IMG/VR virus record: IMGVR_UViG_3300032160_000652
Location: 1-35,132 of that record
Direction: 5' to 3' (one strand)
DNA: 35,132 nucleotides
DNA from: a virus
The position numbers and the translations under genes are program-made. The notes below the pieces were generated by a model. It saw only the letters and a program-made list of their open reading frames with translations, searched no databases and was not told where the DNA came from. Positions 1 to 35,132 of this stretch are shown in pieces. Every line of letters starts with the position of its first letter. Position 1 is the stretch's first letter.

Positions 1-171
1 GATATGCGGCGTGCGCGTGAGGTCGATTTTTTGTCCAGCATATTCGCCGTCCGGCAGCACCACGTTATCGGCCGCCCATTGCGACGGCGCGATCGGCGCG
101 GCCGGCTCGAGCAGCGCGGCCAGGCCGCCGGCGACGATCGACAGGAGCGAGTGCTTGAGCCTGACTTTCAC
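1..171 (-). CDS. Phage terminase large subunit, GpA type (N-terminal part only)
   Basis: The reading frame begins with GTG at 171 and runs off the left edge, giving 57 residues. The GTG overlaps the TGA of the small-terminase gene (GTGA), a usual form of translational coupling. The visible N-terminus has the pattern PSQWAADNVVLPDGEYAGQK followed by TPHI. This matches the opening of lambda gpA-type large terminases, where a conserved W-A-D/N-x-x-x-L stretch and a TPY/TPH follow a short leader. Known members are ATPase-nucleases that cut concatemeric DNA and drive packaging into the procapsid. The ATPase and nuclease motifs would lie outside the window, so activity cannot be judged. The position directly after a small terminase supports the call. 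Confidence 0.8.
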   Translation of the reverse strand, partial: MKVRLKHSLLSIVAGGLAALLEPAAPIAPSQWAADNVVLPDGEYAGQKIDLTRTPHI

Positions 172-836
172 AACGCGGCCTCTTCGTCCGGCGTTACAAC
201 CTCGGCTTCCACGCCGTCCGCGGCGGCAGCTTTGCCTTTGAGATCGAGACGCCGCAGCGCTTGCGCCATCGCTTTCAAAAGAGCGAACGTCATATCGCGC
301 AGCACAACACGCACGCCGGCGACGCCGTCGCGAGCCGCCGCCGCGGCGATCTCGTCGGCGCGCGTCGGGAGCTGCCGGATCGGTTGCGCGAGATTTTCCG
401 CAATCTCCGCGATGACAGTTTCGACTTCGCCGATGGCGACCAACTGCCCCGTGCGCTCGCCGAATTCGAGCGCCTTCATTTCCGCCTCGTAGTGCACCTT
501 GCGGCGCTGCGCGTCCGCATAGCGCGGATCGGCCGGCGCCGCGCCGGCGCCGCCTAGCGCGTCATCGTCCGCGGCGTCATTTCGGTTAGCTCGCGCCGTG
601 GCCGCTGCTTGTTCCTTCGCCAGGTCTGTCGTCTCGCCGACCGCCCGATCGAACTGCGCCAGGTTGACAAGCTTTGCTCGGTTCGGACCGTCCCGCGTCT
701 CGATCTTGCCCAGCTCCTCGAGGGCCGCCACGCGGCGGCTGATCCACGACTTGTCGACGCCCTTCACGCGCGCCAGCTCAGAAATGCCGAGCCAGATTTC
801 ATCGGGCGAGTTATGAGCAGACGTCTCGAAGGTCAT
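168..836 (-). CDS. Terminase small subunit-like protein with N-terminal winged HTH
   Basis: This 222-residue protein has a winged-helix type segment at about residues 12-60 (ISELARVKGVDKSWISRR, then a basic wing). A hydrophilic linker follows, and then a long helical part from about residue 105 that resembles Nu1-like small terminases (RRKVHYEAEMKALEFGERTG). Small terminases recognise the packaging site and hand DNA to the large subunit, which is the next gene and overlaps it by four bases. The upstream neighbour overlaps at ATGA (836/833). The HTH at the N-terminus and the basic helical core fit the class, but no exact family is recognised. A second, shorter small-terminase candidate lies at 28221-28706. 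Confidence 0.72.
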   Translation of the reverse strand: MTFETSAHNSPDEIWLGISELARVKGVDKSWISRRVAALEELGKIETRDGPNRAKLVNLAQFDRAVGETTDLAKEQAAATARANRNDAADDDALGGAGAAPADPRYADAQRRKVHYEAEMKALEFGERTGQLVAIGEVETVIAEIAENLAQPIRQLPTRADEIAAAAARDGVAGVRVVLRDMTFALLKAMAQALRRLDLKGKAAAADGVEAEVVTPDEEAAL

Positions 837-1132
837 GCGCGCCCCGTCACCTCGGGCTGGCCTTCAAACCGCGCAATCATCTCCTTAAACAGCGTCACGA
901 TATCCCGGCGATCGGCGCCGTTAGAGACGAAATTGCAGCGACCGGGCTCGGCGCCAAACTCGAAGACCAGCAAGACAAAGCCGACCTTGCGCTCATCTTT
1001 CATTTTGAGGAGGTGCGGATTGGCATGCTCGCCGTTGAATGTCTCATCGAGCACGCGAGCGACGGCGTTCATTTGCTCACGATAGCGGGGTTCGATCGGC
1101 GCGTCGCCGAGGCGTGGGTGTTGTTTGCTCAT
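833..1132 (-). CDS. Hypothetical phage protein, 99 aa
   Basis: This small soluble protein of 99 residues is linked by ATGA overlaps to both neighbours, so it belongs to the terminase operon. It has no membrane segment or signal peptide. The central part (KVGFVLLVFEFGAEPGRCNF) is predicted to be beta-rich and is followed by an amphipathic helix near the C-terminus. I do not recognise the family. Its place just before the small terminase suggests a packaging- or replication-adjacent accessory role, but that is inference from position only. Confidence 0.7.
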   Translation of the reverse strand: MSKQHPRLGDAPIEPRYREQMNAVARVLDETFNGEHANPHLLKMKDERKVGFVLLVFEFGAEPGRCNFVSNGADRRDIVTLFKEMIARFEGQPEVTGRA

Positions 1133-1608
1133 TGGTCAGGATTGCTGGTGTTGATCCAATTTTGCATCTGTCTAGCTGGAGCGATTTGGGGCGCTACGCG
1201 GCCGCTTGGGAAAAGTTGCCAGGAAGGACCCGCTGCCTTAGCCGGACGCCTAACCGCCGGAGCGATTGACGACTCGTAAGCAACTACGGCCAGAGGTCTG
1301 ACCTGGTCTATTCGAAAGCTGCCCTTGATTGATCCTTGATCAGCTCGTCGGGCAGCGCGCCGGCTCCCACAGCTTTCGAACAGGGAAGCGATGCGAACGT
1401 GGTGCGCTCGAAGATATGGCCGCCGAGCCAGCGACGATGAACACCTATGACGAGGGAAGATGCGGCCCTGAACCCAACGCGCCGCACTCACGCCAGGAAT
1501 CGTCGATACGCTTAAATTCAGCTTGCTCGGGAGGGCCAACGACAGCCCCGGCATTTCCTCATTTTGAATTCGGCTTCGTCCAAACAAATTGGATTTTATC
1601 GCGCTCAT
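1129..1608 (-). CDS. Hypothetical ORF between ParB-like gene and terminase operon
   Basis: The 159-residue frame starts at ATG 1608, with GGAG eight bases upstream, and ends in an ATGA overlap with the next gene. The gap from the upstream ParB-like gene is 16 bases. This packing favours translation. The composition is less convincing: after about 45 ordinary residues (MSAIKSNLFGRSRIQNEEMP) the sequence becomes rich in Arg, Ser and Ala with little hydrophobic pattern. It may be a real but degenerate gene, or the distal part may have been frameshifted. No domain is recognised. Confidence 0.42.
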   Translation of the reverse strand: MSAIKSNLFGRSRIQNEEMPGLSLALPSKLNLSVSTIPGVSAARWVQGRIFPRHRCSSSLARRPYLRAHHVRIASLFESCGSRRAARRADQGSIKGSFRIDQVRPLAVVAYESSIAPAVRRPAKAAGPSWQLFPSGRVAPQIAPARQMQNWINTSNPDQ

Positions 1609-1624
1609 GATCGCAGCTCCGCTC

Positions 1625-2251
1625 TTACCTCTGCGCCGGACGCTTTGGTGCACGTTGTGGCAACTTGCCATTTCGTGAACCAACCCGTTTCCTCGGCGGG
1701 CCAAATGACCGAAGCGCGGTGCTCATCAATTCCTCGACGAACCGCTCGCCGAAGCGCCGCCCCGCGGGCGCCGGCATTACCCCTGCGATGACGCTGTTCG
1801 GCCTCGCGCCCCTAGCAATCGCGCCAAACGCCTTGCCAGGCCCGCGGTCAAAGTCCATGCGCTTCACGTGATCGATCAATCCCGGATCGCGCTCCGCTGC
1901 CTCGATAACGATCTCGGCTTTTCGCAGCGTCGCGGGCGCGAACCCGACGCAACGCGCGATGAATTCGCGAGATTTGAATTCGGGCGCTTTTGCCGGCTTA
2001 GCAATGCGACACCGGCCTGGCGCGGTGGCGCCATGCGCCTGGCGTCTTCGCGCCTCTTGCTCTGCGTATGGTCTCAACGCCCGTGCGATCGACACAGCCT
2101 GCGAGACGCTGAAGGGCGCGCGATGCAGCCGCTCGAAATAATCAGCGATCACGTGGAATGCGCGTCGGCTCACAAAATCGACCTGCAACCTCTCAAGGCT
2201 GCCGGACCCTCGCGGGACTTTCCTTCGCCGAGATTTCCTTTTTTCGCTCAT
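1625..2251 (-). CDS. ParB/RepB-like DNA-binding protein
   Basis: The chosen start is the ATG at 2251 (MSEKRKSRRRKVPRG); the open frame extends further upstream but lacks protein-like composition. The product has 208 residues. The N-terminus is very basic. Residues about 95-135 carry a helix-turn-helix-like stretch (REFIARCVGFAPATLRKAE, then IVIEAAERDPGLIDHVKRMD). This resembles the KAEIV-AAE-DP signature found C-terminal to the HTH in ParB-related phage proteins. No ParB nuclease box is visible. It lies between a replicative helicase and the terminase genes, so a role in replication control or DNA segregation is plausible but unproven. The RBS is weak. Confidence 0.62.
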   Translation of the reverse strand: MSEKRKSRRRKVPRGSGSLERLQVDFVSRRAFHVIADYFERLHRAPFSVSQAVSIARALRPYAEQEARRRQAHGATAPGRCRIAKPAKAPEFKSREFIARCVGFAPATLRKAEIVIEAAERDPGLIDHVKRMDFDRGPGKAFGAIARGARPNSVIAGVMPAPAGRRFGERFVEELMSTALRSFGPPRKRVGSRNGKLPQRAPKRPAQR

Positions 2252-2574
2252 TCCAGCATTTTCCAATTCTTCGTCCGACCTGTCACACCTATCGATCAAG
2301 AAAGAAGAAGGTGGGACGCATACGTTCGGTCCAATTTCATTGGCATATCCCCACCTGTCGGCACCTGTCACACCTTGATCGATTGTTAGGCGATTTACGC
2401 GAGCGGTCCGGCCGCGCTCGCCCACACCCCAAATCGCCCTCGCGCGCACGCACGCGCGTGACCTCAAAAAGGTTGGACGGGTCGGACAGGTGCGCCCGAT
2501 CATTGATTTTGTTGCTTAATAGGCCGCCCCACCTTGCGCGCCTAAGCACCACAGGTGTGACAAGGTGTGACGTT
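2252..2574. repeat. Intergenic repeat region, candidate replication origin or operator
   Basis: This 323-base gene-free stretch contains several copies of one short motif. AGGTGTGAC occurs at 2553-2561 and 2563-2571, spaced exactly ten bases apart. The inverted form GTCACACCT occurs at 2282-2290 and 2367-2375, with ACCTGTC at 2353-2359 and 2363-2369, again ten bases apart. Ten-base spacing puts copies on the same face of the helix. The block directly follows the stop of the helicase gene. Iteron-type phage origins and multi-site operators look like this; which of these applies is inference. The stretch between the two arms is not notably AT-rich except around 2500-2520. Confidence 0.5.
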
Positions 2575-4476
2575 TTACGGGGAAAATTCATCATCCATCC
2601 CCGTCTGATCATCCGAAGTGAGGGTATCGGCGTCATCCTTCGGCCATGCGACGTGCTGGCCGACAGCATTTTCGAATTTTTTTCTCGCCTCGCCCAAGAG
2701 CGGCAGCAAATAGCAGTTCGCCCGCTTGAAGACGGTGCCATGGGCGTCGTCGATCTCAACCTGCCGTCTCACGCGCGGCAGTCCCGGCATGAGCTTGGCC
2801 AGCGTGATGCCAAAAACCGTTTCTTCCTGTTTACGGCGCACTCCGATTTTTTCGGCGGTTGCGACGTAGTCATCGAACAGCACCTGGATCGGGACAAGCT
2901 CTCGCCATTCCGTGTCGCGGCGCGTCGGGCTTCCCGATGTCAGGCGGCCGTACCACCAACTTTCGACCGAATTCAATGATCGAATTTTTTGTTCGAGAAG
3001 CGCATCTGTTCGAGGCGCGTTGCGAAGATCGATTTTGCTGAGATCGAACGCGAGCAAATCGGCGAGCAGGTGAGACAGCCCGCCATCGGCAAGCTCCTCG
3101 TCCATCTCGCGAAAATAATCGTGGTTTTGAGCACACCGCGGATCGACGTCGACAACGCAAAAGCGTCGCTCGTCCTTCCCGGCCGGCACCACCCAGTCTT
3201 CGTTTGATGTCATGATGAGGCGAACGTAATTGTCGAGGCGGATCGGATCGATGCCCTTGGCCTCGATTTGCTGCATTGGCGACGTGATGAGACCCTTTAG
3301 CCGTCCCTCCGCCGCCTTATCGCCAGCCCAAACCGCTTCGTCGGCCTGTAACAACAAACAGCTCGCCATGTGAGCGTTGAAGTGGCCCGTGACGTAGCGG
3401 GGATCATCCACCAGGAAATAGTGCCGGGGGAAAAGTGACCCGATCACCTCGCCGACTTTGGTTTTGCCGGTTCCCATCTTGCCGCGCATCACAAGGGCCA
3501 CGCCGAGGCGCTCCCGTGGTCGCTGCACCGTCTGTGCAAAGAAGCCGAAGATCCATTTGAAAAGCGCGTCATCACCGCCGCAGACGTTAGCCAGCAAGTG
3601 ATCGCGAAACGTTTTATATTTCTTCTGATCGGCTTCCGGTGCCGGTTTGACTGCAAAACCTGACCATAAATTGAGGTAGCCTGGCGTCCCCGGTGCGTTT
3701 GTAGGATCGGGGAAAAACTCGATGCCCTGATATTGCCTGCGGTCCTTCGCATCGAGCCACGCGATGCCCCAGGTCGCTCGTTTTATCTTGCCGTCGCGAC
3801 CACGGAATTCCGTAAAGCGATTGCGAAACCACGTCTTGAAGCCATCGATCCCGAGCATGCGAACTTGATGCTCGATCAACCGCGCGTGCGGCTGCTCGTG
3901 ATAAACGACGGCTTGGCTGCCGACCATCACCACTGCGTATTCCTTGTTAAGAACGTCGACGCTAAAGCCATGCGAGCGCGGCCCGTCGCCACCATCATCA
4001 TCTGGCGCGACAGGAGGAAGATCACTGCCGCCGCCGCCGGCGAGGTCCGGCACGGCAGATTTTTGCTTTCGCCGCTTGCGCGCTGGCGTCCTGGAGCTGC
4101 TCGCCGGCTCGGTCCCGGAAAAGTCAGGAGCGTTGGCGTCGACAATATCGGGATCCGCGAAGGCCAGGGCGATCCGCTCCTGGACCGCGTCCTCGCCGTG
4201 ATCGTCGACCAAGCCGGCCGCTTCCGCCGTTGCCAGCAAACGATCGACGGCTTCCTGAAGGGGGAATTTCTCGGGATCGACCATGCCGGCGACAAGCCGC
4301 GCGCATGTCGCAAACGCACGGAGTCTTTCTGATGCTGGCGCACCGGCAATGGCATTGGCGTATCGGCGGTAACGCTCAGCGAGAGCATTGCCCAGAATGA
4401 AAGGCGGCTGCACCGGCTGCGCGGCGGCGACCAAGGGATTGTCCAGCTCCCCGGCATCATCATCGGTGTCCGACAT
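2575..4476 (-). CDS. Phage replicative helicase, SF3/D5-like (DUF5906 class)
   Basis: This 633-residue protein has an acidic, low-complexity N-terminal third (including DDDGGDGPRS) and a C-terminal ATPase. The Walker A motif is visible near residue 345 (MRGKMGTGKTKVGEVIGS) and a Walker B near residue 390 (CLLLQADEAVW). A later TSNEDWVVPAGKDERRF supplies the polar sensor and arginine residues typical of superfamily 3 helicases. Known relatives in phages and plasmids unwind DNA at the origin, often fused to a primase. No primase active-site motif is obvious here, so the N-terminal third may only bind partners. A 17-base overlap with the small upstream ORF and repeats immediately after its stop place it in a replication module. 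Confidence 0.85.
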   Translation of the reverse strand: MSDTDDDAGELDNPLVAAAQPVQPPFILGNALAERYRRYANAIAGAPASERLRAFATCARLVAGMVDPEKFPLQEAVDRLLATAEAAGLVDDHGEDAVQERIALAFADPDIVDANAPDFSGTEPASSSRTPARKRRKQKSAVPDLAGGGGSDLPPVAPDDDGGDGPRSHGFSVDVLNKEYAVVMVGSQAVVYHEQPHARLIEHQVRMLGIDGFKTWFRNRFTEFRGRDGKIKRATWGIAWLDAKDRRQYQGIEFFPDPTNAPGTPGYLNLWSGFAVKPAPEADQKKYKTFRDHLLANVCGGDDALFKWIFGFFAQTVQRPRERLGVALVMRGKMGTGKTKVGEVIGSLFPRHYFLVDDPRYVTGHFNAHMASCLLLQADEAVWAGDKAAEGRLKGLITSPMQQIEAKGIDPIRLDNYVRLIMTSNEDWVVPAGKDERRFCVVDVDPRCAQNHDYFREMDEELADGGLSHLLADLLAFDLSKIDLRNAPRTDALLEQKIRSLNSVESWWYGRLTSGSPTRRDTEWRELVPIQVLFDDYVATAEKIGVRRKQEETVFGITLAKLMPGLPRVRRQVEIDDAHGTVFKRANCYLLPLLGEARKKFENAVGQHVAWPKDDADTLTSDDQTGMDDEFSP

Positions 4477-4612
4477 TTAGCGTGTCCGTGCATCGCCCAG
4501 CACATCCGTGGCCCGCGAACACGACCAATATCGTCCAGCGAGGCAGGCCGCCGACAGCGATCAGGGCGGCAAGATCGGCGTGCGCGGCATCGGAGATGTG
4601 CGGAGTCGTCAT
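4460..4612 (-). CDS. Small hypothetical protein, 50 aa
   Basis: This short gene begins in an ATGA overlap with the stop of the 119-residue gene upstream and overlaps the helicase start by 17 bases. The product (MTTPHISDAAHADLAALIAV, then GGLPRW) has an amphipathic helix and two cysteines close to the C-terminus. No family is recognised. Coupling on both sides is the main support. It could instead be only a translational bridge to the helicase gene. Confidence 0.5.
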   Translation of the reverse strand: MTTPHISDAAHADLAALIAVGGLPRWTILVVFAGHGCAGRCTDTLNVGHR

Positions 4613-4968
4613 GCCGCCTGCTCCGTCTTTTTGCCGGAGCCCTTGAGGCGATCAAGCACGTCGCGATCAGCGGTGATGCGATCAATCGGGCGCGCCACAG
4701 CGCGCAGTTCCATGGCGCGCTTGAGCTGCGGCTGGTGACGGTATTTGCGCAGCGGCGGCAACGGATGGTCGTCTTCGACAAGCGCGCGCTGCGAGGATTC
4801 GATGCGCTCGGCTTCTTCGATCGCCGCTGTCCGCATACGCGCGAACGTCATCGGCAGGCACGAGGGAACAGCATCGCCGTCGTCCCAGGCGAGCCCGCAG
4901 CGCTCGCACACCCAGCCATCGGTAAGTTGCTGGGCGGCGCAAGTTGGTTTTTCGGACTTACGCGGCAT
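4609..4968 (-). CDS. Small phage protein with CxxC knuckle, 119 aa
   Basis: The N-terminal part carries CERCGLAW and, sixteen residues later, another cysteine (PSCLP), suggesting a metal-binding knuckle although the full four-ligand set is incomplete. The rest is helical and basic (RKYRHQPQLKRAMELRAV). It overlaps the NUMOD3-like gene upstream by 11 bases and couples by ATGA to the small ORF downstream. It probably acts within the replication module as a DNA-binding accessory; this is inferred from context and the basic composition. No exact family is recognised. Confidence 0.65.
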   Translation of the reverse strand: MPRKSEKPTCAAQQLTDGWVCERCGLAWDDGDAVPSCLPMTFARMRTAAIEEAERIESSQRALVEDDHPLPPLRKYRHQPQLKRAMELRAVARPIDRITADRDVLDRLKGSGKKTEQAA

Positions 4969-5395
4969 GCGTCGATGGCCCTATCAGGTTGATCTCCGCA
5001 AGAAACGCCGCGCGCATGCGCTTATCCGCAGCCCGCCATGCTTCGCGCAAAGCTTGCAACTTCGCCTCCCGCCGGCGCGCCATGCCTTGCTTCGTTGCTT
5101 CACTTACCTTGCGGTGCAGAGCGGGATCGGCGTAGGCAGCGCAGATGCCCGCGAGCTTGCGTTCGCGCATGCCCGGCATTTCATGAGCGGCTTTCGTCCG
5201 CTCCGAAATCCGGCGGCGGACGTCTGGTGCGTCCATTGCCTCGCGATGCCGCTGCCGCCATGTCGGGTCGGATGTTCTCGCAATCGCATCCGCGCGTGTC
5301 TGTTCGCGTTTGGCGATGTGGGATGCCCGAATGCGCTCGCGCGTTTCGGCTGAGTGGTGCCGCCGCCGCCGTGTTGTTGTTGATTTGTCCGTCAT
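4958..5395 (-). CDS. Basic protein with NUMOD3-like DNA-binding repeats
   Basis: The 145-residue product is very rich in Arg, Lys and Ala. It has repeated short segments of the form H-S-A-E-T-R-E-R-I-R-A-S-H (about residue 13) and RRISERTKAAH (about residue 61). These resemble NUMOD3 motifs, the short DNA-contacting modules found beside GIY-YIG and HNH homing nucleases. No nuclease catalytic motif is present, so this is either a stand-alone DNA-binding protein or the residue of a homing endonuclease. Its start overlaps the stop of the cold-shock gene (ATGA). Confidence 0.6.
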   Translation of the reverse strand: MTDKSTTTRRRRHHSAETRERIRASHIAKREQTRADAIARTSDPTWRQRHREAMDAPDVRRRISERTKAAHEMPGMRERKLAGICAAYADPALHRKVSEATKQGMARRREAKLQALREAWRAADKRMRAAFLAEINLIGPSTHAA

Positions 5396-5598
5396 AGTAG
5401 CGCGACCGCAAACGCTTCCGGCTTCCCATTGCGTTTGCTTGTCCGTTCGTCAAACCGAACACGCTGATCCTTGTTCAGCGCTTCGATATGATCAGCGCAA
5501 TTGCTGATGTGCACGAACAGGTCCGCGCCGCCATCGTCGCGCGCAATAAAACCAAACCCTTTCGCCTCGTTGAAAAACTTCACTGTTCCAGTAGCCAT
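5392..5598 (-). CDS. cspA: Cold-shock domain protein
   Basis: This 68-residue protein is a complete cold-shock domain. It has the RNP1-type motif KGFGFI near residue 13 and the RNP2-type motif LFVHIS near residue 27, plus the expected N-terminal GTVKFFN strand. Members bind single-stranded nucleic acid and act as RNA chaperones or transcription antiterminators. Here it lies inside a phage operon, 27 bases after the tape measure gene and coupled to the next gene by ATGA. A phage-borne copy might protect phage mRNA or single-stranded replication intermediates, which is inference. The central loop is slightly unusual, with DDGGADLF in place of the common EDGGKDVF. Confidence 0.93.
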   Translation of the reverse strand: MATGTVKFFNEAKGFGFIARDDGGADLFVHISNCADHIEALNKDQRVRFDERTSKRNGKPEAFAVALL

Positions 5599-5625
5599 GT
5601 TTCGCTCTTTTTTTGCTTTAACGGC

Positions 5626-7674
5626 TCACTGCGGAGCCGGCCCGGCTTCCGGCATCGATCGGCCGGTCGAGCCGGCGGTGCCGATTCCGCCGCCACCACC
5701 AAACACGTTGATCTCGTTGCGGATCGCGGAGACGATCTGACTGATAAAGCTCGCCGACGGCGCAACCTCAACGTTGACTTTCAGCTCCGCATTTCCCTTG
5801 ACCTCGGCGACCGGAGTGCCGCCGACCGCGGCACGAATATCGTCGATCGAGAAACGCGAAAGACCCGCAGCGGCTTGCGGTGCCATTTCGTCGCTGCCGA
5901 AAAAGAAAGCGGCAGGCGGAGCCCTTTCGGGCACGGCAGACGGCGCGGCCCTTTCTTCTCTGCCTAGGCCGCGAATATCCTCGATCGAGAAATGCGGCAG
6001 ACCCGTGCTCGGGTTGATATATTCGCCCCACTTCGGAGCCCATTCGGGCGTATCGCCACCGAGCATTAGAGGCAGCGTGAGCGCGCCCCAGGGTCCCGTG
6101 GCCGCAGCCGCCCTAAAGGGTAGAAGGGCCATTGCTGAGGAACGAGCAAGGGCAGCGAGACCCTCCCACGCGGCGAGCCCGGCGATCCCCGCGCCAGCGA
6201 TGTCAACGGCCTGCACCCCCTTATCGGTCAGACTGTTCAACCACGCTGCTGTCGCGTGCGTTGCCGTTGCGAGCTCGTCCCCCCAGACCCCGCCGCTCCG
6301 TTCCTTCAACCCCGTTATCCCGGCCTCGACTTTTCTGAGACCGCCGCCAGGGCCGCCTTCCTCTATGGCGGCAGCCTTCGCGGGCATGCCCTCCGGGACA
6401 TTTTCAAACAGCGCTTTTACCCGCTCGTATTCTGTTTGATCGCGCAGGAACGGCAGCGCGCGCGCCGCGCGCAGCGTTCCAAACAACGGCGTGAGCTGCG
6501 CCAGCGTCGGATGTGCAGCCTCGATCGCTTCGACCAACCCCTCATAGTCGACTTTGCCGATATGCTCGGCATAAAACTTTTGCACATCCTCGGTGAGTTT
6601 TTTGGTGGCCTCGCGTTTGATTTGGCCGTGCTTGTCGCGCAAGGTAGCGCCAGCCGCGTTGATGACCTCATTCGCGAATCTGTCCTGGCTGCCCATAATC
6701 TCCGGATTGGCAAATATCTTGGCCAAGGCGCCGGCCTGCCGTTCCGTCACGATCATGCCGTGACGGGCCATGAAGTTTGCGAAGGCCTCCGGCGTGAGCG
6801 TACCCTCGGTCGTGAACTTCTGATAATCAATGCCCATACCGCCGAGAGCTTCGATGCCTTCCTTGCCCGGCTGCGCCAGCTTGGTCAGAAACAGCCGTAG
6901 CGTCGTGCCGGCGGCTTCGCCAGTGACGCCGGTGCGGGCCATCAGCGCCAGCATGGCGGCAACGCTGGCATCGGACAGGCCGGTAGCTGCGGCGGTGACG
7001 CCGCCCTGGGCATAGGCCGCAGCGATCGCCTCCTCGCTCATGCCGCTGATCTGATGCAGCTTGACCTCGCGATCCATAAGACGCTGCAAAGCGGCCGGAC
7101 TTTCCTCGCCGATCTGTTTCAGCGCGTCGCGAGTCTCCACCAGGTGCTTGGCCACTTGCGCCAGGTCGGTCGCTTGCATCGCTACCGCAAAATCCTTGGC
7201 CCCTTCGATGACCGGCCCGACAGCGTCGACGGCAACGCCGGCTTGCTGCACAGCCAATTGCGCCTTGGAAACATCGATCTCGCTGAATCGCGTCGCGCCG
7301 CGGCCGAGCCGCCGCGCCTGTTCGACCAAGGCGGGCGGCGCTTCAGCCGTGCCGGCAGTTGCCGCCTGCATGCGCCGCACGTCGTCGAGGTCGGCATAAG
7401 CAAGTGCGGATGCCTCTGCCAATGCCGTTATTTTATGCAGTATGGCCCCGCTCGCCAGCACGCCGATGATCCGGGTCAGCGTGCTATCAACCCGATCTGC
7501 TGCGGCCCCGACGTCGTTCATCGCCGCCACGCCACTGCCGCCAAATTTGGTGACAGCATCCCCGCCGGAGCTCAGCGTCCCCTTTAGTTTGTCGAACTTG
7601 GCCGCGACGTTATCAAACACCGGGCCGGTAGCATCGACGGCGCTGATCCTGGCTTCGGCTTCGAGCACTGCCAT
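5626..7674 (-). CDS. Phage tail tape measure protein, TP901 type
   Basis: I start at the second ATG (7674) because AAGGA lies nine bases before it; the ATG at 7683 overlaps the chaperone stop. The product has 682 residues. The first half has the TP901 core: LSDASVAAMLALMARTGVTG followed by a TLRLFLTKLAQPG stretch and a GIDYQKF segment. A hydrophobic Ala/Leu-rich region near residues 480-540 could be a membrane-active helix pair. Near the C-terminus HFSIEDIRGLG and RFSIDDIRAAVG form an internal repeat, and the end is Gly/Pro rich. Tape measure proteins set tail length and can help DNA cross the inner membrane. It follows the tail assembly chaperone, the usual order. Confidence 0.88.
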   Translation of the reverse strand: MAVLEAEARISAVDATGPVFDNVAAKFDKLKGTLSSGGDAVTKFGGSGVAAMNDVGAAADRVDSTLTRIIGVLASGAILHKITALAEASALAYADLDDVRRMQAATAGTAEAPPALVEQARRLGRGATRFSEIDVSKAQLAVQQAGVAVDAVGPVIEGAKDFAVAMQATDLAQVAKHLVETRDALKQIGEESPAALQRLMDREVKLHQISGMSEEAIAAAYAQGGVTAAATGLSDASVAAMLALMARTGVTGEAAGTTLRLFLTKLAQPGKEGIEALGGMGIDYQKFTTEGTLTPEAFANFMARHGMIVTERQAGALAKIFANPEIMGSQDRFANEVINAAGATLRDKHGQIKREATKKLTEDVQKFYAEHIGKVDYEGLVEAIEAAHPTLAQLTPLFGTLRAARALPFLRDQTEYERVKALFENVPEGMPAKAAAIEEGGPGGGLRKVEAGITGLKERSGGVWGDELATATHATAAWLNSLTDKGVQAVDIAGAGIAGLAAWEGLAALARSSAMALLPFRAAAATGPWGALTLPLMLGGDTPEWAPKWGEYINPSTGLPHFSIEDIRGLGREERAAPSAVPERAPPAAFFFGSDEMAPQAAAGLSRFSIDDIRAAVGGTPVAEVKGNAELKVNVEVAPSASFISQIVSAIRNEINVFGGGGGIGTAGSTGRSMPEAGPAPQ

Positions 7675-7679
7675 GATGA

Positions 7680-8054
7680 TCATTCCTTCTCTTTTTGAGC
7701 GAAGGGCAGGAAGGGCACCTTCCAGGCAGCGGCCATCGCGCCGACGATCAGGCCCTCCACGCTGTCCCGCAACTGTTGCCAATCAGCGAGGCTTAGATTT
7801 TTCTCAAACAATTTGAAATCGGCCGGTGCCACGATGGATTTTTCAGCATAGGCCCCAAGAGCTTCTTGTTGTTTTTCGGTGAGGCCGGCCCAAAAATCGG
7901 CCGCCGAGATATCAGCAAATTCCGACCGGCGAACAGCGACGCCAATTTCGACCAATTCCTGCAACGTTGGCTGGCGCAACGTGATAGTGGTGATCTTCTT
8001 GCCGTCGCGCCGGGCGATCGGTTCTTTTAGATCGATGGTGAGGGTTTGTGGCAT
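7680..8054 (-). CDS. Tail assembly chaperone, gpE/Phage_TAC_7-like
   Basis: This 124-residue protein opens with a short beta segment of the gpE kind (LTIDLKEPIARRDGKKIT, then LRQPTLQEL). A helical part with an aromatic-rich turn follows (DFWAGLTEKQQEALG). P2-like and Mu-like tail chaperones share this opening and always precede the tape measure gene, as here. They coat the tape measure protein during tail assembly. In P2 a -1 frameshift makes an extended form. I looked for a canonical slippery heptamer near the 3' end and did not find one in frame. The stop overlaps an ATG of the tape measure frame. Confidence 0.78.
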   Translation of the reverse strand: MPQTLTIDLKEPIARRDGKKITTITLRQPTLQELVEIGVAVRRSEFADISAADFWAGLTEKQQEALGAYAEKSIVAPADFKLFEKNLSLADWQQLRDSVEGLIVGAMAAAWKVPFLPFAQKEKE

Positions 8055-8057
8055 CGC

Positions 8058-8249
8058 TTAGCTGAGGTTGGGTTCGACATCGAAGCTGCCCTCGATCAGG
8101 GGCGGATGCTCGATGGAGACGGTTCGCGGCATTCTCTTGATCTTCTGTATGGATATTTTTTTGGTCCCGGCATGCGAGAGCAAACTGTGCATTATCTGAC
8201 TGTTCCACTCCTCAAAATGACAAACCATTTTGTATTTTGTCGTGGTCAT
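8058..8249 (-). CDS. Small hypothetical tail-operon protein, 63 aa
   Basis: The ATG at 8249 overlaps the stop of the preceding small gene (ATGA) and has GGAG about nine bases upstream. The stop lies three bases before the chaperone start. The N-terminal half is polar (MTTTKYKMVCHFEEW) and the C-terminal half reads RMPRTVSIEHPPLIEGSFDV, which looks like a beta-strand pair. No family is recognised. Tight packing argues that it is expressed with the tail genes. Confidence 0.55.
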   Translation of the reverse strand: MTTTKYKMVCHFEEWNSQIMHSLLSHAGTKKISIQKIKRMPRTVSIEHPPLIEGSFDVEPNLS

Positions 8250-8431
8250 TTCAGGTCTCCATCGGCGTCGATCTGCGAGGTCTCTGATTTTAGGAATTCA
8301 TGCGGAGCGGGCCGCCATGGAAACGGCCCGCTCCGATGCTCGGCCGCCAGTCCACCGTAGGAGATAAAAAACTGGCGTGCCGGGACAGGACTCCCGCTCT
8401 GGCGTCGCCTAGCGCTAAGTTGGGCTTTCAT
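8246..8431 (-). CDS. Small hypothetical protein, 61 aa
   Basis: ATGA overlaps link this frame to both neighbours. The product is basic and proline-rich (MKAQLSARRRQSGSPVPARQ) with no recognisable domain or membrane segment. Codon-position bias cannot be judged by eye over so short a length, so the support is the coupled layout. Confidence 0.45.
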   Translation of the reverse strand: MKAQLSARRRQSGSPVPARQFFISYGGLAAEHRSGPFPWRPAPHEFLKSETSQIDADGDLK

Positions 8432-8499
8432 GGACCCAGCCTCACGCCCGCGAAGTACAGAACGGTGGCCCTGAGCTGATCGAGCTGGTGGGTTGTCAT
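8428..8499 (-). CDS. Possible 23-residue bridging ORF
   Basis: The frame starts in an ATGA overlap with the 97-residue gene upstream and ends in an ATGA overlap with the 61-residue gene downstream. Its product starts MTTHQLDQLRATVLYFAGVR. Without it there would be a 67-base untranslated gap in a chain of otherwise coupled genes. It may carry ribosomes across or encode a small peptide. Confidence 0.4.
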   Translation of the reverse strand: MTTHQLDQLRATVLYFAGVRLGP

Positions 8500-8789
8500 C
8501 GTTGATCTTTCTCGGACGGCAGCGTCGCTTCCGAGCCCAAAACATTCCACGGCGCTGGTTGCTCACCGCGTCGGGCGATTTCGCGTTCCATCTCGTCGCG
8601 GGCATCCTCCATATTGCGGCCGGGCCGTGGTATCGGCACGATCTTGGCTGGCCTGAAACTGTCATCACCGGCGGTCGCAGGAGGAGGCTCCGGGAATCGA
8701 GGCAAGCTGTGAAAGGTCGGCGCGCGCCAGCTAGACGCTTCTGTTTCGCCGGACGACTTAGAGGGCGGTGGCATCGGGGCGGCGCTCAT
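8496..8789 (-). CDS. Hypothetical proline-rich phage protein, 97 aa
   Basis: The start at 8789 overlaps the stop of the coiled-coil gene (ATGA). The product begins MSAAPMPPPSKSSG, is proline- and serine-rich through residue 60, and ends with a charged helix (MEDARDEMEREIARRGEQP). It is likely flexible and soluble. No family is recognised; its location suggests a structural or assembly function in the tail or head-tail region. Confidence 0.62.
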   Translation of the reverse strand: MSAAPMPPPSKSSGETEASSWRAPTFHSLPRFPEPPPATAGDDSFRPAKIVPIPRPGRNMEDARDEMEREIARRGEQPAPWNVLGSEATLPSEKDQR

Positions 8790-9424
8790 TGTCGAGGTAC
8801 TCCGTTCACATCGATCCAAATGCCATTGGGCGCGAGCGTGCCTGGAACGCGATAATCTTTGTCGCCGAACTGCAATGCCGGTATTTCAAAGACGGCGGAA
8901 AGTGGAACCGGATGGGTCTTCGCCGTCCAACGCACAGCCTGTTCGAAGGTCGGCAAGATTTCCACATCACGTGGCCGGGAGTTGTTGTACTCGGCAATTT
9001 CCTGGTCGAGCCGGTGCAGATCGGCAACGGTCGCGAGCAGCTCCTGAGCCTGGCGTTTATAGATCGCGGGCATCGTGCGCAGCGCCTCGTCAAGCCGGAC
9101 CTGCAGCTCATGCCGCCGGCGGCGGTCCTCCGCCAGCAAGACATCAGCCTCCGCAGCCGCACGCGCCGCGCTAGCACTTTTGTAGTCGCGTTTTGCGAGC
9201 GCCCAGCGCGCGCGAACGCCGGATAGCTTGTTGTCGACTTGGGCGAGCGTCTCGGCGGTGTCGTCCGCCAGCGGCTCTTCAAGACGCTGCGCGAGCGCCG
9301 AGGCCTCTGCTTCGAGCGCGTCTTCGACTGCTTTCGCAGAAGCCTCTTTCGATCGCAGATCATCGAGATCAAGCAGCTCGACGGAAGTCAGGTCAGCCTT
9401 TTTTCGCGATGCCATGCTGCTCAT
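8786..9424 (-). CDS. Coiled-coil phage structural or assembly protein
   Basis: I chose ATG 9424 because GGGAGA lies six bases upstream. The 212-residue product is almost wholly helical from residue 15 to 135, with dense Ala/Glu/Arg/Leu heptads (AVEDALEAEASALAQRLEEP), then a short beta-type C-terminus (DKDYRVPGTLAPNGIWIDV). It resembles in plan the 313-residue coiled-coil protein at 25371-26312, which sits upstream of a prohead protease. Both could be scaffold or head-completion proteins, but sequence alone does not show this. Confidence 0.65.
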   Translation of the reverse strand: MSSMASRKKADLTSVELLDLDDLRSKEASAKAVEDALEAEASALAQRLEEPLADDTAETLAQVDNKLSGVRARWALAKRDYKSASAARAAAEADVLLAEDRRRRHELQVRLDEALRTMPAIYKRQAQELLATVADLHRLDQEIAEYNNSRPRDVEILPTFEQAVRWTAKTHPVPLSAVFEIPALQFGDKDYRVPGTLAPNGIWIDVNGVPRQ

Positions 9425-9493
9425 GATTTCTCCCACCCGCCGCTTTTGAAATTTCTTCGACGCGATTTTTCTTTGCCTTGGCGCTGGACGCAG

Positions 9494-9952
9494 TTATTCG
9501 GCCGGAATGCCGCGCACTGCGGCTTCGATCGCAGCGAGGCCGCGCGCGAAGCGCTTGACGGGCGGTTCGATCGCTAGAGCTGGCGCGGACGCCGCGGCAG
9601 CAGTACTCGGAATGCTTCGCGATACCGCGCCGAGCACATGAGGCACGGCTCGTTCAGCGTGACGATATGAGGATGCACTGACCGCTAATGCATCGCCTGC
9701 AAGCGCCCGCACGCGCTCGATCGCCGCCCCAGCGCGATCTTCACCATGGAGTTGAACAGCAAGGCGCGCGCATGCTTTTGCCAAGCCCAGCGGCGCGCTG
9801 TCGCTATCGCCGGCATGCAGGAGCGCAGCCCGATCCGCTACGCGCTGCGCTACATTGCCGCTTTTTGCGATCGCACGTTGGACCGCAGCGGCGAGGCCCT
9901 GAGCACTGGCCGGCACCATTGTGGAACTGAGCAAGGAAGCGTGATCTGGCAT
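9494..9952 (-). CDS. Hypothetical Ala-rich protein, 152 aa
   Basis: The ATG at 9952 is preceded by AAGGG at a suitable distance. The product is 152 residues, strongly alanine-rich (AQGLAAAVQRAIAKSGNVAQ) and predicted to be helical throughout, with no signal peptide. It is the first gene of the run that leads to the tape measure gene. No family is recognised. The high Ala content could reflect a structural helical bundle or a poorly constrained frame in GC-rich DNA. Confidence 0.52.
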   Translation of the reverse strand: MPDHASLLSSTMVPASAQGLAAAVQRAIAKSGNVAQRVADRAALLHAGDSDSAPLGLAKACARLAVQLHGEDRAGAAIERVRALAGDALAVSASSYRHAERAVPHVLGAVSRSIPSTAAAASAPALAIEPPVKRFARGLAAIEAAVRGIPAE

Positions 9953-10019
9953 CTGGGCGGCCCTTCTGCACCGAAAGTGATTCTCGGGTGATCAGATGCC
10001 AGGCCGCGAAAGGAGAAAA

Positions 10020-10140
10020 GATGCGGAGATTTTCAGGGGGGTGCGGAGATTTTACTGCGGAGATTCTTTTCGTAATAACGCCAAATATTTAGGTCGTAAA
10101 TTCAGCGCGATTGACGGGCTTTGTCAGGGTGCGGAGAATT
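10020..10140. repeat. Short direct repeats after the 271-aa gene
   Basis: The plus-strand words TGCGGAGATTTT (10022-10033 and 10040-10051), TGCGGAGATTCTTTT (about 10055-10069) and TGCGGAGAATTC (about 10130-10141) repeat within 120 bases. The last copy lies inside the 3' end of the 271-residue gene, where it encodes EFSAP. The copies after the stop read KISAP-like words in other frames. They may be degenerate C-terminal repeats left by a shortened gene, or protein-binding sites. The gap 9953-10123 holds nothing else I can identify. Confidence 0.5.
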
Positions 10141-10939
10141 CGGGATTGCCGAGATTTTTTTTCATCCGTCCAGCACTGAGCCAGGCGGTCGCGCCCGTAA
10201 GCTCCACCGCCTTCTTCTTTGCGTCCAAAAATAGACGTTTGGGTATAGAGCGCCCCCCCAGTTGCTTCGATATCATGGATCGCAGATCGGCATCCGTACA
10301 AGTGCGTTGTCGCGTGTCACGGAATATCTTTTCGAGCTGTTCCCGGACTTCAACAAACAAGGGATAATCGCGAGCTTTTCCTAAACTTTTTCCACTTTTG
10401 AGACCGTCGCGCGCGTCAGCGCGCTTTCCGTCGTCCGATTTGCTCCCGCCATCTCGGGCATCATCCGCCGACCAATGGCTTTGCGCGGCCGCTCTCTCAA
10501 AAAGTAGTCCCTGGATGAAACGATATCGCGTTTCCCTCGTTGTGCCGAGAGGAACAAAAAAGCGCCCAGTGCGATCGTTAACGAGCGCGGCCGGATATAG
10601 CCGCTTAGATCGAACAACGATGACGCAGGCGCCGAGCAATCTCTGCGCATATGGAAAAATCATCCTCAATGCGTCATCGTCCGTGACGACTCTGATTGAG
10701 TAATCAGATAACTCAACCGGCTTGATCACTCTTCGCGGAGTACCATCAACCTCGCCCGTCACCTCACCTATTTGGTTCTCGGCCGCGGCAACCATCAGGA
10801 CGTCGACCGCCTCCGACGCCGGTATCCTGTCGCATGAACGGTCGACCTCGTTCGCGTCCCTCGTCTCAATCCATGCAGCAAGCTCCGCGATCGACCAAAA
10901 TCGCTTTTCTGATGGCTTCTTTTCCGCATGGGCCTGCAT
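10124..10939 (-). CDS. Hypothetical accessory protein, 271 aa
   Basis: The product opens with FWSIAELAAWIETRD, a short motif that looks like a helix-based N-terminal module, then has a mixed alpha/beta region to about residue 140. A charged linker (SKSDDGKRADARDGLKS) leads to a C-terminal helical segment (ISKQLGGRSIPKRLFLDAKK). GGAGG lies just upstream of the ATG at 10939. There is no signal peptide. I do not recognise the family. The basic C-terminus suggests nucleic acid contact. Confidence 0.62.
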   Translation of the reverse strand: MQAHAEKKPSEKRFWSIAELAAWIETRDANEVDRSCDRIPASEAVDVLMVAAAENQIGEVTGEVDGTPRRVIKPVELSDYSIRVVTDDDALRMIFPYAQRLLGACVIVVRSKRLYPAALVNDRTGRFFVPLGTTRETRYRFIQGLLFERAAAQSHWSADDARDGGSKSDDGKRADARDGLKSGKSLGKARDYPLFVEVREQLEKIFRDTRQRTCTDADLRSMISKQLGGRSIPKRLFLDAKKKAVELTGATAWLSAGRMKKNLGNPEFSAP

Positions 10940-11083
10940 TCATCGCCTCCGCTTGGCGAACCGCACGAAAGGGTGAGCTCGCGGGGCAGTCGCGTGCGGA
11001 CGCGACCTTTCGCCGGCCAATCTATGTGAATTCAAGAGCACGCGACAGAAACACAACTTGGTTTTCCACCGGAGCGCGCGGGC

Positions 11084-11443
11084 CTATCGCCGGAATTGCC
11101 GCTGCGCGTTCTCGTGCGCGGCCTTAAGCTCCTCGTCGACACATCCGCGCAAGATCAGATAGGAGCCGCTGCCCGGCGCGGTCGCGACCTGGTTGCACCA
11201 GCGCTGCGTCTGCGCCGACAGATCGCCCCAGCGCGGCTTGAGTGCATCATACGAGCTTTGTTCTTCGTCTAGGCAACCGCCATAGACCAATTCCGATCGC
11301 GCCCCGGTGGCGCGCGCCACATGTTCGCACCATCGCTCCGGGCTGTAGATCGGCAGCCGTTCGGACGCGGCGGCGGCAATTGTCGCTGCAGCGAAGGTTA
11401 GGCCGCCGACCACACAAAGCAGGCTTGCACGGCGGCAGAGCAT
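11084..11443 (-). CDS. Secreted small protein with paired WC motifs, 119 aa
   Basis: A clear signal peptide opens the protein (MLCRRASLLCVVGGLTFAAA, then TIAAAASE). The mature part has two half-repeats, each with a Trp-Cys pair and a Gly-Cys pair (RWCEHVARATG with YGGCLDEEQ; RWCNQVATAPG with LRGCVDEEL). Two disulfides are therefore likely in the periplasm. The start overlaps the upstream stop; an alternative GTG lies at 11446. No function is recognised. Exported small proteins in prophages are often lysogenic conversion genes, which is inference. Confidence 0.7.
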   Translation of the reverse strand: MLCRRASLLCVVGGLTFAAATIAAAASERLPIYSPERWCEHVARATGARSELVYGGCLDEEQSSYDALKPRWGDLSAQTQRWCNQVATAPGSGSYLILRGCVDEELKAAHENAQRQFRR

Positions 11444-11811
11444 CACGCTCCCACACCATCTTCATCCGAGAGAACGAAAGAAGTTGCAAGAGCCCTGCCG
11501 ATCGTCCTCATAAACCCGATCACGATGCCGTTAATCCTCACGCCACCATCCGGCCAGGTTCCTTCCGGGCCGGCACCGATCATGTCCCCGACGATCCGCG
11601 GCAACAGCGTTGTCCATCCGGTCGTGCCGTCGCACGATTTTAGAAACTCGATAGCGTAAGCCTCACCTGTGTTGTGATCATCGGAATAGTTGCCGGTCGG
11701 CTGCACCGTCCAAGTGCAACGGCCTTCGGCAGCGAAGAACGGAAGTGGATAAAGCTCGTACTGCGACTTTTGCGGCGGCTCCCGGTAGTCGCTGAGCTGC
11801 ACAACGTTCAT
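11443..11811 (-). CDS. Hypothetical soluble protein, 122 aa
   Basis: The ATG at 11811 overlaps the stop of the XRE regulator (ATGA), and the gene's own stop overlaps the next start. The product begins MNVVQLSDYREPPQKSQYEL and has a well-mixed composition with several aromatic residues, then a hydrophobic segment (RINGIVIGFMRTIGRAL) near the C-terminus. No domain is recognised. Coupling to a regulator suggests co-expression under the same control. Confidence 0.68.
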   Translation of the reverse strand: MNVVQLSDYREPPQKSQYELYPLPFFAAEGRCTWTVQPTGNYSDDHNTGEAYAIEFLKSCDGTTGWTTLLPRIVGDMIGAGPEGTWPDGGVRINGIVIGFMRTIGRALATSFVLSDEDGVGA

Positions 11812-12140
11812 TGCCTGATCCCCACGCGTGGCATTTGCCGATGATGCGGACCTGCCGCCGGCAAGATCACGACTTGCCCTTTTGCATTTTGCGCAAGGTG
11901 GCGGCCTATCCATTCGGCTTCGCCGTTAAAGAGCCAATCGAGACTCACGTCGTGCTTTTGAACGAACTTAAGCATCGCCGAAGTGCCTCTTTGCGGATGG
12001 CCGCTCTCGTATTTTTGGTAGGTTCGCATTGAGACGCCGCAATCGCCAGCCGCTTGCTGCTCGGTTAGCCCCAGGGCCAGGCGCGTCACGCGCAGGCGAT
12101 GGCCCGTCGCCCGCCAACTAAATCTAGGATGCTTCTTCAT
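11808..12140 (-). CDS. XRE/Cro-type HTH transcriptional regulator
   Basis: This 110-residue protein has a typical lambda-repressor-type HTH at residues about 13-68: LRVTRLALGLTEQQAAGDCG, then VSMRTYQKYESG. The tail includes VSLDWLFNGE, the usual end of phage-type XRE domains. It probably represses a nearby operon. The 3' end overlaps the following gene. The 283-residue secreted protein lies four bases upstream of its start, so the two may be co-transcribed. Confidence 0.85.
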   Translation of the reverse strand: MKKHPRFSWRATGHRLRVTRLALGLTEQQAAGDCGVSMRTYQKYESGHPQRGTSAMLKFVQKHDVSLDWLFNGEAEWIGRHLAQNAKGQVVILPAAGPHHRQMPRVGIRQ

Positions 12141-12144
12141 CTGC

Positions 12145-12996
12145 TTAGTCCTCCCCTACAAGCGGAGGCGAGTGCGGCCAAAACGCCATGTCACCGATTG
12201 ACATCGATCGGTTGTCGAGCAGCTCATCGACTTGCGAGCGGATCACACCGCGCAAGTGCGGGCGCAGCGCCTCTAGCACCCGGCTCGCGATAATCATTTC
12301 GCTCGAAGGATTGCCGACGCTGTCATGGTCTTGACATTCGTGTGCCACGTCGATCAGCAGACCGGCCGCAATCGCATGGGGGGAGCGTGGTGTAAGACCA
12401 AGAATCTTGCTCTCGACTGCGAGGAAGCGATCGGTAGCAGCAGTGCTCGCGCGCTCGAGCTCAGGCAGCCCAGCTTTTTGTTCCTCCGCTCGTTGCAGGC
12501 GAACACGTTCCTTAAATTCGGCAAGCTGCCGGTCGCGGATTTTCTTGGCCGCCTTCTTCCCCGCCTTGCTCTTGCCGGACACTTGGACTGACAATTTGTA
12601 ATGTTGCTCGATATCGTAGGGGCTCGGCCGCTTATTGATCATTGCCGAGCCTTCGGGCACGGGGCCGCCTTCAATACGCGGCCAACCGGCACGTGGGCCG
12701 CGATAGATGCCGTCACTGTGAAGGAAGGACGGTCCGGGCCGCGCCCATTCCGGTATCCGCGCGTATCCCTCGCGTGCCGCGATCAATGCGGCATGCATTG
12801 TCCCGGCTAGCGTTTGACGGCGCTCCCAGAGCTTCGCGACCTGCACGTCCACGGCCGCGGCGCCAGGCCATGCGAATTTATCTTCGTCAAGCGGCGCCGC
12901 GGCGATCGATGAGCCCGCGGCGATCGATGACGAAGTGACGGCAACGCACGCAACGCCGGCCACAAGAGCCCGGCGGCTCAGTTCCACAGGCGACAT
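12145..12996 (-). CDS. Exported hypothetical protein with twin-Arg style leader, 283 aa
   Basis: The ATG at 12996 has a strong AGGAGG site eight bases upstream. The N-terminus (LSRRALVAGVACVAV) has a twin arginine and a hydrophobic core, so export by Sec or Tat is likely. The mature part is soluble, with a basic helical stretch (GKSKAGKKAAKKIRDRQLAE) in the middle and a C-terminal segment of unclear type. No catalytic motif is recognised. A 24-residue ORF precedes it and ends within its ribosome binding site. Confidence 0.66.
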   Translation of the reverse strand: MSPVELSRRALVAGVACVAVTSSSIAAGSSIAAAPLDEDKFAWPGAAAVDVQVAKLWERRQTLAGTMHAALIAAREGYARIPEWARPGPSFLHSDGIYRGPRAGWPRIEGGPVPEGSAMINKRPSPYDIEQHYKLSVQVSGKSKAGKKAAKKIRDRQLAEFKERVRLQRAEEQKAGLPELERASTAATDRFLAVESKILGLTPRSPHAIAAGLLIDVAHECQDHDSVGNPSSEMIIASRVLEALRPHLRGVIRSQVDELLDNRSMSIGDMAFWPHSPPLVGED

Positions 12997-13006
12997 GGAT
13001 AACCTC

Positions 13007-13081
13007 CTAGCTAGCTGTGTGTACGAAACACCGGCCAGGCGGAATGCCGCTTCGATTTTTGGTAAGAGTCGATTCGGTCAT
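13007..13081 (-). CDS. Possible 24-aa leader ORF (SGIPPGRCF peptide)
   Basis: This short frame encodes MTESTLTKNRSGIPPGRCF plus five residues and stops within the AGGAGG ribosome site of the 283-residue gene. The same opening and core (MTES, then SGIPPGRCF) recur in a 58-residue plus-strand ORF at 21240-21416, as an inverted DNA repeat. Conservation of the peptide, not only of single bases, suggests it was once or still is translated. It could couple translation to the downstream gene or be the truncated remnant of the longer protein. Confidence 0.45.
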   Translation of the reverse strand: MTESTLTKNRSGIPPGRCFVHTAS

Positions 13082-13238
13082 GCGCGTCGTGGTCCGATGC
13101 GTGTGGCAAGTGGCGTCGGGCCGGTGACAGCCGGTCCGACGCTGCGCACGAATCATAGCCGAGATCGCGCCGAATAGGAATCCCCCCAATTTTAACCTGC
13201 GTGGCGCCTGGCGACGCGCCAAGCGCAAGAGGGTCATC

Positions 13239-13487
13239 ATGCCCCGGCCGAACTGGAACCGCGCGCTGCCGCAGCCGCTTATTATTCCCGACGTCATGGC
13301 ACTCACCACGCTCGCCGACGTGCGCAAGCTCATGCGCCATTTGCCGGCAGATCGCCAAGCCCGCAGCACATGGCAACGCGTCGCGGCGGACATTGAAGCC
13401 GCGGCCAGCGGCGGCGATCTCGAAGGTGCAGCGATCGGCTTGCGGCTTGTGCTCGCCCTGGAAGGCGTCAAATGCCGGCCTCAATGA
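13239..13487 (+). CDS. Small conserved hypothetical protein, 82 aa (copy 1)
   Basis: The product begins MPRPNWNRALPQPLIIPDVM and continues with a helix pair (LADVRKLMRHLP, then AADIEAAASGGDLEGA). A close paralogue lies at 19160-19453. AGAGGG precedes the ATG. The stop overlaps the start of the next gene (ATGA). The family is unknown to me, but its conservation between two distant copies in the window shows that it is a real gene. It has no membrane segment or signal peptide. Confidence 0.78.
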   Translation: MPRPNWNRALPQPLIIPDVMALTTLADVRKLMRHLPADRQARSTWQRVAADIEAAASGGDLEGAAIGLRLVLALEGVKCRPQ

Positions 13488-13729
13488 ACACAGTCACCGC
13501 CGGCGCCGGCAAGTTCACGATCGAGCTTTTTCGCCCCGGCGGCGAAGGCGCTGGCATCGAGCAAATACTCGACGCTGACGGGCCTGTGGGCCGCGCTTTT
13601 TGCCGGCATATTCGCTTTCCGCTTGTATTCGGCTTTGGATCGGCAGTGCCGCTCGGTCATGATCGCAATGAGCGAGATCAGAGGAATTTGGTGGCGACCG
13701 CCGCAACTAACCCAGCGCTTCGGCGATGA
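13484..13729 (+). CDS. Chimeric ORF: FTIELFRPGG module fused to a TM-gene fragment
   Basis: Residues 1-34 match the start of the 71-residue protein at 15306 (KFTIELFRPGGEGAG with EQILDA). From about base 13581 the DNA switches to a copy of the 3' half of the membrane-protein gene at 15121 (homologous to 15223-15311), largely read in another frame. The product is therefore probably non-functional after the switch. The join points to recombination between cassettes of this region. The start overlaps the stop of the 82-residue gene. Confidence 0.55.
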   Translation: MNTVTAGAGKFTIELFRPGGEGAGIEQILDADGPVGRAFCRHIRFPLVFGFGSAVPLGHDRNERDQRNLVATAATNPALRR

Positions 13730-13887
13730 TCTGCTCAGGCGTCTCCTGCACGTTCAAAGTATTGTCCTTTTCAAAGCGCAGAGCGGTATAGTTGCTCTTA
13801 TCCACGCGGCTGCATAGCTGTGATCTGATCAACGTTAATGTAGTAGATAACACCCGTGCTTGTTGAGCACCGGACAAACTTTGCCAT
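13707..13887 (-). pseudogene. Frameshifted small phage gene (MAKFVR type)
   Basis: An ATG at 13887 with GGGGAG eight bases upstream opens MAKFVRCSTSTGVIYYINVD and reaches a stop after QPRG. Shifting one base at about 13814 gives a smooth continuation, DKSNYTALRFEKDNTLNVQE, then TPEQIIAEALG and a stop at 13707. A single extra base would explain this. The reconstructed protein of about 60 residues resembles the many small proteins of MAKF-x-L-x-G-x-x-vyvN type next to phage genes. Confidence 0.6.
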
Positions 13888-13996
13888 TTTGAAGTCTCCC
13901 CGTTTTAGTGGTTAGTGCGCGCGGTGCTCACGCGGCAACGCGCGACGAGCGTCTAGGGCGGCGGGAAGCCAGCGAGCAGGGTCAGCTTGGGTAACG

Positions 13997-14317
13997 CTAG
14001 GCAGCCTTGTTGCGCTTGGCCTTCGACGCCGCGCGCAGCAGTTCGAGCACGCGCTTGGGGTCGCGATCGATGATCATGAGGTAGGCGCGCACCGCGCCGA
14101 GCGGGCGCGAGCGGCCCTGCTCCCACTGCCTGATTTGATGCACTGTGAAGCCAAACGCCGACGCGAAGTCTTCTTGGGACAGATCGAGCTTCGACCGGAT
14201 CAAATGAACGTCGAGTTCCGGCGGCACGAAAAGCCTAGCGGCCTTCTGCTCGTTGCGCGCAATCGCAATGGCCTCCTTGAGGCCCTCTGCAATCTTGTCG
14301 AATGCTCTCTTGCTCAT
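13997..14317 (-). CDS. HigA/NadS-type antitoxin
   Basis: The 106-residue protein has an N-terminal helical arm and an XRE HTH at about residues 50-90 (LDLSQEDFASAFGFTVHQIR, then QWEQGRSRP). The HTH placed after a long arm and a C-terminal tail of the form DRDPKRVLELL are typical of antitoxins paired with RelE/HigB toxins. It starts in an ATGA overlap with the toxin stop. Such antitoxins bind and block the toxin and repress their own promoter; a dyad fitting that role is seen upstream of the toxin. Confidence 0.88.
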   Translation of the reverse strand: MSKRAFDKIAEGLKEAIAIARNEQKAARLFVPPELDVHLIRSKLDLSQEDFASAFGFTVHQIRQWEQGRSRPLGAVRAYLMIIDRDPKRVLELLRAASKAKRNKAA

Positions 14318-14670
14318 CGTTGGGCTCCAACCTTGACGACCCGCCGCTCGTAACTCGCAACTAGCTCCTTGGTCAGTTGAGCCAGTGCGTTCCGTTCCGC
14401 CTTAGTCAAATTGGCCTTCTCTCCTTTCGAAAATGCCGTCAGCAAGAACACCGGAATATCGACGCCCGAGTAGAACGTCACGACGCGATAGCCGCCGCTC
14501 TTGCCCTTGCCGCGCCCGGCCAATCGGATTTTACGGCAGCCGCCCGTACCGGCGATCAAGGTCCCGGCTTGGGGGTCCCGCGCCACGAGCTGCTCCAGTG
14601 CTTCCAGTTCGGCTTCCGACATATCGGCCGCCGCGCGCAGGAAAGCATGCGTATATAGGACGCAATGCAT
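14314..14670 (-). CDS. RelE/HigB-family toxin
   Basis: This 118-residue protein matches RelE/HigB mRNA-interferase type toxins with the toxin-first order. It has the family run LIAGTGGCRKIRLAGRGKGK, then SGGYRVVTFY and PVFLLTAFSKGEKANLT. The basic residues in these strands form the RNA-cutting surface in known members. It is coupled to the antitoxin by ATGA. The start at 14670 lies only about seven bases after a plausible -10 box, so the message may be leaderless; an internal ATG at 14622 has no good ribosome site. Confidence 0.88.
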   Translation of the reverse strand: MHCVLYTHAFLRAAADMSEAELEALEQLVARDPQAGTLIAGTGGCRKIRLAGRGKGKSGGYRVVTFYSGVDIPVFLLTAFSKGEKANLTKAERNALAQLTKELVASYERRVVKVGAQR

Positions 14671-14677
14671 GAACGCT

Positions 14678-14706
14678 TTACTAAGTAACTTACGCAGTTA
14701 CGTCAA
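14678..14706 (-). promoter_or_regulatory. Toxin-antitoxin promoter with operator dyad in the spacer
   Basis: Read on the minus strand, TTGACG (14706-14701) and TAGTAA (14683-14678) are 17 bases apart and act as -35 and -10 candidates. The spacer holds GTAACT-gcgta-AGTTAC (14685-14701), a perfect 6-base-arm dyad. An HTH antitoxin binding there would block polymerase directly, the normal autoregulation for HigBA-type loci. The -10 match is only moderate. Confidence 0.55.
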
Positions 14707-14893
14707 GGTTCCCATCCATCACATTTGTCACACCGGCCCGCCTGGCGGCCAGGGAGAGGCCGCTGGCGCGCGTCTCCTGCCGGGGGCCATCACCCTAGCG
14801 GGCGAGGCAGCAAACGCATTGGGCGGCTGGTTTTCAGGGCAGGCGCTTGGGTGGCGTGCTACAAACCCATCGGGTTCAGGGGCTTGGTCGGCG

Positions 14894-15085
14894 ATGTGGT
14901 TCATCCGGTGGTTTGACGACGGCAATCGGCGGGTGCTGACGCGACGTGTTGAGACCGAGCAAGAGGCTTTCGAGCAAGCCTGCGAGCTGCGGCGGCACTA
15001 CGAGCTGATCGAGATTGAGGGACCGGAAGGCCAGCGCTACGACGCCAACGCGATCATCGAGTGGTGCGTCAAGCACGAGAAGTAG
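14894..15085 (+). CDS. Small hypothetical protein, 63 aa
   Basis: The product MWFIRWFDDGNRRVLTRRVE continues with a charged helix (TEQEAFEQACELRRHYEL) and a C-terminal IIEWCVKHEK. The pattern of a beta hairpin followed by a helix looks like a small globular fold. No family is recognised. It heads a group of three small plus-strand genes. An AGGGG site lies upstream at a slightly long distance. The stretch 14707-14893 before it holds no other gene that I can support. Confidence 0.6.
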   Translation: MWFIRWFDDGNRRVLTRRVETEQEAFEQACELRRHYELIEIEGPEGQRYDANAIIEWCVKHEK

Positions 15086-15120
15086 GGCGTCGCGGGCAAG
15101 TACAAAAAGCGAGTGGCCTA

Positions 15121-15300
15121 ATGATCCGCACACTTGCGGTATGGATATTTGGATTGCTTGCGAGCGCTATTGTCGGTGCCCTTGTAGCAACCAAGCTTGC
15201 GCCGACCTATAGCAACGATTGGGGCCTGTGGGGCGCGCTTGCCGGTATATTCGCTTTCGCTTGTATTCGGCTTTGGATCGGCAGTGCCGCTCGGTGGTGA
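15121..15300 (+). CDS. Small two-helix membrane protein, 59 aa
   Basis: Two transmembrane segments are clear: LAVWIFGLLASAIVGALVAT and GLWGALAGIFAFACIRLWIG, joined by a short polar loop. The product ends in SAARW. Small phage membrane proteins of this size include holins and spanin-like parts, but there is no endolysin beside it, so I do not assign that function. The 3' part is duplicated at 13581-13673 as a broken copy. Confidence 0.62.
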   Translation: MIRTLAVWIFGLLASAIVGALVATKLAPTYSNDWGLWGALAGIFAFACIRLWIGSAARW

Positions 15301-15305
15301 TTGCA

Positions 15306-15521
15306 ATGAGCACAGCCGGTGGCAAATACACCATCGAGCTTTTCCGGCCTGGCGGCGAAGGCGCCGGGCGCGAGCAAATCCTCGATGCTCACGACACCCT
15401 CTCTGTCGCCCGCGCGATCTATCGAGGCCGCGTTGAGCAATATCCTGATCGACTGGTCATGCTTTGCGACCGTGCCCGCGTGCTCGCTCGCAGCGATCGG
15501 CCCGAAACAACGCCGCGGTGA
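15306..15521 (+). CDS. Small conserved protein, FTIELFRPGG family (copy 2), 71 aa
   Basis: The product begins MSTAGGKYTIELFRPGGEGA, with a helix (ARAIYRGRVEQYPDRLVML) and an ending ARVLARSDRPET. The same domain forms the C-terminal half of the 128-residue protein at 19438-19824 and the 5' part of the chimeric ORF at 13484. The form is strand-loop-helix-strand-helix. Three copies in one window suggest an accessory domain spread by recombination. Function unknown. Confidence 0.72.
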   Translation: MSTAGGKYTIELFRPGGEGAGREQILDAHDTLSVARAIYRGRVEQYPDRLVMLCDRARVLARSDRPETTPR

Positions 15522-15536
15522 CGACCTTGCGCCAAT

Positions 15537-15782
15537 TTATCTTTTCGTTCGAAACAGCAATTGCGCTTCGCGCTGCGCCGCTCTGTGGCGCTGCTTCCGG
15601 CGGCGGCTCTCCACGATCGAGACATTGTCGTGCAGGTCGGCCGCCTCCGCCGCGCGTAACGCCTCGCGTACAGCCTGATCGCCGTGGATGACGCGGAAGC
15701 GCGCCAGATCGCTTTCGAGCGCCCGGTCATAAGCGGCGCGACGTTCAGCGATCAGAGCGGCGAGATCGGCGACCAAGGACAT
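15537..15782 (-). CDS. Small helical protein, 81 aa (paralogue of 17893 gene)
   Basis: The product starts MSLVADLAALIAERRAAYDR and continues RFRVIHGDQAVREALRAAE. The gene at 17893-18126 encodes a similar sequence (TIADIAAFITARRDAY with LRIEHGDRVITEAVRIAL), so the two are paralogues on opposite strands. Both look like two-helix units with a conserved HGD turn. It lies between the plus-strand cassette and the attachment-like repeat. No function is recognised. Confidence 0.66.
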   Translation of the reverse strand: MSLVADLAALIAERRAAYDRALESDLARFRVIHGDQAVREALRAAEAADLHDNVSIVESRRRKQRHRAAQREAQLLFRTKR

Positions 15783-15904
15783 TCGCTACCCTTTTTTGTT
15801 TGCTGCACGGTGCGGGACGCGCCGAAAATAACCGTTTCGCCTCAAAGAAACATGACGGCCCGCACCTTCGCATAAGCCGTTGCCGCACCAAAAGATTGCC
15901 ACTC

Positions 15905-15924
15905 CTACCTCCCCCACCATCCTC
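15905..15924. repeat. Candidate attachment-site repeat, left copy
   Basis: CCTACCTCCCCCACCATCCT is found here and again, in the same orientation, at 35032-35051. It lies about 75 bases beyond the 3' end of the integrase gene, a usual place for an attachment core. The string CTCCCCCACCA would also fit the acceptor end of a tRNA with its CCA, the commonest target of such integrases; no complete tRNA is present at either copy. The role is inferred. Confidence 0.45.
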
Positions 15925-15963
15925 ATTTTGTTCTCGCGCATTCTTAATGCCTTAGCTCCAAAA

Positions 15964-15992
15964 TTGTCCAACCTGATACCAAGGTTGGACAA
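15964..15992. repeat. Inverted repeat TTGTCCAACC/GGTTGGACAA next to integrase
   Basis: Ten-base perfect arms (15964-15973 and 15983-15992) flank a nine-base spacer just downstream of the integrase stop. No T-run follows, so it is unlikely to be an intrinsic terminator. The half-site GGTTGGACAATTT recurs at 34939-34950 near the other attachment-like repeat. Arm-type integrase or excisionase sites would fit. Confidence 0.5.
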
Positions 15993-15999
15993 ACTATGT

Positions 16000-17094
16000 T
16001 CACCATCCGCTCTCGACTAGCTTCGCCATTGCTTCACGCGCCATGCGCTTGCGATCCGCAGCGTTCGCGTAGCGTTGCACCTCTTTGAGCGTCGCATGGC
16101 CGGTGATCGCCGCGATCTGGGGCGCACCGCATCCGATCTCGGCAAGCCGGCGAGCGGTCGCCTTGCGTAAGCCGTGCGCCGACACGTTATGACAGTCCGC
16201 CGCATCGCATAGCTCGCGGAACCAATTGCCGAAGCCGGGCGCGGTGTAGGGCTTGCCGAAATGCGTCACCAAGAACGTCTTGACGCCGACAGTCGGCGTC
16301 GCGTCGATGATGGCGCGCAGCTTGGGATGCACTGGAATTTCTAAATGGGCTTCCTCGCCGCCTTCGGTCTTGCCTTGATCGATCGTCAGAAGGCCATCGT
16401 GGATATTTTGCCGGCCAAGCTCGACCACGTCGCCCCGACGTTGGCCGGTGTAGAGCAGCAGGGCAAACGCAAGCCGCCCTTTCGTGCCGATCGGATGCGC
16501 CGCCTCGAACCGCTCGATCTCGGCTTCCGACCACGTCGGGTAGCCGGAGGTTTTGACCTTCTCGCGGGTGACGCCGAGCGTCGGATCGTCTGGAATCCGC
16601 CCCTCTTTTTTTGCCCACTGGAACATCACGCGCACGGTGTTGAGAAAGTTGCGCTGCGCGAACGGCGTTGATGCTTTGGCATTGACGATCGTCTGCATGT
16701 GCTCGGGCGTGAGCAACATGGTCCGCCGGCCGCTCTTATCGGTGCGGAACAATAATTTCTGCCCGTGCTCATCGGCGAAGTTCTCAAGGATGTTTCGCTG
16801 CGTCCGCTGCGTCTCGGCGGCGCGCGTCTTGAACAGAGAAGACGATGCCGGATCGAGGTAAGCCGTGATGAGCGCGTTGAGCGAGCCGGGGATCGTCCGC
16901 TCCGCGCCGATATTGCCCGCCTGCACCTTCACGCCTTCGAGCGCCGCAGCGTGTTGGCGCATGAAGTCGTCCGACCACGGAATGCCGATCAGATAAGTCG
17001 AGAACGCGCCCTTGCGGAAGCGGACCCGCCGCTTGCCGTGCTGGTCGGTATTCCACGAGCAGTGCTCAGGCAGTCCGCTCTTTGTCCGGTGCAT
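16000..17094 (-). CDS. Tyrosine recombinase / phage integrase
   Basis: The 364-residue protein has a SAM-like core-binding domain at about residues 90-185 and a C-terminal catalytic domain. Catalytic residues are visible: Arg in LLYTGQRRGDVVE, His and Arg in SAHGLRKATARRL, His in AITGHATLKEVQ, and the nucleophile Tyr in QRYANAADRKR. It cuts and joins DNA at the attachment sites for integration and, with a partner, excision. It overlaps the small paralogous gene upstream by 29 bases. The set looks complete, so it should be active. It is the only integrase in the window. Confidence 0.95.
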   Translation of the reverse strand: MHRTKSGLPEHCSWNTDQHGKRRVRFRKGAFSTYLIGIPWSDDFMRQHAAALEGVKVQAGNIGAERTIPGSLNALITAYLDPASSSLFKTRAAETQRTQRNILENFADEHGQKLLFRTDKSGRRTMLLTPEHMQTIVNAKASTPFAQRNFLNTVRVMFQWAKKEGRIPDDPTLGVTREKVKTSGYPTWSEAEIERFEAAHPIGTKGRLAFALLLYTGQRRGDVVELGRQNIHDGLLTIDQGKTEGGEEAHLEIPVHPKLRAIIDATPTVGVKTFLVTHFGKPYTAPGFGNWFRELCDAADCHNVSAHGLRKATARRLAEIGCGAPQIAAITGHATLKEVQRYANAADRKRMAREAMAKLVESGW

Positions 17095-17293
17095 TTTTCA
17101 GAACCTCATCCCAAGGATTTTCCGCGCTGCCGTTGCCGTTCAATTCGCCGGACGCGCCTGGCTTGCCGGTGATGATGACTATCTTGCCGTCCCTATCGAC
17201 CTCGACGCGCTCCACTTCGAGCCCGGCCTTGCGCGCGGCCTTGACGGCGCGAGTCAAGTCGCTCTCTTTGAAGGCACACGGCCCACGTCCCAT
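17066..17293 (-). CDS. Small integrase-linked protein, 75 aa (copy 1)
   Basis: The ATG at 17293 has GGAG eight bases upstream. The product carries SDLTRAVKAARKAGLEVERV followed by a strand pair (EVDRDGKIVIITGK) and a polar tail. A paralogue lies directly upstream at 17389-17562. The stop lies inside the integrase start region, so translation is coupled. Its helix-strand-strand form and place suggest a small excisionase-like or integrase cofactor, which is inference; no winged-helix motif is evident. Confidence 0.72.
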   Translation of the reverse strand: MGRGPCAFKESDLTRAVKAARKAGLEVERVEVDRDGKIVIITGKPGASGELNGNGSAENPWDEVLKNAPDKERTA

Positions 17294-17388
17294 CACACAC
17301 ACTCCGCAACACCGCCCCGGCCTGCATCGACCGGGGCCAGAGACTGTGCGGGTGCACGTTGTTGTTGATGGCGCTCATCTCCACGCTC

Positions 17389-17562
17389 TCAAGCAGCCGA
17401 TTTGATCGGCGCCGCCGGCTCGCTGCCGGTAGTGCCGCCGGTCATGACGACGAGATCGCCGGCGGCGGTGATGTTGTAGCCGGTGACGGTAAGGCCGGCG
17501 TCCTTCGCTGCCTTGAGCGCGCGCCGCAGATCAATGAGGCTGAATTTGAAGCGTGGAATCAT
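17389..17562 (-). CDS. Small integrase-linked protein, 57 aa (copy 2)
   Basis: The start at 17562 is chosen by GGGAG nine bases upstream. The product MIPRFKFSLIDLRRALKAAK continues DAGLTVTGYNITAAGDLVVM and ends in a short polar tail. It is similar to the protein of the next gene (DLTRAVKAARKAGLEV versus DLRRALKAAKDAGLTV), so the two arose by tandem duplication. The spacing of about 95 bases between them holds a weak ORF that I do not accept as a gene. Confidence 0.66.
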   Translation of the reverse strand: MIPRFKFSLIDLRRALKAAKDAGLTVTGYNITAAGDLVVMTGGTTGSEPAAPIKSAA

Positions 17563-17892
17563 GTTCGAGTGCTCCCGAAAGAGAATGGGACTAGGTGCCC
17601 TGCCCAACCCGAACAAGCGAGATTAAGGCATTTCAGCCGCCGACTGTCAAAAACCGGGCACACATTTGTTAATGATGCACACAGCGAAAGGCGCGCCAAA
17701 CCCCGGTATCACCGTAAATCCGCAGAATAAGCCGCCGATCGGCCGGCTCTGCCGCCAGCCACGTAGGCTGTGCGCTCGCTTCGCTGGTCCGGTGCATTCC
17801 ACCGCTTCCGGGGACGCGCACCACGAGCCATCCACAGCCGATTATGGGGGTTAATCTTGCGCGCCGCTGGGATCGGGCTGATATCCGATGGC
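17563..17892. other. Gene-poor stretch upstream of integrase operon
   Basis: About 330 bases separate the minus-strand integrase group from the plus-strand cassette. It should hold divergent promoters. Weak frames on both strands (for example one at 17666-17854 on plus) have no ribosome site or recognisable product. I see no tRNA, no strong dyad and no clear promoter box here. Confidence 0.4.
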
Positions 17893-18126
17893 GTGACGAC
17901 CATTGCTGACATCGCCGCCTTCATCACCGCTCGGCGCGACGCTTACGAGCACTTGCCGAACAGGGAACTCGCGGCTGGAAGGCTCGCGGCCGATCTCACG
18001 CGGCTACGGATCGAGCACGGTGATCGCGTCATCACAGAGGCGGTGCGGATCGCGCTCGGGCCCGAGCCAAGGCCGCAGCCGATGACGGCGAGCGGCGTTG
18101 CGGGGAAAAGTCACCAACGCGTTTGA
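17893..18126 (+). CDS. Small helical protein, 77 aa (paralogue of 15537 gene)
   Basis: GTG at 17893 begins VTTIADIAAFITARRDAYEH, and the second half carries LRIEHGDRVITEAVRIAL. The gene at 15537-15782 encodes a similar protein. This copy has a nine-residue insertion (LPNRELAAG) between the two helices and a longer, proline-containing tail. Start choice rests on alignment to the paralogue, as no strong ribosome site is seen. Function unknown. Confidence 0.62.
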   Translation: MTTIADIAAFITARRDAYEHLPNRELAAGRLAADLTRLRIEHGDRVITEAVRIALGPEPRPQPMTASGVAGKSHQRV

Positions 18127-18159
18127 CAGGCAACATGCCGACCCACCACGCTCATACTC

Positions 18160-18387
18160 ATGAGCGACGATTCGGAACGGTTCGCCAAAGATATTGCGGC
18201 TCTTATCAAGCAGCTTGAGCAGGAAAATAGCGACCGGCGCGGCGCATTTCAGGCTTACATCGATGAAGCCCGGTTGCGTGGCGTAACGCAAAGTCGATTG
18301 ATCGCAAGAAGGGTGTTGGATGCGTGTCCTGACAGCCGACTAGCCGAACTCTTTGCAAATGGGATTTACCGCGAAGACGTTTTTTAG
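18160..18387 (+). CDS. Small hypothetical protein, 75 aa
   Basis: The product begins MSDDSERFAKDIAALIKQLE and is helical, with a mid-section RRGAFQAYIDEARLRGVTQS that resembles the small two-helix proteins coded nearby. It has no membrane segment. It lies 33 bases after the preceding gene on the same strand. No family is recognised, but the composition is convincingly protein-like. Confidence 0.62.
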   Translation: MSDDSERFAKDIAALIKQLEQENSDRRGAFQAYIDEARLRGVTQSRLIARRVLDACPDSRLAELFANGIYREDVF

Positions 18388-18420
18388 CGCGGCACCATCT
18401 TTTCCGCGGGCGGGCGTCAC

Positions 18421-19176
18421 TTGACCTTAAAAACTCCAAGCCATTTGAAATGGGACGAAAGGCTCACCGAAGCGGACAAAGCACTGGTAGCGGAGCTTAA
18501 CGCCTCGCTGGACGGGCTGAACCGCGGTCGCGCGGTCGAGATCAACGCCACCGGGCCATTTCTGCGCTCAAAAATCGCGTGGAAGCTCGCCGTCTATCAG
18601 CACGCGCTCTTGCATCGAATCGTCGCTTTGATGGATGGCGCGGCGGTCGCATGGAACAACGCCTGCACCCTTTCCGCGATCCTGTCAGCGCGGGCGCTTA
18701 TGGAAACGATTGCCGTGATGGCCGACTTTGAGGATCGCGTCGGAGAACTTCTGACCAGCGAAGATTTTGGCGCGCTCAATGCACTCGTGGAGCGAGGCAC
18801 CTTCGCCAGCCGCGATCCGGAATGGATCAATGAATTTCCGGACACCAAAGCCGTCAATGCGCTGACCTATGTCAATAAATTCGACAAACAGGCTCCCGGC
18901 TTTAGAGGTCACTACGACATTCTTTCAGAGCGATGCCATCCGAACTCGCTAGGCCACAATTTCATGTTCGCCGAACTCGACACGTCCGATGCCTCGGTGT
19001 GTTTCTCCGATGAACGCTATCCGGAACGCAACGGCCAGATGATACTGGCAGCGTTGGCACCATTGCCGCTTGTCGAATCCATGATGACGCGCTTGGCCGA
19101 TCTGACAATGAAAGTCGCCGACCTTCACCATCGCAAGCATCCGAAAGATGTGGAGGGCGATGAGCACTCGGCGTAG
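18421..19176 (+). CDS. DUF5677-like hypothetical protein, 251 aa
   Basis: The frame opens with a TTG at 18421, and the product is a largely helical protein of 251 residues. The central part (NNACTLSAILSARALMETIA) and a later LSERCHPNSLGHNFMF resemble the DUF5677-type family of helical proteins seen in bacteria and near defence or mobile loci. The His and Cys in SERCHPNS are conserved-looking polar residues. No biochemical role is known to me. It overlaps the next gene by 17 bases. GC and codon use do not stand out by eye. Confidence 0.66.
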   Translation: MTLKTPSHLKWDERLTEADKALVAELNASLDGLNRGRAVEINATGPFLRSKIAWKLAVYQHALLHRIVALMDGAAVAWNNACTLSAILSARALMETIAVMADFEDRVGELLTSEDFGALNALVERGTFASRDPEWINEFPDTKAVNALTYVNKFDKQAPGFRGHYDILSERCHPNSLGHNFMFAELDTSDASVCFSDERYPERNGQMILAALAPLPLVESMMTRLADLTMKVADLHHRKHPKDVEGDEHSA

Positions 19177-19453
19177 GACGATCGCGCTAACGTGGGGCCC
19201 CCTCCTTCCCCGCCCGAACTGGAAGCGGCCGTTGCCGCAGCCGCTAATCATCCCGGATGTCATGACGCTCGCGACGCTCGGCGACGTGCGAGAGTTGATG
19301 CGGCATTTGCCGGAGGATCGCCGGGCGCGCAGCACATGGCGTCGGGTTGCTGCCGACATCGAGGCCGCCGCGCGCGGCGAAGACATCGAGGGCGCGGTCA
19401 TCGGGCTCCGCATAGTGCTTTCGATCGAGGGCGTCGAGTGCCGACCGAAGTGA
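19160..19453 (+). CDS. Small conserved hypothetical protein, 97 aa (copy 2)
   Basis: The ATG at 19160 has GGAGG about five bases upstream. From residue 18 the product is very similar to the 82-residue protein at 13239 (PRPNWKRPLPQPLIIPDVM, then RELMRHLPEDRRARSTWRRV). It carries an extra N-terminal 15 residues that are absent in copy 1, perhaps because the start lies in the overlap with the DUF5677-like gene. The stop overlaps the start of the next gene by 16 bases. Function unknown. Confidence 0.76.
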   Translation: MSTRRRTIALTWGPLLPRPNWKRPLPQPLIIPDVMTLATLGDVRELMRHLPEDRRARSTWRRVAADIEAAARGEDIEGAVIGLRIVLSIEGVECRPK

Positions 19454-19824
19454 AGCCGTCCGAGCGCAACGCCGGCAAGCGTTGGTCGACGCGCGATAAG
19501 CGTGACCTCGCCGAGACGCTCGCCCGCGGCGAGAGTCTCGAAGCAGCCGCCGGGTATCTGCTGCGCCCGATCAGCGAGGCAGCGCGCATGGCCGCTGAGT
19601 TGGGGTTGCTCACCGGCGCGGGCGGGAGATTTCACGTCATCATTTACAAGCAAGGCGGCGAGCGCGCCGGAATCGAAATGGAGTTGGCGCGCGACGATCG
19701 TCTCGACGAGGCTCGACTTCTCTACAGGCTCATGTGTGGGCAGTATCCGGGGCGCTTGGTAATGCTCTGCAACAAGGCGCAAATTCTGGCGCGCAGCGAT
19801 CGGGCGGAAACGATGCCGCGGTAG
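19438..19824 (+). CDS. HTH-like domain fused to FTIELFRPGG-family domain, 128 aa
   Basis: GTG at 19438 opens the frame. Residues about 12-55 (KRWSTRDKRDLAETLARGES, then AAGYLLRPISEAARMAAELG) form a short HTH-like unit of the kind that reads W-S-x-x-D-x-x-x-L. From residue 60 the protein matches the 71-residue product of 15306 (GGRFHVIIYKQGGERAG, ending LARSDRAETMPR). A fusion of a putative DNA-binding part with this small domain hints that the domain serves a regulator. It is coupled to the gene before it. Confidence 0.7.
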   Translation: MPTEVKPSERNAGKRWSTRDKRDLAETLARGESLEAAAGYLLRPISEAARMAAELGLLTGAGGRFHVIIYKQGGERAGIEMELARDDRLDEARLLYRLMCGQYPGRLVMLCNKAQILARSDRAETMPR

Positions 19825-19827
19825 CGG

Positions 19828-20019
19828 CTATCGCCTTCCTGACCGACGACCCGAGCGACCCGCAGAGGGTCGTCTCCCACGCGAGCCGGACTTCCGTTTC
19901 TTAGGCAGGCGGACTACGTGGCGGCACTCGGCGCATTTGAGAAAATCGCCCCATTGATCGCGGCCGAAAGACTGGTTGCGGCTTCCGCACTTCGGGCATT
20001 TATCGCCGTCAGTCGTCAT
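19828..20019 (-). CDS. Zinc-ribbon protein, 63 aa
   Basis: The product has two CxxC knuckles (DKCPKCGSRN and LKCAECRHVV) spaced about 17 residues apart, followed by an Arg/Lys/Ser-rich tail. This is a complete four-cysteine zinc ribbon. Such proteins bind nucleic acid or partner proteins. I use the ATG at 20019; a second ATG lies at 20028. It ends four bases from the convergent stop of the 128-residue gene. Confidence 0.75.
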   Translation of the reverse strand: MTTDGDKCPKCGSRNQSFGRDQWGDFLKCAECRHVVRLPKKRKSGSRGRRPSAGRSGRRSGRR

Positions 20020-20037
20020 CGGCTGCACACGCTTTGG

Positions 20038-20313
20038 TCAGTTTGCTTTTTCCGCTCTGACCGCATAGCCCTTCGCCTGCATGCACAAGTTGACGAGGTT
20101 GGTATCCGTCTTGGGCGTGGCAGTGACATCGGTTTGGCCAAAAAAGTTTGAAACCTCATACGCGTTTGTCGTGTTCTGTTTGGTGCATGCGTAGATATCG
20201 GCTTGCACGACTTGTTGGAGTACGGGGACGCCATCGGCCCGATAGTAGGAATAGACAGTCTGTGCGCACGCGGCGAGCGTCAATGCGAGAATGCACGCGG
20301 CGATGATCCGCAC
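20038..20313 (-). CDS. Putative lipoprotein, 91 aa
   Basis: A short leader ends in a lipobox (MRIIAACILALTLAACAQTV), with Cys at residue 16 as the lipidation site. The mature part is about 75 residues with two further cysteines (ADIYACTKQNT and VNLCMQAKG), which may form one disulfide. The start is GTG at 20313. Small lipoproteins in prophages can be Rz1-type spanins or exclusion proteins. This one is not proline-rich, so Rz1 is unlikely. Confidence 0.78.
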   Translation of the reverse strand: MRIIAACILALTLAACAQTVYSYYRADGVPVLQQVVQADIYACTKQNTTNAYEVSNFFGQTDVTATPKTDTNLVNLCMQAKGYAVRAEKAN

Positions 20314-20453
20314 GGCTCAACCCCATTACCCCATGCAAAATCTTACGCCCGCCCTAGTAGGGTGACAATCCACCGCGAGATAGGCGCGATCACGCGGTGA
20401 CTCGCGCAGTTTGTTGAAGACGCAGCCGGCCTACGCGCTGCGCAACGCGCCCT

Positions 20454-20846
20454 TTACCCGCGAACAATGTCACCGGGACGGAAATACGCGATGCGCTCAC
20501 CGCGGTCGTTGGCCACAGCACGCCACGTTGTCGTCGGCGGATGACGCCCGAGCATGGAAGGAGACGGAGGCTGCGGCGCGTCCAATTGGTAATGCTCAAG
20601 ATCGAACACGAACACGCTATTGACCACAGCGAGCGAAGAGGTCGCTGTGACGCCTGTCATGAAGACTGACCGAGGATGGGGTCGAGGCTGCTCGTTGCAC
20701 CCTTCTGGCGGACCAAGGTCACCGGCGGCAGGGCGGCGTAAGCACTCAACGGCGTTCGGCTGCAAGACCTCCTCGGTCATGGCAACGCCAACTACCCCAA
20801 CGCCGAGGCCGACACAAAACAAACAGACGCATTTTACGCTGTGCAT
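20454..20846 (-). CDS. Exported or membrane-anchored hypothetical protein, 130 aa
   Basis: ATG 20846 has AAGGAAG seven bases upstream. The N-terminus (MHSVKCVCLFCVGLGVGVVG) is a hydrophobic signal or anchor. The rest is proline-rich with a C-terminal part containing WRAVANDRGERIAYFRPGD, probably beta-stranded. Two cysteines in the mature part (VECLRRP and EGCNEQP) could pair. No family is recognised. The longer open frame upstream is a shadow without a ribosome site. Confidence 0.66.
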   Translation of the reverse strand: MHSVKCVCLFCVGLGVGVVGVAMTEEVLQPNAVECLRRPAAGDLGPPEGCNEQPRPHPRSVFMTGVTATSSLAVVNSVFVFDLEHYQLDAPQPPSPSMLGRHPPTTTWRAVANDRGERIAYFRPGDIVRG

Positions 20847-21085
20847 GACGGTCTTCCTTTCTTGCGAATCGCGTACCTCCCGAGTTGCAGTATAGCAGCG
20901 CAACGACCCGCAAGCTGCACTTGCGTACCGGCGAGCGCCTCGCTTGACGCCGGTGTCGCCGAAATTTTCGGGCGCGCGCAGACCAAGCTCGAACAAACGT
21001 GAGACCGGCAAAGCCGGATGAGCACGGCGACGAGCAAACAAACAACTATCGCTGCGTGTAAAGCCGCGCTTTCGTCCGGTGTCAA
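20834..21085 (-). CDS. Possible small membrane protein, TTG start
   Basis: A frame starting with TTG at 21085 encodes MTPDESAALHAAIVVCLLVA followed by VLIRLCRS, a single transmembrane helix, then a less convincing tail. The start region also contains TTGACA, a good -35 box, so this stretch might instead be the promoter of the 130-residue gene. I cannot separate the two by eye. Confidence 0.35.
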   Translation of the reverse strand: MTPDESAALHAAIVVCLLVAVLIRLCRSHVCSSLVCARPKISATPASSEALAGTQVQLAGRCAAILQLGRYAIRKKGRPSCTA

Positions 21086-21239
21086 GTGAACCTATTGATA
21101 TGTCGCGGTTTTTGCGACTTTCCGATTTGACAGGGGGGTTTCGGTTGTGGAAGAGCTTCGCCCCATCTAAACGCCCCGACGCGCCGTTGACAGCGGCGCG
21201 CCGGGACTTGCCACAACGCACCAGAAGGGACGGCGCGTC

Positions 21240-21416
21240 ATGACCGAATCCATAAATAGCAAAAAACTGAGCGGCATTCCGCCTGGCCGGTGCTTTCCCA
21301 CCGAAAAGGGCATGCCATGCCGACACTCATCCGTTCCAAACCTGACCGAACAAAAACGCATCCGGCGATCGAGGTTCGAGCACTGCGGAAAGTCTATGAC
21401 GCCGGCGGTGTTGTAG
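21240..21416 (+). CDS. Small protein with SGIPPGRCF motif, 58 aa
   Basis: ATG 21240 has AGAAGGGA upstream. The product begins MTESINSKKLSGIPPGRCFP, then TEKGMPCRHS. Its opening recurs as the 24-residue minus-strand ORF at 13007-13081. It overlaps the next plus-strand gene by 100 bases in another frame, so the second half may not be under selection. The conserved core suggests a real peptide of 30-40 residues. Confidence 0.5.
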   Translation: MTESINSKKLSGIPPGRCFPTEKGMPCRHSSVPNLTEQKRIRRSRFEHCGKSMTPAVL

Positions 21417-21541
21417 CCTTCGATCGTGCGGCCCGCCGCATCCTGATCGCGGTTGCCGCGCTCGTCGTGCATGTCGAAGGGCGCGACCGGCTCTCCGCGA
21501 TTATCGACACGATCGAGGCAACATCGGCGGTGCGGCGCTGA
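21317..21541 (+). CDS. Small hypothetical protein, 74 aa
   Basis: The ATG at 21317 has AAGGG eight bases upstream. The product MPTLIRSKPDRTKTHPAIEV continues with RALRKVYDAGGVVAFDRAAR and a helix (ILIAVAALVVHVEGRDRLSA). Composition and hydrophobic pattern are convincing. It overlaps the 3' end of the minus-strand HTH frame by about 150 bases. Because the HTH protein loses similarity to its paralogue exactly where this gene's 3' end begins, this gene is probably intact and the HTH gene truncated. Confidence 0.62.
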   Translation: MPTLIRSKPDRTKTHPAIEVRALRKVYDAGGVVAFDRAARRILIAVAALVVHVEGRDRLSAIIDTIEATSAVRR

Positions 21542-21792
21542 ACGATCTTTGCCGCTTCCGCACCGGATAGCTCGGGTGCGGCATTTGCCGCACTTCCGCC
21601 GTTTGATGTGCTGGCGTTACTGCCTTTCTTGGCAGCGGGTGCGGCATTTGCCGCAGTGTCGCGGCGCAGAGTCCTTTCGTCCACGCCCAACACTTTCGCG
21701 ACGCGCCGATTGCTCGCCTTTGGCTGCAATTGCTTGATGCGTTTGGCGATGCGGGCGCGCTGCTCTGGATCACTGGATGCTGGCAACGACAA
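21394..21792 (-). pseudogene. Truncated HTH gene with twin internal palindromes
   Basis: The 132-residue frame matches the 195-residue protein of 33215-33802 over RARIAKRIKQLQPKASNRRV through a short HTH (AKVLGVDERTLRRD), a Ser/Asn/Ala linker and SGAEAAKIVQRRTADVA. Both ends are lost: the N-terminal third is replaced by a short leader, and after TADVA the sequence becomes the complement of the plus-strand gene. Two identical palindromes 63 bases apart lie in the linker. It may still express the HTH. It overlaps the 95-residue gene upstream by 23 bases. Confidence 0.62.
21576..21655. repeat. Twin palindromes GTGCGGCATTTGCCGCAC in HTH gene
   Basis: The dyads are 21576-21593 (8-base arms) and 21640-21655 (7-base arms), with TT between the arms. 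Their centres are 63 bases apart. The homologous gene at 33215 has dyads at the same two places with the same spacing, but one base pair in each arm differs in a compensating way. In protein they encode A-A-N-A-A-P. Confidence 0.85.
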
Positions 21793-22057
21793 AGCGGTGT
21801 TCGGCCGCCGCTGCGATCGCAGCCGACAGGGTGCCAGCCGTGGACGGCTCGCGGAGGAGCTTCATTGCACTGTCGTTGTCGGCGTCAAAAAGCACGGCCA
21901 CGAGCGTTTCGGGCGGCAGCTTCGCGCTCACAAGTTCCGCGATCGCGTCGGGAAATTCGGGAAAGGCATCGGCGATGGCGGCAGCAGCAAAGAACCGCAC
22001 GTAGGCTGTCCGCTCCGGCGCCCAACTCTGCCAAAGCACACACGCTTGCGGCATCAT
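21770..22057 (-). CDS. Hypothetical protein after tape measure gene, 95 aa
   Basis: The start overlaps the stop of the tape measure-like gene (ATGA). The product, MMPQACVLWQSWAPERTAYV, is followed by Ala-rich helices (FFAAAAIADAFPEFPDAIAE) and a C-terminal AAEHRFVVASIQ. It looks like a small helical protein. In tail operons the next gene is often a distal tail protein, but this one is too short and I do not recognise it. Confidence 0.6.
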   Translation of the reverse strand: MMPQACVLWQSWAPERTAYVRFFAAAAIADAFPEFPDAIAELVSAKLPPETLVAVLFDADNDSAMKLLREPSTAGTLSAAIAAAAEHRFVVASIQ

Positions 22058-24321
22058 GCGCCCTCGGTGGCGAGCGGCATGACGGTGCCGCGGTTAAGCG
22101 ACACTTGTTTGAACAGCCCGTCAACGGTCGCCCTCGTCAGAACGCCGCGCGGCATGTTTTTGAAGTCGACAGTCACGCCAGCCGAGCCCTCGACCTTTTG
22201 CGTGCCTCCGCCGACAAGCCCGGATCGCTTGGCGTGGGTTAGGAGATCGAGCGGTGTCAGCGTCGCCGGATGCGCCGCACGCTCACTCGCCGCGGTGTCG
22301 GCATCCAACATTTGCTTTTGTTGGCTCTCGCGGAAGCGCCTCGCCGTGTCATGCCCGAGGCCGCCCCAATCGTTATAGATGGCACCGCGAGAAGCGCCCG
22401 GCGGAAGTATCCTGCCGCCCTGCCATGCCGCATTAGGATCGCCGGACGAGCCCTGATCGGTCGCGCCTTTCAACCTGTTTGATCCGGCAAAGACCTTATC
22501 CATGCCGGCTTGCATTTTCGGATCGTTGCTCGGTCTGACTTGGCCGCGGTTCAAGGGGCCGTAAAAACCGCCGTAGAGCAAATCGTGCAAGCTCTTATGT
22601 TTGCCCATGCTGTCATAGAGCGCGCTCCGGTTCGCGAGGGCCTCCATCGGGCCGGCCGGATCGCGCGCATCCTCCGACGCCAAGACACCTCTCAACGTCG
22701 CCGCTAGTTTCGGGTCTCGCTTTACTTCCTCCGCCATGCCGGCGCGCTGATCTTTGAGGAAGGCGGCACCGCCGGCGCCGGTCTGCTCGCCCTTGAAGCG
22801 ATCCTCGAATGACGCGGCAGCATTTGGCGGAGACGGCAGGCCGGTGTCACCTGTCGCGCCTGCGCCGCCGGTGCTGCCACCAGCGCCAGCGCCGAGGCCA
22901 CTGCCACCGCCGACGCCGCCGGCGCCACCGCCGAGCGACGCCATCTTTTGATAGTCGTACCAGTCGCGCATGCCATCGAAGACGCCCTTGCGCGTGCCGG
23001 TCTCGGTGCCTTCCATCACCGGCTTTTTGATCGCGTCGAGGCCGCTACTGCCGCCGCCGGCGGGGATGACGATCTCGCCCTTATGGACCGCGGCGAGCAT
23101 GTCATCGGTGACGACGCCGCCGGCTGCGAAGCCCGGAATGGCCGGCGCTTTATCGCCGCCGAGAAATTTGCCGAGGGCTCCATAATCAACGAAACCGAGA
23201 CCGCCGGTTGCAGCCCCCGCCATGATCTTACCGGCCGACATGCCGTGCCCCGCGAGCCATTTGCCCAAGGCGGAGCCGTCAAACAAATTGTTAAGCTCGA
23301 CCACCTTGGTGATGGCGGCAGTCGCCGCGAAGCCGATCTCCGTGAGCGACTGCGCGAATTTCCCGAGGCTGGAATTGTCGATCGCGGCGAATAGCTCTTT
23401 GAGACTACCGATCAGCGGGCCGCGGTTAAGCTCGATGAACTTTTCTGCGGCATCCGATGCCTTCGTGAAGGAGGGCGCGAGCGAGTCGCCGAGCATGTCG
23501 GCGGTGCCGCCAACGGCGGATTTGAGCAAATACATCGACTCGGCGAGCGCGGTGCCACGCTCCTTCCAGCCGGCCGCCATTTCGCCTTGTGCTTTTTTGT
23601 TCGCGGCGACGAGGCGCGCCCATTCTGCATCCGATAGGGTCGCAAACTCCTGAATGATGCCGAAGGCCGCGAGGTAGCTCTTTTTCATCGCCACCGTATC
23701 GGCTTCGAGCCCGCTCGCAGCATGGATGTGCTTGAGCCCTTCGAGGGCGGCCGTCATGGCGTCGGTATTGTCCTTCGCAGCGCGCACTTGCGCGCCGATC
23801 GCCTGAATGCCGGCGTCATGCTGCGAGATGAAAAACTCCGCCGTGGTGCCGACGCCGCGCCGAAACTCCTCCATATTTTTTGCAAACAAACGTAAGCCGG
23901 CGTTCATCGCATCCGGGCTTGAGCCGATGCCGGTCGCGAGCGAGTCAAGCTCGCGGAGCTTCTCAGAAGTGAGCCCGGTCTCGCGCCCGAGCCGCACGAG
24001 CTTTTGCGTGGTCTCGCCGAAGGCTGTAGTCGCCTTGACCAGCGCGGCAACCGCGGCGCTCACCGACAGGATCGAGACGCCGGCGGCCATCAACGCCGGC
24101 GACAGCACCGATCGCGTACGGTCGGCGATTTGCTTCACGCTCTGATCGAGGCCGGTATATGCCTTTGTTTGGTCGCGGACTTGCGCGGTGTTTGTCTGAT
24201 GCGCTTGCTTTGCGGACTTGGAAAAGGCGTCCAGCGACTTCTGCATGCGCAGCATCGCGGGCGAAAAGTTGTCCTGCAACTCCGCCACAAGGCGCATAAC
24301 GTCGTCTTCCGATGCCGGCAT
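22054..24321 (-). CDS. Tape measure-like tail protein with hydrolase-like segment
   Basis: This 755-residue protein has GGAG before its ATG. An N-terminal helical part (SPAMLRMQKSLDAFSKSAKQ) leads into hydrophobic stretches near residues 70-90. A motif typical of tape measure proteins follows near residue 400: FAAGGVVTDDMLAAVHKGE, then IVIPAGGG. A Gly/Ala/Ser-rich linker (residues about 465-490) is next, then a domain with ASEDARDPAGPMEALANRSA and LLYGGFYGPLNRG. This resembles the Glu and N-R positions of SleB-like cell-wall hydrolases. The C-terminus reads VTVDFKNMPRGV. It is distinct in sequence from the protein at 5626. Confidence 0.78.
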   Translation of the reverse strand: MPASEDDVMRLVAELQDNFSPAMLRMQKSLDAFSKSAKQAHQTNTAQVRDQTKAYTGLDQSVKQIADRTRSVLSPALMAAGVSILSVSAAVAALVKATTAFGETTQKLVRLGRETGLTSEKLRELDSLATGIGSSPDAMNAGLRLFAKNMEEFRRGVGTTAEFFISQHDAGIQAIGAQVRAAKDNTDAMTAALEGLKHIHAASGLEADTVAMKKSYLAAFGIIQEFATLSDAEWARLVAANKKAQGEMAAGWKERGTALAESMYLLKSAVGGTADMLGDSLAPSFTKASDAAEKFIELNRGPLIGSLKELFAAIDNSSLGKFAQSLTEIGFAATAAITKVVELNNLFDGSALGKWLAGHGMSAGKIMAGAATGGLGFVDYGALGKFLGGDKAPAIPGFAAGGVVTDDMLAAVHKGEIVIPAGGGSSGLDAIKKPVMEGTETGTRKGVFDGMRDWYDYQKMASLGGGAGGVGGGSGLGAGAGGSTGGAGATGDTGLPSPPNAAASFEDRFKGEQTGAGGAAFLKDQRAGMAEEVKRDPKLAATLRGVLASEDARDPAGPMEALANRSALYDSMGKHKSLHDLLYGGFYGPLNRGQVRPSNDPKMQAGMDKVFAGSNRLKGATDQGSSGDPNAAWQGGRILPPGASRGAIYNDWGGLGHDTARRFRESQQKQMLDADTAASERAAHPATLTPLDLLTHAKRSGLVGGGTQKVEGSAGVTVDFKNMPRGVLTRATVDGLFKQVSLNRGTVMPLATEGA

Positions 24322-24486
24322 TTTTTAAGGCTCCAATCTCGCGACCTAGAGTGCGAGACCTCAATCAAAAAGTTGCGGCGGCCTCGACACCTTGACCCCT
24401 ATGCCATCAACATGCGCAACGGCGGGGAGGTGCTTTCTCGCTGTCGGACGGGCCGCCACGCCCTCAAAGCTGCCGTGCGCATTCGC

Positions 24487-25374
24487 TCAAATCCTCGCGG
24501 CAATCGGGTTCGTGCGATCCAACAAAGCTTGTTGCCTATCGTGCATCCTCTGCCGGATTCGCATTCTCAAGATCGCGCTGGCGCGCGCGTCGAGGACGCG
24601 ACTGCGTATCTTGTGCGCTTGCGCGCGGTCGTGCATTGCCTGACGCGCTCGCGTGCGCGCGATCGCGTCTGACACCGAGAAGCCCGCAGCCGGGAGCGGC
24701 GCGACTTCTGCGGCGCCGATGCCGGCCAGCGCAAAGATTGCGTCGGGCACCGCGCAATCGCCGCCGCGCATCCGAATCGTCGAAAGCTGGTCAGCGGGGA
24801 TCGCGCACAAAGACGCCTCAAGCAAGGTCCATCGCGTCGCCGTAAAGGTGAGATCATCGTCGAAACGAATGCGATCGACTTCGGGATCGATGACGCGCCC
24901 TTCGGCATCTGTAATTAGCCAAGTCTCGACTCGATAACCGGCGGAAATTCCGGCGATCTCACCGCGCTCGACCATGCCCGCGGCTTTAATGCCCTCATCG
25001 GTCTGAGAGAATCGCAGCAAACCACGCAACTCGTTCTTGCCGCTGCTGTTGGCCGTAATCCAACTGCTATCCACTTTGCCCAAAATTCCGAGGGCGTTAA
25101 ATTGGTCATGCGAGTTGAGCACCGGAACGCCGCCGGTTTTGATGCGCGAAAGGTCAATGGCATCAGCGGAAATTTTCAAAATTTCGGTGCCGTAAAATCT
25201 TTTCACCGGCGAGCCGACCGAAAGCACGGCCTCGACGGTGTGCTCTGTTTTGTCAAAGGTCATGGGCCGTGCGAGCAACCGAGTTGCGGTGTCGCCGAAC
25301 GGCAATTTGGTGGCGCTTCGCGCCGCCGCTGCCGCCATCAAATCCAGCGTTAGTTTGCGTTCTTTCGGCGTCAT
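24487..25374 (-). CDS. HK97-family prohead protease
   Basis: The 295-residue protein has the catalytic pieces of the HK97 prohead (S78-type) protease: His in PVLNSHDQFNALGILGKV, Ser in EIAGISAGYRVE, and the following strand LLEASLCAIPADQLS that matches the family L-x-E-x-S-x-x-x-x-P-A signature. It would cleave scaffold and capsid N-termini in the procapsid. The C-terminal 80 residues are Arg/Ala-rich helices, beyond the usual protease length, perhaps a scaffold-like tail. It is coupled to the coiled-coil gene upstream by ATGA. No capsid or portal gene lies beside it, which is unusual. Confidence 0.82.
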   Translation of the reverse strand: MTPKERKLTLDLMAAAAARSATKLPFGDTATRLLARPMTFDKTEHTVEAVLSVGSPVKRFYGTEILKISADAIDLSRIKTGGVPVLNSHDQFNALGILGKVDSSWITANSSGKNELRGLLRFSQTDEGIKAAGMVERGEIAGISAGYRVETWLITDAEGRVIDPEVDRIRFDDDLTFTATRWTLLEASLCAIPADQLSTIRMRGGDCAVPDAIFALAGIGAAEVAPLPAAGFSVSDAIARTRARQAMHDRAQAHKIRSRVLDARASAILRMRIRQRMHDRQQALLDRTNPIAARI

Positions 25375-26312
25375 GACGCGACCTCGTGCGGCACATTGAC
25401 CAGATAAGCTGGGCCGCGATCGATCTGCTCAAACGCGCTGTGCCGTACCGGCTCGCCGGCGCCCGGCGCCGGCTTGGCGCTCGGTGCCGCTCCGGCATCG
25501 GCGTCGAGATCAAGACAGTCCGCCGACGAGCGTGGCTTGTGCGGCCACGAGCCGTTTAACTTTTGGCAGCGCGGATCATCCAAACCGCAAGCCGCACCAT
25601 ATGCGAGTGCGCGTTGAGCGGCGCTAGGCGGCATTTGGCAAACAGTAAATTTTTGCCCGAGCATGATGAGGTGCGCTGACGTCGGGTCGGCCCAACACAA
25701 GTGCCGTAAAGCAAAAAGTCTCTGCTGCGTCGGGGCCGGCGCCGGCGTTACCGCTCGGATCGGCGCGGGCTCGGGCGCCGTGCGCGGGATTTTCTCGCGG
25801 CCTTCGTGGATCGCCGCGCATGCGCCACGCAAATCGGGCATGCAAACGGCGAAAGCAAGTTCAAGTTCAGAGCGAGCGTTGCTCAAGTACCGCGAGATTG
25901 CGCCGGCATCGAATCTCATCGCGCCGAGCTTTTCCAGATCGGCGCCGAGGCGACGCGTCGCGTCCATCCATGCCGGAATCTGCGCCTCTATCGCATCGAC
26001 GATTCGCGCGAGGTCTTTTGCTGCATTCTCACGCCCGATGCGATCCCGTTCGCTGGCAATGCGGCGCTCGACGTCGGCGCGCTGCGTCGCGATCGTCGCG
26101 AGCGCAGCGTCGAGCCCGGCCAGTTCATTCGCCGCACGGCTCACGCGCTCGCCCGCTGCCTTGCCGGCCTTCGCGTCGGATAGATCGCCCTTGAGTAAGA
26201 TCGCCTGCTGCGCGGCCCGCGCGGACTCCAGTTCGGCTACCGCCTCGCTGTGCCTCGCGGAAAGCGACTCGGCACGCTCGCTTAATTCGGCGAGGATTTG
26301 CTCGTTTTGCAT
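25371..26312 (-). CDS. Coiled-coil phage protein, 313 aa
   Basis: I start at ATG 26312 (MQNEQILAELSERAESLSAR); the frame upstream has no protein character. Residues 1-110 are heptad-rich coiled coil. A helical middle follows, then a Pro/Ala linker (TPAPAPTQQRL) and a C-terminal part with four cysteines in a 45-residue span (HLCWADP, TVCQMPP, AACGLDDPRCQKL), possibly metal- or disulfide-bound. It is coupled to the prohead protease, so a scaffold or head function is plausible. The layout recalls the coiled-coil protein at 8786. Confidence 0.65.
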   Translation of the reverse strand: MQNEQILAELSERAESLSARHSEAVAELESARAAQQAILLKGDLSDAKAGKAAGERVSRAANELAGLDAALATIATQRADVERRIASERDRIGRENAAKDLARIVDAIEAQIPAWMDATRRLGADLEKLGAMRFDAGAISRYLSNARSELELAFAVCMPDLRGACAAIHEGREKIPRTAPEPAPIRAVTPAPAPTQQRLFALRHLCWADPTSAHLIMLGQKFTVCQMPPSAAQRALAYGAACGLDDPRCQKLNGSWPHKPRSSADCLDLDADAGAAPSAKPAPGAGEPVRHSAFEQIDRGPAYLVNVPHEVAS

Positions 26313-26420
26313 CGGAATGATCTGCCAAAAGGTTGCATGGCGAAAACTAGCATCCTGTCGGCGATCGGCGTGCACGCGTGGCCGCATGGTTCATTGGGTT
26401 TCCGGTTAAATTTTGCGGTG

Positions 26421-26666
26421 ATGACAGCAATTTTCGAGCGCACCGAAGCTGCGGTGCGAATTCTCATGTTGTTCATAGAGCAAAAGGCGAGGCCGGGACA
26501 TTTCTTGACGGATCACGTTAAGCGGTTTGCCGATGGCGCGGTTCCCCTCGCCGACTTCAAAGCGGGTTGCGACCAACTCATCAAGCTCGGCTTTATTAAG
26601 AAAACGGAGCAGGACGCCGTTGTCCTCACCAAGGAAGGTTTTTCAGCTTCCCTCGCTTACCGCTAA
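26421..26666 (+). CDS. Small winged-HTH-like protein, 81 aa
   Basis: The product MTAIFERTEAAVRILMLFIE continues with FLTDHVKRFADGAVPLADFK and IKLGFIKKTEQDAVVLTKEG. The pattern helix-helix-helix-wing, ending in a beta hairpin with LTKEG, is that of MarR/winged-helix type domains. A GTG just upstream (26418) is an alternative start. It is the only plus-strand gene in 22-32 kb and is convergent with the next gene, ending five bases away. It could be a regulator. Confidence 0.62.
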   Translation: MTAIFERTEAAVRILMLFIEQKARPGHFLTDHVKRFADGAVPLADFKAGCDQLIKLGFIKKTEQDAVVLTKEGFSASLAYR

Positions 26667-26670
26667 GTGA

Positions 26671-27372
26671 CTACCTGTCACGGCACGACGCTCTGCGACG
26701 AAACCAAGTCGCGCGGCTGATGCCTTCCGCCTGCCACGGGCGAGCGCGGGATATGCTTCGCCCCTCATATTGCTCACGCGGCTTTCTGCCGGCAGCACGC
26801 CGCGCTGCCGCCTTCGCCGCCGCCTTGCGGCGCTTATGTGCCGCCTTGCGCTGCTCCGGGTTGCTGTCAGTTGCGCCGATCGTGGTGAGCCCGAGCAAGG
26901 TGCGCTCGGCGAGGTTGATATTAAGCTCCCACGCAAGCTCGTCGGCCTTCCAGCGCCGCGATTCTGCGATCACGTCCTCGGCGATCTGCTCCGCATCGGT
27001 CTCGGCGCACCACGGCGCCCAAGCCGCTGCCCATTTGACGATGTAGCCGCCGACTTCGCGGATATGATGGGCGGCGACCAACAAGTCATGCTGCCCGCTG
27101 TCATCATCGGGCAGCAACGGTGCGCCGTATCTGTATTCAAAGACGCGTTCCAGTTCCCGCAGCCGGACTGTCATAAGAGCATGCAACGGTCCACGGCGGC
27201 GGCGCTTGCCTTCCCAGGTGTACCGCTTCGCGATCGCCTTGAGCTTTAGGCGGACGGTTTCAGGATCAGGGCGGCGGCGAGCTTGAGCGGCGATCGCTGC
27301 GCGTTCGCGAGCAGCGGCGGCCTTGGCAGCGAGGATCGCGGCGATCTTTTGCTCGCGGGTGCGGGGTATCAC
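26671..27372 (-). CDS. Basic phage protein with C-terminal HTH-like motif, 233 aa
   Basis: The frame starts at GTG 27372. The product is Arg/Ala-rich at both ends, with a conserved-looking centre (HIREVGGYIVKWAAAWAPWC). The C-terminus has ISRARPWQAEGISRATWFRR, a motif that recurs at the ends of alphaproteobacterial phage proteins in the form rpW-x-x-x-GiSR-x-TWyRR and looks like a short DNA-binding helix pair. A role in replication initiation or DNA maturation is possible but unproven. It follows the zinc-ribbon gene by 15 bases. Confidence 0.7.
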   Translation of the reverse strand: MIPRTREQKIAAILAAKAAAARERAAIAAQARRRPDPETVRLKLKAIAKRYTWEGKRRRRGPLHALMTVRLRELERVFEYRYGAPLLPDDDSGQHDLLVAAHHIREVGGYIVKWAAAWAPWCAETDAEQIAEDVIAESRRWKADELAWELNINLAERTLLGLTTIGATDSNPEQRKAAHKRRKAAAKAAARRAAGRKPREQYEGRSISRARPWQAEGISRATWFRRRASCRDR

Positions 27373-27387
27373 GCGCTGCCGCGCCGC

Positions 27388-27549
27388 TCATGACGCGTTC
27401 GCTTTGCGGCGGCGCGCTGCCCAAGCACGCAACGGCTCACGGCCGGCGACCATCGGGTGCGCGCGTCCGCATTTGCCGCACCTGAGCTTGTCGATGTCGG
27501 CCAGCCACACGGCCACGGTGCCGGTATGCCCACACGCTCGGCATTTCAC
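27388..27549 (-). CDS. Zinc-ribbon protein, 53 aa, GTG start
   Basis: The frame is closed by a TGA upstream, and the first start codon is GTG at 27549, which overlaps the stop of the HTH gene (GTGA). It encodes VKCRACGHTGTVAVWLADID, then KLRCGKCGRAHPMV, with two CxxC knuckles 18 residues apart, and a basic tail. This is a complete four-Cys ribbon. Its GTG start and short length make it easy to miss. Confidence 0.75.
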   Translation of the reverse strand: MKCRACGHTGTVAVWLADIDKLRCGKCGRAHPMVAGREPLRAWAARRRKANAS

Positions 27550-27917
27550 GTCGAGCCGGGTCGGATACCGCTTGACCTCAACCGGATTGCCGTTGGCGTC
27601 TCGCGCTCCTCCGCCGCCGCGCGCTCATGGCGCCCCCTCCGCGTCTCAACATCGCGCAAAAGCCGCGCGAGCGAGATCAACCAAATGCCGCCGACACAAA
27701 TGCCGAGTGGCTTGCCGATGTCGTTGGCCTCGACGCAACGGCGTCGCGCCGTGTCGCTACTCGCACCAAGGATCGTCGCCGCTTGATCGCTGGTCAAAAT
27801 TTCGCCGCCGATAAACGCATCGACCCAATCCCCGGCGCCGGCGGCCGATCGCGCCAGCCGCGAAGCGACCTCGGCGGCGAGATCGTGATTGTCGATATCG
27901 TCAAGTTTTTGGTTCAT
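27546..27917 (-). CDS. HTH protein, 123 aa
   Basis: The central part (GEILTSDQAATILGASSDTA, then RRRCVEAN) is a short HTH of the excisionase/MerR-like type, followed by a strand pair (KPLGICVGGIWLISLARLL). The N-terminal 40 residues are acidic and helical. The C-terminus is Arg/Glu-rich. It overlaps the upstream gene by 17 bases and is coupled to the zinc-ribbon gene. Likely role: a DNA-binding regulator in the packaging or late operon. Confidence 0.66.
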   Translation of the reverse strand: MNQKLDDIDNHDLAAEVASRLARSAAGAGDWVDAFIGGEILTSDQAATILGASSDTARRRCVEANDIGKPLGICVGGIWLISLARLLRDVETRRGRHERAAAEERETPTAIRLRSSGIRPGST

Positions 27918-28221
27918 CGGCTGCGGTGATAGCCTGCAACATCAACAGCGTCGCGGTGATCTCGGCGGCCACGAGCCGGCTTTCGGCCTCAAACGCGGCC
28001 TTGAGTTCGGGCGCCGATGTCGGTCTGCACGCCGCAACGCGGCTCGGATACTGTTCGATCATAAGCGCAAGGCGCGCGATGCTGCGCGCTATCGCATCGC
28101 GCCCGGCACCGGGCTCGCATATCGCGAGCAATCCCTCCCAACGTCGCTGCGACGCGTCAAAGGACGCGAGTTCATCAGCCATCACGCGCCGGATATCTGC
28201 TTCGGTGTAGGTTTTTGTCAT
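27901..28221 (-). CDS. Hypothetical protein after small terminase, 106 aa
   Basis: The product, MTKTYTEADIRRVMADELAS, continues as an all-helical protein (FDASQRRWEGLLAICEPGAG, LALMIEQYPSRVAACRP). It overlaps the stop of the small-terminase gene by one base and the next gene by 17. No domain is recognised. It is probably cytoplasmic. Confidence 0.66.
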   Translation of the reverse strand: MTKTYTEADIRRVMADELASFDASQRRWEGLLAICEPGAGRDAIARSIARLALMIEQYPSRVAACRPTSAPELKAAFEAESRLVAAEITATLLMLQAITAADEPKT

Positions 28222-28706
28222 CAGCGACGCGTCTCATCGGCGGCGCGCTCCGCGAGGTGCTTCCCCTCGGCAAGATCACCGAGAATTTGATAGATCGCGC
28301 TGCGGAGGATTTCCTCGATCTCCGCTCGCGTCCGACCTTCGCACTCGTCGGCGTGCTTGCCCGGTATCGTCAACAGTTGTTCGCGCAACACCAAAATGGC
28401 GCGTTCGAGATGTTTTTGTACGATGTCAACGTCGCAAAGTCGGCCGGCGGCTAATTCGTTACGGAGCGCCGCGGCCTTGGTTTGCTGCACGGCAAGTTTG
28501 GCGCGCTCGGCGCTCAAGTCCGCGCCGCTGTTTCCGGTTCGGCCGGCACTTCGTTCGCGCAGATGCTTCAACACGCGTTTGCGGCACTCGTCGAGATCAA
28601 AGCCGCCATCCGCCTTCCGCTCGATAACGCCGTGAGCGAGATAATCGCCAACGGCTGCACGCGTGCAGCACAGATGCGCCGACAAAATGCTCGTTGTGAT
28701 TTTCAT
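28221..28706 (-). CDS. Terminase small subunit-like protein, Nu1 type
   Basis: This 161-residue protein has an N-terminal HTH-like stretch (LSAHLCCTRAAVGDYLAHGV, then IERKADGGFDLDECRKRVLK), the usual opening of Nu1-type small terminases. A helical core follows (ERAKLAVQQTKAAALRNELA). It would recognise phage DNA for packaging. The large subunit is missing from its neighbourhood: the next genes are small HTH and zinc-ribbon proteins. The ATG follows the TAA of the upstream ORF without a gap. It differs in sequence from the small terminase at 168-836. Confidence 0.75.
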   Translation of the reverse strand: MKITTSILSAHLCCTRAAVGDYLAHGVIERKADGGFDLDECRKRVLKHLRERSAGRTGNSGADLSAERAKLAVQQTKAAALRNELAAGRLCDVDIVQKHLERAILVLREQLLTIPGKHADECEGRTRAEIEEILRSAIYQILGDLAEGKHLAERAADETRR

Positions 28707-29003
28707 TTACTCAAACTCCGATTTGCATACATAAAGGCCATAGGTTGCATTTCTTATCAGTTCTACCCCTGCGTTCGCACGCGACCCGCGAAGGATGGTG
28801 CCCCTCGGGAGAACCTTTCCCCTATTGCGGGCGCGTTGTTTGTTTGATCGCGATATCGCTTTGCGCTCACGCTCTGCGGCTCGATACCAGCGAGGATCAT
28901 GAACACCGATCGGCTTTCGATGCGCGCGATGACAGCCATTCAACAGAGATAGGCATGGCTGCACGCGGATCAAATAGAAGGAGCCAGCCGAGCGCAGGCC
29001 CAT
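28707..29003 (-). CDS. Hypothetical basic ORF, 98 aa
   Basis: The frame begins one base after the stop of the DUF3102-like gene and ends directly before the terminase start (TAAATG). This packing favours translation. The product is Arg-rich with a plausible middle and C-terminus (RRWY-free segment ERERKAISRSNKQRARNRGK, then NATYGLYVCKSEFE). No family is recognised. Confidence 0.45.
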   Translation of the reverse strand: MGLRSAGSFYLIRVQPCLSLLNGCHRAHRKPIGVHDPRWYRAAERERKAISRSNKQRARNRGKVLPRGTILRGSRANAGVELIRNATYGLYVCKSEFE

Positions 29004-29004
29004 T

Positions 29005-29676
29005 CTATTGCAGCATAGGGCGCGGGCGTTCCTTTTGCTCGATCAAGGACAAAAGCTGGTCGGTCAAAAACCTGACGCGTGCCGCAAAGGCATCGTCCAC
29101 GACAAGCTCTCCACAGGTCACCGAGTTAACTAGATCGGCGACCGCTTTCTCGACCTGCGGCAAGGCAAGCGATTTAACAGGCGACGGCTCGACCGCATCG
29201 ACGAGGCGAAGCGGCTCCTCTGCGATAGCGGGCCGCGCGAGGTGCTGCGGTTCCGGCTCCTCGGTGGCTTCGTAGTAGGGCACGACGACGCGAGCCCGCT
29301 CCGCCTCGACCTTGACCTTGATAAATCGCGCCTCTCCGCGCGTCATTTTAGGATGGATGGTTTTTGTTGATACCGCTTGCGCAAACGTCCCATCCGGCAG
29401 TTTCGTTAGCTCATACAGCGTGCCCCAAGCAGCCGGCAAAAGCTGCACATGTGCAGCATCGGTGAGCCTCGGGTCATCGGCGATCTTCATTAGCCGTTGG
29501 GCCGTCGATGCCGTAAACGGCAGGTCATCTTCGATCATTTTCAGGAACGCACCGCGTGCCAACGCTCGTTTGGCCGCCAGCAGCAAGCCACCTAATTTCA
29601 GAATTGCTCCGACCGTTTCCTTGTGCGCTGTTTTGATGCGCGCAGCCCATTGCGCGCGTGTCTTCGGCTTCGGCAT
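29005..29676 (-). CDS. DUF3102-like phage protein with internal palindrome
   Basis: GGAGGG lies six bases before the ATG. The 223-residue product opens RAQWAARIKTAHKETVGAIL with the family run KLGGLLLAAKRAL, then LPFTASTAQRLMKIADDPRL and HVQLLPAAWGTLYELTKLPD. These match the DUF3102-type proteins common in phages, thought to be DNA-associated. The C-terminal half is variable. A perfect 16-base palindrome overlaps the AAHVQ codons. A chimeric paralogue with a different palindrome at the same place lies at 32683-33204. Confidence 0.76.
   Translation of the reverse strand: MPKPKTRAQWAARIKTAHKETVGAILKLGGLLLAAKRALARGAFLKMIEDDLPFTASTAQRLMKIADDPRLTDAAHVQLLPAAWGTLYELTKLPDGTFAQAVSTKTIHPKMTRGEARFIKVKVEAERARVVVPYYEATEEPEPQHLARPAIAEEPLRLVDAVEPSPVKSLALPQVEKAVADLVNSVTCGELVVDDAFAARVRFLTDQLLSLIEQKERPRPMLQ
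29442..29457. repeat. Perfect palindrome GCTGCACATGTGCAGC inside DUF3102-like gene
   Basis: Sixteen bases with no spacer, within the codons for A-A-H-V-Q, twelve bases before the conserved P-A-A-W. The paralogue at 32683 has a 20-base palindrome of different sequence at the matching place. Confidence 0.9.
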
Positions 29677-30003
29677 GCGAGACCCTCCATAAGCGTTCGG
29701 ACGCGCAAAATGGCGCGTTCGGTCGCTGGCTAAAACGATGTGGAATGTGGATCGAGGAGGGGCCGAGATGCCGACGCCTAAGTGCGACGGGCGCTCGTGT
29801 CGCCGATCTTAGCCCGCTCGCTCGATCCGGGGCCTTGCTTTGCCATGCCTAGTGTGGATCGAGGCTAGCTCGATCCGACGCTGATGGAAGTCCAACGGCC
29901 GCGCGGTGTCAAGCACCATCGAAGATGAGATCGACGAGAGCCCGGAGAATTACCGCACTGCGTTTTTGCTGCGCGCCGAGCAGGCGAAGCGCCCTTGGCG
30001 CAC
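29677..30003. other. Intergenic stretch with dyad, upstream of DUF3102-like operon
   Basis: This 327-base stretch holds no supported gene. It contains the dyad GGATCGAG-gctag-CTCGATCC (29856-29876) and the word GTGGATCGAGG twice (about 29747-29757 and 29854-29864). These may be operator sites for the minus-strand operon that starts at 29676. I see no clear promoter boxes. A weak plus-strand frame (29658-29852) looks non-coding. Confidence 0.45.
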
Positions 30004-30636
30004 TTAGCCAAATCCGACATTCTCTGAGTTGACCCTTCCGGGACGCAGCCGCACCGTTATAACCAAACGCACGTCGTTAGGGTTTGGCGGGTCGCTGGTC
30101 GGCTGCAATAGCGTGTCGGTTTCGACTGACGCCTTGGTGATCAGCGAGTCATCCTCAAGAAGACAAAAGAACGGGTCTTCGTTAGATTCCGGTGTCGTGT
30201 ACGGCCCCAACTGACCAGCATTTCTAGGTATGCAGAGAGCGTCGAAAATCGTTTTTAGTCGATTATCCACATCGCCGATCCTGTTGATGAGGCCGCCGGG
30301 TTCGCCCTGCCGCAAAAACAGAATCTCGATGCTGCAAAGCAATTCCAGATTGCGCGTTGCGAGTGGCACAAAGCGATAGCCGAACATCGAAAACTTTTGA
30401 GATAGTTGCGCTATCGAATGATCAAAGCCGGGAGTGCCAAACATTCTGCTCACGGGAGCTTCTTCCTTTGGCGCATTCGGGTGCGAGAGAAATGGGGAAT
30501 TTTCCCATAGCCGTTTAAGTTGCGGGTGAAATGCCTTGCGAATTTGCTGCTTATGCGCAGCGCGGGAGCGTTTTACCACCGCGGTTCTTTTGGTCTCCGC
30601 CAAAAGCTGTCCATGCCAAGTTAGCCGAAATTCCAC
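30004..30636 (-). CDS. RusA-like protein (putative Holliday junction resolvase)
   Basis: I begin at GTG 30636, where protein-like sequence starts (VEFRLTWHGQLLAETKR); the frame further upstream is a shadow of the previous gene. The 210-residue product contains IGDVDNRLKTIFDALCIP, close to the D-x-DN-x-x-K-x-x-x-DaL signature of RusA-type endonucleases, and LLEDDSLITKASVETDTLL, like the second acidic strand of that fold. RusA enzymes cut four-way junctions using these aspartates. The protein is longer than RusA (about 120 aa), so another nuclease or a binding-only relative is possible. It overlaps the preceding gene by 16 bases. Confidence 0.6.
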   Translation of the reverse strand: MEFRLTWHGQLLAETKRTAVVKRSRAAHKQQIRKAFHPQLKRLWENSPFLSHPNAPKEEAPVSRMFGTPGFDHSIAQLSQKFSMFGYRFVPLATRNLELLCSIEILFLRQGEPGGLINRIGDVDNRLKTIFDALCIPRNAGQLGPYTTPESNEDPFFCLLEDDSLITKASVETDTLLQPTSDPPNPNDVRLVITVRLRPGRVNSENVGFG

Positions 30637-30905
30637 CGCAACTTTCTCCCAATCGAGTTTTCCACGCGCTCCTCGAAAGCCTCGTCGCGCTCGGCGTCGG
30701 GCAACGTACCTATGCGCTGCGCGCGAGATGCGGCGTCTTTGTCGATTCCCCATGCGGCAAGTTGCGCCCTAAAAGATGTCGCATCTTGCGACATCTTTTT
30801 CCCGCGGCCCGGCCCGGCCTTACGCTCGATCTTTGCCAGCGCCTGCCCGAGCTTCCAGCGCGCGAGCAATGCGATCCTGATTAACCGAAGCCTTTCCGAC
30901 CGCAA
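30621..30905 (-). CDS. Small phage protein with internal palindrome, 94 aa
   Basis: The product contains LLARWKLGQALAKIERKAGP, then GRGKKMSQDATSF and WGIDKDAASRAQRIGTLPDA. The last run resembles the segment INIDIEAAKRAQRIGALPAP of the chimeric gene at 32683, so they share a module of the ParB/DUF3102-type phage family. A 29-base inverted repeat lies in the codons for KKMSQDATSF. The start (ATG 30905) may be wrong, since the first ten residues have no counterpart. It overlaps the RusA-like gene. Confidence 0.6.
   Translation of the reverse strand: MRSERLRLIRIALLARWKLGQALAKIERKAGPGRGKKMSQDATSFRAQLAAWGIDKDAASRAQRIGTLPDAERDEAFEERVENSIGRKLRWNFG
30771..30799. repeat. 29-base inverted repeat in coding sequence
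   Basis: Arms AAAAGATGTCGCA (30771-30783) and TGCGACATCTTTT (30787-30799) are perfect over 13 bases with a three-base spacer. A plus-strand transcript would form a stem followed by U residues, like an intrinsic terminator; in the gene's own direction the same stem lies in the coding region. It belongs to the set of in-gene palindromes in this area. Confidence 0.9.
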
Positions 30906-30921
30906 GCGGCGCGGACACCAA

Positions 30922-31239
30922 TCATCCCTTCCGCGACCACGGATCGGGCTGCGGATAAAAAGTCGCCGGGCCGCTGCCCGAGCGCGTGGATGACACTACG
31001 CCTGAGCCACCGACCGTTCCGTTGACGGTCATCTGCGACCGGGAGTCGATGATCGAGCTAATCTTAATCGTGCCCTCCTCCGGCAACTCACCCTGTGCCG
31101 AGGCGTTGCCGCATTCCGGCGCCAACTGATGCGCGGAGCAGAACGATCCGTGTTGTAGGTTGAGCACGGCGGCAACGGCCGCGGCGATCACTACGGCAGC
31201 AGCAGCGCCGCCGTCGCGGGGGAATTTGAAATAACTCAT
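30922..31239 (-). CDS. Exported or membrane-anchored hypothetical protein, 105 aa
   Basis: GAAGGAA precedes the ATG at 31239. After MSYFKFPRDGG comes a hydrophobic Ala/Val-rich segment (AAAAVVIAAAVAAVLNLQHG), a signal anchor. The mature part has two cysteines (GSFCSAHQLAPEC) and a Ser/Gly/Thr-rich end (VNGTVGGSGVVSSTRSGSG). It is probably periplasmic and anchored. No family is recognised. Confidence 0.66.
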   Translation of the reverse strand: MSYFKFPRDGGAAAAVVIAAAVAAVLNLQHGSFCSAHQLAPECGNASAQGELPEEGTIKISSIIDSRSQMTVNGTVGGSGVVSSTRSGSGPATFYPQPDPWSRKG

Positions 31240-31251
31240 AGCTGTATTCCT

Positions 31252-31419
31252 TCACCGAATCGTCTGTGACGAGTGTTTGGCGACGTTTTCGGGAAAGCAA
31301 GGTGGATCGTCCGCTCGGGTGTGGATAACGCCGAGCACCTCGGCGATCAGCGTCCGATCGCCGGGCTGGATCGAGACCGGGCGCGGATCAAGCCGCGGCT
31401 TCGTCAAATGCGTCGTCAA
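31252..31419 (-). CDS. Small ORF with duplicated SIQPGDRTLIAEVLG segment, 55 aa
   Basis: The frame has no ATG; TTG at 31419 (or 31407) is the best start. The product reads TTHLTKPRLDPRPVSIQPGD, then RTLIAEVLGVIHTRADDPPC. The segment SIQPGDRTLIAEVLG is also present at the C-terminus of the frameshifted gene just upstream, in a matching frame, from a 46-base direct repeat. That both are read in frame suggests real coding. The stop is 13 bases before the start of the exported protein. Confidence 0.5.
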   Translation of the reverse strand: MTTHLTKPRLDPRPVSIQPGDRTLIAEVLGVIHTRADDPPCFPENVAKHSSQTIR

Positions 31420-31487
31420 CGTCGCATTTGCGCTGCGCGATGCCGAGCACCTCGGCGATCAGCGTCTTGTCGCCGGGCTGGATCGAG
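31330..31487. repeat. 46-base direct repeat pair
   Basis: Positions 31330-31375 and 31442-31487 match at 43 of 46 bases. Both encode SIQPGD-R/K-TLIAEVLG on the minus strand in their own frames. This is a short tandem-type duplication with divergence. Confidence 0.85.
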
Positions 31488-31967
31488 CAACCGGCCTCGA
31501 TGCGCTGGAACATCACCGCGCGCAGCCGGGCGTATATGACGCCGTAGCTCGGCAACCGCATGCCGGACTTTCGCGCTTCCCGGTAGGCCGAATTCAGGAA
31601 AGAGAGGCGCCCTTCCGCCTTGGCGTGAGCGAGCGCAGCGTCGACCTTGGCGATTGCCGCGGGTCACGCGCGCCAATAACGCCTCATGCGAAGTGATCGG
31701 CACGCCGATCTCGGCTGCGGCTGCGGCGATCGTGCCGCCAGGCTCGGAAACCCCTGCACTTAATGCAGCCCTTTTTGTTGCATTGAGGTGCCGGGCGAGA
31801 TCACGCGCGTCGTCTGGCGTCGTCCACGCGATTTCAAACGCGCCGGCGAGCCGGGCGCAATCGCGGGTGTGATGCGCACGCCCGTCACTGCCGATGTAGA
31901 TTGCACAAACACTGTCGTTGTAGGCGTGCAAGTAACTCCGGACGGCACCGCCGGGAGCTTCGATCAT
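31388..31967 (-). pseudogene. Hypothetical phage gene interrupted by a one-base frameshift
   Basis: ATG 31967 overlaps the stop of the zinc-ribbon gene upstream (ATGA). The first frame reads MIEAPGGAVRSYLHAYNDSV to LARVTRG, then loses sense. From about 31660 a second frame continues smoothly: AIAKVDAALAHAKAEGRLSF, LNSAYREARKSGMRLPSYGV, to a stop at 31388 after DDAFDEAAA. Removing one G in the run at 31658-31663 joins the two as VTR-AIAKV. The rebuilt protein of about 192 residues looks intact, so this is a recent mutation or a sequencing error. No family is named. Confidence 0.68.
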
Positions 31968-32167
31968 CCGTTGGCGGCCTTGCGCTGGCGCGAGGATGCC
32001 GATCGCCGGCGCTGCGCATAGAAGCGCGGCGTGCGGCGGATCATGCGCAGCGGTGTCGGTGCAACCAGCACGGACGGCTTGCGACATGCGGTGCATGTCA
32101 ACGTCGCCCCGAAAGGCGGCTCGGCGAAGCTCGCGCGATGGCGGCAGTGCGGGCAAACGATCATCAT
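31964..32167 (-). CDS. Zinc-ribbon protein, 67 aa
   Basis: The product opens MMIVCPHCRHRASFAEPPFG and continues ATLTCTACRKPSVLV, with CxxC pairs 17 residues apart, followed by a basic tail rich in Arg and Ser. This is a small zinc-ribbon fold like those of transcription-associated phage proteins. Its stop overlaps the next start (ATGA), and it lies 11 bases after another zinc-ribbon-like gene, so the two are probably co-expressed. Confidence 0.75.
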   Translation of the reverse strand: MMIVCPHCRHRASFAEPPFGATLTCTACRKPSVLVAPTPLRMIRRTPRFYAQRRRSASSRQRKAANG

Positions 32168-32178
32168 GCCCGCGGGTT

Positions 32179-32376
32179 TTAGCAAACTATCGGCCCAGAG
32201 GAAAAGCCGCGTTGCGCACGGCCGCCGCGCGCCCGGCGCAGCGACCACATGCCGTGGATCAAGTTGACGCGGTAGAACGGCCGCCGTGCATCGCATCGCA
32301 GGCAAGCAATGACGGTGCCATCCGGCGGGATGCAGTCGAGCGCGGTCTCGCATCCGCATTTGCAGACGATGAGCAC
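32179..32376 (-). CDS. Zinc-ribbon-like protein, 65 aa, GTG start
   Basis: GTG 32376 has AAGGAG seven bases upstream, which decides the start. The product (VLIVCKCGCETALDCIPPDG, then TVIACLRCDARRPF) has a C-x-C-x-C cluster and a later CxxC, enough ligands for one zinc. The tail is Arg/Gly-rich. It lies at the head of a small minus-strand operon that includes the next zinc ribbon and the frameshifted gene. Confidence 0.68.
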   Translation of the reverse strand: MLIVCKCGCETALDCIPPDGTVIACLRCDARRPFYRVNLIHGMWSLRRARGGRAQRGFSSGPIVC

Positions 32377-32421
32377 TGGTGCACTCCTTCTCACGGCGTC
32401 GGGCCGGGCACAATAACCCGG

Positions 32422-32670
32422 CTGCGCATCCTCAAAAAGCGCGAGCACATCCGCAAGATCATCGAGCTACGCGCCGATCTCGAAAAGGACGATCGCAACG
32501 AATTTGACATGCTTGAGGAGAAGCTCGGCGACTTCGGCTTGACCGAGCTTGGCAAGGCGGCACTGGCGAAAGTCGCCAAGACCGCCAAGGCCAGCCCGGA
32601 GATACCGGACAAGGCGCCGGCGATCGATAGCCTCAAGAAGCCCGGTAACGGCGCGCCTGCTCAAGCGTAA
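32422..32670 (+). pseudogene. 5'-truncated phage gene with shared C-terminal module
   Basis: Protein-like sequence begins near 32422 without a standard start codon: LRILKKREHIRKIIELRADL, then EKDDRNEFDMLEEKLGDFGL. It ends in ELGKAALAKVAKTAKASPEI with a Lys/Pro/Ala tail, nearly identical to the end of the next gene. The upstream part of the open frame is antisense to the zinc-ribbon genes. The gene therefore appears to have lost its 5' end in a recombination event. A CTG start cannot be excluded. Confidence 0.55.
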
Positions 32671-33203
32671 AGGGCGCAGCCGATGGCAAAGGGCACGGCT
32701 CTCGCGCCCGCCGGCGGCAGAAGTGTAGCCGCGTGGGCGAAACTTATCACCGCTCAATGGCGCGAGACCGTTGAGGGAATTCTCAACGTCGGCCGGCTGC
32801 TCCTCGAAGCATGCGCCGAGATCAAAGCGCGCGGCGGCGACATCGGCGAGCTTCTCGGCCGCGAGCCGCATGTGCAGCGGTTGCCGTTCGGGATACCTCA
32901 CCGCCTATCGGCTCATGGCGATCGTTGGCGATCGGCGGATTGTGTCCCATGGGACACAAATGCCCGCGTCGTGGCGCACGATGTTCCTAATTTCAAGGCG
33001 TTTGTGGCATCCATAAATATCGACATCGAAGCGGCGAAGCGCGCGCAACGTATCGGCGCGCTGCCGGCGCCTGAACTCGGCAAGGCGGCGCTGGCGAAAG
33101 TCGCCAAGACCGCCAAGGCCAGCCCGGAGATACCGGACAAAGCGCCGGCGATCGATTCGCTCGACAAGGCCAAGTCCGGTAACGGCGCGCCTGCTCAGGG
33201 TTG
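32546..33203. repeat. Direct repeat of a C-terminal coding module
   Basis: The copies lie at 32546-32669 and 33075-33203. They are nearly identical over the codons for LGKAALAKVAKTAKASPEIP and differ by a small insertion near the end (DSLKKPGNG versus DSLDKAKSGNG). Each copy closes one gene and is followed closely by the next ATG. Confidence 0.88.
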
Positions 33204-33204
33204 A
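32683..33204 (+). CDS. Chimeric DUF3102-like protein with compensated frameshift
   Basis: The N-terminal part (AAWAKLITAQWRETVEGILN, then VGRLLLEACAEIKARGG) matches the gene at 29005. After RLPF the paralogue-like sequence continues in the +1 frame (GYLTAYRLMAIVGDRRIV, then MPASWRTMF). The annotated frame becomes meaningful again at NFKAFVASINIDIEAAKRAQ, which resembles the 94-residue protein of 30621. Thus about 30 middle residues are read out of frame, but the 173-codon frame stays open. A perfect 20-base palindrome lies in that middle part. It may be an inactive chimera or a new protein. Confidence 0.6.
   Translation: MAKGTALAPAGGRSVAAWAKLITAQWRETVEGILNVGRLLLEACAEIKARGGDIGELLGREPHVQRLPFGIPHRLSAHGDRWRSADCVPWDTNARVVAHDVPNFKAFVASINIDIEAAKRAQRIGALPAPELGKAALAKVAKTAKASPEIPDKAPAIDSLDKAKSGNGAPAQG
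32940..32959. repeat. Perfect 20-base palindrome in chimeric DUF3102-like gene
   Basis: TTGTGTCCCATGGGACACAA is perfectly symmetrical with no spacer. In the paralogue frame its centre lies 13 bases before the codons for P-A-S-W; the unrelated palindrome of the gene at 29005 lies 12 bases before P-A-A-W. Confidence 0.92.
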
Positions 33205-33214
33205 GGGCGCCGTC

Positions 33215-33802
33215 ATGGGTAACCGTAAGAGTAAGGCACCGCTGCCCGCGGTGCCTGCCGCCGCCATCGAAGCCTATGGCGCGCTCAAGGAAGGCGTGCA
33301 CGTCGCCGGGTACACGCTAGAGAGGGCGTTAGACAAGCTCTATGCGCTCTTGAAAGGCGATCAATGGAAGGGCGTCGGCGGCGGCTTCGCCGACGTTAAT
33401 GCTTTCATCGACTCCATCAAGCTCGACAACTTTCGCATGGTTGCCGAGCAGCGCGCCCGCATCGCCAAGCGCATCAAACAGCTACAGCCAAAGGCGAGCA
33501 ATCGGCGCGTCGCGAAACTGTTGGGCGTGGACGAAAAGACTTTACGCAACGATGGTGCGGAAAAATCCGCACCCGCTGCCAATAAAAGCAATAACGACAG
33601 CGCATCGAACGGCGCGGATGCGGAAAAATCCGCACCCGAGATTTCCGGTGCGGAAGCGGCAAAGATCGTTCAGCGCCGCACCGCCGATGTTGCCAAGACT
33701 CAAGAGCGCGCAAGCCGTCACCATGCCGCTGTTGTCGTCAGCACCAAAATGACCGCTACGGCGAGCAAGATCAGAAAACGAATCACCGTCCACCTCCGTT
33801 GA
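33215..33802 (+). CDS. HTH phage protein with twin internal palindromes
   Basis: The 195-residue product has a helical N-terminal part (ALKEGVHVAGYTLERALDKL and GGGFADVNAFIDSIKLDNFR), then RARIAKRIKQLQPKASNRRV with the HTH AKLLGVDEKTLRND. A linker encoding GAEKSAP and DAEKSAP follows, 21 codons apart, and then SGAEAAKIVQRRTADVAK. The two repeated words come from identical palindromes. The C-terminus is basic. It belongs to ParB-like/HTH phage proteins. The truncated relative at 21394 has a similar layout with altered palindromes. It follows the chimeric gene by ten bases. Confidence 0.7.
   Translation: MGNRKSKAPLPAVPAAAIEAYGALKEGVHVAGYTLERALDKLYALLKGDQWKGVGGGFADVNAFIDSIKLDNFRMVAEQRARIAKRIKQLQPKASNRRVAKLLGVDEKTLRNDGAEKSAPAANKSNNDSASNGADAEKSAPEISGAEAAKIVQRRTADVAKTQERASRHHAAVVVSTKMTATASKIRKRITVHLR
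33554..33634. repeat. Twin palindromes GTGCGGAAAAATCCGCAC in HTH gene
   Basis: The dyads are 33554-33573 (8-base arms GGTGCGGA/TCCGCACC) and 33619-33634 (6-base arms), both with AAAA at the centre. Their centres are 63 bases apart, as in the relative at 21576-21655. A further half-site GGTGCGGA follows at about 33647. Confidence 0.88.
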
Positions 33803-33886
33803 AAAATCGGAGGCCATATCAATCAGCATAGAAGTCGGGCCGCCAGTGAGCCGGGGGTCTACGGTACGACGCGGGACTACGCGGTA

Positions 33887-34099
33887 ATGGGAAAAGTCGG
33901 CCGTGTGAGACCGTGCACGGCCTTATCTTGGCTTTCGCCAAGAAGATCCGCCGAGGCCGATTATGTCGTGTGGCGGGATGGCGTCGTTACCCGCGGCGGC
34001 GACCGGAAATCAAACCCGCGGCGCCGCGGGTTTGATCTTCCCAAAGGCGATCCCGGCCAAGATGTCGCCGACCGCTGGCGACTTCGGCGTGATGCTTGA
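33887..34099 (+). pseudogene. Remnant of a ParB-like/HTH phage gene (GGDRKS motif)
   Basis: The frame includes AEADYVVWRDGVVTRGGDRK, then SNPRRRGFDLPKGDPGQDVA and DRWRLRRDA. The GGDRKS word and the following stretch resemble the linker before the HTH in ParB-like phage proteins. There is no convincing start or HTH, and the frame closes at 34099, so I read this as a fragment. A 28-base perfect palindrome lies within it. Plausible reading continues in other frames downstream (GKNLPPAGGCEGPKSG), which implies frameshifts. Confidence 0.4.
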
Positions 34100-34383
34100 A
34101 GGAAAGAACCTCCCGCCGGCGGGAGGTTGTGAAGGCCCCAAGTCCGGGGATAGCACAACAGCGCCTTTCCTCTGACGCGGGGGACAACCCCTCTATCCCT
34201 CTAACCGGCGTCACTGCGGGGCCCCTAAAGGGGCCCGCCCCCAAGCCTGCCACGGCCTATCGCGTCGGCAATACCGAGCGCGACGTGAAGCTCGGCCAGC
34301 GCGCCTCTCACCCAACGCGTCCCCTTGAGACAAGTGTGGGGACAGCAATAAGAGAGTCTGCTGTCCCCACACTTGTCTCAAGG
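33899..34383. repeat. Cluster of six palindromes
   Basis: The arms are at 33899-33905/33916-33922 (GGCCGTG), 33926-33932/33937-33943 (TCTTGGC), 34009-34022/34023-34036 (ATCAAACCCGCGGC, no spacer), 34107-34117/34118-34128 (AACCTCCCGCC, no spacer), 34219-34226/34229-34236 (GGGCCCCT) and 34323-34347/34359-34383 (25-base arms, 11-base spacer). All arms are perfect. Their sequences are unrelated to one another. The stretch 33803-34440 has no intact gene that I can support apart from weak frames. Confidence 0.88.
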
Positions 34384-34422
34384 CTCAAAGCAGCGCCCGG
34401 AGCGGCACGCAAGAACGGTTAA
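34096..34422 (+). CDS. Weak ORF spanning the palindrome cluster
   Basis: A frame opened by TTG at 34096 runs 108 codons to TAA at 34422. The last 60 residues (ATAYRVGNTERDVKLGQRAS, then HPTRPLETSVGT and SAVPTLVSRLKAAPGAARKN) look more protein-like than the first half. The large inverted repeat at 34323-34383 encodes ETSVGT and AVPTLVS on its two arms. It is likely part of a broken gene. Confidence 0.28.
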   Translation: MKERTSRRREVVKAPSPGIAQQRLSSDAGDNPSIPLTGVTAGPLKGPAPKPATAYRVGNTERDVKLGQRASHPTRPLETSVGTAIRESAVPTLVSRLKAAPGAARKNG

Positions 34423-34505
34423 TAGGCCGTTAACCGGGTCGGTCTTAAAATGAGAATATTCAATCCAGTGGAGGAGAGCGATGACTGTCTTCGGTGCGGC
34501 GGCGC

Positions 34506-34760
34506 TCATGACGCGCGCCGAACTGGAAAGGCGCGCATCGCCAGCGGCATTGTCTTGAAGACGCCGAGGCGCTCGCCGGTGATGGCGATGGCGTGGAAGC
34601 CATCGCCGCGTTGTTCGATGTTGCCGAGGTGATCTTGACCATCGCAAACAGCGACGGTGGAGAGAACGGTGTTGTTGTTAAGCGGGCCTTGCGGACGCCG
34701 GGCCACGGGCGTAGAAAGACGTGGCCGACGCCCGGGCACGGGCGCAGGTTGACGAGACAT
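34506..34760 (-). CDS. Small hypothetical protein, 84 aa
   Basis: The C-terminal 50 residues (LGNIEQRGDGFHAIAITGER, then LGVFKTMPLAMRAFPV) form a beta-hairpin and helix typical of small rhizobial proteins of the form G-x-I-x-x-x-x-dGF-x-A-x-x-x-G-x-x-LG-x-F. The first 30 residues are Arg/Pro-rich and may be outside the true start. No function is known. It is the last gene before the right attachment-like repeat. Confidence 0.55.
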   Translation of the reverse strand: MSRQPAPVPGRRPRLSTPVARRPQGPLNNNTVLSTVAVCDGQDHLGNIEQRGDGFHAIAITGERLGVFKTMPLAMRAFPVRRAS

Positions 34761-34781
34761 CTCGAATACCCTTCATCGGAG

Positions 34782-34817
34782 TCGGCCCTGTTCGCGAGGC
34801 AGGGCCGATTTCATTTT
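34782..34817 (+). terminator. Intrinsic terminator-like hairpin
   Basis: Arms TCGGCCCTG (34782-34790) and CAGGGCCGA (34800-34808) are followed on the plus strand by TTTCATTTT. The stem is nine perfect, GC-rich pairs with a nine-base loop. No clear plus-strand gene ends just before it. Confidence 0.6.
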
Positions 34818-34941
34818 GCGAGACGGCGAGCGCAGTCGCCACTGAGAGCAGCGCCGTCGCGAGCGGCACCGCGGAATTCACCAGCATGTTGATGTCGGAG
34901 TCCGGCGCGCTCGATCGAGGCGAGATCGTGCCGGTGAGGTT

Positions 34942-34962
34942 GGACAATTTCGGAAATTGTCC
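34942..34962. repeat. Palindrome GGACAATTTC-G-GAAATTGTCC near right repeat
   Basis: Ten-base perfect arms surround one central G. With its left flank it contains GGTTGGACAATTT, also present beside the integrase (minus strand, about 15961-15973). Shared sites at both ends of the putative element fit integrase or excisionase binding. Confidence 0.7.
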
Positions 34963-35031
34963 TTTAGGCGCGTAAGGTGCTGTTAGGTCGGTTGGACAGG
35001 CTACGTTGTTGAAGTTGCTGGCGGTGGCGAC

Positions 35032-35051
35032 GCCTACCTCCCCCACCATCC
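35032..35051. repeat. Candidate attachment-site repeat, right copy
   Basis: This is identical to 15905-15924 over 20 bases and in the same orientation; flanking bases match only partly. If the two are attachment sites, the element between them is about 19.1 kb. See the left copy for the integrase context. Confidence 0.45.
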
Positions 35052-35132
35052 TGCTTCGCTCGAGTGCGCGGCACATTTGCCAACCCTCATCACGCGTGAC
35101 ACAACCACCTCATGCGCGAACGCCCATGGCAG

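Follow-up and report, generated by a model that had tools for sequence, protein, structure and literature searches.

The DUF3102-type phage genes analysed here probably encode a ParB/KorB-like DNA-binding protein and also carry, within their own reading frames, the palindrome to which that protein binds. The starting point was a viral stretch of 35,132 nt (the window), which contains one such gene of 223 aa, without a methyltransferase domain, at 29005..29676 on the minus strand. It matched the Pfam profile DUF3102 (PF11300) with an E value of 5e-4 and 20.8 bits, under the gathering cut-off of 24.4, and a family-profile hmmsearch retrieved it at 4.5e-42. Its in-gene dyad, GCTGCACATGTGCAGC (29442..29457, 16 bases, perfect), is the core of a 26-bp frame at 29437-29462 and occupies the same codons as in the relatives.

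The presence of dyads was quantified for 43 DUF3102-type relatives (family 1), mostly from viral contigs, and a score of 7 or more was counted as a dyad. In 34 of the 43 genes a dyad was found at the same codons, before the motif LPxxWxTLYEL. The mean dyad score was 8.7, compared with 3.7 for synonymous-codon shuffles and 3.4 for other windows of the same genes (n=43), so the codon-shuffle comparison proposed in the initial annotation revealed an excess of dyads; the observation is genuine and holds generally. Among these relatives the dyad sequence is unlike from gene to gene, as had been claimed, and 25 contigs each hold no copy other than the one in the gene. Some genes contain degraded dyads (L023, L034), and gp51 of Mycobacterium phage DeadP carries the dyad AAATCGTGGCAATTGCCACGATTT. 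The single dyads of the window are only modestly improbable, e.g. that of gene 29005 is reached by 2 of 200 shuffles, and the argument is carried by the relatives. The likeness of positions 28654-28669 to the latter dyad is weak, with 4 of 100 shuffles giving an equal match count. Scanning viral and genome collections with single proteins yielded almost no relatives, and few came from genomes searched by order and class, so that the trait is either rare or located in unsampled prophages.

The variable bases of the dyad covary with four residues of the protein, i.e. -23, -20, and -19, which lie in the predicted recognition helix and are encoded outside the dyad, and +5, which follows the W of LPxxWxTLYEL. 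Residue +5 pairs with base 11, -23 with bases 8/9, -20 with base 7, and -19 with base 10, and these are the strongest of 840 column-by-base pairs when dyad-encoded columns are set aside. The highest value was obtained for +5 and base 11 (z 12.6; background 0.7, sd 1.6), with G:A in 18 of 18 and R:C in 10 of 10 cases. The tables for the other residues show Q:C (16/16) and R:G (8/9) at -20, M:A (9/9) and R:C (16/19) at -19, and R:GA (14/15) at -23. The window gene obeys the code: the codons of the predicted recognition helix STAQRLM (29488..29508, minus strand) include S57 (-23), Q60 (-20), and R61 (-19), which pair as S:TG, Q:C, and R:C, and G85 (+5; 29422..29424, minus strand) pairs with A at base 11, as the code predicts.

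When bases were predicted from relatives with less than 60% flank identity, 26-29 of 33-34 were correct. Proteins that are more than 90% identical in the flanks switch recognition residues and dyad together; L046/L049 and L020/L040/L016 are groups whose flanks are nearly the same. In L025 the dyad is one base out of register and thus in another reading frame, and all three testable rules are obeyed (R:G, M:A, R:C). Two flank columns, +32 and +40, also gain over the baseline with base 9, which counts against the code. The tree built from the flanks has poor resolution; on the full tree each residue changes 8-13 times, and supported branches contain only two independent residue changes, all in the expected direction, so that a sign test on the tree has no power. 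The covariation, including residues encoded outside the dyad, and the behaviour of L025 strongly support for the DUF3102 family the initial suggestion that each protein reads its own dyad, and the DUF3102-type domain very probably binds its in-gene site.

A structural model (AF2, pLDDT 89) places residues -23, -20, and -19 together on a single helix, while +5 opens the helix that follows. In a comparison with the PDB (VIA-align), ParB, Spo0J, KorB, Noc, and SopB were among the top eight matches, a weak likeness with Z values of 4.0-5.2, given that unrelated helical folds also reach Z near 5. Foldseek gave no significant match for the family-1 model, and a sequence search of solved structures gave no match. 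Like the DUF3102 proteins with their predicted site, ParB, Noc, and KorB combine an HTH domain with a palindromic parS, NBS, or operator site. For ParB/Noc, Gly201 specifies A6 and Arg201 specifies C6, so that a Gly-to-Arg exchange (ParB G201R / Noc) switches A to C (PMC7383237), and the +5 rule found here (G:A, R:C) agrees with it. The differences to these proteins are that the DUF3102 proteins lack the ParB_N CTPase domain, which was absent among the families matched in a Pfam scan of 40 DUF3102 genes, that the site is hypervariable and lies inside the gene's own DNA-binding codons, and that no ParA was found among 30 scanned proteins neighbouring phage DUF3102 genes. In the same scan, the DUF3102 profile matched 23 of the 40 relatives at E <= 0.001.

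The mechanism that seems likely to us, although we place only about even confidence in it, is control of transcription from within the gene. The site, which the ParB/KorB-like domain very probably binds, is a palindrome of 26 bp (CAAAT-n-five variable bases-CA / mirror) in its own gene, in the codons between the recognition helix and the next helix. A dimer on this lone mid-gene site would block or modulate transcription of the gene itself and of downstream early/replication genes, and a fused methyltransferase, where present, would be brought to the in-gene site. Phage DUF3102 genes have repressor, replication, HNH, and methyltransferase genes as neighbours. As a stretch of about 33 codons holds both the recognition residues and the site, these would be inherited and diversify together, and every phage would therefore keep a private, working protein-site pair. 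Autoregulation is plausible as the likeliest role. An operator in the middle of a gene is less usual than one at a promoter, which counts against it.

The main rival is that the in-gene dyad is not an operator but a cis maintenance site bound by its own protein, either a parS-like centromere or a lambda-O-like origin. We regard this as possible but rather doubtful. There is a precedent in phage lambda, where the N-terminal half of O binds the ori iterons inside its own gene (PMC4488673), and the predicted in-gene site of the DUF3102 proteins resembles this arrangement. Lambda differs in having four iterons and an A-T rich arm, whereas a family-1 gene has a single dyad of 26 bp, located in its HTH region, with no helicase-loader partner in evidence. 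The second family described below, with two to three copies per gene, is more iteron-like, replication initiation genes lie near the family-1 genes in L020 and L049, and diversification among close relatives would suit incompatibility. Plasmid relatives of DUF3102 mostly follow ParA genes. In Azospirillum, Roseomonas, and Leptospira plasmids a ParA-type gene stands directly before DUF3102, and in one case the gene before it encodes an AAA ATPase. These plasmid DUF3102 genes have no in-gene dyad, however, and the single site in family 1 and the lack of ParA among the scanned phage neighbours also speak against a maintenance site. A different emphasis, that a fused adenine methyltransferase is central and directs methylation to a single self site, where it would serve as a mark or a timer, is unlikely. 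MT-A70 was found in 13 and N6_N4_Mtase in 5 of the 40 relatives, and MT-A70 also occurs in the second family; however, a methyltransferase domain is missing from about half of the DUF3102 genes, that of the window among them, although they keep the dyad.

The remaining readings do not involve binding of the dyad by its own protein. The covariation could be internal to the protein, with a dyad-encoded loop coevolving with the helices, or the dyads could result from templated mutation, the DNA not being read in either case. The dyad centre indeed fixes codons (CATGG = HG, CATGT = HV), and base 11 and residue -3 are therefore linked. This is nevertheless very unlikely, as L025 obeys the code with its dyad in another frame and with other residues, residue -3, in part encoded by base 11, shows a weaker coupling to that base (z 10.6) than +5 does, the dyads exceed synonymous shuffles, and the symmetry survives changes at nearly every base. 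An RNA hairpin acting in attenuation, stability, or recoding is even less probable. The symmetry would fold in the mRNA too, but many dyads are loopless (CATG centre), G-U accounts for only 15 of 67 unpaired positions, and covariation with residues of the recognition helix is not expected from RNA pairing. Least probable is the insertion of mobile palindromic elements or recombination signals in frame. In-frame palindromes at fixed places and mosaic cassettes would be compatible with it, and the initial annotation had considered recombination signals spread with the cassettes. This found no support, as the dyads are present once per contig in the 25 contigs, without dispersed copies, share nothing beyond the CAAAT arms, occupy the same codons in every gene, and are coupled to the recognition residues. 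The covariation and the loopless dyads on the one hand, and the single copies on the other, led us to reject the hairpin and the mobile element readings.

Palindromes within reading frames are known from the Rickettsia palindromic elements, which are repeated and mobile. These and REP-like repeats have many copies per genome, in contrast to the one unique dyad per DUF3102 gene in the 25 contigs. In self-regulating methyltransferases of the M.SsoII kind, an N-terminal HTH fused to the methyltransferase binds a palindrome, which is located at the promoter and not, as in the DUF3102 genes, in the coding sequence. Phage fusions of a ParB fold with a methyltransferase described in a 2025 survey (PMC12704722) are, like the phage genes here, orphan, ParA-less, and N6_N4_Mtase-fused, and relative L060 has this methyltransferase type too; the survey covers ParB_N proteins, not DUF3102, and the passages found in it do not mention palindromes, inverted repeats, or binding sites of the fusions. 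Our literature search, judged by title and abstract, found no paper on the function of DUF3102; it also found no earlier description of in-gene palindromes in DUF3102/HTH-type proteins and no targets of orphan phage ParB-like/methyltransferase fusions or DUF3102 proteins. Should every gene contain its own site, targets would be predictable from the sequence alone, the residue-base code would be directly testable, and many orthogonal DNA-binding pairs could be used as tools. The genes also illustrate how a coding sequence can stay palindromic while protein and site both evolve.

More broadly, and with an equal chance of being wrong, such a gene may be a self-specifying cassette, in which the recognition residues and the predicted operator share the same 100 bp and diversify as a unit, so that phages would possess regulatory or maintenance systems that are private and mutually blind. 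This property would have arisen in several front ends for DNA binding, namely DUF3102, HTH type, and ParB_N+HTH. As each gene would reveal its own site, the recognition code would be readable from sequence alone. The ParB_N+HTH type is represented by L060, which combines ParB_N, HTH, and a methyltransferase of the N6_N4_Mtase type with an in-gene dyad.

The initial annotation had assigned five window genes with perfect dyads to one gene family with shared modules. Dyads are indeed present in all five, but they are perfect only if short unpaired centres are allowed, and the genes fall into at least three families, the trait being common to several DNA-binding front ends that are unrelated. Family 1 includes, in addition to gene 29005, a frameshifted remnant (32683..33204, plus strand; hmmsearch 6e-6 and 5e-4 in two frames) with the conserved motif YLTAYRLM...SHGTQMPASWRTMFL in another frame. 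Its perfect 20-base dyad TTGTGTCCCATGGGACACAA (32940..32959) is at the family-1 position, the half-site fits R(-19):C10 and R(+5):C11, and the pairing Y(-20):T7 is also seen in L036. A 26-bp near-dyad, CAAATGCGTCGTCAACGTCGCATTTG (31405..31430), with 11 of 13 pairs and the outer arms of family 1, lies outside any DUF3102 gene.

Genes 33215 and 21394 appear to form a second family built on the same principle, with two or three copies of a dyad after an HTH. The former (33215..33802, plus strand, 195 aa, weak HTH match) lacks the MT-A70 domain of its full-length relatives, L002, L092, and L094 carrying HTH and MT-A70. Copy 1, GGTGCGGAAAAATCCGCACC (33554..33573), has arms of 8 and a 4-base centre; copy 2 (33617..33636) has one mismatch and is 63 bp, or 6.0 helical turns, away. 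None of 100 window shuffles gave two matches. The other gene or remnant (21394..21792, minus strand, 132 aa) has 58% identity to 33215, and its dyad GTGCGGCAAATGCCGCAC, read on the minus strand, lies at 21576..21593 (arms 8, 2-base centre); the second copy, TGCGGCAAATGCCGCA, is at about 21640..21655. The claim that the dyad place is kept between relatives thus held for the pairs 29005/32683 and 33215/21394. Of 8 family-2 genes, 5 have dyads that exceed nearly all shuffles (3 of 200 or fewer reach them); the result for 33215 is intermediate, with 9 of 200, and L075 and L092 do not stand out in this way. A tblastn search against phages and plasmids gave no match for this family, and in its AF2 model (mean pLDDT 70.7) the parts beyond the HTH are of poor quality.

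A third, unannotated front-end type (..KIERKAGPGRGKK-MSQDATSF-RAQLAAWGI..SRAQRIGTLP) is encoded at 30621..30905 on the minus strand, without a Pfam or PHROG match, and contains a 29-bp dyad (30771..30799; arms 13, 3-base centre). Of the shared modules, the RAQRIG run is common to 30621 and 32683 (phmmer E 1.2e-4). For 33215/21394 and 30621 the evidence is thinner than for the DUF3102 family. A perfect 28-bp dyad (34009..34036) in the ORF 33887-34099 (..RGGDRKSNPRRRGFDLPKG..) marks a possible further remnant of the same kind, and a perfect 22-bp dyad (34107..34128) lies in the same remnant region.

All of the palindromes (dyads) that the initial annotation placed inside reading frames were found in the sequence of this 35,132-base virus record, which encodes a tail tape measure protein, a head protease and a terminase; instead of the single gene family claimed, however, they are spread over at least three gene types. 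The DUF3102 type comprises gene 29005 (minus strand; genes are named by start coordinate), with a dyad at 29442-29457, and the frameshifted remnant 32683 (plus strand; dyad at 32940-32959). For this pair, the proposed conservation of dyad position between relatives held, the dyad centre CATG lying directly before LPxxW or MPxxW in both. Genes 33215 (plus strand) and 21394 (minus strand) have a common HTH, after which a gene-specific dyad occurs twice, and 30621, with a dyad of 29 bp, is a third type, for which no relatives outside the window were found among the sequences compared. A remnant ORF at 33887-34160, in which two perfect dyads of 28 bp (34009) and 22 bp (34107) occur, is possibly a fourth front-end type.

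To collect relatives of the DUF3102 type, viral contigs were scanned for the pattern LPxxWxTLYEL, and 42 of the 45 loci were retained. Adding the gene from the window and one from a Methylocapsa MAG (L012), and removing one duplicate, brought the tested set to 43 genes, in which dyads were sought in 72 bases around the matching codons and scored as arm length minus half the loop. The dyad excess over codon-shuffled controls, which the initial annotation had named as the check on its proposal, is present: the mean best score was 8.7, versus 3.7 for synonymous-codon shuffles and 3.4 for other windows of the same genes. Scores of at least 7 were reached by 34 of the 43 genes, and for 18 the score was never matched by any of 200 shuffles. 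Several genes without a long perfect dyad have near-dyads, e.g. L048, which is one base away from L021, whose dyad is a perfect 26-mer. Outside this set, gp51 of Mycobacterium phage DeadP has a perfect 24-bp dyad at the same place; this DUF3102 gene (L067:3965-4762) lies directly 3′ of gp49 and gp50, both annotated as transcriptional repressors. The common dyad frame spans 26 bp, its first half made up of CAAAT, a free base, five positions that vary and CA, and its second half mirroring the first; a few dyads (L025, L031, L041) use another register.

Mutual information was calculated between each protein column and each half-site position for the 37 genes in which 9 or more of the 13 positions are paired. 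Over 840 column-position pairs, the mean z was 0.7 (sd 1.6), and the strongest pair was residue +5, directly after the W, with base 11 (z 12.6). When columns encoded by the dyad itself are left out, the following pairs are -23 with bases 8 (z 9.2) and 9 (z 7.9), -20 with bases 7 (z 8.2) and 6 (z 5.0), and -19 with bases 9 (z 6.8) and 10 (z 6.6); no further pair outside the dyad-encoded columns attains z 5.0. In the AF2 model, residues -23, -20 and -19 share a face of the putative recognition helix (H51-62), and +5 is found where the following helix begins. The residues and bases pair as follows: at +5, Gly goes with A (18/18) and Arg with C (10/10); at -20, Gln with C (16/16) and Arg with G (8/9); at -19, Met with A (9/9) and Arg with C (16/19); and at -23, Arg with GA (14/15). 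Gene 29005 satisfies all four rules, and Arg:C at both -19 and +5 of remnant 32683 agrees with them. Prediction from relatives with <60% flank identity was correct in 26-29 of 33-34 cases per position. The dyad of L025 is shifted by one base, so that it encodes other residues (VTMVT), and still shows R(-20):G, M(-19):A and R(+5):C, which argues for reading of the DNA and not for loop-helix coevolution alone. Many contigs are fragments and the gene tree is poorly supported; two independent residue changes fall on supported branches, all in the expected direction, while the full tree has 8-13.

The stretch with helix and dyad behaves like a cassette. In L020, L040 and L016, the flanking protein is 93-97% identical, while helices and dyads differ, as do most +5 residues; nucleotide identity between L020 and L040 drops from ~0.9 in the flanks to 0.69 across a 33-codon stretch, and L046/L049 follow the same pattern. 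Scans of 25 contigs, covering up to 60 kb, each gave a single copy of the own dyad, and the runner-up matched at 14-18 of 26 positions, no higher than the dyads of other genes. CAAAT-N16-ATTTG was found once each in seven of 32 records, always as the in-gene dyad.

AF2 predicted the L030 domain with confidence (pLDDT 89). Foldseek returned zero significant matches with this model, and the top eight of VIA-align include ParB-parS, Spo0J, KorB-operator, Noc and SopB (Z 4.0-5.2), a coherent set of matches, though a weak one. In ParB/Noc, A6 is faced by Gly201 and C6 is read by Arg201 (PMC7383237), the same rule as at +5, and we infer that the two positions are homologous. The DUF3102 genes carried by Azospirillum, Roseomonas and Leptospira plasmids lie directly 3′ of ParA or AAA ATPase genes (L006, L007, L069, L070, L071), and DUF3102 is probably the ParB partner in these pairs.

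The neighbouring genes are of early or replication type (repressor-like regulator, HNH, methyltransferase, replication initiation, helicase, Sak4). Because there is one site per genome, located inside the gene, we favour autoregulation through predicted mid-gene binding, giving it about an even chance. Ranked after it, and less likely, is a cis maintenance site of the parS or lambda-ori type. Sites located within their own gene have a precedent, since lambda ori sits within the O gene and is bound by O (PMC4488673); the plasmid copies after ParA/AAA ATPase genes lack an in-gene dyad at the matching place. No description of a family-wide, hypervariable, HTH-linked in-gene site was found in the literature searched.

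In the HTH-type genes (33215, 21394, L002, L073, L075, L084, L092, L094), the HTH is followed by two or three dyads, which agree within most genes and differ from gene to gene. Codon shuffling revealed a clear excess for five of the eight, an intermediate value for one and no excess for two. Among 40 relatives of the DUF3102 type, 13 have an MT-A70 match and five an N6_N4_Mtase match. A ParB_N + HTH + N6_N4_Mtase protein (L060:6701-8020), with a methyltransferase similar to the DUF3102-fused ones of L021, L036 and L042, has the in-gene dyad AGCTGTGGCAATTTGCCACAGCT just 5′ of the HTH, and a ParB_N + HTH protein (L080:3692-4441, also L083) has CTTTGTTGCATGATGCAACAAAG among its C-terminal codons. 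A distant DUF3102-like ORF on the other strand (profile E 8e-6) contains a perfect 24-bp dyad, TGGTCGCTTAGCGCTAAGCGACCA (L029:1270-1293).

Three further sites were seen in the window. A near-perfect 26-bp site of the DUF3102 kind, CAAATGCG..CGCATTTG (31405-31430), lies outside any DUF3102 gene; an HTH-like minus-strand ORF reads it in frame close to the ORF's end (IAEVLGIAQRKCDVDDAFDEAAA*). Both 7-bp arms of the 29005 dyad recur in GCTGCACGCGTGCAGC (28654-28669), part of the terminase small subunit gene, perhaps by chance. An inverted repeat at 34324-34382, noticed by eye near the end of ORF 34096-34422, has arms of ~24 bp (CTTGAGACAAGTGTGGGGACAGCA) and a spacer of 11 bases.
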